64,000 nucleotides of DNA, from the NCBI RefSeq assembly GCF_015679265.1, contig NZ_CP064942.1, forward strand, positions 434,001 to 498,000. The letters run 5' to 3'. The position numbers and the translations under genes were made by a program. Source of the stretch: Pontivivens ytuae (lineage in GTDB: Bacteria; Pseudomonadota; Alphaproteobacteria; Rhodobacterales; Rhodobacteraceae). The notes beneath the pieces were generated by a model. It made no database searches. It saw only the letters and a program-made list of their open reading frames with translations, and was not told where the DNA came from. Within the stretch, counting starts at the first letter, position 1. Each line of letters opens with the position of its first letter. This document shows, one piece after another, positions 1-64,000 of this stretch.

Positions 1-594
1 CGCGTTCGGGCGGGACCATTCGCGTTCGTACTCGGCGCGGAGCTCCGGCGTCAGCCAGCCCATGTCCATGTGGGCGGAGAAGAGGCCGAGCAGTTTTTCG
101 AAGTTGTTCGCGCGCAGCGTGTCCTCCACGCCGTCCGCGCGCAGCCAGTCGATGTACTGGCTGGCGGCCGATTGCGGCCCTCCGGCGGCCAGCGCCTTCT
201 GGAACAGCACCGGATGCACGCCGTTCAGGATCACCAGCCGCCCGATCCGGTGCGGCAGCGCGAAGGCGGCGGCGTAGGCGACCGCAGCCCCCCAGTCGTG
301 GCCCACCAGCGTGACCCGCTCGCTTCCTCCCGCGTCCAGCACCGCCGCCACGTCCCCCAGCAAAGCAGGCATGGCGAGGCCCTTCAGGTCCGGCCACGGA
401 TTGCGGCTGATCCCGAAGCCGCGCTGGTCGAAGGCGAGGCAGCGAAACTCCGGCAGCGCCTTCATCACGCCGCACCAGCTCAGGCTGCTCTCCGGAAACC
501 CGTGCAGGAACAGGAGCGGCGGCGCATCCTCCGGGCCGGAGGTCAGCAGCCGGGTCGGTGCACCGCCGATATCGAGAAGCGTTTCGCGGATCAT
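1..594 (-). CDS. alpha/beta hydrolase, epoxide hydrolase / haloalkane dehalogenase-like (partial)
   Basis: Partial: the 3' end lies outside the window and about 198 codons are visible from ATG at 594. The fold signatures are an oxyanion HGFPES near residue 30, FDQRGFG, and a nucleophile elbow VGHDWGA in which the nucleophile is Asp, as in epoxide hydrolases and haloalkane/haloacetate dehalogenases rather than Ser esterases. The product should be cytoplasmic because no signal peptide is seen. It starts 4 nt after the stop of the OsmC-fusion gene, so the two are probably one operon. The substrate cannot be told from the sequence. The catalytic His lies in the missing part. Confidence 0.8.
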   Translation of the reverse strand, partial: MIRETLLDIGGAPTRLLTSGPEDAPPLLFLHGFPESSLSWCGVMKALPEFRCLAFDQRGFGISRNPWPDLKGLAMPALLGDVAAVLDAGGSERVTLVGHDWGAAVAYAAAFALPHRIGRLVILNGVHPVLFQKALAAGGPQSAASQYIDWLRADGVEDTLRANNFEKLLGLFSAHMDMGWLTPELRAEYEREWSRPNA

Positions 595-598
595 GGCG

Positions 599-1837
599 TC
601 AGCCTGCCGCGAGCGCCGGCTCCTCCGCAAGTTCGGTCGTCACGTGCGCCGTCCGCTCCAACGTCCGGTGGACGGGGCACTTGTTGGCGATCTCCAGGAG
701 CTTCGCCCGCTGCTCCGGCGTCAGCGCGCCCTGCAGGTGGACCACGCGGTGCAGGTGGTCGATCTGCGGCGTTGCTTCGGCCCGGTCCGCATCGGCGGCA
801 TGGATCTTGCCATGGGTCACGTCGACCGAGACGTGGTCGAGCGGCAGCTCCTTGTGCCGCGCATACATCCGGATCGTCATCGAGGTGCAGGCCGCCAGCG
901 CGCCGCCGAGGAGCTGGTAGGGCGTGAAGCCCAGATCGGTGCCGCCGAAGTCCACCGGCTCATCGGCGAGCACGTGGTGCTTCGGCCCGGCATTGATGTC
1001 GTGCAGGAAGCCGCGCGGGTCGCTCTCGCTCGCGCGCACGACCCCCTCGGGTACGTCGGCCGGAGCAGGAGGCGGCGTGAGGTCGATATAGCGGGCCGCC
1101 CAGCGTTCGATGACTCCGGCAGCATATTCCGCATCGGCGGCCCTGGTCAGCAGGTGGTCGGCGGTGTCGAGCGTTACGAAGCTCTTCGGGTGCCGCGCCG
1201 CACCCCAGATCTCGGTCGCGTTTTCGATGCCCACGGTCTGGTCCACCGGCGAGTGCAGGATGAGGAGCGGCTTGCGCATCGCGCCTACGGCCTCGCTGAG
1301 CTTCGCCCCCCGCACATCCTCGACGAAATCGCGGCGGATGGTGAAGGGACGCCCGCCGAGGCTCACCTCCGCCTCGCCCTCCTGCTCGATCCGCGCGAGG
1401 GCAGGGCCGAAATGGGCGGTAACGTGGAAGGGATCGGCCGGCGCGGCGATGGTCGCGACCGCCTTGACCGAGGCGACCTTCCCGGCGGCGGCGAGCACCG
1501 CGGCCCCGCCCAGCGAGTGGCCGATCATCAGGTCCGGCGCCATGCCGAGCCCGTCCAGATGGCCCGCCGCGCGCACCAGATCCTCGACATTCGAGGAGAA
1601 GTGCGTGTTCGCGAACTCTCCCTCCGAATGGCCGAGCCCGGTGAAATCGAAGCGCAGCACGGCGATCCCGGCCTGCGCGAGCCTCGCAGCGATCCTGCGC
1701 GCGGCGGGGATGTCCTTCGAGCAGGTGAAGCAATGCGCGAACAGCGCCGTGGCCAGATGCGGCCCGTCCGGCCGGTCGAGGCGGGCCGCGAGCATCTCGC
1801 CCGAATGGCCCTGGAAGCTCAGTTTCTCGCTGGTCAT
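599..1837 (-). CDS. bifunctional alpha/beta hydrolase / OsmC-family protein
   Basis: 412 residues with two domains. The N-terminal ~250 residues are a serine-type alpha/beta hydrolase with the nucleophile elbow GHSLGG. The C-terminal part is OsmC/Ohr-like, with the two characteristic redox cysteines in AACTSMTIRMYA and NKCPVHRTLE. OsmC domains reduce organic hydroperoxides; the fused hydrolase may handle lipid peroxides or esters (inference). I chose ATG 1837 because GGAGGAT lies just upstream; an in-frame ATG at 1906 adds 23 unlikely residues. This domain order is a known fusion. The following epoxide hydrolase-like gene is 4 nt downstream. Confidence 0.9.
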   Translation of the reverse strand: MTSEKLSFQGHSGEMLAARLDRPDGPHLATALFAHCFTCSKDIPAARRIAARLAQAGIAVLRFDFTGLGHSEGEFANTHFSSNVEDLVRAAGHLDGLGMAPDLMIGHSLGGAAVLAAAGKVASVKAVATIAAPADPFHVTAHFGPALARIEQEGEAEVSLGGRPFTIRRDFVEDVRGAKLSEAVGAMRKPLLILHSPVDQTVGIENATEIWGAARHPKSFVTLDTADHLLTRAADAEYAAGVIERWAARYIDLTPPPAPADVPEGVVRASESDPRGFLHDINAGPKHHVLADEPVDFGGTDLGFTPYQLLGGALAACTSMTIRMYARHKELPLDHVSVDVTHGKIHAADADRAEATPQIDHLHRVVHLQGALTPEQRAKLLEIANKCPVHRTLERTAHVTTELAEEPALAAG

Positions 1838-1942
1838 CACATCCTCCCTGCGTCGCCCGGTCACAGGTAGGAGGCGGGGAAGCATCCTCCAACCGAACTG
1901 AAACATCCCTCACCGATCGGCGAGCGTAGGCCCCTCCTTCAT

Positions 1943-1986
1943 CTGTCCACAAGTATCCCGGGGTCTGGGGCGGAGCCCCAGGACAG
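1943..1986. terminator. nested hairpin downstream of cobQ
   Basis: An inner perfect stem CTGGGGC/GCCCCAG (1965-1971 and 1975-1981, GGA loop) lies inside an outer CTGTCC/GGACAG pair (1943-1948 and 1981-1986). It sits between the cobQ stop and the next gene on the same strand, so it probably terminates cobQ transcription. There is no clear U-tract. Confidence 0.45.
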
Positions 1987-2024
1987 GGGCCTTACAATAA
2001 ACGCATAGCGTTTCAGGCCCGAAC

Positions 2025-2037
2025 GGGGCGGAGCCCC
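2025..2037. repeat. GGGGCGGAGCCCC palindrome, second copy
   Basis: GGGGC-GGA-GCCCC repeats the core of the hairpin at 1966-1980, only 45 bp away and 10 bp past the cobQ stop. The two copies together look like a dispersed palindromic element used at a gene end. Confidence 0.5.
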
Positions 2038-2047
2038 CCAGTGTTCC

Positions 2048-3490
2048 TTATCGGGCGAGCGCCAGCAGTCGGTCGAGGTCGAGATGGGCTTCCATGTGGT
2101 CGGCGACGCGGTCGAGCACGTCGTCCACGATGGTCTCGTGTTCCGCACACGCGCTTTGGACGCCGAGCCCGGCAAGCCACACCGCACGAAACGGGCCGGA
2201 GGAGAAGAGGCCGTGGAGGTGCGTTCCCGCGATCCGGCCGCTCGGCGACACCGCCCCTTCGGAGCCACCGGGCAATTGGAACAGGGGCCGCTCCGTATCG
2301 GGCCCCTTGATCCGGCCCATGTGGATCTCGTAGCCGCGGACGGGGACGCCCTCCGGCGTCGCGCCTTCGGTGGTCCCGAGGCGCTTCTCCGGCGCCATCA
2401 CCGTCGCCACGTCGAGCAGGCCGAGGCCCGCGGCCGCGCCCGGTCGCCCGTCCACACCGTCGGGATCGTCGATATGGTGGCCGAGCATCTGGAAGCCGCC
2501 GCAGATCCCCAGCACGTGCCCGCCGCGCCGGACATGACCCGCCAGATCCACGTCCCAACCCTGCTGCCGCAGAAACGCCAGATCGCCCAGCGTCGACTTC
2601 GTCCCCGGCAGGATCACCGCCGCGGCATCGCCGGGCAGCGGTGCGCCGGGGGGCACCATCACGATCTCCACCCCCGGCTCGGCGGCCAGCGGGTCGAGGT
2701 CGTCGAAATTGGCGATGCGCGAGAGCTGCGGCACCGCGATCTTCACCGGCCCGTCGCCGCCGCCCGCCAGCTCCAGCGCGTCCTCGGCCGGCAGGCGGCG
2801 CGCCTCGGCGAACCACGGGATGACGCCGAGGCAGGGCCAGCCGGTGTGGCGCTCGATCTCCGCCACGCCCTCGTCGAAGAGGGAAACGTCGCCGCGAAAC
2901 TTGTTGACCGCGCAGGCCACGACCTGCGCCCGGTCGCCCGCCTTCATCACCGCCGCATGGCCCGCGAGCTGTGCGATCACGCCGCCGCGGTCGATGTCAC
3001 CGACCAGCAGGACCGGCACGTCCGCCGCGCGCGCGAAGCCCATGTTCGCGATGTCGTTGGCGCGCAGATTGGTCTCCGCCGGGCTGCCCGCGCCTTCCAC
3101 GATGACCAGATCGGCCTCGGCACGTAGGCGGGAGAAGCTGTCGAGCACCGGCGCCATCAGCTCCGCCTTGCGCCGCCAGTAGGCCCGCGCCTCGGCCCGG
3201 AAGGCGACCTTGCCCTGCACCACGACCTGCGAGCCCGTCTCCGTCTCCGGCTTCAGGAGCACCGGGTTCATGTGGACCGAGGGCGAAACGCCGCACGCCG
3301 CGGCCTGCAACGCCTGCGCCCGCCCGATCTCGCCCCCCTCGGGCGTGACGGCGGCATTGTTGCTCATGTTCTGAGGCTTGAAGGGCCGGACGCTCAGCCC
3401 GCGCCGCACATAGGCCCGGCAGAGCCCGGCCACGAGCATCGACTTGCCCACGTTCGAGCCCGTCCCCTGCACCATCACGGCCTTGCCCAT
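2048..3490 (-). CDS. cobQ: cobyric acid synthase
   Basis: 480 residues, the usual length of CobQ. It amidates adenosylcobyrinate a,c-diamide at the b, d, e and g side chains with glutamine and ATP, late in cobalamin synthesis. The N-terminal ATP-binding dethiobiotin synthetase-like domain starts [17 protein letters not shown]. The C-terminal class I glutaminase domain has the nucleophile cysteine in [10 protein letters not shown] and a late His-containing GTHLHGLF segment. I chose ATG 3490 from the conserved N-terminus; an in-frame ATG at 3508 adds six residues. It is divergent from cobO with only 45 bp between starts, so the two share a control region. No B12 riboswitch fits in that gap. Confidence 0.95.
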
Positions 3491-3535
3491 CCCGCGCGCA
3501 CCTTCCATCTTCTTCCAAAGGCACAAGGAGGCCCC

Positions 3536-4138
3536 ATGAGCACGACGAATGACGCCCATCGCGAGGCGATGCAACAGGCCCAGACCGAACATCGGGAGAA
3601 GATGGCGCAGAAGACCCGCGCCGATCGCGGCCTCGTGCTCATCCACACCGGCGACGGCAAGGGCAAGAGCTCGTCCGCCTTCGGCGTCGTCGCCCGCGCG
3701 CTCGGCTGGGGGCAGAAGGTCGGGATCGTCCAGTTCATCAAGGGCAAGTGGAAGACCGGCGAGCGGGAGTTCTTCGCCCGCTTCCCCGAGATCGACTGGC
3801 ACACGATGGGCGACGGCTTCACCTGGGATACGCAGGACAAGGAGCAGGACACGCAGGCCGCGATGGAGGCCTTCGCCCAGGCCTGCGCGATGATGTCCTC
3901 GGGTGAGTACGACCTGATCGTGCTCGACGAGATCAACATCGCGCTGCGCTACGACTATCTCGACGCGGCCGCGGTGCGCGACGGGCTGGAAGGACGGGCG
4001 AAGCAGACCTCGGTCATCCTGACCGGGCGCGACGCGAAGCCCTCGCTGATGGAATATGCCGACCTCGTGACCGAGATGGTGGAGGTCAAGCACCCCTTCC
4101 AGGCGGGCATCAAGGCGCAGCGCGGCATCGACTATTGA
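3536..4138 (+). CDS. cobO: cob(I)yrinic acid a,c-diamide adenosyltransferase
   Basis: 200 residues, CobA/CobO type. It transfers the 5'-deoxyadenosyl group of ATP to the reduced cobalt of corrinoids, forming the coenzyme form. The nucleotide-binding loop GDGKGKSS is at residues 39-46, and the acidic [13 protein letters not shown] strand is present. ATG 3536 has a strong AAGGAGG four bases upstream. It is divergent from cobQ. The downstream membrane-protein gene starts inside its stop codon (TTGA overlap). Confidence 0.95.
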
Positions 4139-4707
4139 ACACGCCCGCCCACCTGGTCCTGTCCGCGGGGCTCTTCGCGCGGCCTGATGCGAAGCGGATA
4201 ACGGCCGCCGCCCTCTTCGGTGGGCTGCTGCCGGACCTGTCGCTCTACCTCATCGGGGCGTGGTCGATGACCGTGGGTGGCCAGTCGGCCGAGACCTTCT
4301 TTCGCGAGACCTACTACAGCGGCTGGGTTCAGCAGATCATGGCGGTGGACAACTCCATCCCGCTCTGGTCACTCGTGGCGGTAATCGCGTTGGCGCTGCG
4401 CAATGCGGCGGGCACGGCCTTCGGCGTGTCGGGGCTGATCCATGTGATCGCCGATTTTCTGCTCCACAACGACGACGCGCGGCAGCATTTCTGGCCGCTG
4501 TCCGACTGGGTCTTCGTCAGCCCCATCAGCTATTGGGACCCGGATCATTACGGCACGATCTTCGGCGCGTTGGAGACGATGGGCGTGCTGCTGATCCTCA
4601 CCATGCTTTGGCGCCGCTTTGAGGGGCGGTTTGCACGCAGCGTGATCGCGGTGGCGGGGGCTGCACAGCTCGCGCCGATGTTCTTCTGGGCGATCGTTTT
4701 CGCCTGA
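4135..4707 (+). CDS. small integral membrane protein linked to cobO
   Basis: 190 residues starting with TTG that overlaps the cobO stop (TTGA), which implies translational coupling. The N-terminus HLVLSAGLF followed by [11 protein letters not shown] resembles membrane-bound metal-dependent hydrolase (YdjM/DUF457-like) proteins, which keep a His and a PD motif; a further His/Asp pair is in [12 protein letters not shown] count about four hydrophobic segments. Such genes sit beside cobO in relatives and are sometimes labelled cobalamin biosynthesis proteins without biochemical support. Its role is unknown. Confidence 0.7.
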
Positions 4708-4713
4708 TCCTGC

Positions 4714-5763
4714 TCACGGCGTGCCGCGCGCCGGCATCATCGCGTCGGTGATCGTGCTGTCCTCGCCCGCGACCTCGGCCAGCGGACGGTAGCCGCGCTT
4801 GCCCCAGGTCCGCTCCAGCACCGTCGGGTGCACCCGCTGGTGCGGCCCCGGCTGCACGAGGCGGCGGGAGCGGTAGAGAAAGAGCTTGCCCGTCCCCGAC
4901 CAGTTGCCGAGCGAGGGAGCGAGCGGATCGCAGGGAAAGCGGCTGCGCCAGCCTTCGGGCAACGTCACGCCCACCCGCTCCACCCGTTCGAGCATCCAGA
5001 CCAGCGGGATGTTCGACAGCCCCCGCGCCCGCGGCTTGCGCCAGACCTGCCCGCCGATATCGCCGTGATTGCCCGCGAACCAGACCTGCTCCATCCGCCC
5101 CTCCCAACAGGGCGGGCGGTGCCAGAGCACGGGCGAGTATGCGACCCGCATCTCGTCGAGCGCGAGGGCCTGCGCGGCGAAGCGGACGGCGGGGCTGACA
5201 TTGTCGTCGTGGAAATCCGTGGCCATCGGGGCCAGCCGGTTGATCAGCGGATAGGGCAGGCCCAGCGCGCGGACGGTGTCCCAGACCCCCACCATCTCGA
5301 TCGGTACGTCGCGGTGGCAGAAGAGCTCGGAGAAGCGCCGCGCGTCGTCCGTCCGCCGCATCCGCTCGTAATAGCCGAAGGACCGGTCGACGCGCCGCGC
5401 TGTGGCGTGCTTCGCTTTCAGAAGCCCGATGCGCTCGATCCAGCCGGCGAGCGAGCGCACCGCGTAAGCGCCGCGCGAATAACCCAGAAGCACGATCCGG
5501 TCGCCGGGCACGTAGCGCGAGGCGATAGTGGCATAGGCCTCCGCAATCGCCTCGTTGACGCCGATCCCGGCGGCGGCGTGCAGCCATTTCGACCAGCCCC
5601 GCCCTTGGATGCCGGGATGGTAGCCGACCGATTGCCGCGCGGTCTGGCCCACCTCCTCCAGCAGCCGGAAGGCGAGGCCCGCATTGGTCTCGTGGCCTTC
5701 CGTGAGACGCGAGAACGTCCCGTCGATGATGAAGACATGGGTGCGGGGCGAACGCTGCGGCAT
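4714..5763 (-). CDS. DUF2235 (T6SS Tle1-like phospholipase domain) protein
   Basis: 349 residues. DUF2235 is an alpha/beta-hydrolase-like domain found in Tle1 phospholipase effectors and in stand-alone bacterial proteins. The N-terminus reads HVFIIDGTFSRL, the usual start of the domain. The nucleophile motif is GYSRGAYAVRSLAG (GxSxG), and WDTVRALG and WFAGNHGDIGG carry the probable catalytic Asp and His. There is no signal peptide, and no T6SS or immunity gene nearby, so an effector role is not supported. It converges with the cobO operon 6 bp away. Confidence 0.85.
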   Translation of the reverse strand: MPQRSPRTHVFIIDGTFSRLTEGHETNAGLAFRLLEEVGQTARQSVGYHPGIQGRGWSKWLHAAAGIGVNEAIAEAYATIASRYVPGDRIVLLGYSRGAYAVRSLAGWIERIGLLKAKHATARRVDRSFGYYERMRRTDDARRFSELFCHRDVPIEMVGVWDTVRALGLPYPLINRLAPMATDFHDDNVSPAVRFAAQALALDEMRVAYSPVLWHRPPCWEGRMEQVWFAGNHGDIGGQVWRKPRARGLSNIPLVWMLERVERVGVTLPEGWRSRFPCDPLAPSLGNWSGTGKLFLYRSRRLVQPGPHQRVHPTVLERTWGKRGYRPLAEVAGEDSTITDAMMPARGTP

Positions 5764-5835
5764 ACCGCCATTTCAGCGGCTTGGCCGATCACTGGCAAGT
5801 CAAGGCTGCGTTCCGGTTTGTTTCAGAGATCGTGT

Positions 5836-5858
5836 GCCTCCGGCGGAGATACTTCGAG
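5836..5858. repeat. Rhodobacterales-type intergenic motif
   Basis: GCCTCCGGCGGAGATACTTC is a variant of the motif also seen near 12297, 16655 and 63146. It lies just past the 3' end of the reductive dehalogenase gene. Other copies in this window are joined to terminator-like hairpins. Confidence 0.6.
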
Positions 5859-5866
5859 AAGAGAGA

Positions 5867-8800
5867 TCAGGGCGCGATATCGAGCGTGCCGCCCGGCTCG
5901 GCCGCGCGGGACTGGCAGAGGATCATCGCGGTCTCGCGCTCGGCTTTCGACAGGACGAAGTCGCGGTGGTCGACGGCACCGGCGGTGACGGTGCACTTGC
6001 AGACGCCGCAGAGGCCGTCGGCGCATTTCACGTCCACCTTGATCCCGGCGTCGATCAGAGCGTCGGAGGCGGTCTGTTCGGCCGCCACGGCGACCTCACG
6101 CCCATAGGGCAGGCGCAGGGTGAAGGGATGGTTCTCCCGCTCCGGCGCTTCGGGAACGGAGAAGTACTCGCGATGCAGCGCCTCCTCCAGCCAGCCGTTG
6201 GCCTCCGCCGCCTCCAGCACCGCGCTCATGTAGCGGTCGGGGCCGCAGGTGTAGAGATGCGCGCCCTCCGTGTGGGCGGTCAGCGCCGCGAGGTCGGCGC
6301 GGGTCTCGTCGGAGAACCAGTAGTGCACGCGGTCGGCCCAGGGCGCGGCGGCGAGGTCATCGAGATAGGCGGCGGTCGCTCGTGTCTTGCAGGAATAGTG
6401 CAGCTCGAACTCCCGCCCCAGCGCGTGCAGCCGGTGCGCCATGGCGATCATCGGGGTGACGCCGATGCCGCCGGCCATCAGCAGCGTCTTCGGCGCATCC
6501 TCCACCAGCGGGAAGTGGTTGATGGGGCGGGAGATGAAGACCCGCCGCCCTTCGGAGAAGATCCGGTGCATGAGGGCGGAACCGCCGCGGCCCGCATCCT
6601 CGCGCAGCACGCCGATCTGGTAGATGTCGCGCCGCGCCGGATCGCCGGACATGGAGTACTGGCGCAGGAACTCCGGCGCCACCACCACGTCGAGATGCGC
6701 GCCAGCCTGCCATTCCGGCAGGTCGCCGCCATCCGCAGCGCGGAACTCGTACTTGGTGATGTCGCCGGTCATGTGCTCGACCTTCGAGACCACGACCGGC
6801 AGCACCGGCGCCTCCGCCCCGAAATCGCGCAGCTTGTGCGACGGGTCCTCGCCGCGCGCGATCCGCCGCTTGTACTCACCGGCAGAGATCAGCGCCTTGT
6901 AAGCCGCGATCCCCGCCTCCCGGTCCATCGGATCGGGGAAGGGCCAGGGGTGCGGGGCGAGCGGCGCGGGATAGACGGCAAGCGTCTGATCCTCGTGGCG
7001 CAGGTCGAGATCAGGGGAGATGTCGCGCCGGTTCACCGGCTGCACGGCGGGGCGGTAGGGGCCGTCGCTCTCCATCTCCAGGTCCCACCACCACTTCTTG
7101 GCCGGGTTCATGTTGCCCCGGCCAAGGCGGTCGTCGAGGGCCGCCAGGTGCTTCGCCGCCCCCGGCACGTGCATCGCGGCCCAGCGGAAGGGGGCCTCGG
7201 CGAACAGGCCTTCGAGGTTCCACGGACAGGTCTTCATGCAGCGGCCGCACATGGCGCCGCCCGCCGTGCCGATGCGGTAGGTGGTGCATTTCTGGCTGTC
7301 GGACTTCCAGATCTCGTAGCCGTTGAACATCCGCTTCGGCCCGGCGGTGATCGCGCCCGAGGGGCATTCGCGGGCGCACTTGTTGCAGGCCTCGCAAAAG
7401 CGTTGCAGGCCGAAGTCGATGGGCCTGTCATGCGCCATCGGCATGTTGGTCGTGACCGCCCCGGATTTCAGCCGCGGGCCGAGGAAGGGGTTGAGGATGA
7501 CCTCTCCGATCCGGGAAACCTCGCCGAGGCCGGAGAGCAGCAGCAGCGGCGGCTGCAGCACCTCGCCGTCGATGACGGAGTGGACGCGCGCCTCGTAGCC
7601 CATCTCGCGGATCGCCTCCGCGATGACCCCACCGAGCAGCGAGAAGCGCAGGTAGGCGCGCATGGATTGGGCGCAGGCGATCCAGTCGTCGCCGCTCGCA
7701 CCCTCCATCGTCTCGTGCCCCTGGTCGATGATCATGGAAACGGCGTTGGCATGGTAGGCGGGCAGCGGGTCGCCCTTCGCGTCGTGGGAGTAGTAGGCCC
7801 AGTCCGGGCAGCGGCTGATCCCCACCGCGTCGACGCCGAGGAAATAGCTCGCCGCCTTGATCCAGTCGGCGTTGCGTTGCGCTTCGTCGGCCTGCGGGTC
7901 CTTCGCCTGCGCCGGGCCGTCCTGCAGCAGCGTCAGCGCGCCCAGCGCCCGGCGGAACGCGAAGGCGGAGGCGGACTTGCGCACGTAGTTGCCGTTCTTC
8001 GCGTTCTCCTGCGGGCCGCGGCCCATGTCGCCGAAGAGCGCGCGCGAGAACATGTCGGCGCGCTTCGGCACGCGGGGGACGCGCGGCTCGTCGATATAGG
8101 TGGTGGGCGTGTCGACGCGCTTCAGCGTCTCGAAGGGATGCGCACCGTTGGCGTAGTTGCGCTTGGCGAAGGGGTCGGCATTGAGGGCCGTCTTCGCCTG
8201 CGCGCCGAGATACCATTGGACACCCTTGCCGCCGGGATCATCCGCGAGCGGCTGGTCGGGCGCGACCACCAGCGTCGTGGTCACAACGCCAATGCCGAAG
8301 CGCTCCCCGAACCACGGATTGACGAGGCGGCCGCCCTCGACCCGCGCGAGGCCTGCTGCCACGGCGAACCGGCCCAGATGCACGTCGGACGCGGTGCCCT
8401 GGTGCGCCCGTGCCTCGTCGCCCAGCAGGCGGATGTAGCTCGATAGGACCGAGCCGGTCTCGCCCGCCCGCAGCGCCGCGCGCGCAGCCTGCGCCCCCTC
8501 CAGCATCCACTCGCCCGGCGCATCGCGCGGATCTCGCGGCCAGGCATAGAGGTAAACGAGCGCGTGGGTGTGGTGGCGACAGTCGCCGGGCGGGACGGCG
8601 GCGCTTTCCTTCAGCTCCGCCATGATGACGTCGATCCCGGCCGAGAGGGTGGAGGTCTGGCGGGTCTGGAGCTCCTGCGCCAGTGCCGCGACCCCGGGAT
8701 TGTGGAGCGGCGCATCGCGCCACATCGCGGGCCGAATCGCGCAGGTCCCCGCAAGGCTCGCATCGCAGTAATAGGTGAAGCTCTTCAGGTGCCGCGCCCG

Positions 8801-9031
8801 CTCCTCCAGATCCTCGGGGATCACCGCCCGCTCCCGCTTCACCAGCCCGTCGCGGGTGGCGTCCAGCATCGCCTGGTATCGGGCGAGCGCCCGGCCGAGC
8901 GGCGTGTCGGGCACCGCCACCGGCGCATCCTCCGGCACGCGCGAGAGGTCCGGCATCGGCCCGCGCCGCAACGTCTCCGCCGGATAGGGGCCGAGGTGGA
9001 AGGGCCGGTCGGCATAGGAGCGCAGGCGCAT
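5867..9031 (-). CDS. self-sufficient cytoplasmic reductive dehalogenase (RdhA + ferredoxin reductase fusion)
   Basis: 1054 residues. Residues ~1-540 are a reductive dehalogenase corrinoid region. Two [4Fe-4S] motifs follow: CEACNKCARECPSG at 546-558 and CGRCMKTCPWN at 595-605. Residues ~740-950 are a ferredoxin-reductase-like flavin/NAD(P)H module (RQYSMSGDP, GGIGVTPM, CGPDRYM). Residues ~970-1050 are a plant-type [2Fe-2S] domain (CADGLCGVCKC plus a later Cys in ILCQSRA). This order matches the catabolic, oxygen-tolerant dehalogenases of the NpRdhA/BhbA type, which use cobalamin and NAD(P)H to remove halogen from haloaromatics. There is no Tat signal and no RdhB anchor gene, so it should be cytoplasmic. 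ATG 9031 is one base past the MarR stop. The halogenated substrate is unknown. Confidence 0.9.
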   Translation of the reverse strand: MRLRSYADRPFHLGPYPAETLRRGPMPDLSRVPEDAPVAVPDTPLGRALARYQAMLDATRDGLVKRERAVIPEDLEERARHLKSFTYYCDASLAGTCAIRPAMWRDAPLHNPGVAALAQELQTRQTSTLSAGIDVIMAELKESAAVPPGDCRHHTHALVYLYAWPRDPRDAPGEWMLEGAQAARAALRAGETGSVLSSYIRLLGDEARAHQGTASDVHLGRFAVAAGLARVEGGRLVNPWFGERFGIGVVTTTLVVAPDQPLADDPGGKGVQWYLGAQAKTALNADPFAKRNYANGAHPFETLKRVDTPTTYIDEPRVPRVPKRADMFSRALFGDMGRGPQENAKNGNYVRKSASAFAFRRALGALTLLQDGPAQAKDPQADEAQRNADWIKAASYFLGVDAVGISRCPDWAYYSHDAKGDPLPAYHANAVSMIIDQGHETMEGASGDDWIACAQSMRAYLRFSLLGGVIAEAIREMGYEARVHSVIDGEVLQPPLLLLSGLGEVSRIGEVILNPFLGPRLKSGAVTTNMPMAHDRPIDFGLQRFCEACNKCARECPSGAITAGPKRMFNGYEIWKSDSQKCTTYRIGTAGGAMCGRCMKTCPWNLEGLFAEAPFRWAAMHVPGAAKHLAALDDRLGRGNMNPAKKWWWDLEMESDGPYRPAVQPVNRRDISPDLDLRHEDQTLAVYPAPLAPHPWPFPDPMDREAGIAAYKALISAGEYKRRIARGEDPSHKLRDFGAEAPVLPVVVSKVEHMTGDITKYEFRAADGGDLPEWQAGAHLDVVVAPEFLRQYSMSGDPARRDIYQIGVLREDAGRGGSALMHRIFSEGRRVFISRPINHFPLVEDAPKTLLMAGGIGVTPMIAMAHRLHALGREFELHYSCKTRATAAYLDDLAAAPWADRVHYWFSDETRADLAALTAHTEGAHLYTCGPDRYMSAVLEAAEANGWLEEALHREYFSVPEAPERENHPFTLRLPYGREVAVAAEQTASDALIDAGIKVDVKCADGLCGVCKCTVTAGAVDHRDFVLSKAERETAMILCQSRAAEPGGTLDIAP

Positions 9032-9032
9032 G

Positions 9033-9476
9033 TCAGAGACCTTTCAGCGGGCCAGGCCGCGCGGCGTTAAGCTCGGTGAGCAGCGCCAGCAGCCGGTCGC
9101 GGGAACAGGGATCGAGGTCGCGGGTCATGTCCTCGGCATTCGCACGGGCGGCGGCCACGGCCTCGTCGAGCACCGCACGACCAGCCGCCGTAATCGCCAC
9201 GTCCCGCGCCCGCCCGTCGCCGTTGGAGGCGGTGCGAACGACACGCCCCTGCCCTTCCAGCACGTTCAACGCGCGGGAGATCGCGGCGCGGTCCACCCCA
9301 ATGAAATCGCTCAAGCCAGACGGCTGCCCGATCCCCTCCTGCCCGACGCCGAGCAGGACGCACCATTGCAGGCGGGTGAGCTCCAACGGCTCCAGCCGCG
9401 CCTCGAATCCCCGCTCGACGGCCCGGGCGAGGCGGGAGAGCTGGTAGCCGAGCGAGGCGTGCAGGTCATAGGACAT
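9033..9476 (-). CDS. MarR-family transcriptional regulator
   Basis: 147 residues from ATG 9476; a TTG at 9491 is an alternative start adding five residues. A winged-helix DNA-binding region spans the middle: LTRLQWCVLLGVGQEG, DRAAISRALNVLEGQG as the recognition helix, then a basic DGRARDVAIT wing. It is transcribed just ahead of the reductive dehalogenase and stops one base before it, so it very likely controls that gene. Nested inverted repeats overlap its start. MarR proteins often sense aromatic acids, which suits a haloaromatic inducer (inference). It contains two Cys residues. Confidence 0.9.
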   Translation of the reverse strand: MSYDLHASLGYQLSRLARAVERGFEARLEPLELTRLQWCVLLGVGQEGIGQPSGLSDFIGVDRAAISRALNVLEGQGRVVRTASNGDGRARDVAITAAGRAVLDEAVAAARANAEDMTRDLDPCSRDRLLALLTELNAARPGPLKGL

Positions 9477-9477
9477 G

Positions 9478-9514
9478 ATTGACAGGATCAATCAAACTGA
9501 TTGCCCCTGTCAAT
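9478..9514. promoter_or_regulatory. nested inverted repeats, candidate MarR operator
   Basis: ATTGACAGG (9478-9486) pairs with CCTGTCAAT (9506-9514). Inside it, CAATCA (9489-9494) pairs with TGATTG (9498-9503) around AAC. Both are perfect and share nearly the same centre. They lie immediately upstream of or over the MarR start, where an autorepressor would bind. Confidence 0.7.
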
Positions 9515-9947
9515 CAGTTTGCAGGCTCTCCACCGCCGCCCGGAACGGCTCGGGCAGCTCCACCGGTCGCCGCGTGGTGCTGTCGACATAGACGTGGGTG
9601 AACCCGGCCTCCGCCGACGCGCTGTCGGCCGCACCGTCGAAGAGCCCGACCTCGTAACGCACCGAGCTGCGCCCGACCTTGCCAACCCGCAGGCCGCCGG
9701 TCACCGGCGTCGGAAAACCGAGGCTCGCGTGGAAGATGCAGTCCGACTGCACCACGAGGCCCACCACCGGCCCATGCGGGATCTCCAACGTCCCCGTCCC
9801 CACGATCCAGCCGTTCACGACGCTGTCCACGTACTCGTAGAACACCGCGTTGTTCATATGCGCGTAGACATCATTGTCGCGCCACCGGGTCGCCATCGTC
9901 ACGAAATGACGGTAAGCCGCGCGGGTGGCGGGAGCGGGTCGGGTCAT
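9510..9947 (-). CDS. acyl-CoA thioesterase, hotdog fold (4HBT family)
   Basis: 145 residues. The 4-hydroxybenzoyl-CoA thioesterase family signature is RWRDNDVYAHMNNAVFYEYVD, with the active-site Asp in DND and HMNN after it. It would hydrolyse an acyl- or aroyl-CoA thioester. It lies directly upstream of the MarR-dehalogenase pair on the same strand, 33 bp from the MarR ATG. The family name comes from dehalogenation pathways, but hotdog thioesterases are common and non-specific, so a link to dehalogenation is only an inference. It is divergent from a HAD phosphatase gene. Confidence 0.85.
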   Translation of the reverse strand: MTRPAPATRAAYRHFVTMATRWRDNDVYAHMNNAVFYEYVDSVVNGWIVGTGTLEIPHGPVVGLVVQSDCIFHASLGFPTPVTGGLRVGKVGRSSVRYEVGLFDGAADSASAEAGFTHVYVDSTTRRPVELPEPFRAAVESLQTD

Positions 9948-9978
9948 GGCGCGTCTCCGGATGGCAATGGAGGCCAGC

Positions 9979-10653
9979 ATGGTCAAAGCCGTGATCTTCG
10001 ACAAGGACGGCACGCTGTTCGACTTCACCGCGACGTGGGGGCCGTGGACGGCGGACCTGCTGCGCGACCTCGCCGATGATGCGGCGCACGCCGACCGGCT
10101 GGCGCGGGCCGTGGGCTTCGACCTTTCCACCTGCCGTTTCGACCCCGCGAGCCCGGTGATCGCCGGCACGCCGGGCGACTCGGCCCGGGCGCTGGAGGCC
10201 GCCCTGCCCGGCATGACGCTCGACGCGATCGTGCGGATCCTGATCGAGCGCAGCCGCGACGTGGTCCCCGCCCCCGCTGTCCCGCTCGCCCCCCTGCTCA
10301 GCGAGCTGACGGACCGGGGCCTCGCGCTCGCCGTCGTGACCAACGACGCCGAAGGACCGGCGCTCGAACAGCTCGACGGTCACGCCCACCACTTCGCCTT
10401 CATCGCCGGATGCGACAGCGGGCACGGGGCGAAACCCGATCCCGACCCGCTGCTCGCCGCCGCCCGCGCGCTGGGCCACGCGGCGGAGGATTGCATCATG
10501 GTCGGCGACAGCCTGCACGATATTCGCGCGGCCCATGCCGCCGGGATGCGCGCCCTCGGTGTGCTCACCGGTCCCGCGACCGAACTGCCGGGGGCCGAGG
10601 CGGTGCTGCCCGATATCGGCCACCTGCCCCGCTGGCTCGACGCGACGACATAG
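9979..10653 (+). CDS. HAD-superfamily phosphatase (phosphoglycolate phosphatase-like)
   Basis: 224 residues. HAD motif I is FDKDGTLFDF (both Asp present), motif II is VVTNDAEG, and motif III/IV are KPDPDPLL and MVGDSLHDI. This is a Mg2+-dependent phosphatase of the Gph type, acting on a small phosphorylated metabolite. I chose ATG 9979 because GGAGG lies five bases upstream; ATGs at 9961 and 9967 are alternatives. The family is named for haloacid dehalogenases, but the motifs fit a phosphatase and not a dehalogenase. Confidence 0.85.
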   Translation: MVKAVIFDKDGTLFDFTATWGPWTADLLRDLADDAAHADRLARAVGFDLSTCRFDPASPVIAGTPGDSARALEAALPGMTLDAIVRILIERSRDVVPAPAVPLAPLLSELTDRGLALAVVTNDAEGPALEQLDGHAHHFAFIAGCDSGHGAKPDPDPLLAAARALGHAAEDCIMVGDSLHDIRAAHAAGMRALGVLTGPATELPGAEAVLPDIGHLPRWLDATT

Positions 10654-10717
10654 GCCCCGAAAACGACACCGATCCGTCGCGACCGTCACAGAATGCCGCG
10701 GCCGAGCGGCCTTTCCT

Positions 10718-10736
10718 GTCTCCATGCGGAGGAGAC
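10718..10736 (+). promoter_or_regulatory. hairpin covering the Shine-Dalgarno of the MttB-family gene
   Basis: GTCTCC (10718-10723) can pair with GGAGAC (10731-10736) across a 7-nt loop. The second arm is the ribosome binding site of the gene starting at 10741. It could modulate translation, but the stem is short. Confidence 0.3.
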
Positions 10737-10740
10737 CGAC

Positions 10741-12291
10741 ATGACGATACAGACCCGCCGGCGGGGCGGCGGACGCGCGGGCAACACCCGGCGCAGCACG
10801 GCCAAAGCCATCGAACAGATGCCCTGGAGCCCGCCGGTCAATGTCGACCGGCCCACCGAACCCCTCTCCGACGAGGGGGTGGCCGCCATCCACGACACCG
10901 CGATGCGCATTCTCGAGGAGATCGGGATCGAGTTCCTCAACGGCGAGGCGCGCGACTACCTGCGCGAGGCCGGCTGCACCGTCGAGGGCGAGAACGTGCG
11001 CATGGACCGCGATTGGGTCATGGCCATGGTGGGCAAGGCACCCGACACCGTCACGATCACCCCGCGCAACCCGGACCACGCGATCACGATCGGGGGCCGG
11101 AACATGGCCTTCGTCAACGTCTCCTCCCCGCCCAACGTGATGGATCTCGACCGCGGACGGCGCGTGGGAGATTTCGAGAGCTTCAAGGACCTCCTGAAAT
11201 TCACCCAGTATTTCAACTGCATCCACGTGGCGGGCGGCTATCCGGTCGAGCCCGTGGACATCCATGCGAGCATCCGCCACCTCGACTGCCTCTACGAGAA
11301 GCTGACGCTGACCGACAAGGTCTGCCACGCCTATTCGCTCGGCCCCGAACGGGTCGAGGACGTGCTGGAGATGGCGCGGATCGCCGCCGGGCTCACCCAT
11401 GAGGAGTTCGACGCGGCCCCGCGGCTCTACACCAACATCAACTCCTCGAGCCCCCTGAAGCACGACTGGCCGATGCTCGACGGCGCGATGCGCTTCGTGA
11501 AGCGCGGCCAGCCGGTGATCGTGACGCCGTTCACGCTCGCGGGCGCCATGGCACCGGTGACGATGGCCGGCGCGGTGGCGCAGTCGGTGGCGGAGGCGCT
11601 GGCGGCGATCGCCCTCTTCCAGCACATCCGCCCGGGCGTGGGCTGCGTCATGGGCTCCTTCACCTCGAACGTGGACATGAAGTCCGGCGCGCCCGCGTTC
11701 GGCACGCCCGAGTACGTACGCGCGACGCAGATGACCGGTCAGATGGCGCGCTTCTACGGGCTGCCCTTGCGCGCCTCGAACGCCTGCGCCTCGAACGCGC
11801 CGGACGGACAGGCGATGTGGGAAAGCTCCAACTCGCTCTGGGCCGCGGTCAATTCGGGCGTGAATCTCGTCTATCACGCGGCTGGCTGGCTGGAGGGCGG
11901 GCTCATCGCCTCCTACGAGAAGTTCGTGATGGATTGCGAACTGCTCCAGCAGATCCAGCGCTACATGGACCCCGCGATCACCGCGACCGATGCGGGGAGC
12001 CTCGCCTTCGACGCGATCCGCGAGGTCGGACCGACCGGCCACTTCTTCGGCACGCAGCACACGCAGGACCGCTACCAGACCGCGTTCTACGCCCCCTTCC
12101 TGAGCGACTGGCGCAACTACGAGGCGTGGCAGGAGGCGGGCAGCACCTGGACGGCGGATCGGGCGAACGCGACGTGGAAAGCGATCCTCGCCGAGTTCGA
12201 GCCGCCTGCGATCGACCCGGCCATCCGCGACGAACTCAAGGACTTCGTCGCCCGGCGCAAGGCGGAGGGCGGCGCGCCCACTGACTTCTGA
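10741..12291 (+). CDS. trimethylamine methyltransferase (MttB) superfamily protein, non-pyrrolysine
   Basis: 516 residues from ATG 10741 with GGAGGAG upstream. It is homologous across its length to the MttB family of corrinoid-dependent methyltransferases: typical DEGVAAIHDTAMRILEEIG near the start, PFTLAGAMAPVT in the middle and the C-terminal FVARRKAEGG. No in-frame TAG is present, so it is the non-pyrrolysine class. Members of that class use quaternary amines such as glycine betaine (MtgB) or related compounds. No cognate corrinoid protein or methyltransferase partner is visible nearby. Quaternary-amine demethylation fits the dimethylglycine dehydrogenase-like gene at 14230, but that pairing is inference. 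Confidence 0.85.
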   Translation: MTIQTRRRGGGRAGNTRRSTAKAIEQMPWSPPVNVDRPTEPLSDEGVAAIHDTAMRILEEIGIEFLNGEARDYLREAGCTVEGENVRMDRDWVMAMVGKAPDTVTITPRNPDHAITIGGRNMAFVNVSSPPNVMDLDRGRRVGDFESFKDLLKFTQYFNCIHVAGGYPVEPVDIHASIRHLDCLYEKLTLTDKVCHAYSLGPERVEDVLEMARIAAGLTHEEFDAAPRLYTNINSSSPLKHDWPMLDGAMRFVKRGQPVIVTPFTLAGAMAPVTMAGAVAQSVAEALAAIALFQHIRPGVGCVMGSFTSNVDMKSGAPAFGTPEYVRATQMTGQMARFYGLPLRASNACASNAPDGQAMWESSNSLWAAVNSGVNLVYHAAGWLEGGLIASYEKFVMDCELLQQIQRYMDPAITATDAGSLAFDAIREVGPTGHFFGTQHTQDRYQTAFYAPFLSDWRNYEAWQEAGSTWTADRANATWKAILAEFEPPAIDPAIRDELKDFVARRKAEGGAPTDF

Positions 12292-12296
12292 CGGAA

Positions 12297-12370
12297 CGCC
12301 TCCGGCGGGCGTATTGGGCGAGAGTGATGAGGCAGGCGCCGCGCCCCGGCCCATCACTCTCTTCAAATAC
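12297..12370. terminator. bidirectional terminator with intergenic motif
   Basis: The motif CGCCTCCGGCGGGCGTATT leads into a long inverted repeat: GAGAGTGATG (12320-12329) with CATCACTCTC (12352-12361), and outside it GTATT (12311-12315) with AATAC (12366-12370). It separates the convergent MttB-family and SCO1 genes. Confidence 0.75.
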
Positions 12371-12382
12371 GCAAATCGGCGC

Positions 12383-13012
12383 TCAGAGGTAGGACGCCAC
12401 GATCTCCGCCATGCGCTCCGGCCCCAGGATGGGCGGAAGCAACGTCAGGAACGCGCCCTGCGGATCGAGCACGTAGATGAACGAGCCGTGGGAGTAGATC
12501 GTGCCGTATTGCGGATCCTCGAAGACCGGTTTCGCCTCGATCTGGTAGGCGTCCCGCAGGGCGGCGAGATCGGCTTCGGATCCGGTGAGACCCACCATGC
12601 GGGGATGCCGCTCGGGCACCGCCTCCGCAAGGGCCGTGACCGTGTCCCGCTCCGGATCGACCGTTACGAGGATCGGGGTCAGCGTATGGCCCTCCGCCGC
12701 CAGCATGTCCGTCACCTCCGCCATCCGCGGCAGCGCCGTGTCGCAGATCGCCACGCAATTGGCATAGCCGAAGAAGAGCAGCTGGTGATGGCCATCAGGA
12801 TCGGTTTCCGTCCGCTCCGCGCCGGTCTGGTCGATCAGCGCGAACGGCCCGCCGATATTGCCCGGCAGGGGCAGCGCGGTGTCGGGCAGCGGCGGCGCAT
12901 CGCCTCGGGTTTCGGCGAGGTGGCGCGCAGCCTCCTCCGCCGTCTTGTGCTCGACCCCGTCATGGGCCGCGGCGGCGCCTGCGATCAGCACCGCGAGCAG
13001 GGCATGTCGCAT
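12383..13012 (-). CDS. SCO1/SenC copper chaperone
   Basis: 209 residues with a short N-terminal signal segment (MRHALLAVLIAGAAAA). It is a thioredoxin-fold copper chaperone that acts at the membrane or periplasm, usually for the CuA site of cytochrome oxidase. The copper ligands are visible: CVAIC (C86 and C90) and His175 in YSHGSFIY. It is the last of three genes joined by overlaps: its ATG overlaps the stop of the gene before by one base. The neighbouring exported Cys proteins suggest a shared metal or redox task. Confidence 0.9.
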   Translation of the reverse strand: MRHALLAVLIAGAAAAHDGVEHKTAEEAARHLAETRGDAPPLPDTALPLPGNIGGPFALIDQTGAERTETDPDGHHQLLFFGYANCVAICDTALPRMAEVTDMLAAEGHTLTPILVTVDPERDTVTALAEAVPERHPRMVGLTGSEADLAALRDAYQIEAKPVFEDPQYGTIYSHGSFIYVLDPQGAFLTLLPPILGPERMAEIVASYL

Positions 13013-13581
13013 CAGAACCAGTCCTCGATGAAGGCTGCGTCCGCCTCCTGGCCGAGGCCCAGATAGCCGTCCCGCTCGATCAGCGCGTTGATACGCGGGT
13101 CGCGGCGGAACCACGGGCCCTCGCCGGCGGCGTCTGGGAACTCCTCCTCCCACGCGGTGGTGAAGCGGTTCGCACGGGTCCACTCGCCATCGGGCAGCTC
13201 GCGGATGCGCTGGACCTGGTAGAACTTGGTGGCGATGCCGGTCCAGTCCTCCTCATTCACCAGAAGGCCGTCGACCTCCACATCCATGCCGCAGAACGGC
13301 AGGAGGTCCACGACCGCGCCGGAGAACACCGGCTGGCCGTTCTTGAGCACCATCACGAGCTGATCGTCGGCAGCGCGGACGAGGCCGAGCTGGCGCGCGC
13401 CTGCGCCGCAATCTTCCGGACAGTCGCCCGTCAGCTCGCAGGCGAGATCGACGACCCGCGCCTCGAAGAACGCCTTCTCCTCCCCGATCAGGCCCCAGGA
13501 ATTAGCCTCGGAGCCTTCGGCGAAGTCCTGCGCACCCGCGGCGGTCGCGGTCAGCAGGAGGGCGGTCAGAACGTGCTTCAT
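13012..13581 (-). CDS. exported Cys-containing protein of the SCO1 operon
   Basis: 189 residues with a signal peptide (MKHVLTALLLTATAAGAQ). I do not recognise a named family. The mature protein has cysteines in VDLACELTGDCPEDCG and LLPFCGMDVEVDG. The core VDLACEL...LGLVRAADDQLVMVLKNG resembles FIDTWCYF...VGLLTEEGEVYMILKLEG of the upstream gene, so the two are probable paralogues. It overlaps both neighbours (ATGA and one-base overlap) and should be co-translated with SCO1. A periplasmic copper or thiol role is inference. Confidence 0.75.
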   Translation of the reverse strand: MKHVLTALLLTATAAGAQDFAEGSEANSWGLIGEEKAFFEARVVDLACELTGDCPEDCGAGARQLGLVRAADDQLVMVLKNGQPVFSGAVVDLLPFCGMDVEVDGLLVNEEDWTGIATKFYQVQRIRELPDGEWTRANRFTTAWEEEFPDAAGEGPWFRRDPRINALIERDGYLGLGQEADAAFIEDWF

Positions 13582-14033
13582 TCGGCCGGCTCCGGAATGA
13601 CGAAGCCGGGGATCACGCCCCATTCGTCGTGGTTCTCGTTGGTGAGGCCGGAGTTGTCGACGACGGTCTCCACCACGAGGTAGTCGATCCCGTCGCGACG
13701 ATAGTGCAGCCCATCCGCGACCAGCCGGTCCGACTGCAGCTCCAAGAGCGTGTCCATGTCGGCGAGCACGCCCTCCCCTTCGAGCTTGAGGATCATGTAG
13801 ACCTCGCCCTCCTCGGTCAGCAGTCCGACGGGAATGCCGCCCGCGGCACACCACAGCGCGCAGGTGTGGTGCGCGGAGCCCTGGACCGCCTCCGGCGCGC
13901 CCATGACGCCGGAGAAATAGCACCACGTGTCGATGAATTCGCCCTCGACCTGGATGCGTTCCGGTGTGGTTTCGGCCCTGAGCGGGGCGGACAACGCTGC
14001 AAGCAGCAGTATCGCGGAAGAAGTTGATTTCAT
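13578..14033 (-). CDS. exported small protein, first gene of the SCO1 operon
   Basis: 151 residues with a signal peptide (MKSTSSAILLLAALSAPLRA). No named family recognised. It holds potential metal ligands in IDTWCYFSG and AHHTCALWCAAGG (three Cys, two adjacent His). It overlaps the next gene by ATGA. Together with the related 189-residue protein and SCO1 it forms an operon that reads as a copper-handling or redox-assembly unit; this is inferred from neighbours and ligands. Confidence 0.75.
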   Translation of the reverse strand: MKSTSSAILLLAALSAPLRAETTPERIQVEGEFIDTWCYFSGVMGAPEAVQGSAHHTCALWCAAGGIPVGLLTEEGEVYMILKLEGEGVLADMDTLLELQSDRLVADGLHYRRDGIDYLVVETVVDNSGLTNENHDEWGVIPGFVIPEPAE

Positions 14034-14229
14034 TACGGCACTCCTGTTGTCAGATTTACCTTACACGCAAAATGCGAAGATGACTCTTCACGTTTTCGCC
14101 CTGATTGATTTGTGATCGTCCGTGACGGGAAATCGCCGATGACGCAAACGGACCTCGTTTTGTCTCATTCCGTCTTGGCAGGGCGGTGCCGGTCCCCTTG
14201 TCATGGGACCCAAGCAAGGAGACGAGCCC

Positions 14230-16647
14230 ATGACCCAGCACTACCGCGCCATCGTGATCGGGGGCGGCGTCGTCGGCGCCTCGGTCCTCTATCACCTGAC
14301 CAAGAAGGGCTGGACCGATGTCGCCCTGCTGGAGCGCGACGTGCTGACCTGCGGTTCCTCGTGGCATGCGGCGGGCGGCTTTCACACGCTCAACGGCGAT
14401 CCGAACGTGGCGAAGCTCCAGCAATACACCGTCGATCTCTACAAGGAGATCGAGGAGATCTCGGGCCTCTCCTGCGGCGTGCACCTCACCGGCGGCGTGC
14501 AGCTCGCCAAGACCAAGGAGCGGATGGAGAGCCTCTACATGGCGCAGGCGCGCGGGCGCTACATGGGCATGGAGCTGGAGATCGTGACGCCGGAATGGAC
14601 CAAGGAGCGCTTCCCGATCCTCAACGAGAAGGAGTTCCTGGGCGGGCTGTGGGATCCGATCGAAGGGCATCTCGACCCCTCCGGCACCACCCATGCCTAC
14701 GCGAAATCCGCCCGGATCGCGGGCGCCAAGGTGCACGAGAAGACCAAGGTCGAGGACCTGCGGCGGGACGAGACCGGCACCTGGCGGCTCACCACCTCGC
14801 AAGGCGAGTTCACCTGCGACCACGTGGTCAATGCCGGCGGCCTTTGGGCGCGCGAGGTCGGCCGCATGGTGGGGCTGGAGCTGCCTGTGCTCGCCATGGA
14901 GCACCACTACTTGCTGACCGAGGAAGTGCCCGAGGTCACCGCCTTCAACAAAGAGAGCGGGCAGGAGCTGATCCACATCATCGATTTCGAGGGCGAGATC
15001 TACACAAGGCAGGAACGCGACGGCGTCCTCCTCGGCACCTATGAGCGCGCCGCGACCCCGTGGATGCCCAAGGAAACGCCGTGGAACTTCGGCTCCGAGC
15101 TGCTGGAGCCCGATTTCGACCGGATCGCGCCGTCGCTGGAGGTCGCCTTCCAGCATTTCCCGGCGCTGGAGACTGTCGGCATCCGCCAGGCGATCAACGG
15201 CCCCTTCACCTTCGCCCCCGACGGCAACCCACTGGTCGGGCCGGTGCGCGGGCTGCCCGGCTTCTGGTGCGCCTGTGCCGTGATGGCGGGCTTCTCCCAG
15301 GGCGGTGGCGTCGGGCTGGCGCTCTCGAACTGGATGGTGGACGGCGATCCGGGCTTCGACGTCTGGGGCATGGACGTGGCGCGCTACGGCGACTGGGCGA
15401 CGCTCAGCTACACCAACGAGAAGGTGCGGGAGAACTACTCGCGCCGCTTCCGCATCCGCTTCCCCAACGAGGAGCTGCCAGCCGCGCGGCCCCTGCGCAC
15501 CGGGGCGCTGCATGACCGGCACATCGCCCTCGGCGCGCAGATGGGCGACAACTGGGGGCTGGAGACGCCGCTCTGGTACGCGCCCGAGGGGGTCGAGGAG
15601 ACCTTCTCTTGGCGCCGCTCCACCGACCACCAGCACGTGGCGCGCGAGGTCGCGGCGGTGCGTGAGGGCGTGGGGATCATCGACATCACCGGCTTCTCGA
15701 AGTTCGCGGTGCATGGGCCCGGGGCCGAAGGCTTCCTCGACAAGGTGCTCGCCTGCAAGCTGCCCGCCGAGGGCCGCATGACCCTGGCCCCCATGCTCAA
15801 CGAGAACGGCAAGCTGATCGGCGATCTCTCGGTCGCGAATCTGGGGCGCTACTACTGGATGGCGGGGTCGGGCATCGCGCAGGAATATTACCTGCGCCAT
15901 TTTGAGGCGCACAGGCCCGAAGGCGTGACCATCGACGCCAAGGGCCCCGCCATCTGCGGCATCTCGATCGCCGGACCGAAGGCGCGCGACTTGTTGGCGC
16001 GTGTCGCGGGCGAGGATGTGAGCCACGAGGCGTTCCGCTTCATGGCCGCGCGCGAGATGCTGGTCGGCCACGTGATGTGCACCGTCGGCCGCGTCTCCTA
16101 TACCGGCGATCTGGGCTACGAGATCTGGATGGAGACGGAATTTGCCCGCTATGTCTGGGACTTGCTGATGGAAGAGGGCGCGGATCTCGGCATCGCGCCC
16201 GTCGGCATGCGGGCGCTCAACTCCCTGCGGCTGGAGAAGAACTGGTCCTCCTGGGCGCGCGAGTACCGCCCGATTTACGGTGCGCTGGAGGCGGGGCTCG
16301 ACCGCTTCGTCGCCTATGACAAGCCCGCCGACTTCATCGGCAAAGCGGCCGCCCGGGCGGAGCGGGAGAGCGGCGGCGCCCTGCGGCTGCTCACCTTCCG
16401 GGTCGATGCGATCGACAGCGATCCGATCGGGGACGAGCCGATCTGGTGGAATGGCGAGGTGAAGGGCTGGATCACCTCCGGCGGCTACGCCCACAACCAG
16501 GGCACCTCGATGGCGCAGGGCTATGTACCCAAGGAGATCGCGGGCGAGGCCGAAGGATGGGAGGTCGAGGTGCTGGGCGAGCGCCTGCCGATGCGGCCGC
16601 AGTTCGCGCCGGCTTTCGACGCCAATGCGAGCCGGATGCGCAGCTAG
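14230..16647 (+). CDS. dimethylglycine/sarcosine dehydrogenase-like FAD and GcvT-domain oxidoreductase
   Basis: 805 residues from ATG 14230 with AAGGAGA upstream. The N-terminal DAO domain has the dinucleotide motif VIGGGVVGASV (residues 8-18). His46 in SSWHAAGG corresponds to the position that carries covalent FAD in dimethylglycine and sarcosine dehydrogenases (family knowledge). The C-terminal half is a GcvT folate-binding domain, with GYEIWME and the typical MRALNSLRLEKNWSSWAREY. It should oxidatively demethylate an N-methylated glycine and pass formaldehyde to tetrahydrofolate. The exact substrate is uncertain. Confidence 0.85.
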   Translation: MTQHYRAIVIGGGVVGASVLYHLTKKGWTDVALLERDVLTCGSSWHAAGGFHTLNGDPNVAKLQQYTVDLYKEIEEISGLSCGVHLTGGVQLAKTKERMESLYMAQARGRYMGMELEIVTPEWTKERFPILNEKEFLGGLWDPIEGHLDPSGTTHAYAKSARIAGAKVHEKTKVEDLRRDETGTWRLTTSQGEFTCDHVVNAGGLWAREVGRMVGLELPVLAMEHHYLLTEEVPEVTAFNKESGQELIHIIDFEGEIYTRQERDGVLLGTYERAATPWMPKETPWNFGSELLEPDFDRIAPSLEVAFQHFPALETVGIRQAINGPFTFAPDGNPLVGPVRGLPGFWCACAVMAGFSQGGGVGLALSNWMVDGDPGFDVWGMDVARYGDWATLSYTNEKVRENYSRRFRIRFPNEELPAARPLRTGALHDRHIALGAQMGDNWGLETPLWYAPEGVEETFSWRRSTDHQHVAREVAAVREGVGIIDITGFSKFAVHGPGAEGFLDKVLACKLPAEGRMTLAPMLNENGKLIGDLSVANLGRYYWMAGSGIAQEYYLRHFEAHRPEGVTIDAKGPAICGISIAGPKARDLLARVAGEDVSHEAFRFMAAREMLVGHVMCTVGRVSYTGDLGYEIWMETEFARYVWDLLMEEGADLGIAPVGMRALNSLRLEKNWSSWAREYRPIYGALEAGLDRFVAYDKPADFIGKAAARAERESGGALRLLTFRVDAIDSDPIGDEPIWWNGEVKGWITSGGYAHNQGTSMAQGYVPKEIAGEAEGWEVEVLGERLPMRPQFAPAFDANASRMRS

Positions 16648-16654
16648 GAACCTG

Positions 16655-16709
16655 CGCCTCCGGCGGGGATATTTCGAGCAAGAAGAAGGCGTTACGTCTT
16701 CTTGAAATA
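16655..16709. terminator. motif-linked bidirectional terminator
   Basis: GCGCCTCCGGCGGGGATATT (16655-16674) runs into an inverted repeat: TATTTC (16670-16675) with GAAATA (16704-16709), and AAGAAGA (16680-16686) with TCTTCTT (16697-16703). It lies between convergent genes and includes the phhA stop. Confidence 0.75.
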
Positions 16710-17555
16710 CGTCATGTCGCCGCGGTGAAAGACCCGGTCAGTGTCCAGAACGGCGTCGGGGGCGATGTCCTCGGCACCCTTCAGGCGATCGTAGAGGGCG
16801 GAGAAATCACCGTAGCACTCCGACAGTAGCGATTTGAAATCGTTAATGACGAAGTAGGTCTTCTGGTAGTCGTCGATCTCGTATTCGGTGCGCATCACCC
16901 GTTCCAGATCGAAGCCGATCCTGTTGGAAGATGTATCTTCGAGGCTGAAGCGGATCTCCCCGGTGGAGCTCAGGATCCCCGCGCCGAAGATGCGCAGGCC
17001 GTCCGCGTGGCGCATCAGGCCGAATTCGATGGTGTACCAGTAAAGCCTTGCCAAGTTGTGAAGCTGGCCGCGCTCCATCGCAGCCTGCCCGCCCTTGCCG
17101 TAGGCTTCCATGAAATCGGCATAGGTCGGATCGGCGAGCAGCGGCACGTGGCCGAAGACGTCGTGGAAGATGTCGGGCTCCTCCAGGTACTCCATCTCGG
17201 CCTCGGAGCGGATGAAGGCGCCGGCCGGGAAACGGCGGTTGGCGAGGTGGTCGAAGAACACCTCGTCGGGCACGAGGTCGGCCACCGGCACCACGGACCA
17301 GCCAGTGAGCGGGCGGAGTTTCTCGGAGAGCTTCTCCATGTCCGGCACGCCGCCGCCGGAGAGGTCAAGCGTCTGAACGGCCTCGATGAATTCGGGGGCG
17401 GCGCGGCCGGGCAAGAGCTCCGTCACCGCCTTGGCGAGGCGGTTCCAGCGGTCGTGTTCCTCGGCACTGTAGGTGTGCCACTGCTGGTCGATCGTGTAGT
17501 CTTCGCGCTTCGGCGCGGTACGGTAGCGATTACGGGCGTCGGTTTCGTCAAGCAT
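16692..17555 (-). CDS. phhA: phenylalanine-4-hydroxylase
   Basis: 287 residues, the usual bacterial length. It converts phenylalanine to tyrosine with O2 and a tetrahydropterin on a mononuclear iron. The iron ligands are seen in PDIFHDVFGHVPLL (two His) and YTIEFGL (Glu). No pterin-4a-carbinolamine dehydratase (phhB) is next to it. The gene is divergent from an Lrp-type regulator 112 bp away, and inverted repeats lie in that gap, so regulation by the neighbour is likely. Confidence 0.95.
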   Translation of the reverse strand: MLDETDARNRYRTAPKREDYTIDQQWHTYSAEEHDRWNRLAKAVTELLPGRAAPEFIEAVQTLDLSGGGVPDMEKLSEKLRPLTGWSVVPVADLVPDEVFFDHLANRRFPAGAFIRSEAEMEYLEEPDIFHDVFGHVPLLADPTYADFMEAYGKGGQAAMERGQLHNLARLYWYTIEFGLMRHADGLRIFGAGILSSTGEIRFSLEDTSSNRIGFDLERVMRTEYEIDDYQKTYFVINDFKSLLSECYGDFSALYDRLKGAEDIAPDAVLDTDRVFHRGDMTYFKKT

Positions 17556-17601
17556 GGGTTACTCCTCTCGGATCATGGGAGAAGACTGCCCCGAAAGGCC
17601 G

Positions 17602-17639
17602 GACGAATCGTTTCGTCGTTACTTGGATTTCGTTGAAAT
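17602..17639. promoter_or_regulatory. two inverted repeats between phhA and the Lrp-type regulator
   Basis: GACGAA (17602-17607) pairs with TTCGTC (17612-17617), and ATTTC (17627-17631) pairs with GAAAT (17635-17639). The dyad centres are about 23-24 bp apart, roughly two helical turns, in the divergent control region. This suits an Lrp-type oligomer. Confidence 0.5.
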
Positions 17640-17667
17640 TCGGTAAAGCTGGCGGCACTCTTGGGCC

Positions 17668-18144
17668 ATGATGAAACAGTTGTCTCTTTCGCTGACCGAG
17701 CTCGACCGCCTGATCCTGCAGGCCCTGCAGCGCGACGCGACGCTGTCGGTGCGCGGTCTCGCCGAGAAGCTCGACCAGTCGCAATCGACGATCTGGCGGC
17801 GTCTGACGAGCCTGGAGAAGGCGGGCGCGATCCGGGCGCGGGTCGCCCTGCTCGACCCCGCGCGAGTCGGCGTGCCGGTCTGCGTTTTCGTACAGATCAA
17901 CCTCACCGGGCACGGACCGGAGGTGCGCAAGTCCTTTGAATCGCTGGTGGAACGCACGCCGGAGATCCTCGACTGCTATGCCGTGACCGGCACCTTCGAC
18001 TACACGCTGATCGTCCGCTGCGGCTCGGTCGAGGATTTCGAGGAGCTGCTGATGCACCGCATACTCAACCATGACAGCGTGGCCAACGCTTCAAGCCAGT
18101 TCGCACTGCGCCAGATCAAGAGCGAGACCGCGCTGCCGATCTGA
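17668..18144 (+). CDS. Lrp/AsnC-family transcriptional regulator
   Basis: 158 residues. The N-terminal helix-turn-helix reads LDRLILQALQRDATLSVRGLAEKL then QSTIWRRLTSLEKAGAI. The C-terminal RAM (amino-acid binding) domain follows, with YAVTGTFDYTLIVRC. Start at ATG 17668 (a second ATG follows directly). It is divergent from phhA and probably activates it in response to phenylalanine or tyrosine (inference from position). Confidence 0.9.
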   Translation: MMKQLSLSLTELDRLILQALQRDATLSVRGLAEKLDQSQSTIWRRLTSLEKAGAIRARVALLDPARVGVPVCVFVQINLTGHGPEVRKSFESLVERTPEILDCYAVTGTFDYTLIVRCGSVEDFEELLMHRILNHDSVANASSQFALRQIKSETALPI

Positions 18145-18166
18145 AACATCCGTTCCATGGCGTCCG

Positions 18167-18204
18167 GTATGAAAAGCGTATGATTTGCGTATGACATCGG
18201 TATG
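18167..18204. repeat. four GTATG(A) direct repeats with exact 11-bp period
   Basis: GTATG begins at 18167, 18178, 18189 and 18200. The first two units are GTATGAAAAGC and GTATGATTTGC. They fill most of the gap between two convergent gene ends (18144 and 18231). The function is unknown. Confidence 0.75.
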
Positions 18205-18230
18205 CCACCAGATCGCTCGAATGCACCGCA

Positions 18231-18575
18231 TTAACCGTGGATCGCGCGGCTGTCCTCCGGCGCCTCGGCCCGTTCCGTCATCCCGTAGTCGCGGATGATG
18301 GCGGCGACGCGCAGGCGGTAGTCGGCGAAGTGGACCTTGCGGCCCATGGCCTGCGCCCGGCGATGCTCATGGAGCTTGCGCCACTCCTCCAGCGCCGCCT
18401 CGTCCCGCCAGATCGAGAGGGACAGGAGCTTGCCGGGTTCGGTCAGGCTCTCGAACCGCTCGACGGAGATGAAGCCGTCGATGGCCTCAGTATGGGCGCG
18501 CATCTCGGTGGCGAGGTTGAGATAAGACGAGCGGTGGCCGTCCTTGGGCCAGACCTCGAAGATGACGGCGATCAT
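18231..18575 (-). CDS. antibiotic biosynthesis monooxygenase (ABM) domain protein
   Basis: 114 residues. A ferredoxin-like ABM fold is suggested by the start MIAVIFEVWPKDGHRSSYL, the central FISVERFESLTEPGKLLSLSI and EEWRKLHEHRRAQAMGR. Such small dimeric proteins oxidise quinol-like or haem substrates without a cofactor, or serve as stress proteins. Its start overlaps the stop of the preceding NIPSNAP-type gene by ATGA, so the two form a unit. Confidence 0.8.
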   Translation of the reverse strand: MIAVIFEVWPKDGHRSSYLNLATEMRAHTEAIDGFISVERFESLTEPGKLLSLSIWRDEAALEEWRKLHEHRRAQAMGRKVHFADYRLRVAAIIRDYGMTERAEAPEDSRAIHG

Positions 18576-18883
18576 TGGGGGCCTCCGATGCGGTGGTAGA
18601 AGGCGCGGTCCTCGCGCCGGATGAAGCGGTTTTGCGCGGCAAAGGCGTAGTTTTGCGCGCCTTCGGGGCTCCCGGCAAGGCGGGCACGGTAGGCCTCGTA
18701 GGCGGCGAGGTCGGCGATCTCGTAGAGACCATAGGCGGTGGTCGCCGTCCCCTCGCGCGGGGAGAAGTAGCCGATGAGGTTGGCGCCGGCGGCGGGGATC
18801 GCGGCGGCCCAGGTCTCGGCATAGGTCTCGAACTCCGCGCGCTGGAAGGGCTCGATCTCGTAGCGGATGATGCAGGTGAGCAT
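18572..18883 (-). CDS. NIPSNAP-family small protein
   Basis: 103 residues, the size of a single NIPSNAP (dimeric alpha-beta barrel) domain. Features are MLTCIIRYEIEPFQRAEFETYA and the later DLAAYEAYRARL and FIRREDRAFY. Its function is not established for bacteria. It overlaps the ABM gene downstream and faces an ArsR-type regulator 100 bp away. Confidence 0.8.
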   Translation of the reverse strand: MLTCIIRYEIEPFQRAEFETYAETWAAAIPAAGANLIGYFSPREGTATTAYGLYEIADLAAYEAYRARLAGSPEGAQNYAFAAQNRFIRREDRAFYHRIGGPQ

Positions 18884-18926
18884 GGGTGGTCTCCTTTCGC
18901 GGTGGACCGTGCCACGGGCGGGCGCG

Positions 18927-18937
18927 CGAACGGTTCG
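18927..18937. promoter_or_regulatory. CGAAC-G-GTTCG palindrome in divergent region
   Basis: A short perfect palindrome lies midway between the NIPSNAP gene (start 18883) and the ArsR-type gene (start 18984). It is a plausible regulator site, but it is short and GC-rich. Confidence 0.3.
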
Positions 18938-18983
18938 GGCCGGGCCGTAGCATCGGCGCGCGATGATGGCCTAGGATCGGCCC

Positions 18984-19649
18984 ATGGCAGACGGACCGGA
19001 TATCGCGCGCATTGCCACCCTGATTGGGGAGCCGGCGCGGGCGCGCATGCTTTCCGCGCTCATGGGCGGGCAGGCGCTGACCGCGAGCGAACTGGCCGAG
19101 GAGGCCGGGGTGACGCGGCAGACCGCGAGCGGGCATCTGTCGCGGCTGGAGGACGGTGCGCTGATCGCGGGCGTGAAGCAGGGGCGGCACCGGTATTTCC
19201 GGCTGTCCGGGTCGGATGTCGCCGAGGCGCTGGAGGTGCTGATGGAGGTGGTCGACCGGCGGGGGCCGGCGCGGGTGCGCCCCGGTCCACGGGAGCCGGA
19301 GATGCGCCACGCGCGGGTCTGCTACGACCACCTCGCCGGGACGCTGGGCGTGGCGCTGCATGACGGGCTGCTGGCGCGAGGATGGCTGGCGCCGGGGTTG
19401 GTGCCGACGGCGGAGGGGACGGCGGCGTTCGAGGATCTGGGCATCGACATGGATGAGTTGGGCAAGGCGCGGAGGCCGCTCTGCCGCGCCTGCCTCGACT
19501 GGTCGGAACGGCGGACGCACCTGGCGGGCGGGCTGGGGGCCGCGCTCTTCACCGCGTTCGAGGACCGGGGCTGGTTGAAGCGTGTGCCGGGCGCGCGAGT
19601 GGTACGGTCGCCGGGGGAAGCGGAGCTGCGCGACTGGCTCGGCAACTGA
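18984..19649 (+). CDS. ArsR-family winged-helix regulator
   Basis: 221 residues, longer than classical ArsR proteins. The N-terminal ~90 residues are winged helix: GEPARARMLSALMGG, TASELAEEAGVTRQTASGHL as the HTH, and HRYFRLSG as the wing. The C-terminal half is of unknown role, with CRACLDWSERRTHLAGGLGAA containing a CxxC pair. It is divergent from the NIPSNAP-ABM pair, its likely target. Confidence 0.85.
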   Translation: MADGPDIARIATLIGEPARARMLSALMGGQALTASELAEEAGVTRQTASGHLSRLEDGALIAGVKQGRHRYFRLSGSDVAEALEVLMEVVDRRGPARVRPGPREPEMRHARVCYDHLAGTLGVALHDGLLARGWLAPGLVPTAEGTAAFEDLGIDMDELGKARRPLCRACLDWSERRTHLAGGLGAALFTAFEDRGWLKRVPGARVVRSPGEAELRDWLGN

Positions 19650-19741
19650 TCCTTCATCTTTCGCCCGGATGCTCGTGGATGGCCACCGGCAGGATGTGCG
19701 TATTTGGACAAAGAAGAAGACGGGGCGGGCGGCGCCAGATT

Positions 19742-19775
19742 GTTTCCATTCCGAACGATTTTCGGCGGAGGAAAC
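19742..19775. promoter_or_regulatory. nested dyad upstream of the pirin gene
   Basis: GTTTCC (19742-19747) pairs with GGAAAC (19770-19775), and within it CCGAA (19751-19755) pairs with TTCGG (19761-19765). It lies 41 bp upstream of the pirin ATG. It may be an operator or a leader hairpin. Confidence 0.45.
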
Positions 19776-19816
19776 CGCGCCATATTGCCCGTCAGGAAAC
19801 ACCATGGAGATGTGTC

Positions 19817-20755
19817 ATGAGCTGGAACCCCGCGCTCGACCCCCATTGCCCGACCGGAGACGAGGTGGACGCGATCGAGACGCTGATCGTACCGCGGGCG
19901 CGCGATCTCGGCGGGTTCGAGGTGCGCCGTGCCCTGCCCGCGCCGCAGCGGCAGATGGTGGGGCCCTTCATCTTCTTCGACCAGATGGGCCCGGCGGAAT
20001 TCATCACCGAGAAGGGGATCGACGTGCGCCCGCATCCGCATATCGGGCTGGCGACGGTCACGTATCTCTATGACGGAGCGATCCATCACCGCGACAGCCT
20101 CGGCAGCTCGCTTGAGATCAAGCCGGGTGCCGTGAACTGGATGATCGCGGGGCACGGCATCACCCATTCGGAGCGGACGCCGGGCGACGAGCGGGCGAAG
20201 GACGGATCGAAGCTCTTCGGCATCCAGACCTGGGTGGCCCTGCCCGAGAAGGATGAGGAGGGCGAGGCCGGGTTCGAGCACGTGGCAAAGGAGGAGCTTC
20301 CGTTTCTGGAGGGGGAAGGCAAGGAGGTGCGCCTGATCCTCGGCTCGCTTTACGGCGAGCGCGCGCCGGTGAAGACGTTCTCCGAGATGTTCTATGCCGA
20401 CGTGGTGATGAAGGCGGGGTCGAAGATCCCGCTCCCCGACGAGCATGAGGATCGGGGCATCTATGTCGTCTCCGGCGAGGTCGAGATCGCGGGGCAGCGA
20501 TACGAGGCGGGGCAGATGATGGTCTTCCGCCCCGGCGACGCGATCACGGTGAGCGCCACGCGCGACGCGCGGCTGATGCTGTTGGGCGGTGAGACGCTGA
20601 ACGGGCCGCGCTACATCTGGTGGAACTTCGTCGCCTCCTCGAAGGAGAAGATCGAGGCGGCCAAGGAGGCGTGGCGCGAGGGGGATTGGGAGCATGGCCG
20701 CTTCCAGCTTCCGCCCGACGATCATGCGGAGCACATCCCCCTGCCCGATCGGTGA
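19817..20755 (+). CDS. pirin-family protein
   Basis: 312 residues from ATG 19817, with GGAGA upstream. It is a bicupin iron protein. The N-terminal cupin has the pirin metal site DVRPHPHIGLATVTYLYDG and later MIAGHGITHSERTP. The C-terminal domain follows, with EDRGIYVVSGEVE. Bacterial pirins may act as quercetinases or as regulators; which applies here is unknown. It converges with the SulP gene, 16 bp away. Confidence 0.9.
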   Translation: MSWNPALDPHCPTGDEVDAIETLIVPRARDLGGFEVRRALPAPQRQMVGPFIFFDQMGPAEFITEKGIDVRPHPHIGLATVTYLYDGAIHHRDSLGSSLEIKPGAVNWMIAGHGITHSERTPGDERAKDGSKLFGIQTWVALPEKDEEGEAGFEHVAKEELPFLEGEGKEVRLILGSLYGERAPVKTFSEMFYADVVMKAGSKIPLPDEHEDRGIYVVSGEVEIAGQRYEAGQMMVFRPGDAITVSATRDARLMLLGGETLNGPRYIWWNFVASSKEKIEAAKEAWREGDWEHGRFQLPPDDHAEHIPLPDR

Positions 20756-20771
20756 CCGGGCGGGCACAGGC

Positions 20772-22475
20772 TCAGCCGTCGTCCCGCGGCGCGGCGCAGC
20801 GGGTCGTCATCTCCTGCACGCCATCCTCGACGGTCAGGAAACAGGGGATGTCGTCGGTGGGGGCCGCGGCCTTCAACGCATCGTGGACCGGCATGTGCAA
20901 CGCGGCGAAGGCGATCAGCAGATCCTCGTCGGCCAGCGTGGCGCGCAGGCGGTCGAACATGCGCAGGGCGCTCGCGTCGATCGCGTTGACCCCGCGCATG
21001 TCGAGGAGCAGGCAGCGCGCCTGCGGGTGGGCGGCGATGATCTCGCCCAACCGCGCTTCGACATGGCCGACATTGCCGAAATAGAGCGAGCGGTCGATGC
21101 GCACCGGCAGGACGGGCAGCGTGTCGAGCTCGACCCTGTCCCGGTCGGTGGAGCGGTAGTTGTCGGCCCCGTCCGCCCGCCCGATCCGGGTCACCCGCGG
21201 CTGGCTGGAGATCCAGAGGAAGACGGCGAGCCCCGACAACGCGCCCGCCACCAGCCCCCAGCGCACGCCGAAGAGGACGGTCGCAAGGAAGGTCGCGGCG
21301 ATCACCACGCCCTCCGCCCGGCTGTGGGTCCAGACGGCGCGGATGTCGCGCACCTTCACGAGACCGACGATGGCGCTGAGGATCAGCGCGGCCAGTGCGG
21401 CCTCGGGCAGTGCGGCGAGCAGCGGCCCCGCGAACAGGATCACCGGCAGCACGATCAGCCCGCCGATGGCGCTCGACAGCGGTGAGCGGGCGCCGGAGCT
21501 CTCCACCAAGGCCGAGCGGCTGAGGCTGATGCCGGGGGCGAAGCCGCCGGTCACGCCCGCCGCGACGCTGGCCGCGCCCACCGCCAGCGCCTCGCGATCC
21601 GTGTTGAGCGCATCGTTGCGGCGGCGCGGCAGGGACTTCGCGACCGCCGTTCCGGTGACGAAGACAACGAGCGCGACCAGCCCGCTCGACGGCAGCAGGC
21701 CGAGCCAGGCGCTTGGATCGGCGAGGGGCAGCATCGGCTGCGGCAGCCCGCCCGACGGCGCTTGCACCCGCGCGACGTCGAAGGGCCGTGCGATGAGCGC
21801 TGCGCCTGCGATGATGAGGAGCGGCAGCCCCTTCACCACGGCCAGCCGCACCGGGGCGGGCAGAGCGAGGGGTGCGATCGCCCGGTCCGCGAACCCGTTG
21901 GCGAGGAACAGCAGGGCGAGTACGCTCGCCCCAACCGCGACCGTCATCCCGTCTGGCGCCCCTGCCCCGGCGAAGATCGGCACCGCGTCGATCAGGTTGC
22001 CCGCCCGCGGCAGGTCGAGGCCCAGGAAGGCGGGAAGCTGGCTGACCGCGATCAGCACCGCAATGGCCGCCGTGAAGCCCAGAAGCGCCGGCTCACTCAC
22101 GAAATTCACCAGCCGCCCCAGCCGCACCGCTCCGAGGATCAGCAGGATCGCGCCGCTCTCAACTGCGATGATCGCGGCGGCGGCCATCGGCTCCAGCTCC
22201 GTCCCGGCGATGGCATCGGCCACGACCAGCGAGGCGAGCGCCACCGGCCCGACGGAGACGAAGGCGCTGCCGCCCAGTGCCGCATAAAGCAGTGGCGCCA
22301 CCATGGCCGTGTAGAGCCCCGCCTCCGGCGGCAGACCGGCGAGCAGCGCATAGGCCATGGCCTGTGGAATCAGCAGGATGGCGAGGATCAGCCCGGCGAG
22401 CAGGTCCGCACCGAAGCCCCCGATGTCGTAGTCGCGCACCCATGGCGGGATCAGGGCCGCGGGGCGAAGCGCCAT
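20772..22475 (-). CDS. SulP-family anion permease with STAS domain
   Basis: 567 residues from ATG 22475, with GGAGGAT upstream. About 10-12 hydrophobic segments make up residues ~1-430, including the signature region AYALLAGLPPEAGLYTAM. A cytoplasmic C-terminal STAS domain follows (~450-545), with LLLDMRGVNAIDASALRMF. SulP carriers move sulfate, bicarbonate or dicarboxylates, usually with H+ or Na+. The substrate cannot be assigned. No carbonic anhydrase is adjacent. Confidence 0.9.
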   Translation of the reverse strand: MALRPAALIPPWVRDYDIGGFGADLLAGLILAILLIPQAMAYALLAGLPPEAGLYTAMVAPLLYAALGGSAFVSVGPVALASLVVADAIAGTELEPMAAAAIIAVESGAILLILGAVRLGRLVNFVSEPALLGFTAAIAVLIAVSQLPAFLGLDLPRAGNLIDAVPIFAGAGAPDGMTVAVGASVLALLFLANGFADRAIAPLALPAPVRLAVVKGLPLLIIAGAALIARPFDVARVQAPSGGLPQPMLPLADPSAWLGLLPSSGLVALVVFVTGTAVAKSLPRRRNDALNTDREALAVGAASVAAGVTGGFAPGISLSRSALVESSGARSPLSSAIGGLIVLPVILFAGPLLAALPEAALAALILSAIVGLVKVRDIRAVWTHSRAEGVVIAATFLATVLFGVRWGLVAGALSGLAVFLWISSQPRVTRIGRADGADNYRSTDRDRVELDTLPVLPVRIDRSLYFGNVGHVEARLGEIIAAHPQARCLLLDMRGVNAIDASALRMFDRLRATLADEDLLIAFAALHMPVHDALKAAAPTDDIPCFLTVEDGVQEMTTRCAAPRDDG

Positions 22476-22654
22476 GGCATATCCTCCCGCCCACAACCTA
22501 AACCGCGGGCGGATGGGGTCGAATTTCGCTCTCCTGCCCCGCGACTTGTGGTACAAATTCCGCGCCGTGGTCACCCCCTGCGGCCAAGGACCGTTCGGGC
22601 GAGGAGGCCCGCGGGCGCGGTCCCCAACCATGACCATCGGAAACGGAACATCAC

Positions 22655-23095
22655 GTGACTTCTCTACATTCTGATCGACCCGCCTCCGGCCCTGCCGGAT
22701 CCTGCGACCGTGCGCGCCGCGCCTTCTGCCTGGGCGCGATCGCGACCGCGGCGGCGGGCCCGGCGCTTGCCCATCCCGGGCACGAGGGCGGGCATCCGAG
22801 CATCACGCTCGCCGTCCGGCTCCTCGGCGCGCAGCGGGTGGACGACGCGGTGGCGGTCGAAATCGCCTTCGCCAACGGGGGCCTGCTGCCCATCGTGGTC
22901 CGTGAGCTCTCCACCCCCGATGGCGAGATCGCCGAGCGGCGCCTGCCGCTGGTGCTGAACGCCGGTGAGGCGGTGCTCTGGAACGGCGACGAGGCGATCA
23001 TGGTCCGCGGCATCGCCGAGGATGCGGAGAGCTTCCCCCTCGATATCGCGACCAGCAACGCCTCGGCCCGGGCGACCGTGCGGATCACCGCGTGA
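22655..23095 (+). CDS. exported hypothetical protein with Tat-like signal
   Basis: 146 residues from GTG 22655; no in-frame ATG exists early and the RBS is weak, so the start is uncertain. The N-terminus has a twin-arginine-like CDRARRAFCLGAIATAAAG followed by a His-rich HPGHEGGHP. The rest looks like a single beta-sandwich (ITLAVRLLG, VAVEIAFANGG). No family was recognised. It overlaps the next gene by GTGA, so the two are coupled. Confidence 0.6.
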   Translation: MTSLHSDRPASGPAGSCDRARRAFCLGAIATAAAGPALAHPGHEGGHPSITLAVRLLGAQRVDDAVAVEIAFANGGLLPIVVRELSTPDGEIAERRLPLVLNAGEAVLWNGDEAIMVRGIAEDAESFPLDIATSNASARATVRITA

Positions 23096-24315
23096 GGCTC
23101 GACCACGCCGAAGTGCATGTGGTGGCCAACCCGCCGCCGGGCTTCGGCGGGCGCTATTTCATCCTGGTAAAGGTGGTGGCCGAGGGCGGCCTCCACGGCT
23201 GGGGCGAGGTCTATGCCGCCGCCGTGGGGCCGGAGGCGATGCGCGCGGTGATCCTCGACGTCTTCGCCCGGCACATGCGCGGCCGCGACGTGGCGGAGGT
23301 CGAGGCGATGTACCGCGCGGTCCATTCCTCCGGCTTCACCCAGCGTCCCGATCCGACGGTGATGGGCGCTTTCTCGGGACTGGAGATCGCCTGCTGGGAC
23401 ATCCGCGGCAAGGCGCTGGGCGAGCCGGTGCACCGCCTGCTCGGCGGTCGGGTGCAGGAGCGGGTGCGCGCCTACACTTACCTCTACCCGCGGGCGGGCG
23501 AGGATGCGGCCGCTTTCTATGCCTCGCCCGAACGCGCGGCGGAGGCGGCGGCGGAGCGCGCGGATCAGGACTTCACGGCGGTGAAGTTCGACCCGGCGGG
23601 GCCCTACACGGTGATGGGCGGACACCAGCCGGCCCTGTACGACCTGGAGCGGTCGGAGGCGTTCTGCGCCGCGATCCGGGCGGCGGTGGGGCCGCGCGCC
23701 GATTTGCTCTTCGGCACCCACGGGCAGTTCACGCCGGACGGCGCGATCCGCATAGGGCGGCGGCTGGAGCCCTACGATCCGCTGTGGTTCGAGGAGCCCT
23801 GCCCGCCTGACACGTTGCCGGCGGATCTGGCCCGGGTCGCCCGCGCCGTGCGGATCCCCGTGGCGACGGGGGAGCGGCTGGTGACGCCTGTCGAGTTCGC
23901 AGCCGTGCTCCGTGCAGGGGCCGCGAGCATCCTGCAACCCGCCCTGGGCCACTGTGGCGGGCTCTGGGCCGCACGCAAGATCGCGGTGCTGGCCGAGGCC
24001 TTCGGCGCACAGATTGCGCCGCATCTCTATGCCGGGCCGGTCGAGTGGGCGGCGAACGTGCAGCTCGCGCTCGCCTGCCCCAACTTCCTGATCGCGGAGA
24101 CGATCGGCGACGGCACGGGCTTCCAGGCGGATCTGCTGGTCGAGCCGATCCGGGTGGAGCGCGGCCATATCGCGCCGCCCGAGGCGCCGGGCCTGGGCAT
24201 CGACGTGGACGAGGCGGTGCTAACCGCGCACCCGTGGGACGGCAGCCAGCTGCATCTGGAGATGCAGGCGACCCCGCACCGCTACGACGCGGAGGAGAAG
24301 TTCGGGGGCGGGTGA
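23092..24315 (+). CDS. enolase-superfamily dehydratase (mannonate/galactonate dehydratase-like)
   Basis: 407 residues starting with GTG that overlaps the previous stop. The N-terminal capping domain has VMGAFSGLEIACWDIRGKALG. The barrel contains FTAVKFDPAG, GTHGQFTPDGAIRIG, WFEEPCPPD and a late APHLYAGP His. The pattern fits the sugar-acid dehydratase subgroup (ManD/GalD/RspA-like), which uses Mg2+. The exact sugar acid is unknown. The exported upstream partner is unusual for such an enzyme. Confidence 0.85.
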   Translation: MRLDHAEVHVVANPPPGFGGRYFILVKVVAEGGLHGWGEVYAAAVGPEAMRAVILDVFARHMRGRDVAEVEAMYRAVHSSGFTQRPDPTVMGAFSGLEIACWDIRGKALGEPVHRLLGGRVQERVRAYTYLYPRAGEDAAAFYASPERAAEAAAERADQDFTAVKFDPAGPYTVMGGHQPALYDLERSEAFCAAIRAAVGPRADLLFGTHGQFTPDGAIRIGRRLEPYDPLWFEEPCPPDTLPADLARVARAVRIPVATGERLVTPVEFAAVLRAGAASILQPALGHCGGLWAARKIAVLAEAFGAQIAPHLYAGPVEWAANVQLALACPNFLIAETIGDGTGFQADLLVEPIRVERGHIAPPEAPGLGIDVDEAVLTAHPWDGSQLHLEMQATPHRYDAEEKFGGG

Positions 24316-24702
24316 GCGGGCTCGGCGAACGAACCGCCGCCAAAGAATCCTGCCAAGCCGCAGAGGTCAGCGCCCGACCCTGGGGTGGGCGCGTTGGAAC
24401 GGCACTGATCCGTGCCTACAGAGCAAACTGTCGGTCGGCGGCGCAGCTTGCCCCGCCGCAAAAGCGTCCTCCCGTGGGGAGGGTCGGGCGCTGCCCGGCG
24501 GTCCCGCCGGGCGATTGGGTGGTTCGAGGCGATACCGCCCCGGACTTGATCCGGGGCCTTTCGATGCGGGGCGCTTTGGTGCGCAGCGGTCCCGGCGCTT
24601 CGGCCGGGACGGTTACGGTCGGACCTGATCCGGCCATCTGCTGCTTCGGCAGATCCTCGGGGCGAGCCCGAGGATGACGGTGCCCGATGACCACACCAAG
24701 CC
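24316..24702. other. 387-bp gene-free stretch dominated by palindromes
   Basis: There is no convincing gene. The left ~150 bp show nothing clear. The right part is an array of six perfect GC-rich dyads, listed separately. It lies between convergent genes. Confidence 0.6.
24468..24673. repeat. array of six palindromes
   Basis: The perfect dyads are CCTCCC/GGGAGG (24468-24482), GCCCGGCGG/CCGCCGGGC (24493-24512), CCCCGGA/TCCGGGG (24538-24556), GTCCCGGC/GCCGGGAC (24589-24610), ATCTGC/GCAGAT (24636-24654) and CCTCGGG/CCCGAGG (24655-24673). The third and last resemble dispersed palindromes frequent in alphaproteobacterial intergenic DNA. Confidence 0.8.
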
Positions 24703-27700
24703 TCACGTTCTCAGCCGGAGTGTTACGATCTGGTAGGGGGTGAGGTCGATTTCCACCGTCCCGTCGTGGAGGGGCAGAGCGGCGCCGGGATCCTCCAGCA
24801 GACCGGCGATCTCCACCTCCGTCACCGCCTCCGAGACCGCGAGGCGGACCGGGCCGCGGTTGCGGTGGGCTTCGTAGAGACGGACGATCAGGCCGTCGCC
24901 GTCCTCGGCGGGTTTCACCGTCTCGATCACCACATTTGGATCGAGGGCGCGCAGAGGAGGCTCCGGCAGCGCGCCCGATGCCTCGCGCAACGGAAACACG
25001 CGGACCGGGTGGTTGAGGGCGTAGGCCTGCGCCGGGACCTCGCCGCGCCAGTCGCCGGGATGGGGCATCAGGCTGTAGGTGAAGGCGTGCCGTCCGCGAT
25101 CCGAGATGCGGTCGGGCATCGTCGCGGACTTGATGAGCGACAGGCGGATCACGTCGCCCCTGATGTCATAGCCGTACTTGCCGTCGTTGAGCAGGGCGAC
25201 GCCGTAGTTGCCCTCCGAAAGGTCCGCCCATTTCTGCGCAGGCACCTCGAAACGGGCCGCGTCCCAGCTCGTGTTGCGGTGGGTGGGGCGCATGATCTGG
25301 CCCCACTGGATCTCGTAGGTGGCGAGCGGGCTGCGGACGCTGACGGGGAAGGCGGCCTTCAGGAGCACGTGGCTCTCCTGCCAGTCGATTTCTGTTACAA
25401 AATCCAGCCGCCGGGACGAATGGTGTAACACGACGCGCTGGCGGATGGTCGAGTCGCGCCAGCGGCGGTGGATGTCCACGGCGGCGCGCAGCGGGCCGGT
25501 CTCGATCAGCTCCAGGCTCTCGACATGGGTGATCGCGTCCGAGCGCTCCTCGAAGAAGATGTCGATGTCCCAGGCGTCCCAGGAGATCGGGCGATCCTCG
25601 AACGCCTGAAGCTGGTTGCCCTTCGCGCCGGGGCGCAGGATCTCGCGCCGGGTCTCGCGGTCGTGGAGGCGGTGGATGAGGCCGTCCGGCCCGATCTCGA
25701 CGCGCAGGAGCGGGTTTTCGAGGATGGTCATCCGCTCCTCCTGCCAGGCGTGGAGGCCCTCGGGGCGCGGGGGCTCCGCTTCGACGGGGTGGAGTGCGGT
25801 GAGGGTGTAGGCCCGGCCCGGCAGTTCGACGAGGAGGCCACCGGGGATGGCTTGGGCGGGCAGTATGCGGCCGGTCTCGTCTGCATAGGCCGTCGCGTCG
25901 CCCTCGATCACCGCCTGCCTCAGAATATCGAGCGGGGTGGCGTTGACGAGGAGATGGCTCGCGCCGGGCGGGGCAAGCAGCGGGGCGGCGGCCTCCATCG
26001 CCTCGCCGCAGGTCCAGGCGATGATGCCATGGTCGCGGCGTGCGTCGTCATAGACCGCGCTGATCGAGGTGCCGGTGAGGATGTCGTGGAACTGCGTGGT
26101 GCAGAGCCGCCGCCACGCGTCGTAGAGGTCCGGCACGTCGTGCCCGGCGAGGCGGAGGAGCGAGGCCATGTACTCCGTATCGTGGAGCAGAACTTCGGCC
26201 CGGCGGTTCGCGCCCTTGATCCAGCCCTGGGAGGTGAGGACGCCGCGATGCCCCTCGAGGTAGAACTCGCCGGACCACATGGGCAGGTCGTGGGCCTGGC
26301 TTTCGATCGTCTCGAAGAAGCGGCGGACGGTGGAGGGGACGACGCGGGGCGCGCCGGGCATGGCGCCCCAGATCCCGGCCTTACGGATCAGCTCGTCGGT
26401 CGGCCCGCCGCCGCCGTCGCCGTAGCCGTAGCAGATCATGAGGTCGCGCAAGGAGGACTTCATGGTGGAGCGGGTCCAGGTACCGACGACTTCGCCGGCG
26501 CTCAGGTCGGACTTGTAGTTCGTCGGGAACGGCAGGTGTTGCACGTCGCGCGGCGTGGTCAGGAACTGGGCGAGCACGCGGGAGCCGTCGATCCCCTCCC
26601 ACCACGTCGTGGAGGACGGCATCTGGTTGTACTGGTTCCAGCTCACCTTGTTGGTGGCGAACCAGCGCAGGCCCGCCTGCTTCATCAGTTGCGGCAGCGA
26701 GGCGGGGAAGCCGAACGTGTCGGGCAGCCAGAGCACCGGCGTCTCTGCCTCCTCACCGAAGCGGGTGCGGACGTATTGGCGGGCCAGCAGGATCTGGCGG
26801 ACCAGCGCCTCGGCCCCCGGCATGTTGGCGTCAGGCTCGACCCACATGCCGCCCAGGATCTCCCACCGCCCGGCTTGGACCTGCTCGCGGATCTCCTCGA
26901 AGAGCTCCGGGTAATCCTCTTCGGTCCAGGCGTAGAGCTGGGGTTGGGAGTGGGAGAAGCGGAAGGACCGGTGCCGCTCCATCAGGCGCAGGACGTTGGA
27001 ATAGGTCCGCGCGTTCTTCCGCCGGATCTGGGCGATGGGCCAGAGGTAGGCGACGTCCATATGCGCGTGGCCGATGCCGTGGAGCGTCACGTCGAGCGGG
27101 CTGCCGGCGTGTTCGATGGCGCCCTTCAGCCCGGCGAGCGCGGCCGGAACGCTGGCGCGAAAGGCGCTGCCCAAGGGATCGCGGGTGTCGAGGTCGAGGA
27201 AGGCGCGGTCGAGCGCGTTGAGGAGCGCGTGCTTCTCCGGCCGGTCGTCGTGGAGCGCACGGGCCATGTCGAGGGAGACCTCGGCCAGCGTCACGAACTC
27301 CTGCAGCGGCCGGTCGAGATCGATGACGCCGCATTCGCGGATGAAGAGCTGCGTGCGGTCGTTCGGGTCGGGCGGCCAGCCGGTCAGCCCGGTCCAGCCG
27401 TGGAGCATCAGGTCGTGCGGCAGCCCGTCCGCAAGCTCCGGGGCGAGGTCCACGGTATGGTGATAGCGGTCGGCCGACGCGAGGGGCCGCCCGTCGATAT
27501 GCAGCAGCGCCTCGGGATGGGTGAAGATGTCCCCCGCCTCGCCCAGCGGCAGGTGCAGCGCGGGGTCGCGCCAGCCCGCGGGCACGGTGAAGCGGGAGCG
27601 CAGGACAAAATGGAGATCGGCGCCGCCCCAGTAGCTCTCCCACTCTAGCGGGCCGAGCGACGTGCCGGTGCCGGGCTCCGCCCGCGCGCTCGGCAGGCAT

Positions 27701-27807
27701 TCGAGGTGGAAGGGCTCGATGGGCACGCGCGCTTGCGCGACGAGAGGACGGATCAGGTCGAGCCGCTTGCCGATCTTCTCGGCCGTCAGGCGCAGGCTGT
27801 GGGCCAT
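24703..27807 (-). CDS. alpha-mannosidase, glycoside hydrolase family 38
   Basis: 1034 residues, usual for GH38. The zinc-binding catalytic domain has HAHMD (H249 and D251 as ligands) and WLPDTFGF, in which Asp363 is the expected nucleophile. The beta-rich C-terminal region follows. There is no signal peptide, so it should act on imported mannosides in the cytoplasm. Its ATG directly abuts the stop of the ABC ATPase gene upstream, so it is part of that transport operon and probably trims the imported substrate. Confidence 0.93.
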   Translation of the reverse strand: MAHSLRLTAEKIGKRLDLIRPLVAQARVPIEPFHLECLPSARAEPGTGTSLGPLEWESYWGGADLHFVLRSRFTVPAGWRDPALHLPLGEAGDIFTHPEALLHIDGRPLASADRYHHTVDLAPELADGLPHDLMLHGWTGLTGWPPDPNDRTQLFIRECGVIDLDRPLQEFVTLAEVSLDMARALHDDRPEKHALLNALDRAFLDLDTRDPLGSAFRASVPAALAGLKGAIEHAGSPLDVTLHGIGHAHMDVAYLWPIAQIRRKNARTYSNVLRLMERHRSFRFSHSQPQLYAWTEEDYPELFEEIREQVQAGRWEILGGMWVEPDANMPGAEALVRQILLARQYVRTRFGEEAETPVLWLPDTFGFPASLPQLMKQAGLRWFATNKVSWNQYNQMPSSTTWWEGIDGSRVLAQFLTTPRDVQHLPFPTNYKSDLSAGEVVGTWTRSTMKSSLRDLMICYGYGDGGGGPTDELIRKAGIWGAMPGAPRVVPSTVRRFFETIESQAHDLPMWSGEFYLEGHRGVLTSQGWIKGANRRAEVLLHDTEYMASLLRLAGHDVPDLYDAWRRLCTTQFHDILTGTSISAVYDDARRDHGIIAWTCGEAMEAAAPLLAPPGASHLLVNATPLDILRQAVIEGDATAYADETGRILPAQAIPGGLLVELPGRAYTLTALHPVEAEPPRPEGLHAWQEERMTILENPLLRVEIGPDGLIHRLHDRETRREILRPGAKGNQLQAFEDRPISWDAWDIDIFFEERSDAITHVESLELIETGPLRAAVDIHRRWRDSTIRQRVVLHHSSRRLDFVTEIDWQESHVLLKAAFPVSVRSPLATYEIQWGQIMRPTHRNTSWDAARFEVPAQKWADLSEGNYGVALLNDGKYGYDIRGDVIRLSLIKSATMPDRISDRGRHAFTYSLMPHPGDWRGEVPAQAYALNHPVRVFPLREASGALPEPPLRALDPNVVIETVKPAEDGDGLIVRLYEAHRNRGPVRLAVSEAVTEVEIAGLLEDPGAALPLHDGTVEIDLTPYQIVTLRLRT

Positions 27808-29523
27808 CTAGAGCGTGAAACCGGGGATCTGCCCGCGGAAGATCGTGGCGCCCGGCTCCAGCCGGTCGAGCGCGTCGAGATCGGCGCGCGCCTCCTCCGC
27901 CGAGCCCCAGTCGCGGTCCACGTCCGGCCAGGGGATCGAGGAGATGAGAAGGCGGGTATAGGGATGCTCCGGCGCGCCGATCACCTCCTTCGGCGGCCCC
28001 GCCTCCACCACCTGGCCCTTGTAGAGCACCATGACGTAGTCGCTGACATGGTAGGCGGTGGCGAGGTCGTGGGTGATGTAGAGGATCGAGATGCCGTGCC
28101 GATCCTTCAGGTCGTAGATGTTCTTGAGGATCGTGGCGCGGAGGCTCGCGTCCACCATCGAGACGGGCTCGTCCGCGATCAGCAACTTCGGGCTGAGCAT
28201 CAGCGCGCGGGCGACGATCAGGCGCTGGCGCTGGCCGCCCGAGAGCTGGTGCGGATAGCGGGCGAGCACCAGATCGGGGTCGAGGCCGACGGCGGCACAC
28301 GCCTCCTCCATCGCCTGCCGGGTATGCGCCTCCGACTGGGCGAGGCCGAAGCGGCGGAAGGGAAAGCGCAAGGCGTGGTCCACCCGGTAGAACGGGTTGA
28401 AGCAGGCATAGGGGTCCTGGAACACGGCCTGCACGTCCTTGCGGAAATCGAGCCCTTCGGCCTTCGTCAGCCGGTTGATGTCGCGGCCCTGGAAGCGGAC
28501 GGCGCCTTCGGTGGGCTCGGTGAAGCCGAGCATGAGGCTGCCCATGGTGGACTTGCCGGAGCCCGACTGCCCGACGATCGAGATGATCTTGGGCACCGCG
28601 CCGTCGAGGCGGAAGCTGAGGGGGTGGAGCGCCGTGACCTCGCCGTAGCGCTTGCACACGCCATCGAATTCGAGAAGCGGATCGGCGGGGAGTTCCTGCG
28701 GGGCCGCGGCCTCGCCCGGCGGATTGTCGAGGAAGCTCTCTCCGCCCACGAGGGGGACGGAGGAGATGAGCTCGCGCGTGTAGGGGTGCTTCGGTGCTTC
28801 GAGGACCTGGCGGACGGGGCCGAACTCCACCAGTTCGCCGAGGCGCAAGACGGCGAGGTCGTCCACCGATTGCGCCATCAGCCCCATGTCGTGGCCAATG
28901 AGGATCAGGCCCGCGCCGATGCGGCCCTGCACCTCGCGCAGGGTCTGCATGACGTGGCGCTGGGTGATGACGTCGAGCGCCGAGGTCGGCTCGTCGGCGA
29001 TGATGAGGTCGGGGGTGAGGCAGGTGCCTATGGCGATACAGACCCGCTGCTTCATGCCGCCGGAGAGCTCGTGGGGGTAGAGGCGCCCGACGTGGGAGGG
29101 TAGGCCGACACCGGCGAGGGCCTCCTCGGAGCGGCGCTTGAGCTCCTCGGCCGGGCGGCGGCCCTCATGGGCGACGATGCCGTCCCAGAGCTGATCCTCG
29201 ACCCGCATGACGGGGTTGAGGGAGTTCATGGCCCCCTGCGGGATGTAGCTGATCCGCGCGAGGCGGGTGCGGCGCATCTCCGGATCGGTGAGGGTGAGGA
29301 TGTCGGTCTCGCCAAGATGGATCTCGCCGCCGGCGACGAAGCCGGGGGCGGCGAGCATGCGCATGGCGGCCAGCGCGGTGGTGGTCTTGCCCGACCCGCT
29401 CTCCCCGATGAAGCCGATACGGCGGCCCTGCGGGACGGAGAGCGAGAGGTTGGTGACTGCATGGACGACCCCGGCGGAGGTCGGGAAGTCGATGGACAGG
29501 TCGCGGATGTCGAGGACGGTCAT
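27808..29523 (-). CDS. ABC transporter ATPase, fused DppD-DppF type
   Basis: 571 residues with two complete ATPase domains in one chain. Domain 1 has Walker A GESGSGKTT, signature LSGGMKQR and Walker B LIIADEPTSALD. Domain 2 has Walker A GQSGSGKS, signature LSGGQRQR and Walker B LLIADEPVSMVD. Each ends with the oligopeptide-type motif HPYTRELISS or HPYTRLLISS. It powers a peptide/oligosaccharide importer with the two permeases and the binding protein upstream. ATG 29523 was chosen from the conserved MTVLDIRDLSIDF. A repeat-rich 427-bp gap separates it from the permease gene. Confidence 0.95.
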   Translation of the reverse strand: MTVLDIRDLSIDFPTSAGVVHAVTNLSLSVPQGRRIGFIGESGSGKTTTALAAMRMLAAPGFVAGGEIHLGETDILTLTDPEMRRTRLARISYIPQGAMNSLNPVMRVEDQLWDGIVAHEGRRPAEELKRRSEEALAGVGLPSHVGRLYPHELSGGMKQRVCIAIGTCLTPDLIIADEPTSALDVITQRHVMQTLREVQGRIGAGLILIGHDMGLMAQSVDDLAVLRLGELVEFGPVRQVLEAPKHPYTRELISSVPLVGGESFLDNPPGEAAAPQELPADPLLEFDGVCKRYGEVTALHPLSFRLDGAVPKIISIVGQSGSGKSTMGSLMLGFTEPTEGAVRFQGRDINRLTKAEGLDFRKDVQAVFQDPYACFNPFYRVDHALRFPFRRFGLAQSEAHTRQAMEEACAAVGLDPDLVLARYPHQLSGGQRQRLIVARALMLSPKLLIADEPVSMVDASLRATILKNIYDLKDRHGISILYITHDLATAYHVSDYVMVLYKGQVVEAGPPKEVIGAPEHPYTRLLISSIPWPDVDRDWGSAEEARADLDALDRLEPGATIFRGQIPGFTL

Positions 29524-29574
29524 GGGGCACTTCCCTGACGATCTGCTGGCCTCCACGGTGCCGCTTCAGAACGG

Positions 29575-29672
29575 AGGATCGCGCCCGGCACCGAGGGTGG
29601 GCGCAATCGCGCCCGCCCTGGGGGGCGGGGTCGGGCGCGATCCGGGGCTGGCGCCCCGGGGGACGGCCGATC
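29575..29672. repeat. ~98-bp structured direct repeat, copy 1
   Basis: GGATCGCGCCCG (29576-29587) pairs perfectly with CGGGCGCGATCC (29632-29643). CCGGGGC (29642-29648) then pairs with GCCCCGG (29653-29659). A similar unit lies at 29740. Confidence 0.8.
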
Positions 29673-29739
29673 AGCGTGATCGCTCGTCATGGCCCACGGT
29701 GGCGTTTCGACTACTCCCAACCTGACCGCACTAGAACTA

Positions 29740-29834
29740 AGGATCGCGCCCGGTCCGAGGGGGGCGCAATCGCGCCCGCCTGGGGGGCGGGGCAGGCGCG
29801 ATCCGGGGCTGACGCCCCGGGGGGACGGGTGATC
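29740..29834. repeat. ~95-bp structured direct repeat, copy 2
   Basis: Same order as copy 1 with small changes: GGATCGCGCCCG (29741-29752), GGCGCGATCC (29795-29804) and the hairpin CCGGGGC-TGAC-GCCCCGG (29803-29820). The base-pairing pattern is kept. Confidence 0.8.
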
Positions 29835-29950
29835 GGTGGGCCGCTTCATTTGCAAGGTCGATGCTTTGCATGTGTGGCGATCGCCTGGGCGCGGGCGCGA
29901 ACCAAAGCCGACACTCAGGCGAACCGGATGATCCATGTGCGGCGCAGCCA

Positions 29951-30874
29951 TCAGAGCTTCCTCAGACGGGGGTTGGAGACCTCGTCGAGGCCGAGGTTGA
30001 TGAGGAGGAGCCCGATGAACATCACCGCCAAAAGCAGCGTCGGGATCGCCCACCACCACCAGAGGTTCTGGATGAGCGCGCCCGCGTTGATCGCCTCGTA
30101 GATCGTGCGGCCGAGCGTCGGCACGCGCTGCGGACCGAGGCCGAGGACCTCGAGCCCCACCGCCGTCACGATCGACGTGGTCACGTTCGCGATGAACGAA
30201 CCGAAGAGGTAGGGGACGAGGTTCGGCAGCATCTCCCGGAACATGATGTGCATGGTCGAGGCCCCGGAGAGCCGCGCCATCTGCACGTAGCCCGCCTCGC
30301 GCATCGAGAGCACCTGCGCCCGGATCAGCCGCGTGGGTGATTGCCAGACGAAGCCCGCGATCAGCACCGCCATCATGGTGAGGCTCACGTCTCCGAAGGC
30401 CGACTGGAACACCACGAGGATCAGGAGCGGCGGGATCGTGATCATCACGTCCGACAGCACCCGGATCACGTCGTCCACCCGCCCGCCGACGAAACCGGCG
30501 GTGAAGCCGAGGAAGATCCCGATGCTCATCCCGATCAGCGAGGCGAGCACGCCGACGAAGAGCGAGTTGGGCGCGCCGATGATGAGCAGTGCGAGCACGT
30601 CCCGCCCTGCCCCGTCGGTGCCAAGCGGGTTGGCGAGGGTGCCCGCCTGCCCGCGCATGTTCTCGAACCCCACGGGCGGCAGGCGCAGCATGCTCGACCC
30701 GGTGAAGACCAGATCCGGATCCCACAGCACCCGCCCGATCAGGCCGAGCGCGACGATGCCGAGCAGGAGGCCCGCGCCCCAGATCAGCTTCGGGTTGCGC
30801 CAGGGATTGTCGAAGCGGCGCATGCGGCGGGCTTCGGCGCGGGTCGGTTGCTCCTCTGTCGTGATCTCGGCCAT
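29951..30874 (-). CDS. ABC transporter permease, DppC type
   Basis: 307 residues with about six membrane segments and a basic N-terminal tail. The EAA-type loop is EAGYVQMARLSGASTMHIMFREMLPN (the part EAGYVQMARLSGAS is diagnostic for binding-protein-dependent permeases). It pairs with the DppB-type permease 3 bp upstream and the fused ATPase downstream. The cargo is probably an oligosaccharide or peptide-like compound, given the operon. Confidence 0.93.
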   Translation of the reverse strand: MAEITTEEQPTRAEARRMRRFDNPWRNPKLIWGAGLLLGIVALGLIGRVLWDPDLVFTGSSMLRLPPVGFENMRGQAGTLANPLGTDGAGRDVLALLIIGAPNSLFVGVLASLIGMSIGIFLGFTAGFVGGRVDDVIRVLSDVMITIPPLLILVVFQSAFGDVSLTMMAVLIAGFVWQSPTRLIRAQVLSMREAGYVQMARLSGASTMHIMFREMLPNLVPYLFGSFIANVTTSIVTAVGLEVLGLGPQRVPTLGRTIYEAINAGALIQNLWWWWAIPTLLLAVMFIGLLLINLGLDEVSNPRLRKL

Positions 30875-30877
30875 GGC

Positions 30878-31888
30878 TCAGCGCGCCTCGTGCCGGATGC
30901 GGGGATCGATCAGCGGATAGATCAGATCGACGAGGAAGACGCTGAGCGCCGTCATCAGGATGATGACGTAGCTCACCCCCTGGATCACCGGGAAGTCCTG
31001 GTCGAGGATCGCGTCGTAGAGGAGCTTGCCCATGCCGTTATAGGCAAAGATGCGCTCCACCAGCACCTGCCCCGCGATCAGCAGCCCTATCTTCAGCGCG
31101 AAGGCGGTGATCTGCGGCAGGATCGCGTTGCGGATCATGTAGCGGTAGAGGATGTAGCGCGGCCGCAGCCCCTTCGCCTCGGCCAGCTTGGTGTAGTCCT
31201 CGCCCTGCACGGTGATCATCAGGCCGCGCATGCCCAGCGCCCAGAAGCCGAAGGACACCACGACGATCGAGAGCGCGGGCAGGAAGCCGTGATAGATCAC
31301 GGATTGCACGAAAGCCCACGTCCACCCCGGCTCGACGAAGAGACCGTAGGCGCCGGTCAGCGGGAACCACTGCATGTTCGCCGCGAAGATCCACATCAGC
31401 AACAGCCCCGACAGGATCGGCGGGATCGAGGTGAAGACCATCGCCGCCGGGATCGCGACGCGCACCAGCTTCGGCGAATGGTCCCACACCATCAGTGCGC
31501 CCAAGAGGTTGCCGATGATGAAGGTGATAACGATGGAGACGAGCATCAGTCCCACCGTCCACGGCAGCGCGTTGCCGATCATCGTGGCGACCGGGGTGGG
31601 GAAGGAGGCGGTGGAGAGCCCGAAATCGAACTGCACCACGTTCCGCAAGTATTTGACGTATTGAACGATCATCGGATCGTTCAGACCGAATCGCTCCTGC
31701 AGGGTCGCGAGGATCGCTTCGGAGTTCGCGACCGTGCCAGCGCCTGCCGTCATGCGGCCCAGCATGATCTCCGCCGGGTCGACCGGGGACAGCCGCGGGA
31801 TGATCCAGATCAGCGTCGCGGCGATCCACACGGTGAGCAGCAAGGTCACCAGACGGTTGAAAATATAGGCCCTCGGGATGCGTCCCAT
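30878..31888 (-). CDS. ABC transporter permease, DppB type
   Basis: 336 residues with about six membrane segments. The EAA loop region is TKLAEAKGLRPRYILYRYMI, as in DppB/OppB proteins. It is the second permease of the importer. A strong hairpin lies between it and the binding-protein gene, which may lower permease expression relative to the binding protein. Confidence 0.93.
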   Translation of the reverse strand: MGRIPRAYIFNRLVTLLLTVWIAATLIWIIPRLSPVDPAEIMLGRMTAGAGTVANSEAILATLQERFGLNDPMIVQYVKYLRNVVQFDFGLSTASFPTPVATMIGNALPWTVGLMLVSIVITFIIGNLLGALMVWDHSPKLVRVAIPAAMVFTSIPPILSGLLLMWIFAANMQWFPLTGAYGLFVEPGWTWAFVQSVIYHGFLPALSIVVVSFGFWALGMRGLMITVQGEDYTKLAEAKGLRPRYILYRYMIRNAILPQITAFALKIGLLIAGQVLVERIFAYNGMGKLLYDAILDQDFPVIQGVSYVIILMTALSVFLVDLIYPLIDPRIRHEAR

Positions 31889-31914
31889 GACGTTCTCCGT
31901 CGTGCGGGGGATGA

Positions 31915-31947
31915 GGGCGGGCCGTCGGAGGGGTAGACGGCCCGCCC
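31915..31947. terminator. 12-bp-stem hairpin between binding protein and permease genes
   Basis: GGGCGGGCCGTC (31915-31926) pairs perfectly with GACGGCCCGCCC (31936-31947) over a 9-nt loop. It sits just after the binding-protein stop in the transcript. It is likely a partial terminator or mRNA-stabilising structure. Confidence 0.8.
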
Positions 31948-32004
31948 CGGCTAAGCTGAGCGGTACACCACGGTCGCCGGGGGGCGGCCGCCCGCAGCCT
32001 GCAC

Positions 32005-33735
32005 TCAGTTCGCCTGTTCGAGATTATGGATGATCTGGTGGGTGTGGTTCCACCAAAACGCGGGGTGGTTGTACGCATTTTCCGCGGTGGGCCATCCCGT
32101 CCAGTATGTCTCGTTGTAGGGCAGCAGCTTCGCGGCCTGCACCAGCGGGATGAACGGCATCTCCGCATCGAGGTGGGCGTAGGCCTCCGCAACCATGCCG
32201 GGCAGCGCTGGATCGTCGGGGGCGAGACCGCCCATCTCGTCGACGATCGCGGTATACGCCTGCGCGGCCGCGCTGTCCCACCGGGCGGTATTGTTGAAGC
32301 CGGGCGAGCGCTCGCCGACCGGGACGACGTTGTCCGCGGTGTAGCGCGTCATCGAGGTCCAGGGCTCGTTCACCGAACCGCAGGAGAGCCAGGAATAGGT
32401 CATCTCGTAGGCGCCGAAGGGCAGGACCTCACCCCAGAAGACCCCGTTCTCCACCGGCACGGCGCGGGCGGAGATGCCGGCGCGGTTGAGCTGCTCGACC
32501 ACCACGTCGATGGTGCGGGTGTATTCCGGGGAGGCGGAGTTGACGTGGATCGCGACGGTAAGATCCTCGCCGTCCCGCTCGTAGATGCCGTCGTCGCCCT
32601 TGGCATAGCCCGCCCCCTCGATCAGCGCGTCGGCGGCGGCGACATCCGCGGTGGCGGAGAGGCCGTAGCCCGCGTCCTTGATGGCGTCGATGAAGGGCTC
32701 CATCGCGCCGTACTGGACGAACATGGTCTCCGACGGGACGGTCGTGCCCTCGTAGGCGACGTTCACGATCTGGCTGCGGTCGATGATGTGGGCGACCGCC
32801 TTGCGCATGTTCGGATCGTCCCAGGGGGCGACGGTCGTGTTGATCTCGAGCTGGCGGGTGCAGGGATCGGGCCAGGCATAGGGGTAGTCGTCATACCAGG
32901 CGATCACGGCGGGGTTCTGCGCGCGGATCGCCTCCAGCGTGCCAACCGTCACGTTCTGCGCGACGTCGATCTGGTTGGTGGCGATAAGCTGAGCGCGGCT
33001 CTCCTCCCCGCCCGTCTCCAGCCAGATGAGGCGCTGGGGCGCCGGCAGGTCAGCAAAGCCCGTGGCCGCCCCCCACCAGTCATCATTGCGGTCCCAGATC
33101 GCGCGGTTGGTGGCGGACGAGGTGTAGGTATAAGGCCCGGTGCCGATCGGCGGGAAGAAGGCGAAGGTGGTGGGATCCTCGCCCGCCCAGACATGCTCCG
33201 GCATGATGAGGAAGGAGCCGAAGATGCGCACGCCGAAGTTCTCCACGTCGAAGCGCGGGTTGGCCTCGGTGAGCGTGAAGCGGACCGTGAGGTCGTCGAC
33301 CTTCTCCACGCTCGCGACCTGGGCGCGGATGGTGGCGGCCTCCCGCTCGGAGAGCTCCTCGTTGTCCATGGCGGTCTGCACGGTGAAGACCACATCGTCG
33401 GCGTCGAACGCCTCGCCATCGGACCAGGTGACACCCTCGCGCAAGGTCAGCGTCCACTCGGTGAAGGCGTCGTTGGCCTCGAAGGCCGTGCCGAGCCAGG
33501 GCTCCAGATCGCCGGTGGTGTAGTTGAGGATGAAGAGCGGCTCCCACATGGCCTGATGCGCGCCGTGCTGGCGGCGGCCGGGGGCGGTGAACCAGTTGAA
33601 GTTCTCCGGATCGCGGATGGTGCGGTCGAGGTCGAAGATCACGGTGTCGGCGCGGGCGACGTCCTGGGCGAAGGCGGGAGCCTCCGCCATCAGGACGACG
33701 GCCGAGCCGAGCAGAGCGGCTTTGGTCAGGTTCAT
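32005..33735 (-). CDS. ABC transporter substrate-binding protein, family 5
   Basis: 576 residues with a signal peptide (MNLTKAALLGSAVVLMAEAPAFA). It is a periplasmic receptor of the DppA/OppA family (SBP_bac_5), which includes peptide and oligosaccharide binders. The family core is visible in DLEPWLGTAFEANDAFTEWT, LREGVTWSDGEAFDADDV and the late RQLEINTTVAPWDDPNMRKA. It heads the transport genes of a leftward operon. The coupled cytoplasmic GH38 enzyme suggests a mannose-containing ligand (inference). Confidence 0.93.
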   Translation of the reverse strand: MNLTKAALLGSAVVLMAEAPAFAQDVARADTVIFDLDRTIRDPENFNWFTAPGRRQHGAHQAMWEPLFILNYTTGDLEPWLGTAFEANDAFTEWTLTLREGVTWSDGEAFDADDVVFTVQTAMDNEELSEREAATIRAQVASVEKVDDLTVRFTLTEANPRFDVENFGVRIFGSFLIMPEHVWAGEDPTTFAFFPPIGTGPYTYTSSATNRAIWDRNDDWWGAATGFADLPAPQRLIWLETGGEESRAQLIATNQIDVAQNVTVGTLEAIRAQNPAVIAWYDDYPYAWPDPCTRQLEINTTVAPWDDPNMRKAVAHIIDRSQIVNVAYEGTTVPSETMFVQYGAMEPFIDAIKDAGYGLSATADVAAADALIEGAGYAKGDDGIYERDGEDLTVAIHVNSASPEYTRTIDVVVEQLNRAGISARAVPVENGVFWGEVLPFGAYEMTYSWLSCGSVNEPWTSMTRYTADNVVPVGERSPGFNNTARWDSAAAQAYTAIVDEMGGLAPDDPALPGMVAEAYAHLDAEMPFIPLVQAAKLLPYNETYWTGWPTAENAYNHPAFWWNHTHQIIHNLEQAN

Positions 33736-33826
33736 CGAAATTCTCCCTGTGCAATGGCCGGTCCTTGCTGGCCGGGCCTTGTGGTTGCCCGGGCGCGTTC
33801 TCGGCCCCCGGGGAAGTGTGGGTCTC

Positions 33827-34507
33827 CTACCGCAGGTAGTCCATGACGAGCACGCGGGTGCGCGCGGGAATATCGTTTCGGGTCAGGACCTTTCGGGGTC
33901 CGAAGGCGAAATCCACGTCCTCGTCCTTGAAGTGGCCGAGGAAGCTGCCGATCCAGTGCGTGTTGCGCGGGCGGTAGGTGAGCGTGCGGAAGTGCATCGG
34001 GATGACGAGCTTGGGCTGCACCCGATGGATCATCTGCATCAGGTCCGGCAGCTCGATGGTGAGGTATCCGCCGGCCAGCGCGAAGAGGACGTCGGTGTCC
34101 TCGAAGAACGCGATCTGCGCGTCCGTGAGCGGGTTGCCGACGTCGCCCATATGGGCACAGCGGACGCCGTCGAGGGTGAAGCGGTACATGCCGTTCTGGC
34201 CGGGCACCTCGTGCTCGGGATGGTGGTCCCACTCGGCGGCTTCGATCGCCGTGACCTCCAGCCCTGCCGCGGTGGCGGTGCCGCCGTTCTGAGCGATTTC
34301 CAGCGCGTTGAGCACGGCCGGATCGCCCGGGATCAGGTCGGCGCGGCAATGGGCGTCGTCATCGTCCGAGGAGATGAGGACGAGGTCGGCGCTGTCGGTG
34401 ATCGGCGCGTAGCCAACGCCCTCGGGCGTATAAGGGTCGGTGATGACGGACGGCCCCGTGTCGGGGCGCAGGCCGAAGGCGGCGTGACCGTACCAGGTGA
34501 CCTCCAC
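33827..34507 (-). CDS. MBL-fold metal-dependent hydrolase (UlaG-like)
   Basis: 226 residues from GTG 34507; the conserved start is (M)EVTWYGHAAFGLRPD. This is a UlaG-type metallo-beta-lactamase fold: VITDPYTPEG then LISSDDDDAHCRAD in place of the usual HxHxDH, so the metal site is altered with Asp-rich ligands. GDVGN and PMHFRT follow. Its role could be lactone or phosphodiester hydrolysis. It lies 11 bp after the PhyH dioxygenase stop and 91 bp before the binding protein, in one operon. Confidence 0.75.
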   Translation of the reverse strand: MEVTWYGHAAFGLRPDTGPSVITDPYTPEGVGYAPITDSADLVLISSDDDDAHCRADLIPGDPAVLNALEIAQNGGTATAAGLEVTAIEAAEWDHHPEHEVPGQNGMYRFTLDGVRCAHMGDVGNPLTDAQIAFFEDTDVLFALAGGYLTIELPDLMQMIHRVQPKLVIPMHFRTLTYRPRNTHWIGSFLGHFKDEDVDFAFGPRKVLTRNDIPARTRVLVMDYLR

Positions 34508-34518
34508 GCCCGCGCGCC

Positions 34519-35349
34519 TCAGTTGTTGCCGACGACATGCGGGCTCGACGTCGCCCGGATGTCGTCGTTGGCGGGCCGCGGGTAGTGCTGCCAGAGCCCG
34601 GTGGAATCGAGGCCGCGGCAGATGATCGGTTCCACCCCGCGGGCCCATTTCGGATCGGTCACACGGACGCTCGGCGGGCAGTAGCGCAGCGTCAGCCCGC
34701 AGCGCCGGCGGTCCGAAGCATTGCCTTCGGAGCCATGGACCAGCATGTCGGCGTGCAGGGAGATCTGGCCGGCGCGCAGGGCGTTGGTCACGGGCGCGCC
34801 GAGCGCGTCGGCGCCCGCCGTCTCCTTGTGGAAGACCGCGTCGCCGCCGGTCTGGCCGGTAGAGAGCGCGCCCTTGTCATGGGTGCGCGGGATGAAGCGC
34901 ATGGCCGCGTTTGCCGCATCCGCGTCGTCGATGGCGAGCCACACGGTGACGGTGCGCGCGGGGCTGAGCGACCAGAAGCTCGCATCCTGGTGCCAGGGCA
35001 CGCGGCGCGGATCGCCCGCGGGCTTCGACAGGATGGCGGTGGCCCAGCAGATGATGTCGGGACCCACGATGTCCTGCACGTGATCGAGGATGCGCGGGTC
35101 CGTCGCGATGTCCCACAGCCCCGACAGCCGCGCCTGATAGCAGTTGATTCCATAGGCGCCGTCGGGGCCCATGTCGGCCATCAGCCGGTCCACATAGGCG
35201 CGGATGCGGGCGATCTCCTCGGGCGGGAAGATGGTGAAGGGCGCGACCCAGCCCTCGCGGTTGTAATGCGCGATCTCGGCTTCGGTCAGGCGGCGGCGCG
35301 GGCGGTCGGGCACGGGCGCGAAGCGCAGGTCCTGGCGTGTGGTCTGCAT
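34519..35349 (-). CDS. phytanoyl-CoA dioxygenase family (PhyH) Fe(II)/2-oxoglutarate oxygenase
   Basis: 276 residues. The iron site is H120 and D122 in WHQDASFW with H205 in LVHGSEGN; R222 in LTLRY should hold 2-oxoglutarate. It would hydroxylate an unactivated carbon of a small substrate. The family contains phosphonate hydroxylases such as PhnY as well as ectoine hydroxylase, so the nearby PhnM-like gene is worth noting. It is the first gene of the leftward operon and divergent from an AraC regulator. Confidence 0.9.
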   Translation of the reverse strand: MQTTRQDLRFAPVPDRPRRRLTEAEIAHYNREGWVAPFTIFPPEEIARIRAYVDRLMADMGPDGAYGINCYQARLSGLWDIATDPRILDHVQDIVGPDIICWATAILSKPAGDPRRVPWHQDASFWSLSPARTVTVWLAIDDADAANAAMRFIPRTHDKGALSTGQTGGDAVFHKETAGADALGAPVTNALRAGQISLHADMLVHGSEGNASDRRRCGLTLRYCPPSVRVTDPKWARGVEPIICRGLDSTGLWQHYPRPANDDIRATSSPHVVGNN

Positions 35350-35409
35350 CGGATTTCATCCTTCTTTGCCACCAGCCTGACCTGCCCCGCGCGGGCCGTG
35401 GAGACCCCA

Positions 35410-35448
35410 ACTTGACAAAACGATGTGCCTGATTGACTTTGTTCAAGT
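35410..35448. promoter_or_regulatory. inverted repeat in the phyH-araC divergent region
   Basis: ACTTGACAAA (35410-35419) and TTTGTTCAAGT (35438-35448) are near-inverted copies, with the perfect arms ACTTGA and TCAAGT 27 bp apart. They lie between the two starts and suit an AraC-type activator. Confidence 0.5.
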
Positions 35449-35484
35449 TTAATGCTGCGCCGCAACAGGGGCTTGACTGGTCGC

Positions 35485-36357
35485 ATGCGTGAAGCCGTGT
35501 TCAGAATTGACACCTACCTGCGGGGGGATGAGGCCTATCATTTCGCGCGCAAGGAGCTGTCCTCCCAGCGCCCCGCCCTGCGCCACCGCCACGACTACTA
35601 CGAGCTGTTCCTGATCGAGCGGGGGGCCGCGAACCACTGGATCAACGGGACCGAGGAGCGGCTGGTCGCGGGCGACATGGTGTTCATCCGGCCCGACGAC
35701 TGCCACGCGCTGCAGGCCGAGGACGGGATCGGCTGCCGGATCCTCAACGTGATGTTCCTGCCCGGCACCGCCGATCACCTCGCCGCGCGCTATGGCAGCG
35801 AACTGGCCGAGCGGTTCTTCTGGTTCGCGGGCGAGCTGCCGATGGTGCTTCACCTGACCGGTGCGCAGATGGAGCGGGCCATCAACACGGCCCAGCAGCT
35901 CGGCGGATCGCGGCGGACACTGGCGCGGATCGAGCACTTCCTGCTCGCGATCATGACCCATGTGCTCGACGAAGTGGCGACGATCGAGCGGAGCGCGCCG
36001 CGCTGGCTGATCGCGGCCTGCCAGGCGGCCCAGCAGCCGGAGGTGTTCCGGGAGGGGGCCGCCGGGTTCGTGGCCGCCGCCGGGCGTGGGCATGAGCATG
36101 TGTGCCGGCAGGCGCGGCGGCATCTGGGCGTCTCGCCCACCGTCTTCGTCAACCGGATCCGCATCCAGCACGCAGCCATGCTGCTGTCGGCCACCGGCCG
36201 GCCGCTGGCGGATGTGGCGGGCGACTGCGGGATCGAGAACCTGAGCTACTTCCACAAGCTCTTTCGCGAGCATTACGGCACCACCCCCGGAGCCTATCGC
36301 GAGCGGCGCCAGCGCGACCCGATCCAGAGCGGGACTGTCACCGAAACGTCGGTTTAG
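35485..36357 (+). CDS. AraC-family transcriptional regulator
   Basis: 290 residues from ATG 35485; ATG 35452 and TTG 35473 are alternatives. The N-terminal cupin sensor has HRHDYYELFLIERG and GDMVFIRPDDCHAL. The C-terminal double HTH includes GHEHVCRQARRHLGVSPTVF and LADVAGDCGIENLSYFHKLF followed by GTTPGAYRE. It is probably a ligand-responsive activator of the divergent PhyH-MBL-ABC-GH38 operon, and possibly of the PhnM-like gene 41 bp downstream. Confidence 0.9.
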   Translation: MREAVFRIDTYLRGDEAYHFARKELSSQRPALRHRHDYYELFLIERGAANHWINGTEERLVAGDMVFIRPDDCHALQAEDGIGCRILNVMFLPGTADHLAARYGSELAERFFWFAGELPMVLHLTGAQMERAINTAQQLGGSRRTLARIEHFLLAIMTHVLDEVATIERSAPRWLIAACQAAQQPEVFREGAAGFVAAAGRGHEHVCRQARRHLGVSPTVFVNRIRIQHAAMLLSATGRPLADVAGDCGIENLSYFHKLFREHYGTTPGAYRERRQRDPIQSGTVTETSV

Positions 36358-36398
36358 CTTGCTAACCGGCTGAACGAGCAGACGTTGGGGGGCTGAAG

Positions 36399-37601
36399 AT
36401 GTTTCGGGTGATCGGGGCGACGGTGATCCTGCCGAACGGCGTGGCGCGCTGCGAGGTGAGCGTCGAGGACGGGCGGATCGCGGCGCTCGACGCCCCGGCA
36501 ACGCCGGGCGAGGTGAAGGTGGACGGGCGCGGCAAGGTGCTGGCACCCGCGCTCATAGACATCCACGGCGACGCGTTCGAGCGGCAGATGATGCCGCGGC
36601 CCGGCGTGATGTTCCCCCTCGATCCGGCCGTGCTGGAGACCGACCGCCAGCTTGGGGCGAACGGGATCGCGACGGCGTTCCATGCGGTGACGCTGGGCTG
36701 GGAGCCGGGCCTGCGCTCCGTCGAGCAGGGGCGCGCGTTCTGCGCGGCGCTGGAGCGGCTCGGGCCGAGGCTGACGGTGGAGAACGCGATCCAGCTGCGG
36801 TGGGAGACCTTCGCCTTCGAGGCGGTGGACCTGATCGAGGAGGTGCTGGCCGGCCCCCTGCCTGCCGCCATCGCCTTCAACGATCACACGTCGATGTCGA
36901 TGCTCGACCCGTCGATCCGCATCCAGGACCGGCCGTTCGAACAGGCGGCGGACTACCCGGCGGTGAGCTTCGACGCGCCGCATCTGCCGCGCAAGATGGC
37001 GGGCTCGGCCAAGCGGGCGGGGCTCGACATCGAGCCCTATCTCGAGCGGATGGGCGACATCTGGACCCGGCGGGCGGAGGTGCCCGCGGTGATCGAGCGG
37101 GTGGCGGCGGCCGGCCGCGAGGCCGGGGTCGGCATGCTGAGCCACGACGATACGCAGGACGAGACGCGGACCTTCTATCGCGGGCTCGGCGCGCGGATCA
37201 GCGAGTTTCCCATGCGGATCCCGGTCGCCGAGGCGGCGAAGGCGGCGGGCGACGCCATCGCCTTCGGCGCGCCCAACGTCGTGCGCGGCGGCAGCCATAT
37301 CGGCTCGCCCTCCGCGGCGGAGATGGTGGAGGCGGGGCTCTGCGATATGCTCGCCTCGGACTACTACTACCCCGCGATGCTGGCCGCGGTGGCGCGCTTG
37401 CATGAGGAGAAGCGCGCACCGCTCGACAAGCTGTGGCGGCTGGTCTCGGCAGGACCGGCGGAGGCGATGCACCTGCCCGAACGGGGCGAGATCGCGGTGG
37501 GCCAGCGCGCCGACCTCGTGCTGCTCGACTGGCCCGAAGGCGAGACGCCGGCGGTGCGGCGGACCTGGGTGAAGGGGCGGCTCGCCTACTCCGCGGGCTG
37601 A
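36399..37601 (+). CDS. phnM: PhnM-like amidohydrolase
   Basis: 400 residues. Resembles alpha-D-ribose 1-methylphosphonate 5-triphosphate diphosphatase (PhnM) of the C-P lyase route. The amidohydrolase metal site appears as LIDIHGDAFERQ, with the HxD-type ligands, then FNDHTSMSM and MLSHDDTQDE. The C-terminal reads LVLLDWPEGE after DYYYPAM. No other phn gene (phnGHIJKL) is present in the window, so it is an orphan and the real substrate may differ. It follows araC by 41 bp on the same strand. Confidence 0.85.
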   Translation: MFRVIGATVILPNGVARCEVSVEDGRIAALDAPATPGEVKVDGRGKVLAPALIDIHGDAFERQMMPRPGVMFPLDPAVLETDRQLGANGIATAFHAVTLGWEPGLRSVEQGRAFCAALERLGPRLTVENAIQLRWETFAFEAVDLIEEVLAGPLPAAIAFNDHTSMSMLDPSIRIQDRPFEQAADYPAVSFDAPHLPRKMAGSAKRAGLDIEPYLERMGDIWTRRAEVPAVIERVAAAGREAGVGMLSHDDTQDETRTFYRGLGARISEFPMRIPVAEAAKAAGDAIAFGAPNVVRGGSHIGSPSAAEMVEAGLCDMLASDYYYPAMLAAVARLHEEKRAPLDKLWRLVSAGPAEAMHLPERGEIAVGQRADLVLLDWPEGETPAVRRTWVKGRLAYSAG

Positions 37602-37602
37602 C

Positions 37603-39138
37603 CTACCGGAACCAGCGCGCCCAGCCGTCCTCGTAGTAGCGGACGAGGGCGTGGGAGAGGATGGTGTTGGTCTCGACCTCCAGCGGTGCCGTGTCGTGGC
37701 CGAAGGTGGTGAGGCCCGGCCACAGATCCGCATGATAGAACTGCAGGCCCTCGGGCAGCGGATCGGGGTCGCGCAACGGGCCGGGGCGCGCGAGCACGAA
37801 ACCCCAGGTGCCGAAGCTCGGCACGTAGGCGTGGTAGGCGGTCGTGGAGAGCGTGCCGCCCGGGCGCTGCGGATCACGGGTCTCGTCCAGCGTGCGGTCG
37901 ATGGACCAGAACGCCTCCCGCGCGAAGACGGGAGAGCCCGCTTGGGTGACGAGCGCGCCGCGTGGTGACAGGCGCTCGACGAGGCGGGCGTAGAACTCGC
38001 GGGAATAGAGCTTCGAGACCGAGAAATCGCGCGGATCCGGCAGGTCGAGGACGATGGCGTCGAATACCCGCCGGTCCTCGTCCGCGAACTGCCAGGCATC
38101 GTCGGCGATGATCTCGACGCGCGGGTCGTTCAGCGCGCGGTCGTTGAGGGCGGCGAGGTGGGGCACGTTGCGGAAGAGCTCGGTCACGCGGGGGTCGAGG
38201 TCAACCAGAACGACCTCCTCCACATCCGGCCAGCGCAGCACCTCGCGCGCGGCCATGCCGTCACCGCCGCCGAGGATCAGGATGGAGGTGCGGCGCGGCA
38301 GGCGGCTCATCATGGGGTGGACCAGCGTCTCGTGGTAGCGGTGCTCATCGAGGCTGTCGAACTGGATCGAGCCGTTGAGAAACAGCCGCGTCCGGTCGCC
38401 GAAGCGGGTGACGACGATGCGCTGATAGGGCGTCTCCTCGCTGAGGATCACGTCATCCTCGAACATCGCCGTATCGGCGAGGGAGACGAGGCGGTCGGTC
38501 CAGATCAGCGCCGCGGAACAGGCAACGAGCCCGCCGAGCCAGAAGCCGCGGATCAGCCAGCCGATGCGCTCGCGAAAGAGCCACAGCGAGATGCCCGCGA
38601 CGACGAGATTGAGCACGCCGAAGACGAGGCTCGCCGCCATCAGCCCCAGTTGCGGGACGATCACCAGCGGGAAGAGCACGGCGGCGACCAGCGCCCCGGC
38701 ATAATCCGCCGTCAGCACGCTGGAGAGCGTGTGCTGCATCGCCTGACGCGTGTGCAGGATGCGGGTGATGAGCGGGATCTCCAGCCCCGAGAGCGCGCCG
38801 ATGGCGACCACCAGCGAGAAGAGCAGCAGCCCCAGCCCGTCGAGCCAGCCATAGGCGAGGAACAGGATCGGTGCGGAGAAGCCGCCCACGATGCCGAGCA
38901 GGACCTGGGAGAGGACGAAGCCCCGCTCCGCCTCCGTCACGTAGCGCGAGGCCCAGGCGCCCAGCCCCATGGAGGTCATGAAGACGCCGATGACGAGGGA
39001 GAACTGCGTGACGCTGTCGCCGAGCAGGTAGCTCGACACCGCACCCGCGATGAGCTCGTAGACCAGCCCGGCCACGGCCACCGCGAAGGTGGCCGCCAGC
39101 AGCCAGAGCCCCTGCGCCTCGGCCGCCGGGCGGGTCAT
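37603..39138 (-). CDS. membrane-fused polyamine aminopropyltransferase (spermidine synthase-like)
   Basis: 511 residues. The N-terminal ~220 residues have about seven hydrophobic segments. The C-terminal ~290 residues are a spermidine synthase-like methyltransferase fold: YQRIVVTRFGD, a Tyr/His HRYHETLVHP, LILGGGDGMAAREVLRW for the nucleotide, VVLVDLDPRV and VLDLPDP as the acidic catalytic site. It would transfer an aminopropyl group near the membrane. It is the last gene of a five-gene overlapping operon and overlaps DUF350 by ATGA. Confidence 0.88.
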   Translation of the reverse strand: MTRPAAEAQGLWLLAATFAVAVAGLVYELIAGAVSSYLLGDSVTQFSLVIGVFMTSMGLGAWASRYVTEAERGFVLSQVLLGIVGGFSAPILFLAYGWLDGLGLLLFSLVVAIGALSGLEIPLITRILHTRQAMQHTLSSVLTADYAGALVAAVLFPLVIVPQLGLMAASLVFGVLNLVVAGISLWLFRERIGWLIRGFWLGGLVACSAALIWTDRLVSLADTAMFEDDVILSEETPYQRIVVTRFGDRTRLFLNGSIQFDSLDEHRYHETLVHPMMSRLPRRTSILILGGGDGMAAREVLRWPDVEEVVLVDLDPRVTELFRNVPHLAALNDRALNDPRVEIIADDAWQFADEDRRVFDAIVLDLPDPRDFSVSKLYSREFYARLVERLSPRGALVTQAGSPVFAREAFWSIDRTLDETRDPQRPGGTLSTTAYHAYVPSFGTWGFVLARPGPLRDPDPLPEGLQFYHADLWPGLTTFGHDTAPLEVETNTILSHALVRYYEDGWARWFR

Positions 39139-39362
39139 CCGCTGACGATCACCGCCGCGATCAGGATCGATATGGCGAGGAACAGGCTGCCCATCAGCAC
39201 CGCGATGGCCATGTTCTGCTCCTCCTCCACCTCGCGGCGCAGGGAGAAGGGGGTAAGCCACTCGATGACGATCCAGCTTACGATGAGCAGGCCGACGCCG
39301 AGGGCGGTGTAGAAGATCGTCGCCACGATCTCGGCGAAGATGATGGTCTCGAATGGGTTCAT
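39135..39362 (-). CDS. DUF350 membrane protein
   Basis: 75 residues with two hydrophobic segments: ATIFYTALGVGLLIVSWIVI and AVLMGSLFLAISILIAAVIV, joined by a charged FSLRREVEEEQN loop. This is the size and shape of a half-unit DUF350 (YjfL-like) protein. ATG 39362 has GGAGAG upstream. Its function is unknown; it is repeatedly found with aminopropyltransferases and DUF4178 proteins. Confidence 0.8.
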   Translation of the reverse strand: MNPFETIIFAEIVATIFYTALGVGLLIVSWIVIEWLTPFSLRREVEEEQNMAIAVLMGSLFLAISILIAAVIVSG

Positions 39363-39372
39363 GTCGCTCTCC

Positions 39373-39531
39373 TCATTTGACCCCTCCGACAAAGCCGTAG
39401 CCGCCGCCCGGGGAGCCGACGCGGGCGGATTGTACCGATGTGCTCTGCCCGCCATAGCCGCTCATGCTGAGCATCGCGGCCGCACCGATCAGGCCGAGGA
39501 CGAGCAGGACGAGGATCGCGCGCGCCAGCAT
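39373..39531 (-). CDS. 52-residue membrane or exported microprotein
   Basis: The ATG at 39531 overlaps the stop of the long DUF4178 gene (TGATG), and the frame ends at TGA 39373, 10 bp before DUF350. The peptide starts MLARAILVLLVLGLIGAAAM, a membrane or signal segment, and ends in a Gly/Ser-rich tail (GSPGGGYGFVGG). Its position and tight coupling argue that it is real. No family is recognised. Confidence 0.7.
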   Translation of the reverse strand: MLARAILVLLVLGLIGAAAMLSMSGYGGQSTSVQSARVGSPGGGYGFVGGVK

Positions 39532-40808
39532 CAGTCGTCGCTCCAGTCGCTGCCGGACCAGCGGCGGGTGTTGTGGATGGTCCGCTGCACAAGCATCCCG
39601 CCGCCGACGGCGAGGAAGGCGAACGCGAGATACCAGAGCCAGCGGGTGGCGGGCTTGCCTTGCGTCACCTCGACGGCCATGCGCTGTGCGAGCTGGCCGC
39701 CCTGCCAGTCCACCGCGGCCTCGGACTGCGCCATCTCCAGCGTGTAGTTGCCCGGCGGCAGGAGGAGGTGCGCGCGCGCCCAGCGGGAGCCCTCCGTCCA
39801 GCGGCCATCGGAGTCGCGGCCGAAATAGTAGCCCATGCCATCATCGAAGGCAGCGACGGGCTCGTCCTCTGCATCGTAGAGCTCGACCTCGTACCAGGCC
39901 CAGCTGTTGGAGACGTCGGACCAGATGGAGATCTCGGTGAGGCCCTGCGGGGCCGTGACCTCGAAGGGCAGCGTGAGCGGGTTGCGGACGCTGACCTCGC
40001 CCGACTGGGCGATCCGCGTGCCGGCGGCGCCGAGCGCGAAGCTCAGAACGACGGCGGCCGCGGCCCCGGCGAGCGTCAGGTTGCGGGCAAAGAGCGCGAG
40101 GGAGGAGCGGCGGAACGCCTGCAGCGGGTGCACGCCCGAGGGACGCCGCCAGTCCTTCGCCGCGATGCGGAAGCTCGCGAAGGTCGCCGCGCGGTCGAGG
40201 TGGCGGGAGAGCTCGTATTCCCGCTCCTTCCCGGTCTCGCGCATCGTCAGCATCTGGTCGTCGCCCATCAGCGAGACATAGAAAGAGTCCTCGTCGAGCT
40301 TGGGCGTGTAGTTGAACTCACCCTCGATGAACGTCGCCTCGGGCCGGCCGGAGCCGTAATAGCGATAGCGCGTGCGGCCCAGATGGGCGGCGGGGCGGCT
40401 CTCCGCATTCTCGATCGTGCGGGCGGAGATGAAGGCGGGGGCCGGCAGATCGCGGATCTTGCGGGTGAAGACGAGGTGGCCGTCCTCCCACGTGATCCAG
40501 GCATAGCCGTGGGTCCAGGAGAAGACCTGGTGGTCGACCCAGGTCCAGGTCCGCCCGCCATAGCGTTCCCGCCAGGCGATCGTGCCGATCACGGTGAAGG
40601 GCACGCCATAGACCTCGCCTGTCATGCCGATGGCGAGCGGGCTTTCGGGCCGGGGCATGTCGCGGAACTGCGCAATGACCTTGTAGCCGTCCTGCGCGTC
40701 GAGTTCCGCCCCGCAATAGGAGCAGACATGGGCGCGGACGCGACCGCCGCCGAGCACGCTGAGCCCGGCGCCGCAATTGGTGCAGTTGAAGCTCTCGGGC
40801 CGCGTCAT
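39531..40808 (-). CDS. DUF4178 zinc-ribbon membrane protein
   Basis: 425 residues from ATG 40808. It opens with a zinc ribbon: CTNC at ~9-12 and CSYC ~20 residues later. DUF4178 follows (VYGVPFTVIGTIAWRERYGG, WITWEDGHLVF). Two hydrophobic segments lie at about 255-275 and near the C-terminus (WLWYLAFAFLAVGGGMLV), with a probable extracytoplasmic domain between them. It overlaps the shorter DUF4178 gene (ATGA) and the microprotein. Function unknown. Confidence 0.8.
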   Translation of the reverse strand: MTRPESFNCTNCGAGLSVLGGGRVRAHVCSYCGAELDAQDGYKVIAQFRDMPRPESPLAIGMTGEVYGVPFTVIGTIAWRERYGGRTWTWVDHQVFSWTHGYAWITWEDGHLVFTRKIRDLPAPAFISARTIENAESRPAAHLGRTRYRYYGSGRPEATFIEGEFNYTPKLDEDSFYVSLMGDDQMLTMRETGKEREYELSRHLDRAATFASFRIAAKDWRRPSGVHPLQAFRRSSLALFARNLTLAGAAAAVVLSFALGAAGTRIAQSGEVSVRNPLTLPFEVTAPQGLTEISIWSDVSNSWAWYEVELYDAEDEPVAAFDDGMGYYFGRDSDGRWTEGSRWARAHLLLPPGNYTLEMAQSEAAVDWQGGQLAQRMAVEVTQGKPATRWLWYLAFAFLAVGGGMLVQRTIHNTRRWSGSDWSDD

Positions 40809-41413
40809 AGGGTCTGCACGTCCCACGGATCGACCCAGCGGCCGCGGGTCCAGGCCTCGCCGCCCTCCCAGGTCTCGACGGTGGCAAGCGCGCGCTCGGG
40901 GCCGGAGAGGTCGAAATAGAGGTGCTTTTCGCCGACGCTCAGCACCTCTGGCAGTTCGCCGCGCACGGCGATGCATTCGGCGGTTTCGGCCTCGGTGACG
41001 CGGTAATCGGTGCCGTCGATGGCGACCGGCGTGCCGAGGCGCGGGCGGAAGCCGCGGGGCCAGAGGGCGCGGGGCAAGGGCTGCTCGATGGCGTAGTCGC
41101 CCTCATCGACGCTGAGCCACCAGCCGTCATCGTTCTGGTCGATGCACCAGTATTCGTCCCACCAGCCGCGGCCGTAGTCGTAGCGGGCATGGCCGAGGGG
41201 TGTGAGCCGCAGGCCCTCGACGGCCACGTCGCGAACGAGGGTGACGAGGGATGGCATGTCGTGCATCACCCCGCCGGAGCCCGCGAGGCGGAACCCGTCA
41301 TCCATCAGCACGCTGGTGGAATGGCAATGGGCGCAGTCGATCATCTTGGACTGCGCAAGGCGCGGGGCCAGCGGCGCACCGCAATTCGCACAGTTGAAGC
41401 TGTCGAGCGCCAT
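40805..41413 (-). CDS. DUF4178 zinc-ribbon protein
   Basis: 202 residues; first gene of the cluster. The N-terminal ribbon has CANC and CAHC. A DUF4178-type beta domain follows (DYGRGWWDEYWCIDQND, WWLSVDEGDYAIEQP). It lacks membrane segments, so it is probably cytoplasmic. It overlaps the longer DUF4178 protein by ATGA. The two may interact. Function unknown. Confidence 0.8.
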   Translation of the reverse strand: MALDSFNCANCGAPLAPRLAQSKMIDCAHCHSTSVLMDDGFRLAGSGGVMHDMPSLVTLVRDVAVEGLRLTPLGHARYDYGRGWWDEYWCIDQNDDGWWLSVDEGDYAIEQPLPRALWPRGFRPRLGTPVAIDGTDYRVTEAETAECIAVRGELPEVLSVGEKHLYFDLSGPERALATVETWEGGEAWTRGRWVDPWDVQTL

Positions 41414-41557
41414 TCCGTCCGCCGTTTCCTGACCCCTGGGGCCTGCCGGACGCGATCAAGCCGGAAACGGTTCCGGGAGACAACCGGGAATCGGGCGGGT
41501 GGAGCGTGCCGTGGGGCGACGTTATCCTGCGGGCCACACCAGGGGGTGGAGGCGGGC

Positions 41558-41941
41558 ATGGAAGAGCTGTCGGATGACGAGGTGATCGCGGCCGCGACCA
41601 CGGGGGACGCCTTTCGCAAACCCTTGCTCATCGACGAGTTGGCGCGGCGGGCGCTGGCGGATCCGGCGTTGCTGGGCCAGGCGGTGGAGGCAATCTCGGC
41701 AGAGCGGGCGCTGCTATCGCGGCAAGGTTATGCGCCGGGATGGATGGCGGCGGGGCGGATCCTCGACAGCGGCGATGCGGGGGCGATCGCGGTGCTGCTG
41801 CGGGCGATGGACGCGTGGTCGGCGCGGGATCAGGCGGATCTCGTGGCGCTGTGGTCCGGTCCGGCGGGCCTTGCGGAGGGGACGCGGGCACTGTTGGAGC
41901 GTCACGGCTGGGCACCGAAATACGATCCGGAGCGGCGGTAG
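41558..41941 (+). CDS. hypothetical protein, helical
   Basis: 127 residues from ATG 41558, with GGAGG upstream. It has no signal or membrane segment. The sequence is rich in Ala, Leu and Asp and looks all-helical (LIDELARRALADPALLGQAVEAI, then DQADLVALWSGPAGLAEGTRALL). No family recognised. It is divergent from the DUF4178 cluster. Confidence 0.6.
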   Translation: MEELSDDEVIAAATTGDAFRKPLLIDELARRALADPALLGQAVEAISAERALLSRQGYAPGWMAAGRILDSGDAGAIAVLLRAMDAWSARDQADLVALWSGPAGLAEGTRALLERHGWAPKYDPERR

Positions 41942-41963
41942 GGCGGCGCTTCGCACGCCGCCC
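41941..41963. terminator. bidirectional hairpin terminator
   Basis: GGGCGGCG (41941-41948) pairs perfectly with CGCCGCCC (41956-41963), loop of seven. It lies between the convergent hypothetical gene and the MBL gene and includes the last base of the hypothetical's stop. Confidence 0.75.
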
Positions 41964-41971
41964 CGAAGCGT

Positions 41972-42910
41972 TCAGCTCGCCTCGCCCACCGTGCCGCCGA
42001 GCTGGAGCGCCACACGCTCGGCCGCGAAGGCCAGCACCTCCTGCCGCGTGTTGCCGGCGACACCTTCGAGGAAGGGCCAGTCGGCCTCCATCGAGAAGAC
42101 GATGCCGTCGGTCTCCTCCGGCGTCATCACGTCGTCCCCGTCGAGCGCGTTCGCCACCCGGTCGCGTAGGGCGGTGAGGAAGACGCGTTGGGCCGCGACC
42201 TCGTCCAGATCCACCGGCGACGGGCCGTGGCCGATATGCAGCTGGTCCTTCGCGTCGTAGCGGGTCGCGAGCGTGTCGAGCTGGTCGAGCCAGGCCTCCA
42301 CATCCTCGAACGGGACGGCGGGCGCGCCGACATTCACCAGGTCGCCGATGAAGGCGAGGTCGGCCTCCTCGACCGTGACGGTGAGGGTGGATTCCGCCTC
42401 GCTCGGACCGAAGATGTCGAAGCGGAGCGTGGTGCCGCCGATCTCGCGCACCTCTCCGTCGGAGACGACGGTGGCGTCGGCCACGGCTTCCGTCAGCACC
42501 TCCTGCGTCGGGAAGCGGTCGCCGTGGCGCTGGTTGCGCATCTCGATGAAGCCGCGGCCATCGGTGCGGATCGAGGCGAGCGTGGTGGCATCGGTGATCA
42601 CCTCGGCCTCCGGGAACGCCTCGAGCCAGACGGGCAGACCGCCGTAGTGGTCGGTGTGGGCGTGGCTGATGATGATGGCGGTCACCGGCTGCGCGGTGGT
42701 GGCGCGCAGGTGGCGTAGGGCGCGCTCGGCCTCCGGCAACAGGCGCTGGGTGTCGATGAGGACGGTGCCGGCCTCTGTCTCGAACCAGTGGGTGTTGACG
42801 CTGTCGACGTCGCGGACCTGGCTCGCATAGCTGTGCACGGTCAGATCGTCGGCGAGCGCCATGCCCGGCATGAGCGCGAGGGTCAGGGCGAGGTTGCGGA
42901 AGGTGGTCAT
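41972..42910 (-). CDS. exported MBL-fold metallo-hydrolase
   Basis: 312 residues from ATG 42910, with a signal peptide (MTTFRNLALTLALMPGMALA). A class B-like metallo-beta-lactamase fold: the zinc site SHAHTDHYGG (HxHxDH), then FIGDLVN and the late HIGHGPSP. It is a periplasmic hydrolase of unknown substrate; lactones, thioesters or sulfate esters are possible. It is divergent from a TetR gene, and two identical-type operators lie between the starts. Confidence 0.88.
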   Translation of the reverse strand: MTTFRNLALTLALMPGMALADDLTVHSYASQVRDVDSVNTHWFETEAGTVLIDTQRLLPEAERALRHLRATTAQPVTAIIISHAHTDHYGGLPVWLEAFPEAEVITDATTLASIRTDGRGFIEMRNQRHGDRFPTQEVLTEAVADATVVSDGEVREIGGTTLRFDIFGPSEAESTLTVTVEEADLAFIGDLVNVGAPAVPFEDVEAWLDQLDTLATRYDAKDQLHIGHGPSPVDLDEVAAQRVFLTALRDRVANALDGDDVMTPEETDGIVFSMEADWPFLEGVAGNTRQEVLAFAAERVALQLGGTVGEAS

Positions 42911-42945
42911 CTTGATACTCCAATGCTGCGGTCGGGCGTCCATTC

Positions 42946-42961
42946 TTGACGCCTGTGTCAA
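42946..42961. promoter_or_regulatory. TetR-type operator, site 1
   Basis: TTGAC-GCCTGT-GTCAA, a 5-6-5 inverted repeat with CTT before and G after. It is one of a pair in the MBL-TetR divergent region, 36 bp upstream of the MBL start. Confidence 0.75.
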
Positions 42962-42982
42962 AGTTGGGGTGGGAAGGCATTC

Positions 42983-42998
42983 TTGACGAGAGTGTCAA
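42983..42998. promoter_or_regulatory. TetR-type operator, site 2
   Basis: TTGAC-GAGAGT-GTCAA, the same architecture as site 1, 37 bp further on and about 46 bp before the TetR ATG. Both share TTGACG....GTGTCAAAG with only the spacer changed. Confidence 0.75.
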
Positions 42999-43043
42999 AG
43001 ACGGAGATGTGGAAACAAACCGTCACCCGCTGGAGGGGCCCGA

Positions 43044-43634
43044 ATGGTCGGCATCCGGAAATTCGACGAGGCAAAGCTGATCAAGGACGCGATGCGCACC
43101 TTCTGGGCGCGGGGTGCGGCGGCGACCACGATGGCGGACCTCGCGATGGCGACGGGGGTGCAGCGCGGCAGCCTTTACAACGCCTATGGCGACAGGGAGA
43201 CGCTGCTGATCGCGGCGCTCGACCTCTATGCCACGCGGTGGCGGGCGCAAGCGGTGCAGGCGCTCACCGATCCGGAGCCAGAGGCGGCGGTGGCGGGGTT
43301 CCTGCAGGTCCACACCGACCGCATGGCCGATCCTGGCAACCCGCCGGGCTGCCTGATGACGGAGGTCTCGATGGAGCTCGCCGATCTGTCGGAGGCGGTG
43401 GCGCAGCGGGTCGCGATGCACTTCCAACAGACCGAGGACGCGCTGCAGGCGTACTTCGAGGCGGCGCAGGGGCGTGGGGCGTTACACCCTCCGCTCCAGC
43501 CCCGGCCCAGCGCGCGCTTCGTCGTCGCCACCAGCCGCGGGATGGCGGTGATGCACAAGGCCCATGGCGGGCGGATCGACGTGGTGGAGGATGTGGCAGC
43601 CTCGGCCAGCCTGCTCTTTCGCCGGCCGAGGTGA
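43044..43634 (+). CDS. TetR-family transcriptional regulator
   Basis: 196 residues. The N-terminal HTH is AMRTFWARGAAATTMADLAMATGVQRGSLYNAYGDRETLL, the diagnostic part being GVQRGSLYNAYGDRE. The C-terminal ligand domain has a single conserved-type Cys in GNPPGCLMTEV. It is divergent from the exported MBL gene and very likely represses it and itself through the twin sites between them. Confidence 0.9.
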   Translation: MVGIRKFDEAKLIKDAMRTFWARGAAATTMADLAMATGVQRGSLYNAYGDRETLLIAALDLYATRWRAQAVQALTDPEPEAAVAGFLQVHTDRMADPGNPPGCLMTEVSMELADLSEAVAQRVAMHFQQTEDALQAYFEAAQGRGALHPPLQPRPSARFVVATSRGMAVMHKAHGGRIDVVEDVAASASLLFRRPR

Positions 43635-43641
43635 GGGGTGC

Positions 43642-46038
43642 TTAGCCGGCGGCCTTGAGCTCCGGCGTTGCTTCGGCGGCGTGCTCCACCGGCTCCCATT
43701 GCAGATCGCCCGCGTAGCGCCAGGCCATCCGGCCCGTCTCGTCGAGCGCGAAGAGGTGGAGCCAGCGGTTGTCGAAGAGTGCGCGCACGCCGTCATGGCG
43801 GCCGAGGATCTCGGCCATCGCCTCGCGCGGAGCCTCGATGCAGACCGACAGGCGCAGCGGGTCGTGAACATGGCCCTCGCCATCGTGGACCGACTGCCAG
43901 GGCAGCCCGGCGCGCAGGGTGCCGCCGTTCCCCTCGATCACGCCGATGCCGCCCGTGACGTTGTGCAGGAGCTTGTTGCCCGAGCCGAAGAGCGTCGGCG
44001 CCACGGTCGAGCCGTAATACTGCAGGCTGATCCAGCTCGCGACCACGACGGGCGCGGTCATGATGAGCTCCAGCACGCTGAAGCTCTCGTCCTGCCGCCA
44101 GTCGTAGTCGTGGAGGAAGGCGCGGCCGGCGAGGCTCTTGCCCGCGGTCCGCTGGCGTGGTGCAGCGACGAAGGCCTTGCACCCGGCGAGCGCCCATTCG
44201 GGGCGGGTCTCGGCCCAGTCGCGGCTGCGGATCGCGATGTCCCCCTCCCCCGCGGCGCGCGGCAGGCGCAGCGCCCGCTCGGCCCGGGTGCTCTGCCCGG
44301 CGGTGGCGAGCCAGCTCTCGGCTTGGCGGAGGTCGTTGGCATGGTCCTTCGACGGGTGGTCGTCGGCATAGATCGTGACGGCGTCCGTCGTGGTGTCGTG
44401 CAGCGCGCCGAGGAAGAGAGTGTCCGCCGGAACCTCGATCCCCCGCGGCCGGAGTGCCGCGCGCACCTCCGCATCGTTGAGCAGGGCTGCGAGCAGGCGG
44501 GCGTTGACCTCGCCGGAATAGCCGCCGCAGGCGCCGCAGTGGAGGCCGCTGGCGTGGGGGTTGTTGACCACGTTGGCCCCGTGGCCCGCGAGCAGGATCA
44601 GCCGGGCGAAGTTGCTCGTGAGGGACATGGCGCGCAGCACCGTCTCCGCCGCGTCGGTCCGCGCGTCGAGATCGAGCGCGGGGTCGAGGCGCGGGGCGGG
44701 TTCAGCGGGCGCGGACGAGGGCGCAAGGCCCAGCGCGTCGCGCACCAGCTTGCCTGCGTAGATCGGGCCCGTCGCCTCGACAAAGGCGAAGGAGGAGACG
44801 GCGGCGAGCTTGAACCGGCCCCAGGCGCGGGCGGCGCGGGCCTTGAAGCGGGCGGTGAGATCCGCTTCCTCCTCGCCCGCCGCGGTGGTGGAGACGCCGG
44901 GGTTCAGGAGCACCGGCAGCCGCCGCTCCTCGACATCGGAGGCGAAGGACTTGTGCGCGACCGGCAGGCCGAAGAAGCCCGCGAAGCCGAGCGTGCGGAT
45001 GTTGGGATCGACGGCCTCCAGCCCGCGGCGGAAGATCTCCGACCGGACGTCGATGCAGAACGCGGCCTGCAGCGCGGGGCGGCTGTCGGAGGCCGCGGGC
45101 GCTGGCGCCGCGAAGGTCTGCGCGAGCTCCCGCTGGGCGGCGCGCTCGGCGGCCTCCTGCAGAATGGCGTCGATGACGTGATCCGCGGTCGGGGCGAGCG
45201 GGGCGGCGTGGGCGGTGCGCACCTCCGCCCACCGCGCGGCGATCTGGTCGGCGTGCTGGGTGAAGAGCGCCTCCTCCCACAGCAGCCGGATCGCGAGCAG
45301 GTCGGTGATGGTCGCGTCATGCTCGCCAGCGAGCTCCGCCTGCCAGAGGGTGTAGCGCGCATACTGCGCCCAGCCGCCAAGGGAGAGCAGGAGCTGGTGG
45401 AGGTAGGTCTCCAGCGCGTCATCCATCAGGCCCAGCGTCTCGATGGCGCGGGCGGTGGCGGCGGAGGCCGTCTCCGGCGCGTCGGCGACGAACTGGGCGA
45501 AGCCTGCGAGGCCCGCGATCTCTGGCGTCAGGTCGTGGGTCGCGACCTCGCGCCAGGCGGCATAGGCCCCCCTGCCCTTCGGCGCGGCCCAGAGCGCCTG
45601 GCCCTGGTCGAAATAGCCGGCGGTCCAGGCGCCGATCCGCTCGGCGAGGAGGCCGGGCCAGTCGGTGCCCGACGCCTCCGCCGCGAGATCGGCGATGGTG
45701 GGCAGGGCTTCGGGGGCGGCACGCTCGGCCCCCGCGGAGGTGCGCAGGGCAGCGAGGTCGGCCGGGGCGCCCGCCGGGGCGGTGGCGAGGGCCGCGGTCA
45801 GGTCCTCATCGGTGATGGTGCCGTCGGCGATGCGCGCGGCATACCACGTGCGGTCCATGGTGACCGGCGCTCCGGCGACGCGGCCGAGCCGGGCGGCGAC
45901 ATCCGCAAGGCCCTCCCCGGTCTGGCCGAGGAACGGGTTCACCGCGACGGAGGAGGCGAGCGGCCAGACCGGCGGGATCGCCCGGGCGGCGGCGTCGGTG
46001 GCGGCGGCGAGCGCTTCGGAAGAAAGCGAGAGGGTCAT
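43642..46038 (-). CDS. dabA: inorganic carbon transporter subunit DabA (DUF2309)
   Basis: 798 residues from ATG 46038. It is the cytoplasmic carbonic-anhydrase-like subunit of the DAB energy-coupled CO2/bicarbonate accumulation system. Zinc ligands match the family: C328 and D330 in CIDVRSE, and H486 with C501, fifteen residues apart, in GHGANVV and LHCGACGG. It lies 23 bp after dabB in one operon. The pair lets cells accumulate dissolved inorganic carbon, here probably for anaplerotic or low-CO2 growth rather than for a carboxysome, of which no trace is present. Confidence 0.95.
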
Positions 46039-46061
46039 CGTTCGTACTCCTTCGCGAGAGA

Positions 46062-47621
46062 TCAGGACGTGGACCGGCTGGACCAGCCGCCGAGCAGCCG
46101 GTCGAACACCGCGTTGGCGTAGAGCCCGTTCGAGAGGTGGACGCGCAGGCCCGCCGCCGCCGGGTGGTAGGCCCAGAGCGGGAACATGGCCTGTGCGACC
46201 GCCACGAGGCCGAAGCTGACGAGGGCGAGCACGATCAGCGCCCATTCCAGCGGCCCCGGCGCAGGCGTCGGCGGCAGGGTGCCGGACATCAGGCCCTCCG
46301 CCGCGGTCTGCAGCGCGAAGTAGCCGATGGCGGCGGCCACCGAATAGGCGGCGGTGCGGCGCGTCAGGATGCGCGGCGCGGCATCGGCGAGCCCCTGCGC
46401 CAGCAGGTAGGCGACGCCGAAGATCAGGATGGCGCCCAGCGCGATCGCCTGCGGCGACTTGCCGGTGAAGCCGAAGATCAAGCCCACCACGGCGTAGATC
46501 GCCAGGGCCAGCAGGAAGGCGCGGCCCACCGCGGCCCCGTTCGGGATCGCCACCGGACCCGGCCGCCGGATCGAGGCCACGCCCTCCACCGCCATGCCGG
46601 AGGCGAGGAACGCATGCGCCTTGTAGAGCGAGTGCGCCACGATGTGCAGCAGTGCGAGCGGGAAGAGCGCGAGGCCGCATTGCAGGATCATAAAGCCCAT
46701 CTGGGCGACCGTGGACCAGGCGAGCGAGGTCTTCACCGCCGGCTGGGTCAGCATCACCAGCCCGCCGAAGAGCGCCGTGAACCCACCGATCATTACGAGC
46801 ACGGCCAGCACGCCGGGCGAGAGCAGCATCACGTCGGCGAAGCGGATCAGCAGGAAGCCACCCGCGTTGATCACCCCGGCGTGGAGGAGAGCGGAGACCG
46901 GCGTCGGCGTCTCCATCACCTCGGTCAGCCAGCCATGGGTGGGGAACTGGGCGGATTTCAGGAGGGCCGCGACGGCGAGCAGGATCGCGACGGCGACGGC
47001 GATGCCCCCGCCCTCACCAAGGCGCGCGGCGGCCAGGATCTCGGCAATGTCGCCGGTGCCATACTGGATAAGCAGGAGGATCGCGGCGCCGATCAGCGCG
47101 GCATCGCCGAGGCGCGCGGTCACGTATTTCTTGCGCGCCGCCCGCTGGGCCGCCACCCGCTCGGGGTAGTGCAGCAGGAGCTTGTGGAGGAAGAGGCTCG
47201 TCGCGATCCAGGCGGCGACCAGTTGCAGCAGGCTGCCCGCCGTCACCAGCAGCATGACGGCGGCAAGCGTGGCGCAGAGCCAGCCGGTGAAGCTACCCTG
47301 CCGCGCCTCGCCGTCCATGTAGGTGGCCGCATAGCGCAGCACGACCCAACCGACGAAGGTGACGAGGAGGAGCATCACGGCGCTCAGCGCATCGAGCCGG
47401 ATCGAGAGGCCGAGCCCTGCGACGCCGATCAGCGGGCTGTTACCGCTGCCCGCCGCGATCAGTGTGATGGCCGAGAGGACGGCGACGCCAAAGGCGGCGA
47501 GCGCCGCGAGCTCCACGGTCTTGAGCACGGAGCCGGGGCGCTGCTCCGGCCCGCGAAAGGCGAGAAACGCGGCGAGGATCAGCGCGAGGGGTGCCAGAAG
47601 CGGCAGGAAGGCGAGCAGCAT
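46062..47621 (-). CDS. dabB: DAB membrane subunit DabB (NuoL/MrpA-like)
   Basis: 519 residues with about 13 hydrophobic segments. It belongs to the complex I/Mrp antiporter family: [30 protein letters not shown] is the typical core, with HAGVINAGG diagnostic. It forms the cation-coupled membrane channel that drives DabA. dabB is first in the operon and divergent from a LysR-type gene, which probably controls it. Confidence 0.93.
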
Positions 47622-47677
47622 GTCAGGTCTCCCGATGGTCGGCGTGACGGTTGGGGAGCCATGTAGCGGCGCACCCT

Positions 47678-47702
47678 GATTATAGAAAATACATTGTTTA
47701 TC
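47678..47702. promoter_or_regulatory. AT-rich divergent control region of dabBA and lysR
   Basis: A 25-bp AT-rich block (from GATTATAG to GTTTATC) stands out in the GC-rich context between the dabB and LysR starts. It contains TATAAT on the minus strand. It is a probable promoter/LysR site. Confidence 0.5.
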
Positions 47703-47728
47703 CCGTTTCGTTCGCTTTAGTAGAACAC

Positions 47729-48622
47729 ATGGCCGAGCTGAACTATCACCATCTGCGCTATTTCTGGGCCGTGGCCCATGACGGGAACCTCACGCGGACG
47801 GCGGAGCGGCTGAACCTGTCGCAATCCGCCGTCTCCGTTCAGATCCGGACGTTGGAGGAGCATCTGGGCCACGCACTCTTCGAACGGCGGGGGCGGCAGC
47901 TTCACCTGACGGAGGCGGGGCGCATCGCGCTCGACCACGCGGACACGATCTTCGCCGCGGGGACGGAGCTGGTGGGCACGCTGAAGGAACGCGGGCGGAC
48001 GCGGCAGGCGATCCGTATCGGGGCGCTGGCAACGCTCTCGCGCAACTTCCACATCGAGTTCCTGCGCCCCATCCTCGGCCGGCCGGATGTGGAGGTCGTG
48101 CTGCGCTCGGGCACCACGGCCGAGCTGTTGCTGGGGCTGGAGACGCTGAACCTCGACGTCGTGCTGATGAACCAGCCGCCGCCGCGGGATGCGGCGACGC
48201 CCTTCGTCTCCCACCGCCTGGCGGAGGAGGCGGTGAGCCTTGTCGGCACGCCCGAGCTGGTCGCCGGGGGCGCAGATCTGCGCGATTATCTCAGTTCGCA
48301 GCCGGTGATCCTGCCGACGATCGAGACCAATGTGCGCATCGGCTTCGATGCACTGACCGACCGGCTGGGCCTGCGCCCGCAGATCGCTGCCGAGGTGGAC
48401 GACATGGCGATGATGCGTCTTCTGGCACGGGAGGGCGCGGGCCTCGCGGTCCTCCCGCCCATAGTCGTGCAGGACGAGCTGAGCGACGGGCGGCTGGTGG
48501 AGGCGGGGCATCTGCCGGGGATCAGCGAAACCTTCCACGCGATCACGATGAAGCGGCGTTTCCCGAACCCCCTGCTCACCGACCTGCTGGGCACCGTCCG
48601 GCCGGAGGCCAATCAGACATAG
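47729..48622 (+). CDS. LysR-family transcriptional regulator (dab-linked)
   Basis: 297 residues from ATG 47729. The N-terminal HTH reads HHLRYFWAVAHDGNLTRTAERLNLSQSAVSVQIRTLEE, with LNLSQSAVSVQI diagnostic. The effector domain follows. It is divergent from dabBA, the usual arrangement for its target, so it may sense carbon status. The last 10 bp overlap the VOC gene on the other strand. Confidence 0.9.
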   Translation: MAELNYHHLRYFWAVAHDGNLTRTAERLNLSQSAVSVQIRTLEEHLGHALFERRGRQLHLTEAGRIALDHADTIFAAGTELVGTLKERGRTRQAIRIGALATLSRNFHIEFLRPILGRPDVEVVLRSGTTAELLLGLETLNLDVVLMNQPPPRDAATPFVSHRLAEEAVSLVGTPELVAGGADLRDYLSSQPVILPTIETNVRIGFDALTDRLGLRPQIAAEVDDMAMMRLLAREGAGLAVLPPIVVQDELSDGRLVEAGHLPGISETFHAITMKRRFPNPLLTDLLGTVRPEANQT

Positions 48623-49110
48623 GCGCCGGAGGAGTAGGTGAGCTCGTAGCCGTGGCTGTAGAGCTCGAAGACGATGCCGAACGGATCCTCGACATAGACC
48701 ATGCGGTAGGGCTTTTCGCCCGGGTAGTACTCCCGCACCGGCATGCGCTGCCGTCCGCCCGCTGCAACGATGCGCGCGGCCAGTCCCTCAATGTCCGGGT
48801 CCTGCACGGCGAAGTGGAAGAGGCCATGGCGCTTGTAGTCGAGGTTGTTGTCCTGAGCGTAGTTGCCGGGAAACTCGAAGATCTCGATGCCGATCCCGTC
48901 GGCGGTGGACAGGTGGGCGATGCGCAGCGAACCCCAGCCCTCGCCGAAGACATCGGTGCACATCACGCCGATGGCGCTGTCATCCTCGACCGCCTCGGAG
49001 GGCTGCATGATGACGTAGAAGCCGAGGACCTCGGAGTAGAAGCGGACGGCCGCTTCGAGGTCGGGGACCGAGAGGCCGATATGGGAGAAGGTGCGGGGTG
49101 TGGTTGTCAT
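48613..49110 (-). CDS. VOC-family protein (glyoxalase/dioxygenase fold)
   Basis: 165 residues. A vicinal-oxygen-chelate fold: FSHIGLSVPDLEAAVRFYSEVLGF at the start and VYVEDPFGIVFELYSHGYE at the end supply the metal-ligand positions (His9 region, Glu in FELYSHG). It is likely a lactoylglutathione-lyase or extradiol-type enzyme of unknown substrate. It lies 69 bp after the racemase-like gene on the same strand and may be co-transcribed. Confidence 0.85.
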   Translation of the reverse strand: MTTTPRTFSHIGLSVPDLEAAVRFYSEVLGFYVIMQPSEAVEDDSAIGVMCTDVFGEGWGSLRIAHLSTADGIGIEIFEFPGNYAQDNNLDYKRHGLFHFAVQDPDIEGLAARIVAAGGRQRMPVREYYPGEKPYRMVYVEDPFGIVFELYSHGYELTYSSGAYV

Positions 49111-49179
49111 GCCATGCTCCTGCCAGACGCGTGTGAGGGGTCGTGGCAGGACAGATAGGTGGCGGCGGATGCGGGACGA

Positions 49180-50331
49180 TCAGCCGTGCTTGAGCACAGG
49201 GCTCTCCTCGCCCACGCCGCGCATCGGGGCCTCGAGCGCGGCGGCCAGGGCGTGGGGATCGAGGCCGAGGCCGGGGCGGTCGGGAATGCGCAGGCGGCCC
49301 TCGACCACCTCCACCGCATCGAGCCCGGCGAGGTCGTAGAACCAGTTGTGCATCATGTGGAACTCGACGGAATGGGCCGCCGGGTGGGCTGCCGCGACAT
49401 GCAGCGAGGCAAGGAAGAGCACCGCGGAGCTGGACGAGTGCAGTGTCAGCTCCGCCCCCGCCTCCTGCGCGATGTTGCCGACGGCCAGCGTCTCCTCCAC
49501 CCCGCCGCACGCCGAGACGTCGGGCATCAGGTAGCCCACGCCGGCCTCGGCGAGCCGGGCGAAGCTGGTGCGCCAGGGTAGTGTTTCGTTGCCGCAAAGC
49601 GGGATCGGCGCGCGGGCGGCAAGGCGGTCGTGCCCCTTCCAGTCGTCGGGGATGATCGGGGCCTCGAACCAACCCACCGCGTGGGGCACGAGCGCATCGG
49701 CGAAGCGGGCGGCGGCCTCCTCGTCCTTCGTGTAGTGCGCGTCCACGTAGAGGTCGACGTCCGGCCCGATGGCCGCGCGGGAGGCCGCAACGCGGGCCAC
49801 GTCGGTGTCGTGATCGGCACCGCCCACCTTGATCTTCACGCGGCGGTGGCCGCGCTGGACGTAGCTCACCAGCTCCTCGCCCAACCGCTCCGGCGTCTTG
49901 TCTGGGGCGTAGAGCCCGCCCGAGGCATAGACCGGCACCTCCGCCGACGTGCCGCCGAGGAGCTGCCAGAGCGGCACGCCCTCCTGCCGCGCGCGGATAT
50001 CCCAGAGCGCCATCTCCACCGCCGAGAGGGCGACGGCGAGGATGCCGTAGCGCCCGCTCATCACGCAGGCGTCGCGGACGCGGGCGTTGAGATCGCGGGC
50101 CTCCTCGAGAGTGCGACCAACCACCAGCGGGGCCACATCATCCTCGATGGTCGCCTGCAAGGCGGCTGTGGAGGCGTAGGAGGTCCAGCCCTCACCGACG
50201 CCGACCGTCCCGTCCTCGGCCGTCACGAAGCAGAAGAGCATCGGCTTGTGCGTCCAGGTCCGCCGCGCGTTGCGCTGTTGTCCCGACATCGGGATGCGGA
50301 CGGCCTTCACTTCGACTGACTTGATCTGCAT
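49180..50331 (-). CDS. mandelate racemase / muconate lactonizing enzyme family protein
   Basis: 383 residues. The enolase-superfamily barrel has the catalytic KxK in RVKIKVGG, metal ligands in YVDAHYTKDE, FEAPIIPDD and CGNETLPW, and LHSSSSAVLFLASLH near the end. The KIK motif suggests an MLE/MR-type racemase or lactonase acting on a carboxylate. It is divergently arranged with a LysR and a TTT transporter. The same 12-bp element lies upstream of it and of tctC. Confidence 0.88.
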   Translation of the reverse strand: MQIKSVEVKAVRIPMSGQQRNARRTWTHKPMLFCFVTAEDGTVGVGEGWTSYASTAALQATIEDDVAPLVVGRTLEEARDLNARVRDACVMSGRYGILAVALSAVEMALWDIRARQEGVPLWQLLGGTSAEVPVYASGGLYAPDKTPERLGEELVSYVQRGHRRVKIKVGGADHDTDVARVAASRAAIGPDVDLYVDAHYTKDEEAAARFADALVPHAVGWFEAPIIPDDWKGHDRLAARAPIPLCGNETLPWRTSFARLAEAGVGYLMPDVSACGGVEETLAVGNIAQEAGAELTLHSSSSAVLFLASLHVAAAHPAAHSVEFHMMHNWFYDLAGLDAVEVVEGRLRIPDRPGLGLDPHALAAALEAPMRGVGEESPVLKHG

Positions 50332-50377
50332 GTCCGGCCTCCTGTGGGCGCAGGTTAGGCAGCGGATCGCTCTTTCA

Positions 50378-50389
50378 GCAAATGCAAAG
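50378..50389 (-). promoter_or_regulatory. CTTTGCATTTGC element upstream of the racemase-like gene
   Basis: On the minus strand this reads CTTTGCATTTGC, identical to the element at 51337-51348 before tctC. It lies 47 bp upstream of the gene starting at 50331. It is a candidate LysR target shared by the two transcripts. Confidence 0.6.
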
Positions 50390-50409
50390 GTTCGAGTTTC
50401 ACTTGCAGA

Positions 50410-51300
50410 TCAGGCAACTCTCAACGTGTCGAAGACGGCGGCCATGCAGTCGCGGAAGACCGTGGCGGCCGGGGTGAGCGTGACGCCGCGCGGGGTGAGC
50501 ACGCCGTATTCCAGCGGGAAGGCCGGTGCGATCGGGATCACCTCCAGCGCCTCCGGAACGGCGCGGGCGGTCACGGGATCGGTGATCGCGTAGCCGAGGC
50601 CGCGGGCCGCCAGCATGCAGGCGACCTGGGAGGAGGACGTGCTCATGCCCGTGCGCGGCACGATGCCCGCGGCGGCGAAGATCGCTTCGGTCTGGCTTTG
50701 CAAGAGGGTGTCGGGGGTGAGCGCAATCAGCGGATGCTCGGCCAGCGCCCGGGGCTCCACCACCTTCTGCCCGGCGAAGGGGCCGCCGGGCGCGAAGACG
50801 GAGACGGCGTTCAGCGTGCCGAGCGGCTGGATGTCGAGCTGGTCGCCTGCGACCGGCAACGGGCCGAAGCCCACGTCGAACTGCCGGCCGCCCAGCCACC
50901 GCTCCATATCGCGGCGATGATGCGTCTCCACCGTCAGGTCCACGTCGGGCATCTGCGCCCGGAACGCGGCGGCTGCATCGGGCAGCGCGCCCCCGGCGAG
51001 GCGGGACATGACGACGACGCGCAGGCGGGCGTCGCCGCCCTGCTTTATGTCCTTCGCGATGTTGCCGAGCTGCTCGATGCCCGTCAGGATCCGCTCGGCC
51101 TCGCGGTGAAAGCGACGCCCCTCCCCGGTCGGACGCAGCGTGCGCTTGTCCCGGTGGAAGAGCGCGAAGCCGACCTCGTGCTCCAGGTTGGAGATCAGGC
51201 GCGACACGGCGGGCTGGCTCAGGTTCATCGCATCCGCCGCCGCCGACAGCGACCCCCGCCGCAGGACGAAGCAGAAGGCGGTGAGGGATTTCAGGTGCAT
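50410..51300 (-). CDS. LysR-family transcriptional regulator
   Basis: 296 residues. The HTH includes FCFVLRRGSLSAAADAMNLSQPAVSRLISNLEHEVG. It lies between the racemase-like gene (same strand, 78 bp on) and the divergent tctCBA-dctP operon, and a shared 12-bp element precedes both. It probably activates uptake and catabolism of one carboxylic acid (inference). Confidence 0.92.
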   Translation of the reverse strand: MHLKSLTAFCFVLRRGSLSAAADAMNLSQPAVSRLISNLEHEVGFALFHRDKRTLRPTGEGRRFHREAERILTGIEQLGNIAKDIKQGGDARLRVVVMSRLAGGALPDAAAAFRAQMPDVDLTVETHHRRDMERWLGGRQFDVGFGPLPVAGDQLDIQPLGTLNAVSVFAPGGPFAGQKVVEPRALAEHPLIALTPDTLLQSQTEAIFAAAGIVPRTGMSTSSSQVACMLAARGLGYAITDPVTARAVPEALEVIPIAPAFPLEYGVLTPRGVTLTPAATVFRDCMAAVFDTLRVA

Positions 51301-51336
51301 CGCAATTCATCCGCTTTTCGAAAGAGTCGATTTCAA

Positions 51337-51348
51337 CTTTGCATTTGC
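51337..51348 (+). promoter_or_regulatory. CTTTGCATTTGC element upstream of tctC
   Basis: Identical 12-mer to the reverse complement of 50378-50389. It lies between the LysR start (51300) and tctC (51414), followed by CTTATGAAATTGCA, which gives a LysR-like dyad TGCA...TGCA. Confidence 0.6.
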
Positions 51349-51413
51349 CTTATGAAATTGCACGCCCGACCATGAGGGGCAATGACAAAGCCACTGCTTG
51401 GGGAGGATGGGCG

Positions 51414-52373
51414 ATGATTGAGAGACGGACATTAGTGAAGGCGGCGGTGGCCGCGACCCTGCTGGCGAGCCCGCTGGCCGCGCAGGACTTCCCCAGCAAG
51501 CCGATCACGCTCGTCGTGGGTTTCAATGCCGGTGGCGGCACCGACACCTATGCGCGCGCCCTCGCGGGCACGATCAACGAGGCGCTGGGCATGCCGATGG
51601 TCGTGGTGAACCGCCCCGGCGCGGCCGGGATGATCGCGGCGCAGTTCGTCACCGAACAACCGGCGGACGGTTACACGCTCTACATGGCGAGCGCGGGCTC
51701 GTTCCTCGTGAAGGCGATGTATGACGGCGAGGCAGCGCCCGTGCAGCCGCTGGAGGACATGCGGATCCTCGGTCAGATCGGGGCCTCGATCCCCGGCCTG
51801 CTGGTGCCCATCGACAGCCCGTTCCAGAGTGCCGCCGACCTCGTCGCTGCAGCCCAGGACGATCCTGACGCGCTGCGCTGGTCGCATCCGGGGCGCGGCT
51901 CGCTCTTCCAGCTCACCGGCGTCGCGTTCCTGCAGGAGAACGGGATCGCGGTGCAGGACGTGCCCTTCCAGGGTGGCAGCCGGGCGCGCAACGCGGTGGC
52001 GGGCGCGCAGGTGGATTTCGGGTTCATGGGCGTGCAGCTTCAGAACGGGTTCGAGAGCCAGATCCGCGCGATCGGCGTTGCAGGCTCCGAGCGGGATCCG
52101 GCGAACCCGGACACGCCGACCTTTGCCGAGCAGGGCCTGCCGGACGTGCCGCTGACCAATCCGCAGATGATCATGGCCTCCGCCGAGGTGCCGGACGACG
52201 TGGCCGCCATCATTTCCGAAGCGATCGCCGCGACGGTCGAGGGCGAGACCTATGGCCGCCTCGTCACCCGCGCGGGGCTCTCGGTGCAGGGCGGGACGCC
52301 GGAGGAGGCACGCGGCCGGCTCGAGGCATTGCAGGCAGAACTGGAACCCCTGGTCGAAGCGACACGGGAGTAA
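51414..52373 (+). CDS. tctC: tripartite tricarboxylate transporter binding protein TctC
   Basis: 319 residues from ATG 51414, with GGAGG upstream, and a signal peptide (MIERRTLVKAAVAATLLASPLAA). It is a periplasmic TctC/Bug-type receptor: FPSKPITLVVGFNAGGGTD, VVNRPGAAGMIAAQFV, and the variable FQGGSRARNAVAGAQVDFGF. It passes a carboxylate to TctA/TctB. A strong hairpin separates it from tctB. Confidence 0.93.
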   Translation: MIERRTLVKAAVAATLLASPLAAQDFPSKPITLVVGFNAGGGTDTYARALAGTINEALGMPMVVVNRPGAAGMIAAQFVTEQPADGYTLYMASAGSFLVKAMYDGEAAPVQPLEDMRILGQIGASIPGLLVPIDSPFQSAADLVAAAQDDPDALRWSHPGRGSLFQLTGVAFLQENGIAVQDVPFQGGSRARNAVAGAQVDFGFMGVQLQNGFESQIRAIGVAGSERDPANPDTPTFAEQGLPDVPLTNPQMIMASAEVPDDVAAIISEAIAATVEGETYGRLVTRAGLSVQGGTPEEARGRLEALQAELEPLVEATRE

Positions 52374-52381
52374 GACTGCGG

Positions 52382-52400
52382 GCCGGGGCACTGCTCCGGC
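52382..52400. terminator. hairpin between tctC and tctB
   Basis: GCCGGGGC (52382-52389) pairs with GCTCCGGC (52393-52400) with one G-U pair and a 3-nt loop. It lies 9 bp past the tctC stop. It is typical of partial termination after a binding-protein gene. Confidence 0.65.
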
Positions 52401-52454
52401 CCCGCCAATAAAGAGGGTCCAGCTTGGGGGAGTGGGGCCGCGAGGGGACATCGA

Positions 52455-52913
52455 ATGATACGCAGCGCGGATTTCTGGACCGGGCTCTGCCTGGCCGTCG
52501 TGGGGGCGGCGCTCCTGCTTCTGACCTACGACATCAGGCTCACCGAAGCGGGTCTGATCGGGCCGCGCTTCGTGCCGCAGGCCGTTTGCGTGCTGCTGAT
52601 CGCGGGAGGGCTGGCGTTGGCCTTCGGTCCGACCTCTCCGGGGGGTGAGGCGGGCCCCGCGTTGCCCTGGCGCGCGGCCGCGTTGGTTGCGGTAGGCATC
52701 GGCCATGTCGTGCTGACGCCGCTGATCGGATACCTTGCCACGAGCGCGGCGGTCGCAGGTGCCGCGGTGGTGCTCTTCGGCGCGCGGGACTGGCGGGTGA
52801 TCCTGGCGACGATGCTCGCCCTGCCCCTAGCGCTCCACCTGATCTTCATCGAGCTGATGGGCGTGTTCATGCCGCGGGGCCGCTGGTTCGACCTGCTGGC
52901 GCTGCTGGATTGA
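52455..52913 (+). CDS. tctB: tripartite tricarboxylate transporter small membrane subunit TctB
   Basis: 152 residues with about four membrane segments, the usual size of TctB. The start MIRSADFWTGLCLAVVGAAL and the FVPQAVCVLLIAGGLAL are typical. It is encoded between tctC and tctA, 4 bp before the latter. Confidence 0.9.
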   Translation: MIRSADFWTGLCLAVVGAALLLLTYDIRLTEAGLIGPRFVPQAVCVLLIAGGLALAFGPTSPGGEAGPALPWRAAALVAVGIGHVVLTPLIGYLATSAAVAGAAVVLFGARDWRVILATMLALPLALHLIFIELMGVFMPRGRWFDLLALLD

Positions 52914-52917
52914 GCGC

Positions 52918-54408
52918 ATGGATATTCTCGACGGTTTCGCCACGCTATTCGCCAACCCGACCGCGCTGGGCTTCGTCGCACTCGCGGCCTTCATCGGGGT
53001 GGTGATCGGCGCCCTGCCCGGCCTGACGGCCGCCGCCGCCATCGCGATGCTGGTGCCGCTGACCTTCTATCTCGACCCGCTGGCGGCCCTCGCGTTCCTC
53101 TACGTGATCGGGAAGTCGGGGCGCTATGGCGGGTCGGTCGCGGCGATCCTGTTCAACACGCCGGGCACGACGGCGTCGGTCGCGACGATGACCGACGGCT
53201 ATCCGATGGCCAAGCGGGGCGAGAGCGTGCGAGCGCTGCGCATGGCGACGGTCGCCAGCGTCTCGGGCGACCTGATCGGCGACATCATCCTGATCTTCGG
53301 CGCGGCGCTAATCGCGACGCAGACCGCGAAGTTCGGGCCGCCGGAGTACTTCGCGGTCTACATGATGGCCTTCCTCGTCATAGGGTCGGTCGTCGGCGCC
53401 TCCGTCATCAAGGGGCTGCTGGCGACGGTGCTGGGGATCGCGGTGGCACTGGTCGGCCTCGACCCCATCACGGGACAGGCGCGCTGGACCTTCGGCGTGC
53501 TGGAGCTGGAGAACGGCTTCACGCTGGTGCCGCTGCTGATCGGGGTCTTCGTGATCTCGGAGCTCATGGTGCAGGCCGAGGCGCGGCTGACCGGCCAACA
53601 GGCGCGGGTGATCGACCGGGCGAGCGGCGCGGGGGCTGCGCTGCGCTGGCTCGACGTGCGGCCGCTGGTGGGTGTCATCACCCGCTCCGCCCTCTACGGC
53701 GCGGTGATCGGGATCATGCCGGGGCTCGGCTCCTCCGTCGCGGCCTTCGTGGCGTATGGGGAGGAGAAGCGGCGCGCGCCGGACGGGCACGAGTGGGGCA
53801 CGGGCAAGCTGGCCGGTGTCGCAGCGCCCGAGGCCGCGAACAACGCGGTCTCCGGCCCCTCGATGATCCCGCTGCTGACGCTCGGTGTGCCGGGGACCAC
53901 GGTCGCGGCGATCCTGATGGGCGTCTTCTTGATCCACGGGATCCCGATCGGCCCGACGCTGTTCGTGGCCGCGCACGACCTCGTCTACGGCCTCTTCGCG
54001 GCGGGGCTGATCGGCATCGTGCTTTACGGCCTGATCGGCTGGTTCTTCGGCCCGGCGATCGGACGGGCGATCGCGGCGGTGCCGGCGGGCCTCGTCTATC
54101 CGGCGATCTTCATGATCACGCTGATCGCGGCCTATACGGGGCGGCTGAGCCTCTGGGACGTGCAGGTGATGCTGGGCGCGGGCGTGCTCGGCTACGCCAT
54201 GCGCCGTCTCGGCTTCCCGCCCGCCGCCTTCATCATCGCATTCATTCTCGCCCCCGGTGCGGAGGAGGCCCTGCGCCAGAGCCTGCTCCTGTCACGCACC
54301 GGATGGACGATCTTCATAACAGAGCCGGTCGCGGCCGCCTTCCTGACCGTGGGGGTCGGGGTGGCGTTGTGGCGCAGCCTCCGGCCCAGCCTGAGGACTA
54401 CGCCATGA
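52918..54408 (+). CDS. tctA: tripartite tricarboxylate transporter large membrane subunit TctA
   Basis: 496 residues with about 12 membrane segments. TctA signatures are seen: IGVVIGALPGLTAAAAIAMLVPLTF, a GxGxxG-like region, and GIMPGLGSSVAAFVAYGEEKR. It is the Na+-driven permease subunit. The downstream dctP-like gene starts inside its stop codon (ATGA). Confidence 0.95.
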   Translation: MDILDGFATLFANPTALGFVALAAFIGVVIGALPGLTAAAAIAMLVPLTFYLDPLAALAFLYVIGKSGRYGGSVAAILFNTPGTTASVATMTDGYPMAKRGESVRALRMATVASVSGDLIGDIILIFGAALIATQTAKFGPPEYFAVYMMAFLVIGSVVGASVIKGLLATVLGIAVALVGLDPITGQARWTFGVLELENGFTLVPLLIGVFVISELMVQAEARLTGQQARVIDRASGAGAALRWLDVRPLVGVITRSALYGAVIGIMPGLGSSVAAFVAYGEEKRRAPDGHEWGTGKLAGVAAPEAANNAVSGPSMIPLLTLGVPGTTVAAILMGVFLIHGIPIGPTLFVAAHDLVYGLFAAGLIGIVLYGLIGWFFGPAIGRAIAAVPAGLVYPAIFMITLIAAYTGRLSLWDVQVMLGAGVLGYAMRRLGFPPAAFIIAFILAPGAEEALRQSLLLSRTGWTIFITEPVAAAFLTVGVGVALWRSLRPSLRTTP

Positions 54409-55403
54409 AACGCTATCTGCTTCCGCTTGCCATCTGCGCCGCCCCGGCGGCCGCCCAGGACCTTCCGCCCGAATGCGACAGAGGGGAGCTGCATGTCCCC
54501 TTCTCCCATGTGAATGCAGGATCTGGCCACCCGAAGGGAGAGGCGGCGGCGGAGCTCGCACGCCGGGTCAACGTCGAGTTCGACGGCACGCTCTGCATGA
54601 GCGTCCACCCGCGCCGCGCGATGTATGACGACGAGGATCTGCTCAACGCCATGATCGACGGCGAGCCGCTGATGGGCGCGCCCTCCACCACGCAGTTCGA
54701 CCGGCTGACGCCGCGCTACCGGATCTTCGACCTGCCGTTCCTGTTTGAGAACATGATCGCCGCGCAGGAGTTCCAGATCTCCGACGACGGGCTGGAGCTG
54801 CTGGCCGCACTGGAGCAGGACGGCATCCACGGCCTCGCCTACTGGTCGAACGGCATGCGCCAGCTCACCGCGAGCCGACCGCTGGACGAACCGGCGGATG
54901 CGGCCGGGCTCACCTTCCGCGCGCAGCCCTCCGCAGTGATCGAGCGGACCTTCTCGCAGCTCGACGCGACCTCGATCCGGATGCGCTTCGGCGAGGTCTA
55001 TGACGCGCTGGCCGATGGCAGCATCGACGGGCAGATGAACTCCTTCGCCAACATCTTCGCCGAGCGGTTCTACGAGGTGCAGAACTGCGTGCTGGAGGCG
55101 AATGTCAGCGCGGGCACCTATGTCGTGGTCGCCTCCACCCCGGTGATCGAGGCGCTGGGCGAGGATCTGGAGCGCTTCCAGTTCCTGCTCGACGAGGTCA
55201 CGCATGAGCGCAACGGCTTCACCTTCGAGCTCAACGAGCTGGCCAAGATCCGCATCCGCGGCGATGGCGGCTGCGTGCGCAGCATCCCCGACGCAGAGCG
55301 CGCCGACTGGGTCGATGCGCTCGATCCCGTTCAGGTCGAGTTCACGGAGGAGATCGGGGCGGAACTGATCGAGGCCGCGCGCGCGGCCAGCGGCAGCTTC
55401 TGA
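54405..55403 (+). CDS. TRAP-type (DctP) substrate-binding protein in a TTT operon
   Basis: 332 residues with a signal peptide (MKRYLLPLAICAAPAAAQ). It is a DctP-family periplasmic receptor: LHVPFSHVNAGSGHPKGEAA near the start and DGQMNSFANIFAERFYEVQ late in the protein. DctP receptors serve TRAP permeases (DctQM), none of which is present; here the gene overlaps tctA by ATGA, so it is cotranslated with a TTT permease. It may deliver ligand to a distant TRAP, or act as a sensor. Paired cysteines (CD...C) occur in the mature protein. Confidence 0.88.
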   Translation: MKRYLLPLAICAAPAAAQDLPPECDRGELHVPFSHVNAGSGHPKGEAAAELARRVNVEFDGTLCMSVHPRRAMYDDEDLLNAMIDGEPLMGAPSTTQFDRLTPRYRIFDLPFLFENMIAAQEFQISDDGLELLAALEQDGIHGLAYWSNGMRQLTASRPLDEPADAAGLTFRAQPSAVIERTFSQLDATSIRMRFGEVYDALADGSIDGQMNSFANIFAERFYEVQNCVLEANVSAGTYVVVASTPVIEALGEDLERFQFLLDEVTHERNGFTFELNELAKIRIRGDGGCVRSIPDAERADWVDALDPVQVEFTEEIGAELIEAARAASGSF

Positions 55404-55411
55404 GCCGGGCG

Positions 55412-56311
55412 TCAGGGCATCATCTGGCGGCGCACGACGTCGCCCACCTGCCCCCGCAGCCACATGTGGAGCGGATCGGTCCGCCGCCGCTCATGCCAGC
55501 AGAGCCGCACCGGCACGGGGTCGAGATCGAAGGGCAGCCGGGCGGTCGCGAGGCCGAACCGCCGGGCGTGGCACCGGGCAATCGGCTCCGGCATCGTCGC
55601 GATCGCGCCGGTGCGTGCGATCAGGTCCGGGATGGCGACGAAGCGGGGCGTCCACGCGATGACCTTGCGCGCGTGCCCCATGTTGGCGAGCCGCTGATCG
55701 GTGTAGCCCGCCTCCTCGTTCCGAAAACCGACGGCCACATGGGTCGCCTTCAGGTAAGCATCCAACGTGGCCGGAGGCATCGCGTCGGGCCGGTGCAGCA
55801 ACATGAAGCGCTGCTCGAAGAGCGTCGCGGCCCCCAGCCCGCGCGGCGGAGGCGGCGCCACCGACACGGCGAGGTCGACCCGCCCATCTCCGACCCCGGG
55901 CCAGATCGACTGGTGGTCGACCTCCCACACGCGCAGCACAAGCCCCGGCGCCTGCTCGCGCAGATGCGAGACGAGTGCGGCGAAGGCCATGTCGTGCACA
56001 TCGTCCGCCAGCCCGATCGTCACCTGGGCGCGGATGGCGGTTGGATCGAACTCCGAATGGGTGAGCGCCTGGCCGATGACATGCAGCGGCTCGCGGATCT
56101 CCAGCCACAGCGCCTCGGCCCGCGGGGTGGGCTTCACGCCCTTCGGCGTCTTCTCGAACAATCGGTCGCCGAGGATGTCGCGCAGGCGCGCGACCGACTG
56201 GCTGACCGCGGGTTGCGAGCGGCCCAGGCGCTCGGCCGCCAGCCGCAGGTTCCGCTCGGACATGATCGCGTCGAAGACGATCAGGAGGTTCAGGTCGGGC
56301 CGACTGCTCAT
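55412..56311 (-). CDS. LysR-family transcriptional regulator
   Basis: 299 residues. The HTH reads LNLLIVFDAIMSERNLRLAAERLGRSQPAVSQSVARLRDILG, with LGRSQPAVSQSV diagnostic. The C-terminal effector domain follows. It converges with the dctP-like gene 8 bp away and is divergent from the SnoaL-like gene, its likely target. Confidence 0.92.
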   Translation of the reverse strand: MSSRPDLNLLIVFDAIMSERNLRLAAERLGRSQPAVSQSVARLRDILGDRLFEKTPKGVKPTPRAEALWLEIREPLHVIGQALTHSEFDPTAIRAQVTIGLADDVHDMAFAALVSHLREQAPGLVLRVWEVDHQSIWPGVGDGRVDLAVSVAPPPPRGLGAATLFEQRFMLLHRPDAMPPATLDAYLKATHVAVGFRNEEAGYTDQRLANMGHARKVIAWTPRFVAIPDLIARTGAIATMPEPIARCHARRFGLATARLPFDLDPVPVRLCWHERRRTDPLHMWLRGQVGDVVRRQMMP

Positions 56312-56421
56312 AACTCCAGCTTATGATGCTCACTCAGCCGTTCAATTGGAGACTATGAGGCCGAACACGTAAATCAGAGGCATCGGCAGCGATGCCACAC
56401 TCCAGCGAAAGGACCGGAGCC

Positions 56422-56823
56422 ATGATCACCTCGAACCTGCGCATCAATCAGTTGAGCGACGACGCCTACCGGAGCTACCTGCAATATCTCGAAGCGCTCG
56501 ACGCCAAGGATATCGACGCCTATGCCACCTTCCTCGCCGACGACGTCTCGATCCAGTTCGGCAACGCCCCTGCCGTGGAAGGCAAGGAGGCGGTGGTGGG
56601 CATGCTGGCGGGCTACTGGCAGAGCTTCCGCAGCATCGAGCATGACCTCACCAACATCTACGGCACCGACCGAGCCTACGTGCTGGAGGCGCTGAACCAC
56701 TACGAACGGCATGACGGGCGCAAGGTCACGGTGCGCGCGGTCGCCTTCACGGACCGGGGCGAGGACGGACTGGTCACCTCCATCCGCGTCTTCGGCGACA
56801 CCTCCCCGGTCTTCGAGGAGTGA
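56422..56823 (+). CDS. SnoaL-like (NTF2-fold) protein
   Basis: 133 residues from ATG 56422, with CGGAG upstream; an ATG at 56392 is an alternative. The NTF2-like cone fold is suggested by YLQYLEALDAKDIDAYATFLADDVSIQFGN and the later ALNHYERHDGRKVTVRAVAF. It may be a small isomerase, hydrolase or ligand-binding protein. It is divergent from a LysR gene. Confidence 0.8.
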   Translation: MITSNLRINQLSDDAYRSYLQYLEALDAKDIDAYATFLADDVSIQFGNAPAVEGKEAVVGMLAGYWQSFRSIEHDLTNIYGTDRAYVLEALNHYERHDGRKVTVRAVAFTDRGEDGLVTSIRVFGDTSPVFEE

Positions 56824-56895
56824 CGCCTGGGTAGCCGCGACTGCCTTCGAGCGGGAGGCGTATCGGTGCTGCGCTTCGAGCGGTAGGCTCGGGGA

Positions 56896-57339
56896 ATGAC
56901 AGCAAGCGCCTACATCGATGGCATCAGGGCGAAGATCGGCCACGACCTCCTCCTGCTGCCCAGCGTGGCCGCCCTGATCCATGACGGAAGGGGGCGGCTG
57001 CTTCTGCAACGAAAGGGCGGCTCGCAGGGTTGGAGCCTTCCGGCCGGCGGGATCGAGCCCGGCGAAACGCCGATCGAGGCTCTCCGCCGCGAAGTGCTCG
57101 AAGAAACCGGCATGACCTTCGGCGAGGCAGATCTCGTATCGGTTCTGGGCGGCGCGGGATTTCGCTACCGGTATCCGAACGGCGATCACGTCGAATACAC
57201 CGTCGCCGTCTTCAGATGCAGATCAGCTCAGCCGTCGCAGTCCGTTATCGATCCCGAAACACAAGAACTGAAGTACTTCGCCGAAGCCGATATGCCGCCC
57301 CTCGCACAGCCCTACCCCAAGGCGATCCTTTTCCAGTAA
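56896..57339 (+). CDS. Nudix hydrolase
   Basis: 147 residues with a complete Nudix box: GGIEPGETPIEALRREVLEE then TGM, matching GX5EX7REUXEEXGU. It hydrolyses a nucleoside diphosphate linked to another group, with Mg2+. The substrate is unknown. It stands alone before the tRNA. Confidence 0.9.
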   Translation: MTASAYIDGIRAKIGHDLLLLPSVAALIHDGRGRLLLQRKGGSQGWSLPAGGIEPGETPIEALRREVLEETGMTFGEADLVSVLGGAGFRYRYPNGDHVEYTVAVFRCRSAQPSQSVIDPETQELKYFAEADMPPLAQPYPKAILFQ

Positions 57340-57392
57340 CCGCTCGGTCCGCGAAGCAGTCATCGTGCGAAGGGGACGGCGACAGCAAAAGT

Positions 57393-57482
57393 TGGCGGAG
57401 GCGGTGGGATTCGAACCCACGAGACGGTCACCCGCCTGCCGGTTTTCAAGACCGGTGCCTTCAACCGCTCGGCCACACCTCC
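57393..57482 (-). tRNA. tRNA-Ser (anticodon UGA)
   Basis: 90 nt including an encoded 3' CCA. The acceptor stem GGAGGTG pairs with the 3' CGCCTCC region, the T-arm is GTGGGTTCGAATCCCAC, and the long class II variable arm fits tRNA-Ser. The anticodon loop CTTGAAA gives UGA at 57446-57448. Confidence 0.97.
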
Positions 57483-57624
57483 GACCCGGTGATGCCTACA
57501 CGGGCCGACGCGGGGCGTCCAGCGCTGCCCTTTCCTTGGTCGAAACCTTCCTGTAGGCTTCGCGCAGCAGCAAGACGACGGGGTGCATCACGCCCCGCGA
57601 CCGGATCGAGGCGGGGCAATTAGC

Positions 57625-58605
57625 ATGGCACGGCGTGCATTGGTGGCGGTTCTCTGGACAGGGGCCACGGCCCTCGCGCTTTCGGCCTGCGAGACTCAGG
57701 ACGACGAGGCGGCGCTGACCCGCGAAACGCCTGTTATTACAGAGGAAGAGCCAGCGCGCGTCGAGCCGGTGGTCGAGGAACGGCTGACGCCGCGGCCCGA
57801 CCTCTTCTCTCTTCAGGATGAGGCGATCTGGGATGGCCGCCCCTCGCTGGGCGGGGCTTGGATCGCGCACCCCGATGTGGGCAATCCAGAGCGGGTCGAG
57901 GTGACGGACGTCACCAGCGGGCAGTCGATCACCGCGGCACTCTTCCGGCGCGAAGCGGGCCTGCCGGGCCCGGTCTTCCAGCTCTCCGCCGATGCGGCGC
58001 AGGAACTCGGCGCGGAGCCGGGCGTTCCGCTGGAGGTCGAGGTGATTGCGGTCCGGCCCGAGGTCGTCGATGTGGCCGATGACGCCGCCGAAGGCGATGC
58101 CGAGGAGGCCGAGAGCAACGCGGCGGAGGTAGAGGACGCTGTCGATGTCGTTGCGGAGGGCGAAGCAGCTGCGGCAGCCGTCGACGAGGCCGCCGCCCCG
58201 GCGGACGACGAGGCTGCAGAGGTCGAGCTTGCCTCCGACGAGGCCGCAATCGCGGAGATTGCGGCGGCCATCGTTGCAGCCCCCGATCCCGAGCCCGCCA
58301 TTGAAGCGGCCGCCCCGGCGGTCGAGGAAGCCGAGGCGCCGCAGCCGGTCGCAGAGGCCGTGGCCCCTGCCCCCGCTGCCGCACCCGACACGCCCTTCAT
58401 GCAGGTCGGCATGTTCGGGGTCCCGGGCAACGCCGAAGCACTGGTGGAACGGCTGCAGGCCGAGGGGCTTGCTGCCCGCGCCCTGCCCGCCGGTAGCCTC
58501 ACCCGTGTCGTCGTCGGCCCCGCCGAAAGCGACGCGGAGCTCGCCGAGACCCGACAGCGCCTGCGCGAGCTGGGTTTTTCGGACGCGATCGCCATTTCCC
58601 TTTAG
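57625..58605 (+). CDS. SPOR-domain lipoprotein
   Basis: 326 residues from ATG 57625. A lipoprotein signal ends in LSAC (lipobox). Residues ~150-250 are a very acidic Ala/Glu/Asp/Val-rich low-complexity linker. The C-terminal ~75 residues are a SPOR domain (FMQVGMFGVPGNAEALVERL and TRVVVGPAESDAELAE), which binds denuded septal peptidoglycan. It lies 35 bp before the D,D-carboxypeptidase, in a cell-wall operon. Confidence 0.85.
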   Translation: MARRALVAVLWTGATALALSACETQDDEAALTRETPVITEEEPARVEPVVEERLTPRPDLFSLQDEAIWDGRPSLGGAWIAHPDVGNPERVEVTDVTSGQSITAALFRREAGLPGPVFQLSADAAQELGAEPGVPLEVEVIAVRPEVVDVADDAAEGDAEEAESNAAEVEDAVDVVAEGEAAAAAVDEAAAPADDEAAEVELASDEAAIAEIAAAIVAAPDPEPAIEAAAPAVEEAEAPQPVAEAVAPAPAAAPDTPFMQVGMFGVPGNAEALVERLQAEGLAARALPAGSLTRVVVGPAESDAELAETRQRLRELGFSDAIAISL

Positions 58606-58639
58606 AGTAACCGTCGGTTTGCCAAGGAGTGTCCGACCC

Positions 58640-59815
58640 GTGTTCTTCCGTCCGCTGCTCGCCCTCGCCCTGATCGTTCCGCTGACCGTGGGGGCGCAGA
58701 CCCTCGACACCGCCGCGAGCTCCGCCCTCGTGGTCGATTACGAGACCGGCGCGGTGCTCCTGGAAAAGAACGCGGACGAGCCGATCCCGCCCGCCTCCAT
58801 GTCGAAGCTGATGACGCTCAACATGCTGTTCGAGGCGATCCAAGAGGGGCGGGTGAGCCTTGAGGACACCTTCCCGGTGTCCGAAAACGCCCACGGCTAT
58901 GGCGGCTCCACCATGTTCTTGGAAACGCGGCACAATCCGACGGTGGAGGACCTGATCCGCGGCATCGTCGTGCTGTCGGGCAACGACGCCTGCATCGTGG
59001 TGGCCGAGCAGCTTGCGGGCTCCGAACGGGCTTTCGCCGACCGGATGACGGCGCGGGCGCGCGAGCTTGGCATGAACGATTCCACCTTCATCAACTCCAC
59101 CGGCTGGCCGCATCCGGAGCATCGGATGAGCGCACGAGATCTCGTCACCGTCGGGCGGCGGATGATCGACGAGTTCGGGGAGTTCTATCACTACTGGGCC
59201 GAGACCGAGTTCACCTGGAACGACATCACCCAGCGCAACCGCAACCCGCTGCTCTACTCCGATGTGGGCGGCGACGGGCTGAAGACGGGGCATACCGAGG
59301 AGGCGGGCTACGGCCTCGTCGGTTCGGCGGTGCGCGACGGGCGGCGTGTGCTCTTCATGGTGACGGGGCTCGACAGTATCTCGGCCCGCACGACGGAGTC
59401 CGAGCGGATCGTGAGCTGGGCCTTCCGAGAGTTCGAGAACGTAACCTTCTTCGAGGAGGGCGACGTGGTGGCCGAGGCCGATGTCTGGCTGGGCGAGCAG
59501 GCGAGCGTGCCGCTCGTCGCGGGCGACTCCATCGTGGCCACCCTGCCGATCGGCCAGGCGGCGAACGCGACGGCCCGCGTCATCTATGACGGGCCGATCC
59601 CCGCGCCGGTGCGTGCCGGTGATCACGTCGCAGACCTCGTGCTCGACACCGGCACGGTGGGCGAGATCACCATTCCGCTGGTCGCCGGCATCGAGGTGCT
59701 GGAAGGCGGCGCGATGACCCGCGTCCTCTCTTCCGGTCGGTTGCTGGCCGAGCGGGCGTTGGAGCAGATCGCCGGCGGCGGGGAAGAGACCGCGGCCGAG
59801 ACGGCGACCGAATAG
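58640..59815 (+). CDS. D-alanyl-D-alanine carboxypeptidase (PBP5/6 type)
   Basis: 391 residues from GTG 58640, with AAGGAG ten bases upstream, and a signal peptide (MFFRPLLALALIVPLTVGAQ). The penicillin-binding motifs are all present: SMSK at residues 53-56, SGND, and KTGHT. The C-terminal beta domain and a Glu/Ala-rich tail follow. It trims the terminal D-Ala of peptidoglycan stem peptides. It follows the SPOR lipoprotein and precedes tmk by 3 bp. Confidence 0.95.
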   Translation: MFFRPLLALALIVPLTVGAQTLDTAASSALVVDYETGAVLLEKNADEPIPPASMSKLMTLNMLFEAIQEGRVSLEDTFPVSENAHGYGGSTMFLETRHNPTVEDLIRGIVVLSGNDACIVVAEQLAGSERAFADRMTARARELGMNDSTFINSTGWPHPEHRMSARDLVTVGRRMIDEFGEFYHYWAETEFTWNDITQRNRNPLLYSDVGGDGLKTGHTEEAGYGLVGSAVRDGRRVLFMVTGLDSISARTTESERIVSWAFREFENVTFFEEGDVVAEADVWLGEQASVPLVAGDSIVATLPIGQAANATARVIYDGPIPAPVRAGDHVADLVLDTGTVGEITIPLVAGIEVLEGGAMTRVLSSGRLLAERALEQIAGGGEETAAETATE

Positions 59816-59818
59816 GGC

Positions 59819-60439
59819 ATGTTCGTCACCTTCGAGGGGATCGACGGTTCCGGAAAGTCCACCCAGGCACGGCGGCTCGCGGCCGCGCTGGAGGCGCGCG
59901 GCCAGACCGTGCGTCTGACGCGGGAGCCCGGCGGCTCCGCTGGTGCAGAGGAGATCCGGCGGTTGCTCGTCGAGGGCGATCCCGGCCGCTGGTCGGCGGA
60001 GACGGAGATCCTGCTCTTCACCGCCGCCCGGCGCGACCACGTGGAGCGGCTGATCCACCCGGCGCTCGCCGACGGGGAGATTGTGGTGAGCGACCGGTTC
60101 GCGGACTCCACCCGGGTCTACCAGGGGGCCACCCGCGGCGACCTGCGCGGGATCGTCGATGAGCTCCACCGGCTGATGATCGGGCTGGAACCGGACCTGA
60201 CCTTCGTCATCGACATGGACCCGGAGGTCGCACTGGCTCGTGGCCTCGCCCGCCGCTCCGGCGAGGATCGGTTCGAGGATATGGGCGCAGGCTTCCAGGC
60301 GACGCTGCGCGACGGGTTCCGGGCGCTGGCGCACGATCTGGCGGAGCGCTGCGTGCTGATCGACGGCGGGCGGAGCGAGGACGCGGTCGCGGCCGATGTG
60401 CTCGCCGCCTACTGCGCCCGCATCGGGGTGCGCGCATGA
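59819..60439 (+). CDS. tmk: thymidylate kinase
   Basis: 206 residues. The P-loop FEGIDGSGKST is at residues 5-15, the DR(Y/F) motif is VVSDRFADSTRVYQG, and the LID region is ARRSGEDRFED. It phosphorylates dTMP to dTDP. It overlaps holB by ATGA and follows the carboxypeptidase by 3 bp. Confidence 0.97.
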   Translation: MFVTFEGIDGSGKSTQARRLAAALEARGQTVRLTREPGGSAGAEEIRRLLVEGDPGRWSAETEILLFTAARRDHVERLIHPALADGEIVVSDRFADSTRVYQGATRGDLRGIVDELHRLMIGLEPDLTFVIDMDPEVALARGLARRSGEDRFEDMGAGFQATLRDGFRALAHDLAERCVLIDGGRSEDAVAADVLAAYCARIGVRA

Positions 60440-61527
60440 GCGACGACGCCCTGCCCGAACCGGACCGCGTCGAGGGCGCGCCGCATCCGCGGGAGACGGC
60501 CTCGCTGCATGGTCAACACGCGGCTGAGGACCGGTTCCTCGACGCCGCCGCCGGGCGGCTGCACCATGGCTGGATGCTCACCGGGCCGCGCGGCGTGGGC
60601 AAGGCGACGCTCGGCTGGCGGATCGCGCGGTTTCTTGTGGACGGGGCGGAGGACCGCGGCACCGGCCTCTACGTCCCCCCCGACAGCTCCACTTTCCGCC
60701 GGATCGCAGCCTTGGGCGAGCCGCGGGTCCATCTGACCCGCCGTCCTTGGGACGAGAAGGCGAAGCGCCTGCGCACCGTGATCGGGGTGGAAGAAGTGCG
60801 GTCGCTCAAATCCTTCTTCACCATGAGTGCCGCCGATGGCGGCTGGCGCGTGGCCATCGTCGACGCCATGGACGAGATGAACGTCGCGGGGCAGAACGCC
60901 CTCCTGAAAGTGCTGGAGGAGCCACCCGAGCGCGCGCTGATCCTGATGGTCTGCCATCAGCCGGGGCGGCTGTTGCCGACGATCCGGTCGCGCTGCCGCG
61001 AGCTGCGGCTCGGCACGCTCGACGCGGCGAGCCTCGACAGCGCGATGATGGATGCGGGCTTCCCGCCGGAGGGGAATGCGGCGGCCCTCGCCGAGCTCTC
61101 CGGTGGCTCGGCGGGCGAGGCGATCCGCATGATCGCGGACGATGGCGTCGCGGTCTACGCGGCCCTCGTGAAGCTGCTCGACGGCGCGCCGAAGATGAGC
61201 CGCCCCGCCATGATCGGGCTGGCGGAGACGGCGGCGGGCCGCACCGCGGAGACCCGCTACGACCTGATGGTGCGCCTCGTTGACCGCCTGCTCGCCCGCC
61301 TCTCCCGCACCGGGGCGATGGGCGAGACGCCGGTGGAGGTCGTGCCGGGCGAGGCCGCGGTGCTGGCGCGGCTGGCGCCGGGGCTGACGGCCGCGCAGGG
61401 CTGGGCGGACCTTGCGGAGACACTCGCGGGCCGCGTCGGCCACGCGCGGGCGGTGAACCTTGACCCCGCGCAGGTCATGCTCGATACGTTCGTGCAGATT
61501 GACGCCACGGCCCGGCGGGTCAGTTAA
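60436..61527 (+). CDS. holB: DNA polymerase III delta' subunit
   Basis: 363 residues. An AAA+ clamp-loader subunit: GPRGVGKATL near residue 55 is the (degenerate) Walker A, then VDAMDEMNVAGQNALLKVLEEPP and the sensor PTIRSRCREL. It loads the beta clamp together with delta and tau/gamma. It overlaps tmk, as in many proteobacteria. Confidence 0.95.
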   Translation: MSDDALPEPDRVEGAPHPRETASLHGQHAAEDRFLDAAAGRLHHGWMLTGPRGVGKATLGWRIARFLVDGAEDRGTGLYVPPDSSTFRRIAALGEPRVHLTRRPWDEKAKRLRTVIGVEEVRSLKSFFTMSAADGGWRVAIVDAMDEMNVAGQNALLKVLEEPPERALILMVCHQPGRLLPTIRSRCRELRLGTLDAASLDSAMMDAGFPPEGNAAALAELSGGSAGEAIRMIADDGVAVYAALVKLLDGAPKMSRPAMIGLAETAAGRTAETRYDLMVRLVDRLLARLSRTGAMGETPVEVVPGEAAVLARLAPGLTAAQGWADLAETLAGRVGHARAVNLDPAQVMLDTFVQIDATARRVS

Positions 61528-61535
61528 GGGTCCCG

Positions 61536-62327
61536 ATGCTGACCGACAGCCATTGCCATCTCGACTTCCCCGATTTCGACGGTGAACTCGACGAGATCGT
61601 CGCGCGCGCGGCTGATGCGGGTGTCGCGCGGATGGTCACCATCTGCACTCGGCGCGAGGGGCTGCCCCGCGTGACCGAGATCGCCGAGCGCTACCCGAAT
61701 GTCTGGTTCGCCTACGGCATCCACCCGATGCGCGTGGCCGAGGAGCCGATGATCGAGGTCGCCGAGCTGGTCGAGGCCGCGCGACATCCAAAGATGGTGG
61801 CGATCGGCGAGACCGGGCTCGACTACCACTACACCGCCGAGAGCGCGGACGCCCAGCAGGAGAGCCTGCGCCGCCACATCGCCGCGTGCCGCGAGACGCG
61901 CCTACCCCTCATTATCCACGCGCGCGACGCGGACGAGGACATGGCGCGGATCCTACGGGAGGAGCACGGCAAGGGCGCCTATGACTGCGTCATGCACTGC
62001 TTTTCCAGCGGGCGCGCGCTGGCAGAGGCGGCGTTGGAGCTCGGCTTCTACCTTTCCATGTCCGGCATCGCGACCTTCAAGAAATCGCAGGAGCTGCGCG
62101 ACATCTTCGCCGCCGCCCCGCTCGACCGGGTGCTGGTGGAGACCGACAGCCCCTACCTCGCGCCAGTGCCCCATCGCGGGAAGCGCAACGAGCCCGCCTT
62201 CACCGCCCACACGGCGCGGGTGGGGGCGGAGGTCTTCGGCGTCAGTGAAGCCGAGTTCGCCGCCGCCACCGAAGCCAATTTCGAGCGGCTGTTCCCGAAG
62301 GCTGCGCGGACGGAGGCGGCGGCCTAG
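61536..62327 (+). CDS. TatD-family metal-dependent deoxyribonuclease
   Basis: 263 residues. TIM-barrel TatD signatures are seen: DSHCHLDFPDF, GETGLDYHYT, LIIHARDADED, CFSSGRALAEAALELGFYLS and VETDSPYLAPVPHRGKRNEP. It is a metal-dependent 3'-5' nuclease or aminoacyl-tRNA-related hydrolase. It lies 8 bp after holB and its stop overlaps the GTG of the next gene. Confidence 0.95.
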   Translation: MLTDSHCHLDFPDFDGELDEIVARAADAGVARMVTICTRREGLPRVTEIAERYPNVWFAYGIHPMRVAEEPMIEVAELVEAARHPKMVAIGETGLDYHYTAESADAQQESLRRHIAACRETRLPLIIHARDADEDMARILREEHGKGAYDCVMHCFSSGRALAEAALELGFYLSMSGIATFKKSQELRDIFAAAPLDRVLVETDSPYLAPVPHRGKRNEPAFTAHTARVGAEVFGVSEAEFAAATEANFERLFPKAARTEAAA

Positions 62328-63124
62328 TGGCGCGTCTGGTCTTCACGATCCTGGGCTGCGGCTCCTCCGGCGGCGTACCGCGGCTGGGCGGGCACTGGGG
62401 CGCCTGCGATCCGGAGAACCCGAAGAACATGCGCCGCCGCTGCTCCATGCTGGTCGAGCGGTTTGAGGGCGAGGCGGTCACGCGGGTCCTGATCGACACC
62501 TCGCCGGACATGCGGGCACAGCTCCTCGACCTCGGGATCGGGGTGCTTGACGCCGTGGTCTACACCCACGAGCACGCGGACCACGTGCACGGGCTCGACG
62601 ACCTGCGCATGATCGTCTTCAACACGCGCCAGCGCCTGCCGGTCTATGCGGACGAGAAGACGACGAACTCGCTGATCGACCGCTTCGGCTATGCCTTTAT
62701 CCAGCCCGAGGGCAGCCCCTATCCGCCGATCCTCGACCTGCGCCCGCTCGCCGGACCGATCGAGATCGAGGGTGCGGGCGGCGCGATCTCCTTCGTGCCG
62801 TTCGAGGTCAACCACGGCTCGATCGACGCGCTGGGGCTGCGCATCCATGACCTCGCCTACCTGCCCGACGTGGCCGTGATGAACGACGCGGCCTTTACAG
62901 TGCTGGAGGGGCTCGACTGCTGGGTGGTGGACGCGCTGCGCTACAAGCCGCACCCGACCCACGCCCATCTGGAGCTGACGCTGGAGTGGATCGCGCAGGT
63001 GCAGCCGCGCCGCGCGGTGCTCACCAACATGCATATCGACCTCGACTACGCGACAGTGGACGCCGAGACGCCGGAGCATGTCACCCCCGCCTTCGACGGG
63101 ATGCGGATCGAATATGAGATCTGA
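62327..63124 (+). CDS. MBL-fold phosphodiesterase, PhnP-like
   Basis: 265 residues from GTG 62327, overlapping the tatD stop by one base. PhnP/cyclic-phosphodiesterase-like features: LGCGSSGGVPRLGGHWGACD near the start, LIDTSPDMRAQLL, the metal site THEHADHVHGLDDLR, NHGSIDALG and a late NMHIDLDY. It cleaves a cyclic or linear phosphodiester; the true substrate is unknown. The tmk-holB-tatD-MBL order is a common housekeeping arrangement. Confidence 0.9.
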   Translation: MARLVFTILGCGSSGGVPRLGGHWGACDPENPKNMRRRCSMLVERFEGEAVTRVLIDTSPDMRAQLLDLGIGVLDAVVYTHEHADHVHGLDDLRMIVFNTRQRLPVYADEKTTNSLIDRFGYAFIQPEGSPYPPILDLRPLAGPIEIEGAGGAISFVPFEVNHGSIDALGLRIHDLAYLPDVAVMNDAAFTVLEGLDCWVVDALRYKPHPTHAHLELTLEWIAQVQPRRAVLTNMHIDLDYATVDAETPEHVTPAFDGMRIEYEI

Positions 63125-63145
63125 GCGCGCGCGAGCCAGCGGCCG

Positions 63146-63182
63146 GCGCCTCCGGCGGGGGGATACTTCGGCGAATCCGAAG
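63146..63182. terminator. motif-linked hairpin
   Basis: GCGCCTCCGGCGGGGGGATA (63146-63165) is followed by CTTCGG (63166-63171) pairing with CCGAAG (63177-63182). It lies at the end of the MBL gene and runs up to the start of the AEC transporter gene, overlapping its ribosome binding region. Confidence 0.6.
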
Positions 63183-63190
63183 GCGGCGCG

Positions 63191-64000
63191 GTGCTAGGGA
63201 TCCTGGAGACGGTCATTCCGGTCTTCCTGGTGATCGGCGCCGGGTGGCTGGCGGTGCGGGCGAAGCTTTTCACCTCCGCCCATGTGGACGGGCTGATGGT
63301 GTTCACCCAAGGGTTCGCCATTCCGTGCCTGCTCTTCGCGGCGCTGGCGCGGCTCGATCTGGGCGCGGTGTTCGATTGGCGGCTGCTGGTGAGTTTCTAC
63401 GCCGGGGCAACCGTGTGCTTCGCGTTGGGGATCATCGGGGCGCGGCGGCTGTTTCGGCGGCGGCCGGGCGAGGCGGTGGCGGTGGGGTTCGGGGCGCTGT
63501 TCTCGAACTCCGTCCTGCTGGGCCTGCCGATCATGGAGCGGGCTTACGGCGCCGAGGCGCTGGCGGCGAATTTCGGAATCATCGCGATCCACGCGCCCTT
63601 CTGCTACCTGCTGGGGATCACCGCGATGGAGGTCGCACGGGCCGACGGGCGCGGACTGATCGGGACGCTGCGCGCCATCGGGCGGGCGATGTTCCGAAAT
63701 GCGCTGATGATCGGGCTCGCGGCGGGCTTCGCGGTGAACCTCTCCGGCGCGACCCTGCCCGAGCCCGTCTGGGCCGCGGTGGACCTGATGGTGCGGGCAG
63801 CGCTGCCCGCGGCGCTCTTCGGGCTCGGCGGCGTGCTCACGCGCTACCGCATGGCTGCGCAGGTGCCGCAGGCGCTGATGGTGGCGTTCCTCTCGCTGGT
63901 GGTGCACCCGTCCATCGCATGGGTGCTGGCGGTCGAGGTCTTCGCGCTGCCCCTGCCCTTCGTCCGGGCCGCTGTGGTTACGGCCGCGATGGCGCCGGGG
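63191..64000 (+). CDS. AEC-family transporter (partial)
   Basis: Starts with GTG 63191 and runs off the right edge after about 270 codons. It has repeated hydrophobic segments (ILETVIPVFLVIGAGWLAV, IPCLLFAALARL, VGFGALFSNSVLLGLPIM) typical of the auxin-efflux-carrier/AEC family of secondary transporters. The N-terminus is certain only to within a few residues. The substrate is unknown. Confidence 0.85.
   Translation, partial: MLGILETVIPVFLVIGAGWLAVRAKLFTSAHVDGLMVFTQGFAIPCLLFAALARLDLGAVFDWRLLVSFYAGATVCFALGIIGARRLFRRRPGEAVAVGFGALFSNSVLLGLPIMERAYGAEALAANFGIIAIHAPFCYLLGITAMEVARADGRGLIGTLRAIGRAMFRNALMIGLAAGFAVNLSGATLPEPVWAAVDLMVRAALPAALFGLGGVLTRYRMAAQVPQALMVAFLSLVVHPSIAWVLAVEVFALPLPFVRAAVVTAAMAPG

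Follow-up and report, generated by a model that had tools for sequence, protein, structure and literature searches.

Organization of the locus

The window, which is the whole stretch of 64,000 nucleotides of the Pontivivens ytuae genome analyzed here, contains on its minus strand a gene for a MarR-family regulator (marR) followed by rdhA, the gene of a reductive dehalogenase, with a 4HBT-type thioesterase gene upstream and a Tle1-like hydrolase gene downstream (Table 1). The marR stop and the rdhA ATG are separated by 1 bp. The rdhA frame, read on the minus strand, extends from an ATG at 9031-9029 to a stop codon at 5869-5867, and marR is read from an ATG at 9476-9474, the mechanical start of that open reading frame being a TTG at 9491. 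Two copies of a palindrome lie at the start of marR.

Table 1. Features of the rdhA locus, with nucleotide positions given in the window and residue ranges in the rdhA product
Feature	Position	Strand	Description and evidence
Tle1-like hydrolase, downstream neighbour	4714..5763	minus	Pfam PF09994, E 7.7e-60
rdhA, self-sufficient catabolic reductive dehalogenase	5867..9031	minus	1054 aa; profile, PDB, alignment and model evidence
rdhA, vestigial corrinoid-type domain	residues ~70-270		
rdhA, catalytic corrinoid domain	residues ~375-540		
rdhA, 2x[4Fe-4S] region	residues 546-602		
rdhA, PDOR-like flavin/NAD(P)H/[2Fe-2S] module	residues ~744-1048		
marR, MarR-family regulator upstream of rdhA	9033..9476	minus	Pfam MarR_2, E 2e-8
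Putative operator B, second copy of 19-bp palindrome	9476..9494		TGATTGATCCTGTCAATCA; 22 bp from A
Putative operator A, 29-bp inverted repeat (11-bp arms, 7-bp spacer)	9493..9521		Core 19-mer 9498-9516
4HBT-type thioesterase, upstream neighbour	9510..10343	minus	Pfam 4HBT_2, E 6.1e-12; true start inside ORF

Domain composition and relatives of the rdhA product

The rdhA product matched the NCBIfam reductive dehalogenase model RDH (TIGR02486) with 180.8 bits (cut-off 160.35, E 5.6e-53), and rdhA is the single gene above this cut-off in the 4.2-Mb genome. Pfam Fer4_7 and Fer4_16 (residues 546-605) and Fer2 (residues 976-1043) matched above their cut-offs, and flavin-reductase families of NCBIfam matched below theirs. 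The two [4Fe-4S] motifs are formed by C546/549/552/556 and C582/595/598/602 and the [2Fe-2S] cysteines are C1003/1008/1011/1039; none of the twelve cysteines is replaced in any of the 219 full-length rows, the window protein included, of the alignment described below. Among PDB sequences the best match was NpRdhA (residues 1-101 and 149-724, E 5.6e-154), while residues ~744-1048 matched the reductase modules of CYP116B P450s and phthalate dioxygenase reductase (2pia, 6kbh, 6laa). On these sequence comparisons the product is classified as a full-length fusion of a catabolic RdhA with a phthalate-dioxygenase-reductase module; assignment to the truncated NpRdhA type of catabolic RdhA was rejected because this module is present. 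The preliminary description had placed a frame of 1054 residues here, with RdhA, two [4Fe-4S], flavin reductase and [2Fe-2S] domains, and both the frame and the domain list were confirmed, the latter by the Pfam, NCBIfam and PDB matches. Its further proposal that the domain order is that of NpRdhA and BhbA holds for BhbA and fails for NpRdhA, a protein of 704 aa without a fused reductase.

BhbA (Comamonas sp. 7D-2 plasmid pBHB, WP_015585978) is identical to the window protein at 549 of 1070 positions (51%) end to end, and the two agree in domain order over the full length and in catalytic residues. They differ at NpRdhA position 419, which is Ser in BhbA and Cys in the window protein, and in genomic setting, as the BhbA gene lies in a pBHB stretch with protocatechuate 4,5-dioxygenase genes and IS elements, and no same-strand marR was found upstream of it. 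The introduction of PMC10463259 describes BhbA as full-length and self-sufficient and NpRdhA as naturally truncated. NpRdhA (Nitratireductor pacificus, PDB 4RAS, 6ZXU) corresponds to the RdhA part of the window protein in fold, corrinoid and Fe-S architecture and catalytic residues. JtRdhA (Jhaorihella thermophila, WP_104007082), likened here by its description, is a self-sufficient RdhA-PDOR fusion like the window protein; according to PMC10463259 it uses NADPH, aerobically too, on ortho-bromo- and ortho-iodophenols and does not turn over chlorophenols. JtRdhA was produced in E. coli together with a BtuCEDFB cobalamin uptake plasmid. The debrominase Ros_A3X954 of Roseobacter sp. MED193 also lacks a Tat signal and acts on 2,6-dibromophenol, but its [4Fe-4S] motifs at residues 283-345 indicate a different architecture (PMC13101508). 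The same strain has, in addition, a full-length relative of the window protein (L083).

An AlphaFold2 model of the rdhA product, built from the window protein and 50 of the 120 listed homologues, which are rather alike (65-97% identity), reached a pLDDT of 78.4 and a pTM of 0.77, with pLDDT below 50 at residues 440-447, 499-515 and 568-578, so that the model is weak in parts of the active site. In a Foldseek search of the PDB, NpRdhA chains occupied ranks 1-14 (best E 1.6e-56, TM by target 0.85-0.87), followed by 6kbh, 6laa and 2pia (CYP116B and phthalate dioxygenase reductase) for the reductase module. In a profile comparison by hhalign, residues 70-270 and the catalytic domain (residues 375-540) aligned with a probability of 99.5% (E 6.7e-23), as against 0.3% for the same N-terminal profile and the reductase module. 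Y460 and K522 correspond to Ala and Gly, respectively, in the N-terminal copy. By this comparison the N-terminal part is a duplicate of the corrinoid domain that has decayed, a vestigial duplication of the kind that sets catabolic RdhAs apart in PMC10463259.

These features bear on whether the protein could be a respiratory reductive dehalogenase acting as a terminal oxidoreductase. TIGR02486 models reductive dehalogenases in general and would match such an enzyme as well, but the rdhA product carries a fused NAD(P)H reductase and the vestigial second domain, its N-terminus (MRLRSYADRPFHLGPYP), read by eye, has no Tat-like start, and no RdhB-like gene adjoins rdhA among the neighbours searched by profile (MarR and the Tle1-like hydrolase). 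The respiratory reading was rejected on these four points, on the last two of which the preliminary description had been correct, and we consider it extremely improbable.

Active site and pocket residues

The active site was examined in an alignment of 224 rows comprising NpRdhA, the window protein, 120 listed homologues and 102 locus copies, four of the latter (L102-L105) being truncated or partial and counted outside the marR and lineage tallies given below. All 223 non-NpRdhA rows, the window protein among them, share NpRdhA residues F291, S422, Y426, K488 and R552, and 221 of the 223 share M423; the window equivalents of F291, S422, M423, Y426, K488 and R552 are F328, S456, M457, Y460, K522 and R586. 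PMC7565698 links these NpRdhA residues to the binding of the substrate and the transfer of a proton, and the same Y/K/R set (Y426/K488/R552) is present in JtRdhA (PMC10463259). The alignment check of the active-site Tyr, Lys and Arg that had been proposed beforehand showed all three to be conserved. Six pocket positions differ from NpRdhA to the window protein (F290 to Met, K307 to Ala, F310 to Tyr, P311 to Val, A419 to Cys and N452 to Val), and the substrate range of the latter therefore need not be that of NpRdhA.

The invariance of the halophenol-binding Lys, Arg, Ser and Tyr also weighs against an epoxyqueuosine reductase-like protein, or another class-III corrinoid reductase that is no dehalogenase. 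The QueG model TIGR00276 does match the product weakly, and TIGR02486 also matches below its cut-off in 11 of 14 control genomes, but the QueG score of 25.6 bits is far beneath its cut-off of 200, and none of the 14 control genomes reaches the RDH cut-off that the rdhA product exceeds. A weaker TIGR02486 match (35.8 bits) lies elsewhere in the same genome at 1772711-1773055 and is presumably the QueG. A QueG-like function for rdhA is, in our view, barely credible.

Distribution of rdhA

Genes of this type are frequent. A total of 3494 of 7997 scored database proteins matched the rdhA product at E <= 1e-10, the closest among the matches listed having 97%, then 80% and 79% identity. In a sample of 296 genomes of the window's own family (at least 90% complete, own genome included), 122 had a match at E <= 1e-200, four of these over part of the length, and no inner stop codons occurred among the listed rdhA matches of this search. 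An earlier sample of 61 genomes, own genome included, gave 17 with a match at E <= 1e-100, of which 14 were whole-length at E = 0 and three were of the truncated kind or partial. The 80 rdhA loci that were kept are mostly from Rhodobacterales, with some from Hyphomicrobiales and one from Halieaceae, and the nearest among them is that of Monaibacterium marinum (79%). The gene is an ordinary member of a large family rather than a rare one, and adds one more member to an established enzyme type with a characterized model, JtRdhA; the earlier suggestion that it widens a small set was an overstatement in view of these counts.

Residue 419 and linkage with marR

Position 419 of NpRdhA lines the pocket for the second halogen, and the A419M substitution favors mono-halogenated substrates (PMC7565698). 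The window residue at this position is Cys453, and the 118 distinct rows comprise 34 Cys, 80 Val, 3 Ser and 1 Ala. On a FastTree tree built without that column, the Cys/Val distribution requires 2 changes (shuffled mean 29.4), and all 34 Cys rows fall, together with 2 Val rows, in one starred set of 40; on a tree of 104 rows one Cys/Val change suffices, at a branch support of 14 only. Judged from these trees, Cys (as here) or Val at the second-halogen pocket marks two deep lineages.

A same-strand marR was found upstream of rdhA in 28 of 126 loci, using a profile built with the MarR of the window as its seed, so that MarR proteins of other types may have been overlooked. By residue type these are 23 of 37 Cys, 4 of 85 Val, 1 of 3 Ser and 0 of 1 Ala loci; the Leisingera loci L016 and L031 are among the Cys loci with marR. 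The 126 loci include copies, 118 being kept as distinct (copies among the marR loci are L004/L089, L015/L120 and L046/L133), and the distinct sequences give 20 of 34 Cys and 4 of 80 Val. The presence of marR appears on the tree to follow lineage. Residue 419 and marR linkage were rejected as independent evidence of one another, with one independent pair on the starred branches and two in all. MarR-type control of rdh genes is known from RdhR of Dehalococcoides.

A putative operator at the marR start

Putative operator A reads CAAACTGATTGACAGGGGCAATCAGTTTG on the minus strand and extends into the final codons of the thioesterase ORF, and putative operator B has as its last base the first base of the marR start codon. 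When this region of the window was shuffled by mononucleotides, an arm of at least 10 arose in 3 of 500 and an arm of at least 7 in 94 of 300; since 7-bp arms are this common by chance, putative operator B alone would mean little. A scan for perfect palindromes recovered a related repeat in only 4 of 28 loci.

A consensus with 18 fixed bases, TGATTGACAnTGTCAATCA, was drawn after viewing the window, L031, L066 and L077 and was then matched against as much as 1 kb of the sequence before rdhA. Of the 126 loci, 124 were scored and two were dropped for too short an upstream region. At least 14 of 18 matches were found in 20 of the 27 loci with a same-strand marR, window included, these loci being related and three pairs of them near-identical copies, and in none of the 97 others, two of which have marR on the opposite strand. 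The proportion is 16 of 23 without the four seed loci and 18 of 24 without one of each copy pair. By residue type the positive marR loci are 18 of 22 Cys, 1 of 1 Ser and 1 of 4 Val, the Cys loci below the threshold scoring 13 (L040), 12 (L004 and its copy L089) and 11 (L033). Each of the 20 sites is near the marR start, at a distance of 475-518 bp ahead of the rdhA match, and position was not a selection criterion. A second site with at least 12 matches, 21-22 bp away, occurs in the window, L018, L049, L061 and L077. In 18 of the 20 positive loci the observed score was higher than in any of 50 first-order Markov resamples of that locus, and in L098 and L064 it was attained by 1 of 50. Across the whole 4.2-Mb genome the consensus with at most 3 mismatches has two sites, both of them here and each read on both strands; the backwards consensus used as a control gave none under the same conditions. 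A promoter scan found no sigma-70-like promoter.

The arrangement suggests that marR and rdhA form an autoregulated unit with a dedicated repressor, for ortho-bromo- and ortho-iodophenols. The accessible parts of PMC10463259, PMC13101508 and PMC7565698 describe neither an operator or regulator for a catabolic dehalogenase nor a dividing pocket residue.

Genomic context

The flanking genes are more constant than rdhA itself. The own genome and the congener G003 share the order thioesterase, marR, rdhA, Tle1-like hydrolase, and the thioesterase and Tle1-like genes keep their place in two congeneric genomes without rdhA at the site. In one of these (G001) the Tle1-like gene comes next after the thioesterase and both marR and rdhA are missing, and in the other (G002) a diverged marR (33%) lies between them, with an rdhA of 61% identity and a divergently placed marR (38%) elsewhere in the genome. 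This synteny indicates that rdhA is gained and lost, in most cases along with marR, while the genes on either side stay in place, and the Tle1-like hydrolase is not thought to be a participant. Families common to at least 5 of 86 loci, inspected by eye from their first residues, included no gene family indicating a substrate; two shared neighbour families are taken by us to be DUF3572-like and PleD-like. Of the 86 loci, 19 have a HAD phosphatase gene no more than 1.2 kb from rdhA and 8 have an MttB-like gene at such a distance, and we take this nearness as shared chromosomal position because the HAD and thioesterase genes are retained where rdhA is missing.

The neighbours of rdhA that were searched include no gene of aromatic catabolism. 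Elsewhere in the genome, pobA (1497632-1498777, about 1.06 Mb from rdhA), pcaH (3617504-3618172, 3.2 Mb away along the contig) and hmgA (928009-929280) were found above their family cut-offs, and a weaker match beside pcaH is presumably pcaG. Two genes of the CobN/magnesium-chelatase family are also above cut-off, one of which may be a bacteriochlorophyll chelatase. The window itself contains cobO- and cobQ-type genes within 3272-4138 and 2048-4093 (mechanical ORF ends), and their nearness to rdhA is taken as chance. From this gene content the cell can plausibly make corrinoid and degrade products of the 4-hydroxybenzoate type.

The same context bears on whether the enzyme, with identical architecture, might serve detoxification of environmental halophenols (or halotyrosine derivatives) and not growth, the phenol being merely released. 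That no catabolic gene adjoins rdhA and that the gene is present or absent between close relatives would fit such a role, but the genome has entry enzymes for 4-hydroxybenzoate and homogentisate breakdown, and E. coli W can grow on 3-bromo-4-hydroxyphenylacetate by means of JtRdhA (PMC10463259). We regard detoxification as possible and clearly the less probable role.

Proposed function and significance

We consider it very probable that rdhA encodes a catabolic reductive dehalogenase like BhbA and JtRdhA, which would work in the cytosol with NAD(P)H on ortho-halophenols and would be repressed by the product of the upstream marR. By analogy with the characterized enzymes, the protein probably strips bromine or iodine from phenols with oxygen present, and its oxygen tolerance, its use of NAD(P)H and dehalogenation as such are predicted on the same ground. 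For the cofactors, electron path, substrate class, co-transcription, MarR binding and effector we infer the following scheme. A hydride would be passed to the flavin (FMN by analogy) of the C-terminal module, from which single electrons would travel through the [2Fe-2S] cluster and the two [4Fe-4S] clusters to a base-off cob(II)alamin. The halogen ortho to the phenolic OH would be placed on the cobalt, with the phenolate held by K522 and R586 and a proton supplied by Y460, yielding bromide or iodide and the dehalogenated phenol, which may then be degraded through ordinary aromatic pathways. The rdhA gene would be co-transcribed with marR, whose product would bind the tandem palindrome at its own start codon and repress both genes until released by a (halo)phenol.

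A more specific reading, which we put forward tentatively and consider rather unlikely, is that the Cys-type lineage is a functional subtype in which the marR-rdhA module is combined with a roomier pocket (Cys, not Val). Such enzymes would be dibromo- and diiodophenol specialists, with a dedicated MarR sensing halophenols through the (sometimes tandem) start-codon palindrome, and the Val-type enzymes would prefer mono-halogenated substrates.

For the catabolic reductive dehalogenases, this locus offers a single pocket residue that divides the family as one testable handle, and a concrete putative operator and regulator that could reveal which natural halophenol induces rdhA. As the gene occurs in so many of the sampled genomes of the family, the true substrate of its product may matter for the cycling of bromine and iodine.

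Gene neighborhood of rdhA

Features around rdhA in the window
Feature	Window position	Remarks
cobQ- and cobO-type cobalamin genes	2048-4138	~1.7 kb downstream of rdhA, a corrinoid enzyme gene
Tle1-like hydrolase gene	4714-5763	PF09994
Tandem 19-bp palindromes	9476-9521	touch the marR start codon
MttB-family methyltransferase gene	10693-12291	near rdhA
DAO/GCV_T-type oxidoreductase gene	14203-16647	near rdhA

The Tle1-like (PF09994) hydrolase gene adjoins the rdhA site in all four of the congeneric genomes compared. At the locus of the nearest relative (L139), the match to a HAD phosphatase (G003:C4:67340-67999) contains one in-frame TAG. The MttB-family and DAO/GCV_T-type genes near rdhA occur in the same order in Monaibacterium (L004), where cobQ is also syntenic, and an MttB-like gene is found less than 1.2 kb from rdhA at 8 of the 86 loci. 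Window positions 16692-18144 hold a phenylalanine 4-hydroxylase-like ORF beside a divergent Lrp/AsnC-like regulator ORF, both labels having been assigned by eye from the translations.

Palindromes at the marR start

A scan of the whole genome for the 19-bp palindrome, allowing up to three mismatches, returned only two sites, both of them at window 9476-9521. When scored across the rdhA loci, most relatives with a same-strand marR upstream of rdhA keep the palindrome upstream of the marR-rdhA pair.
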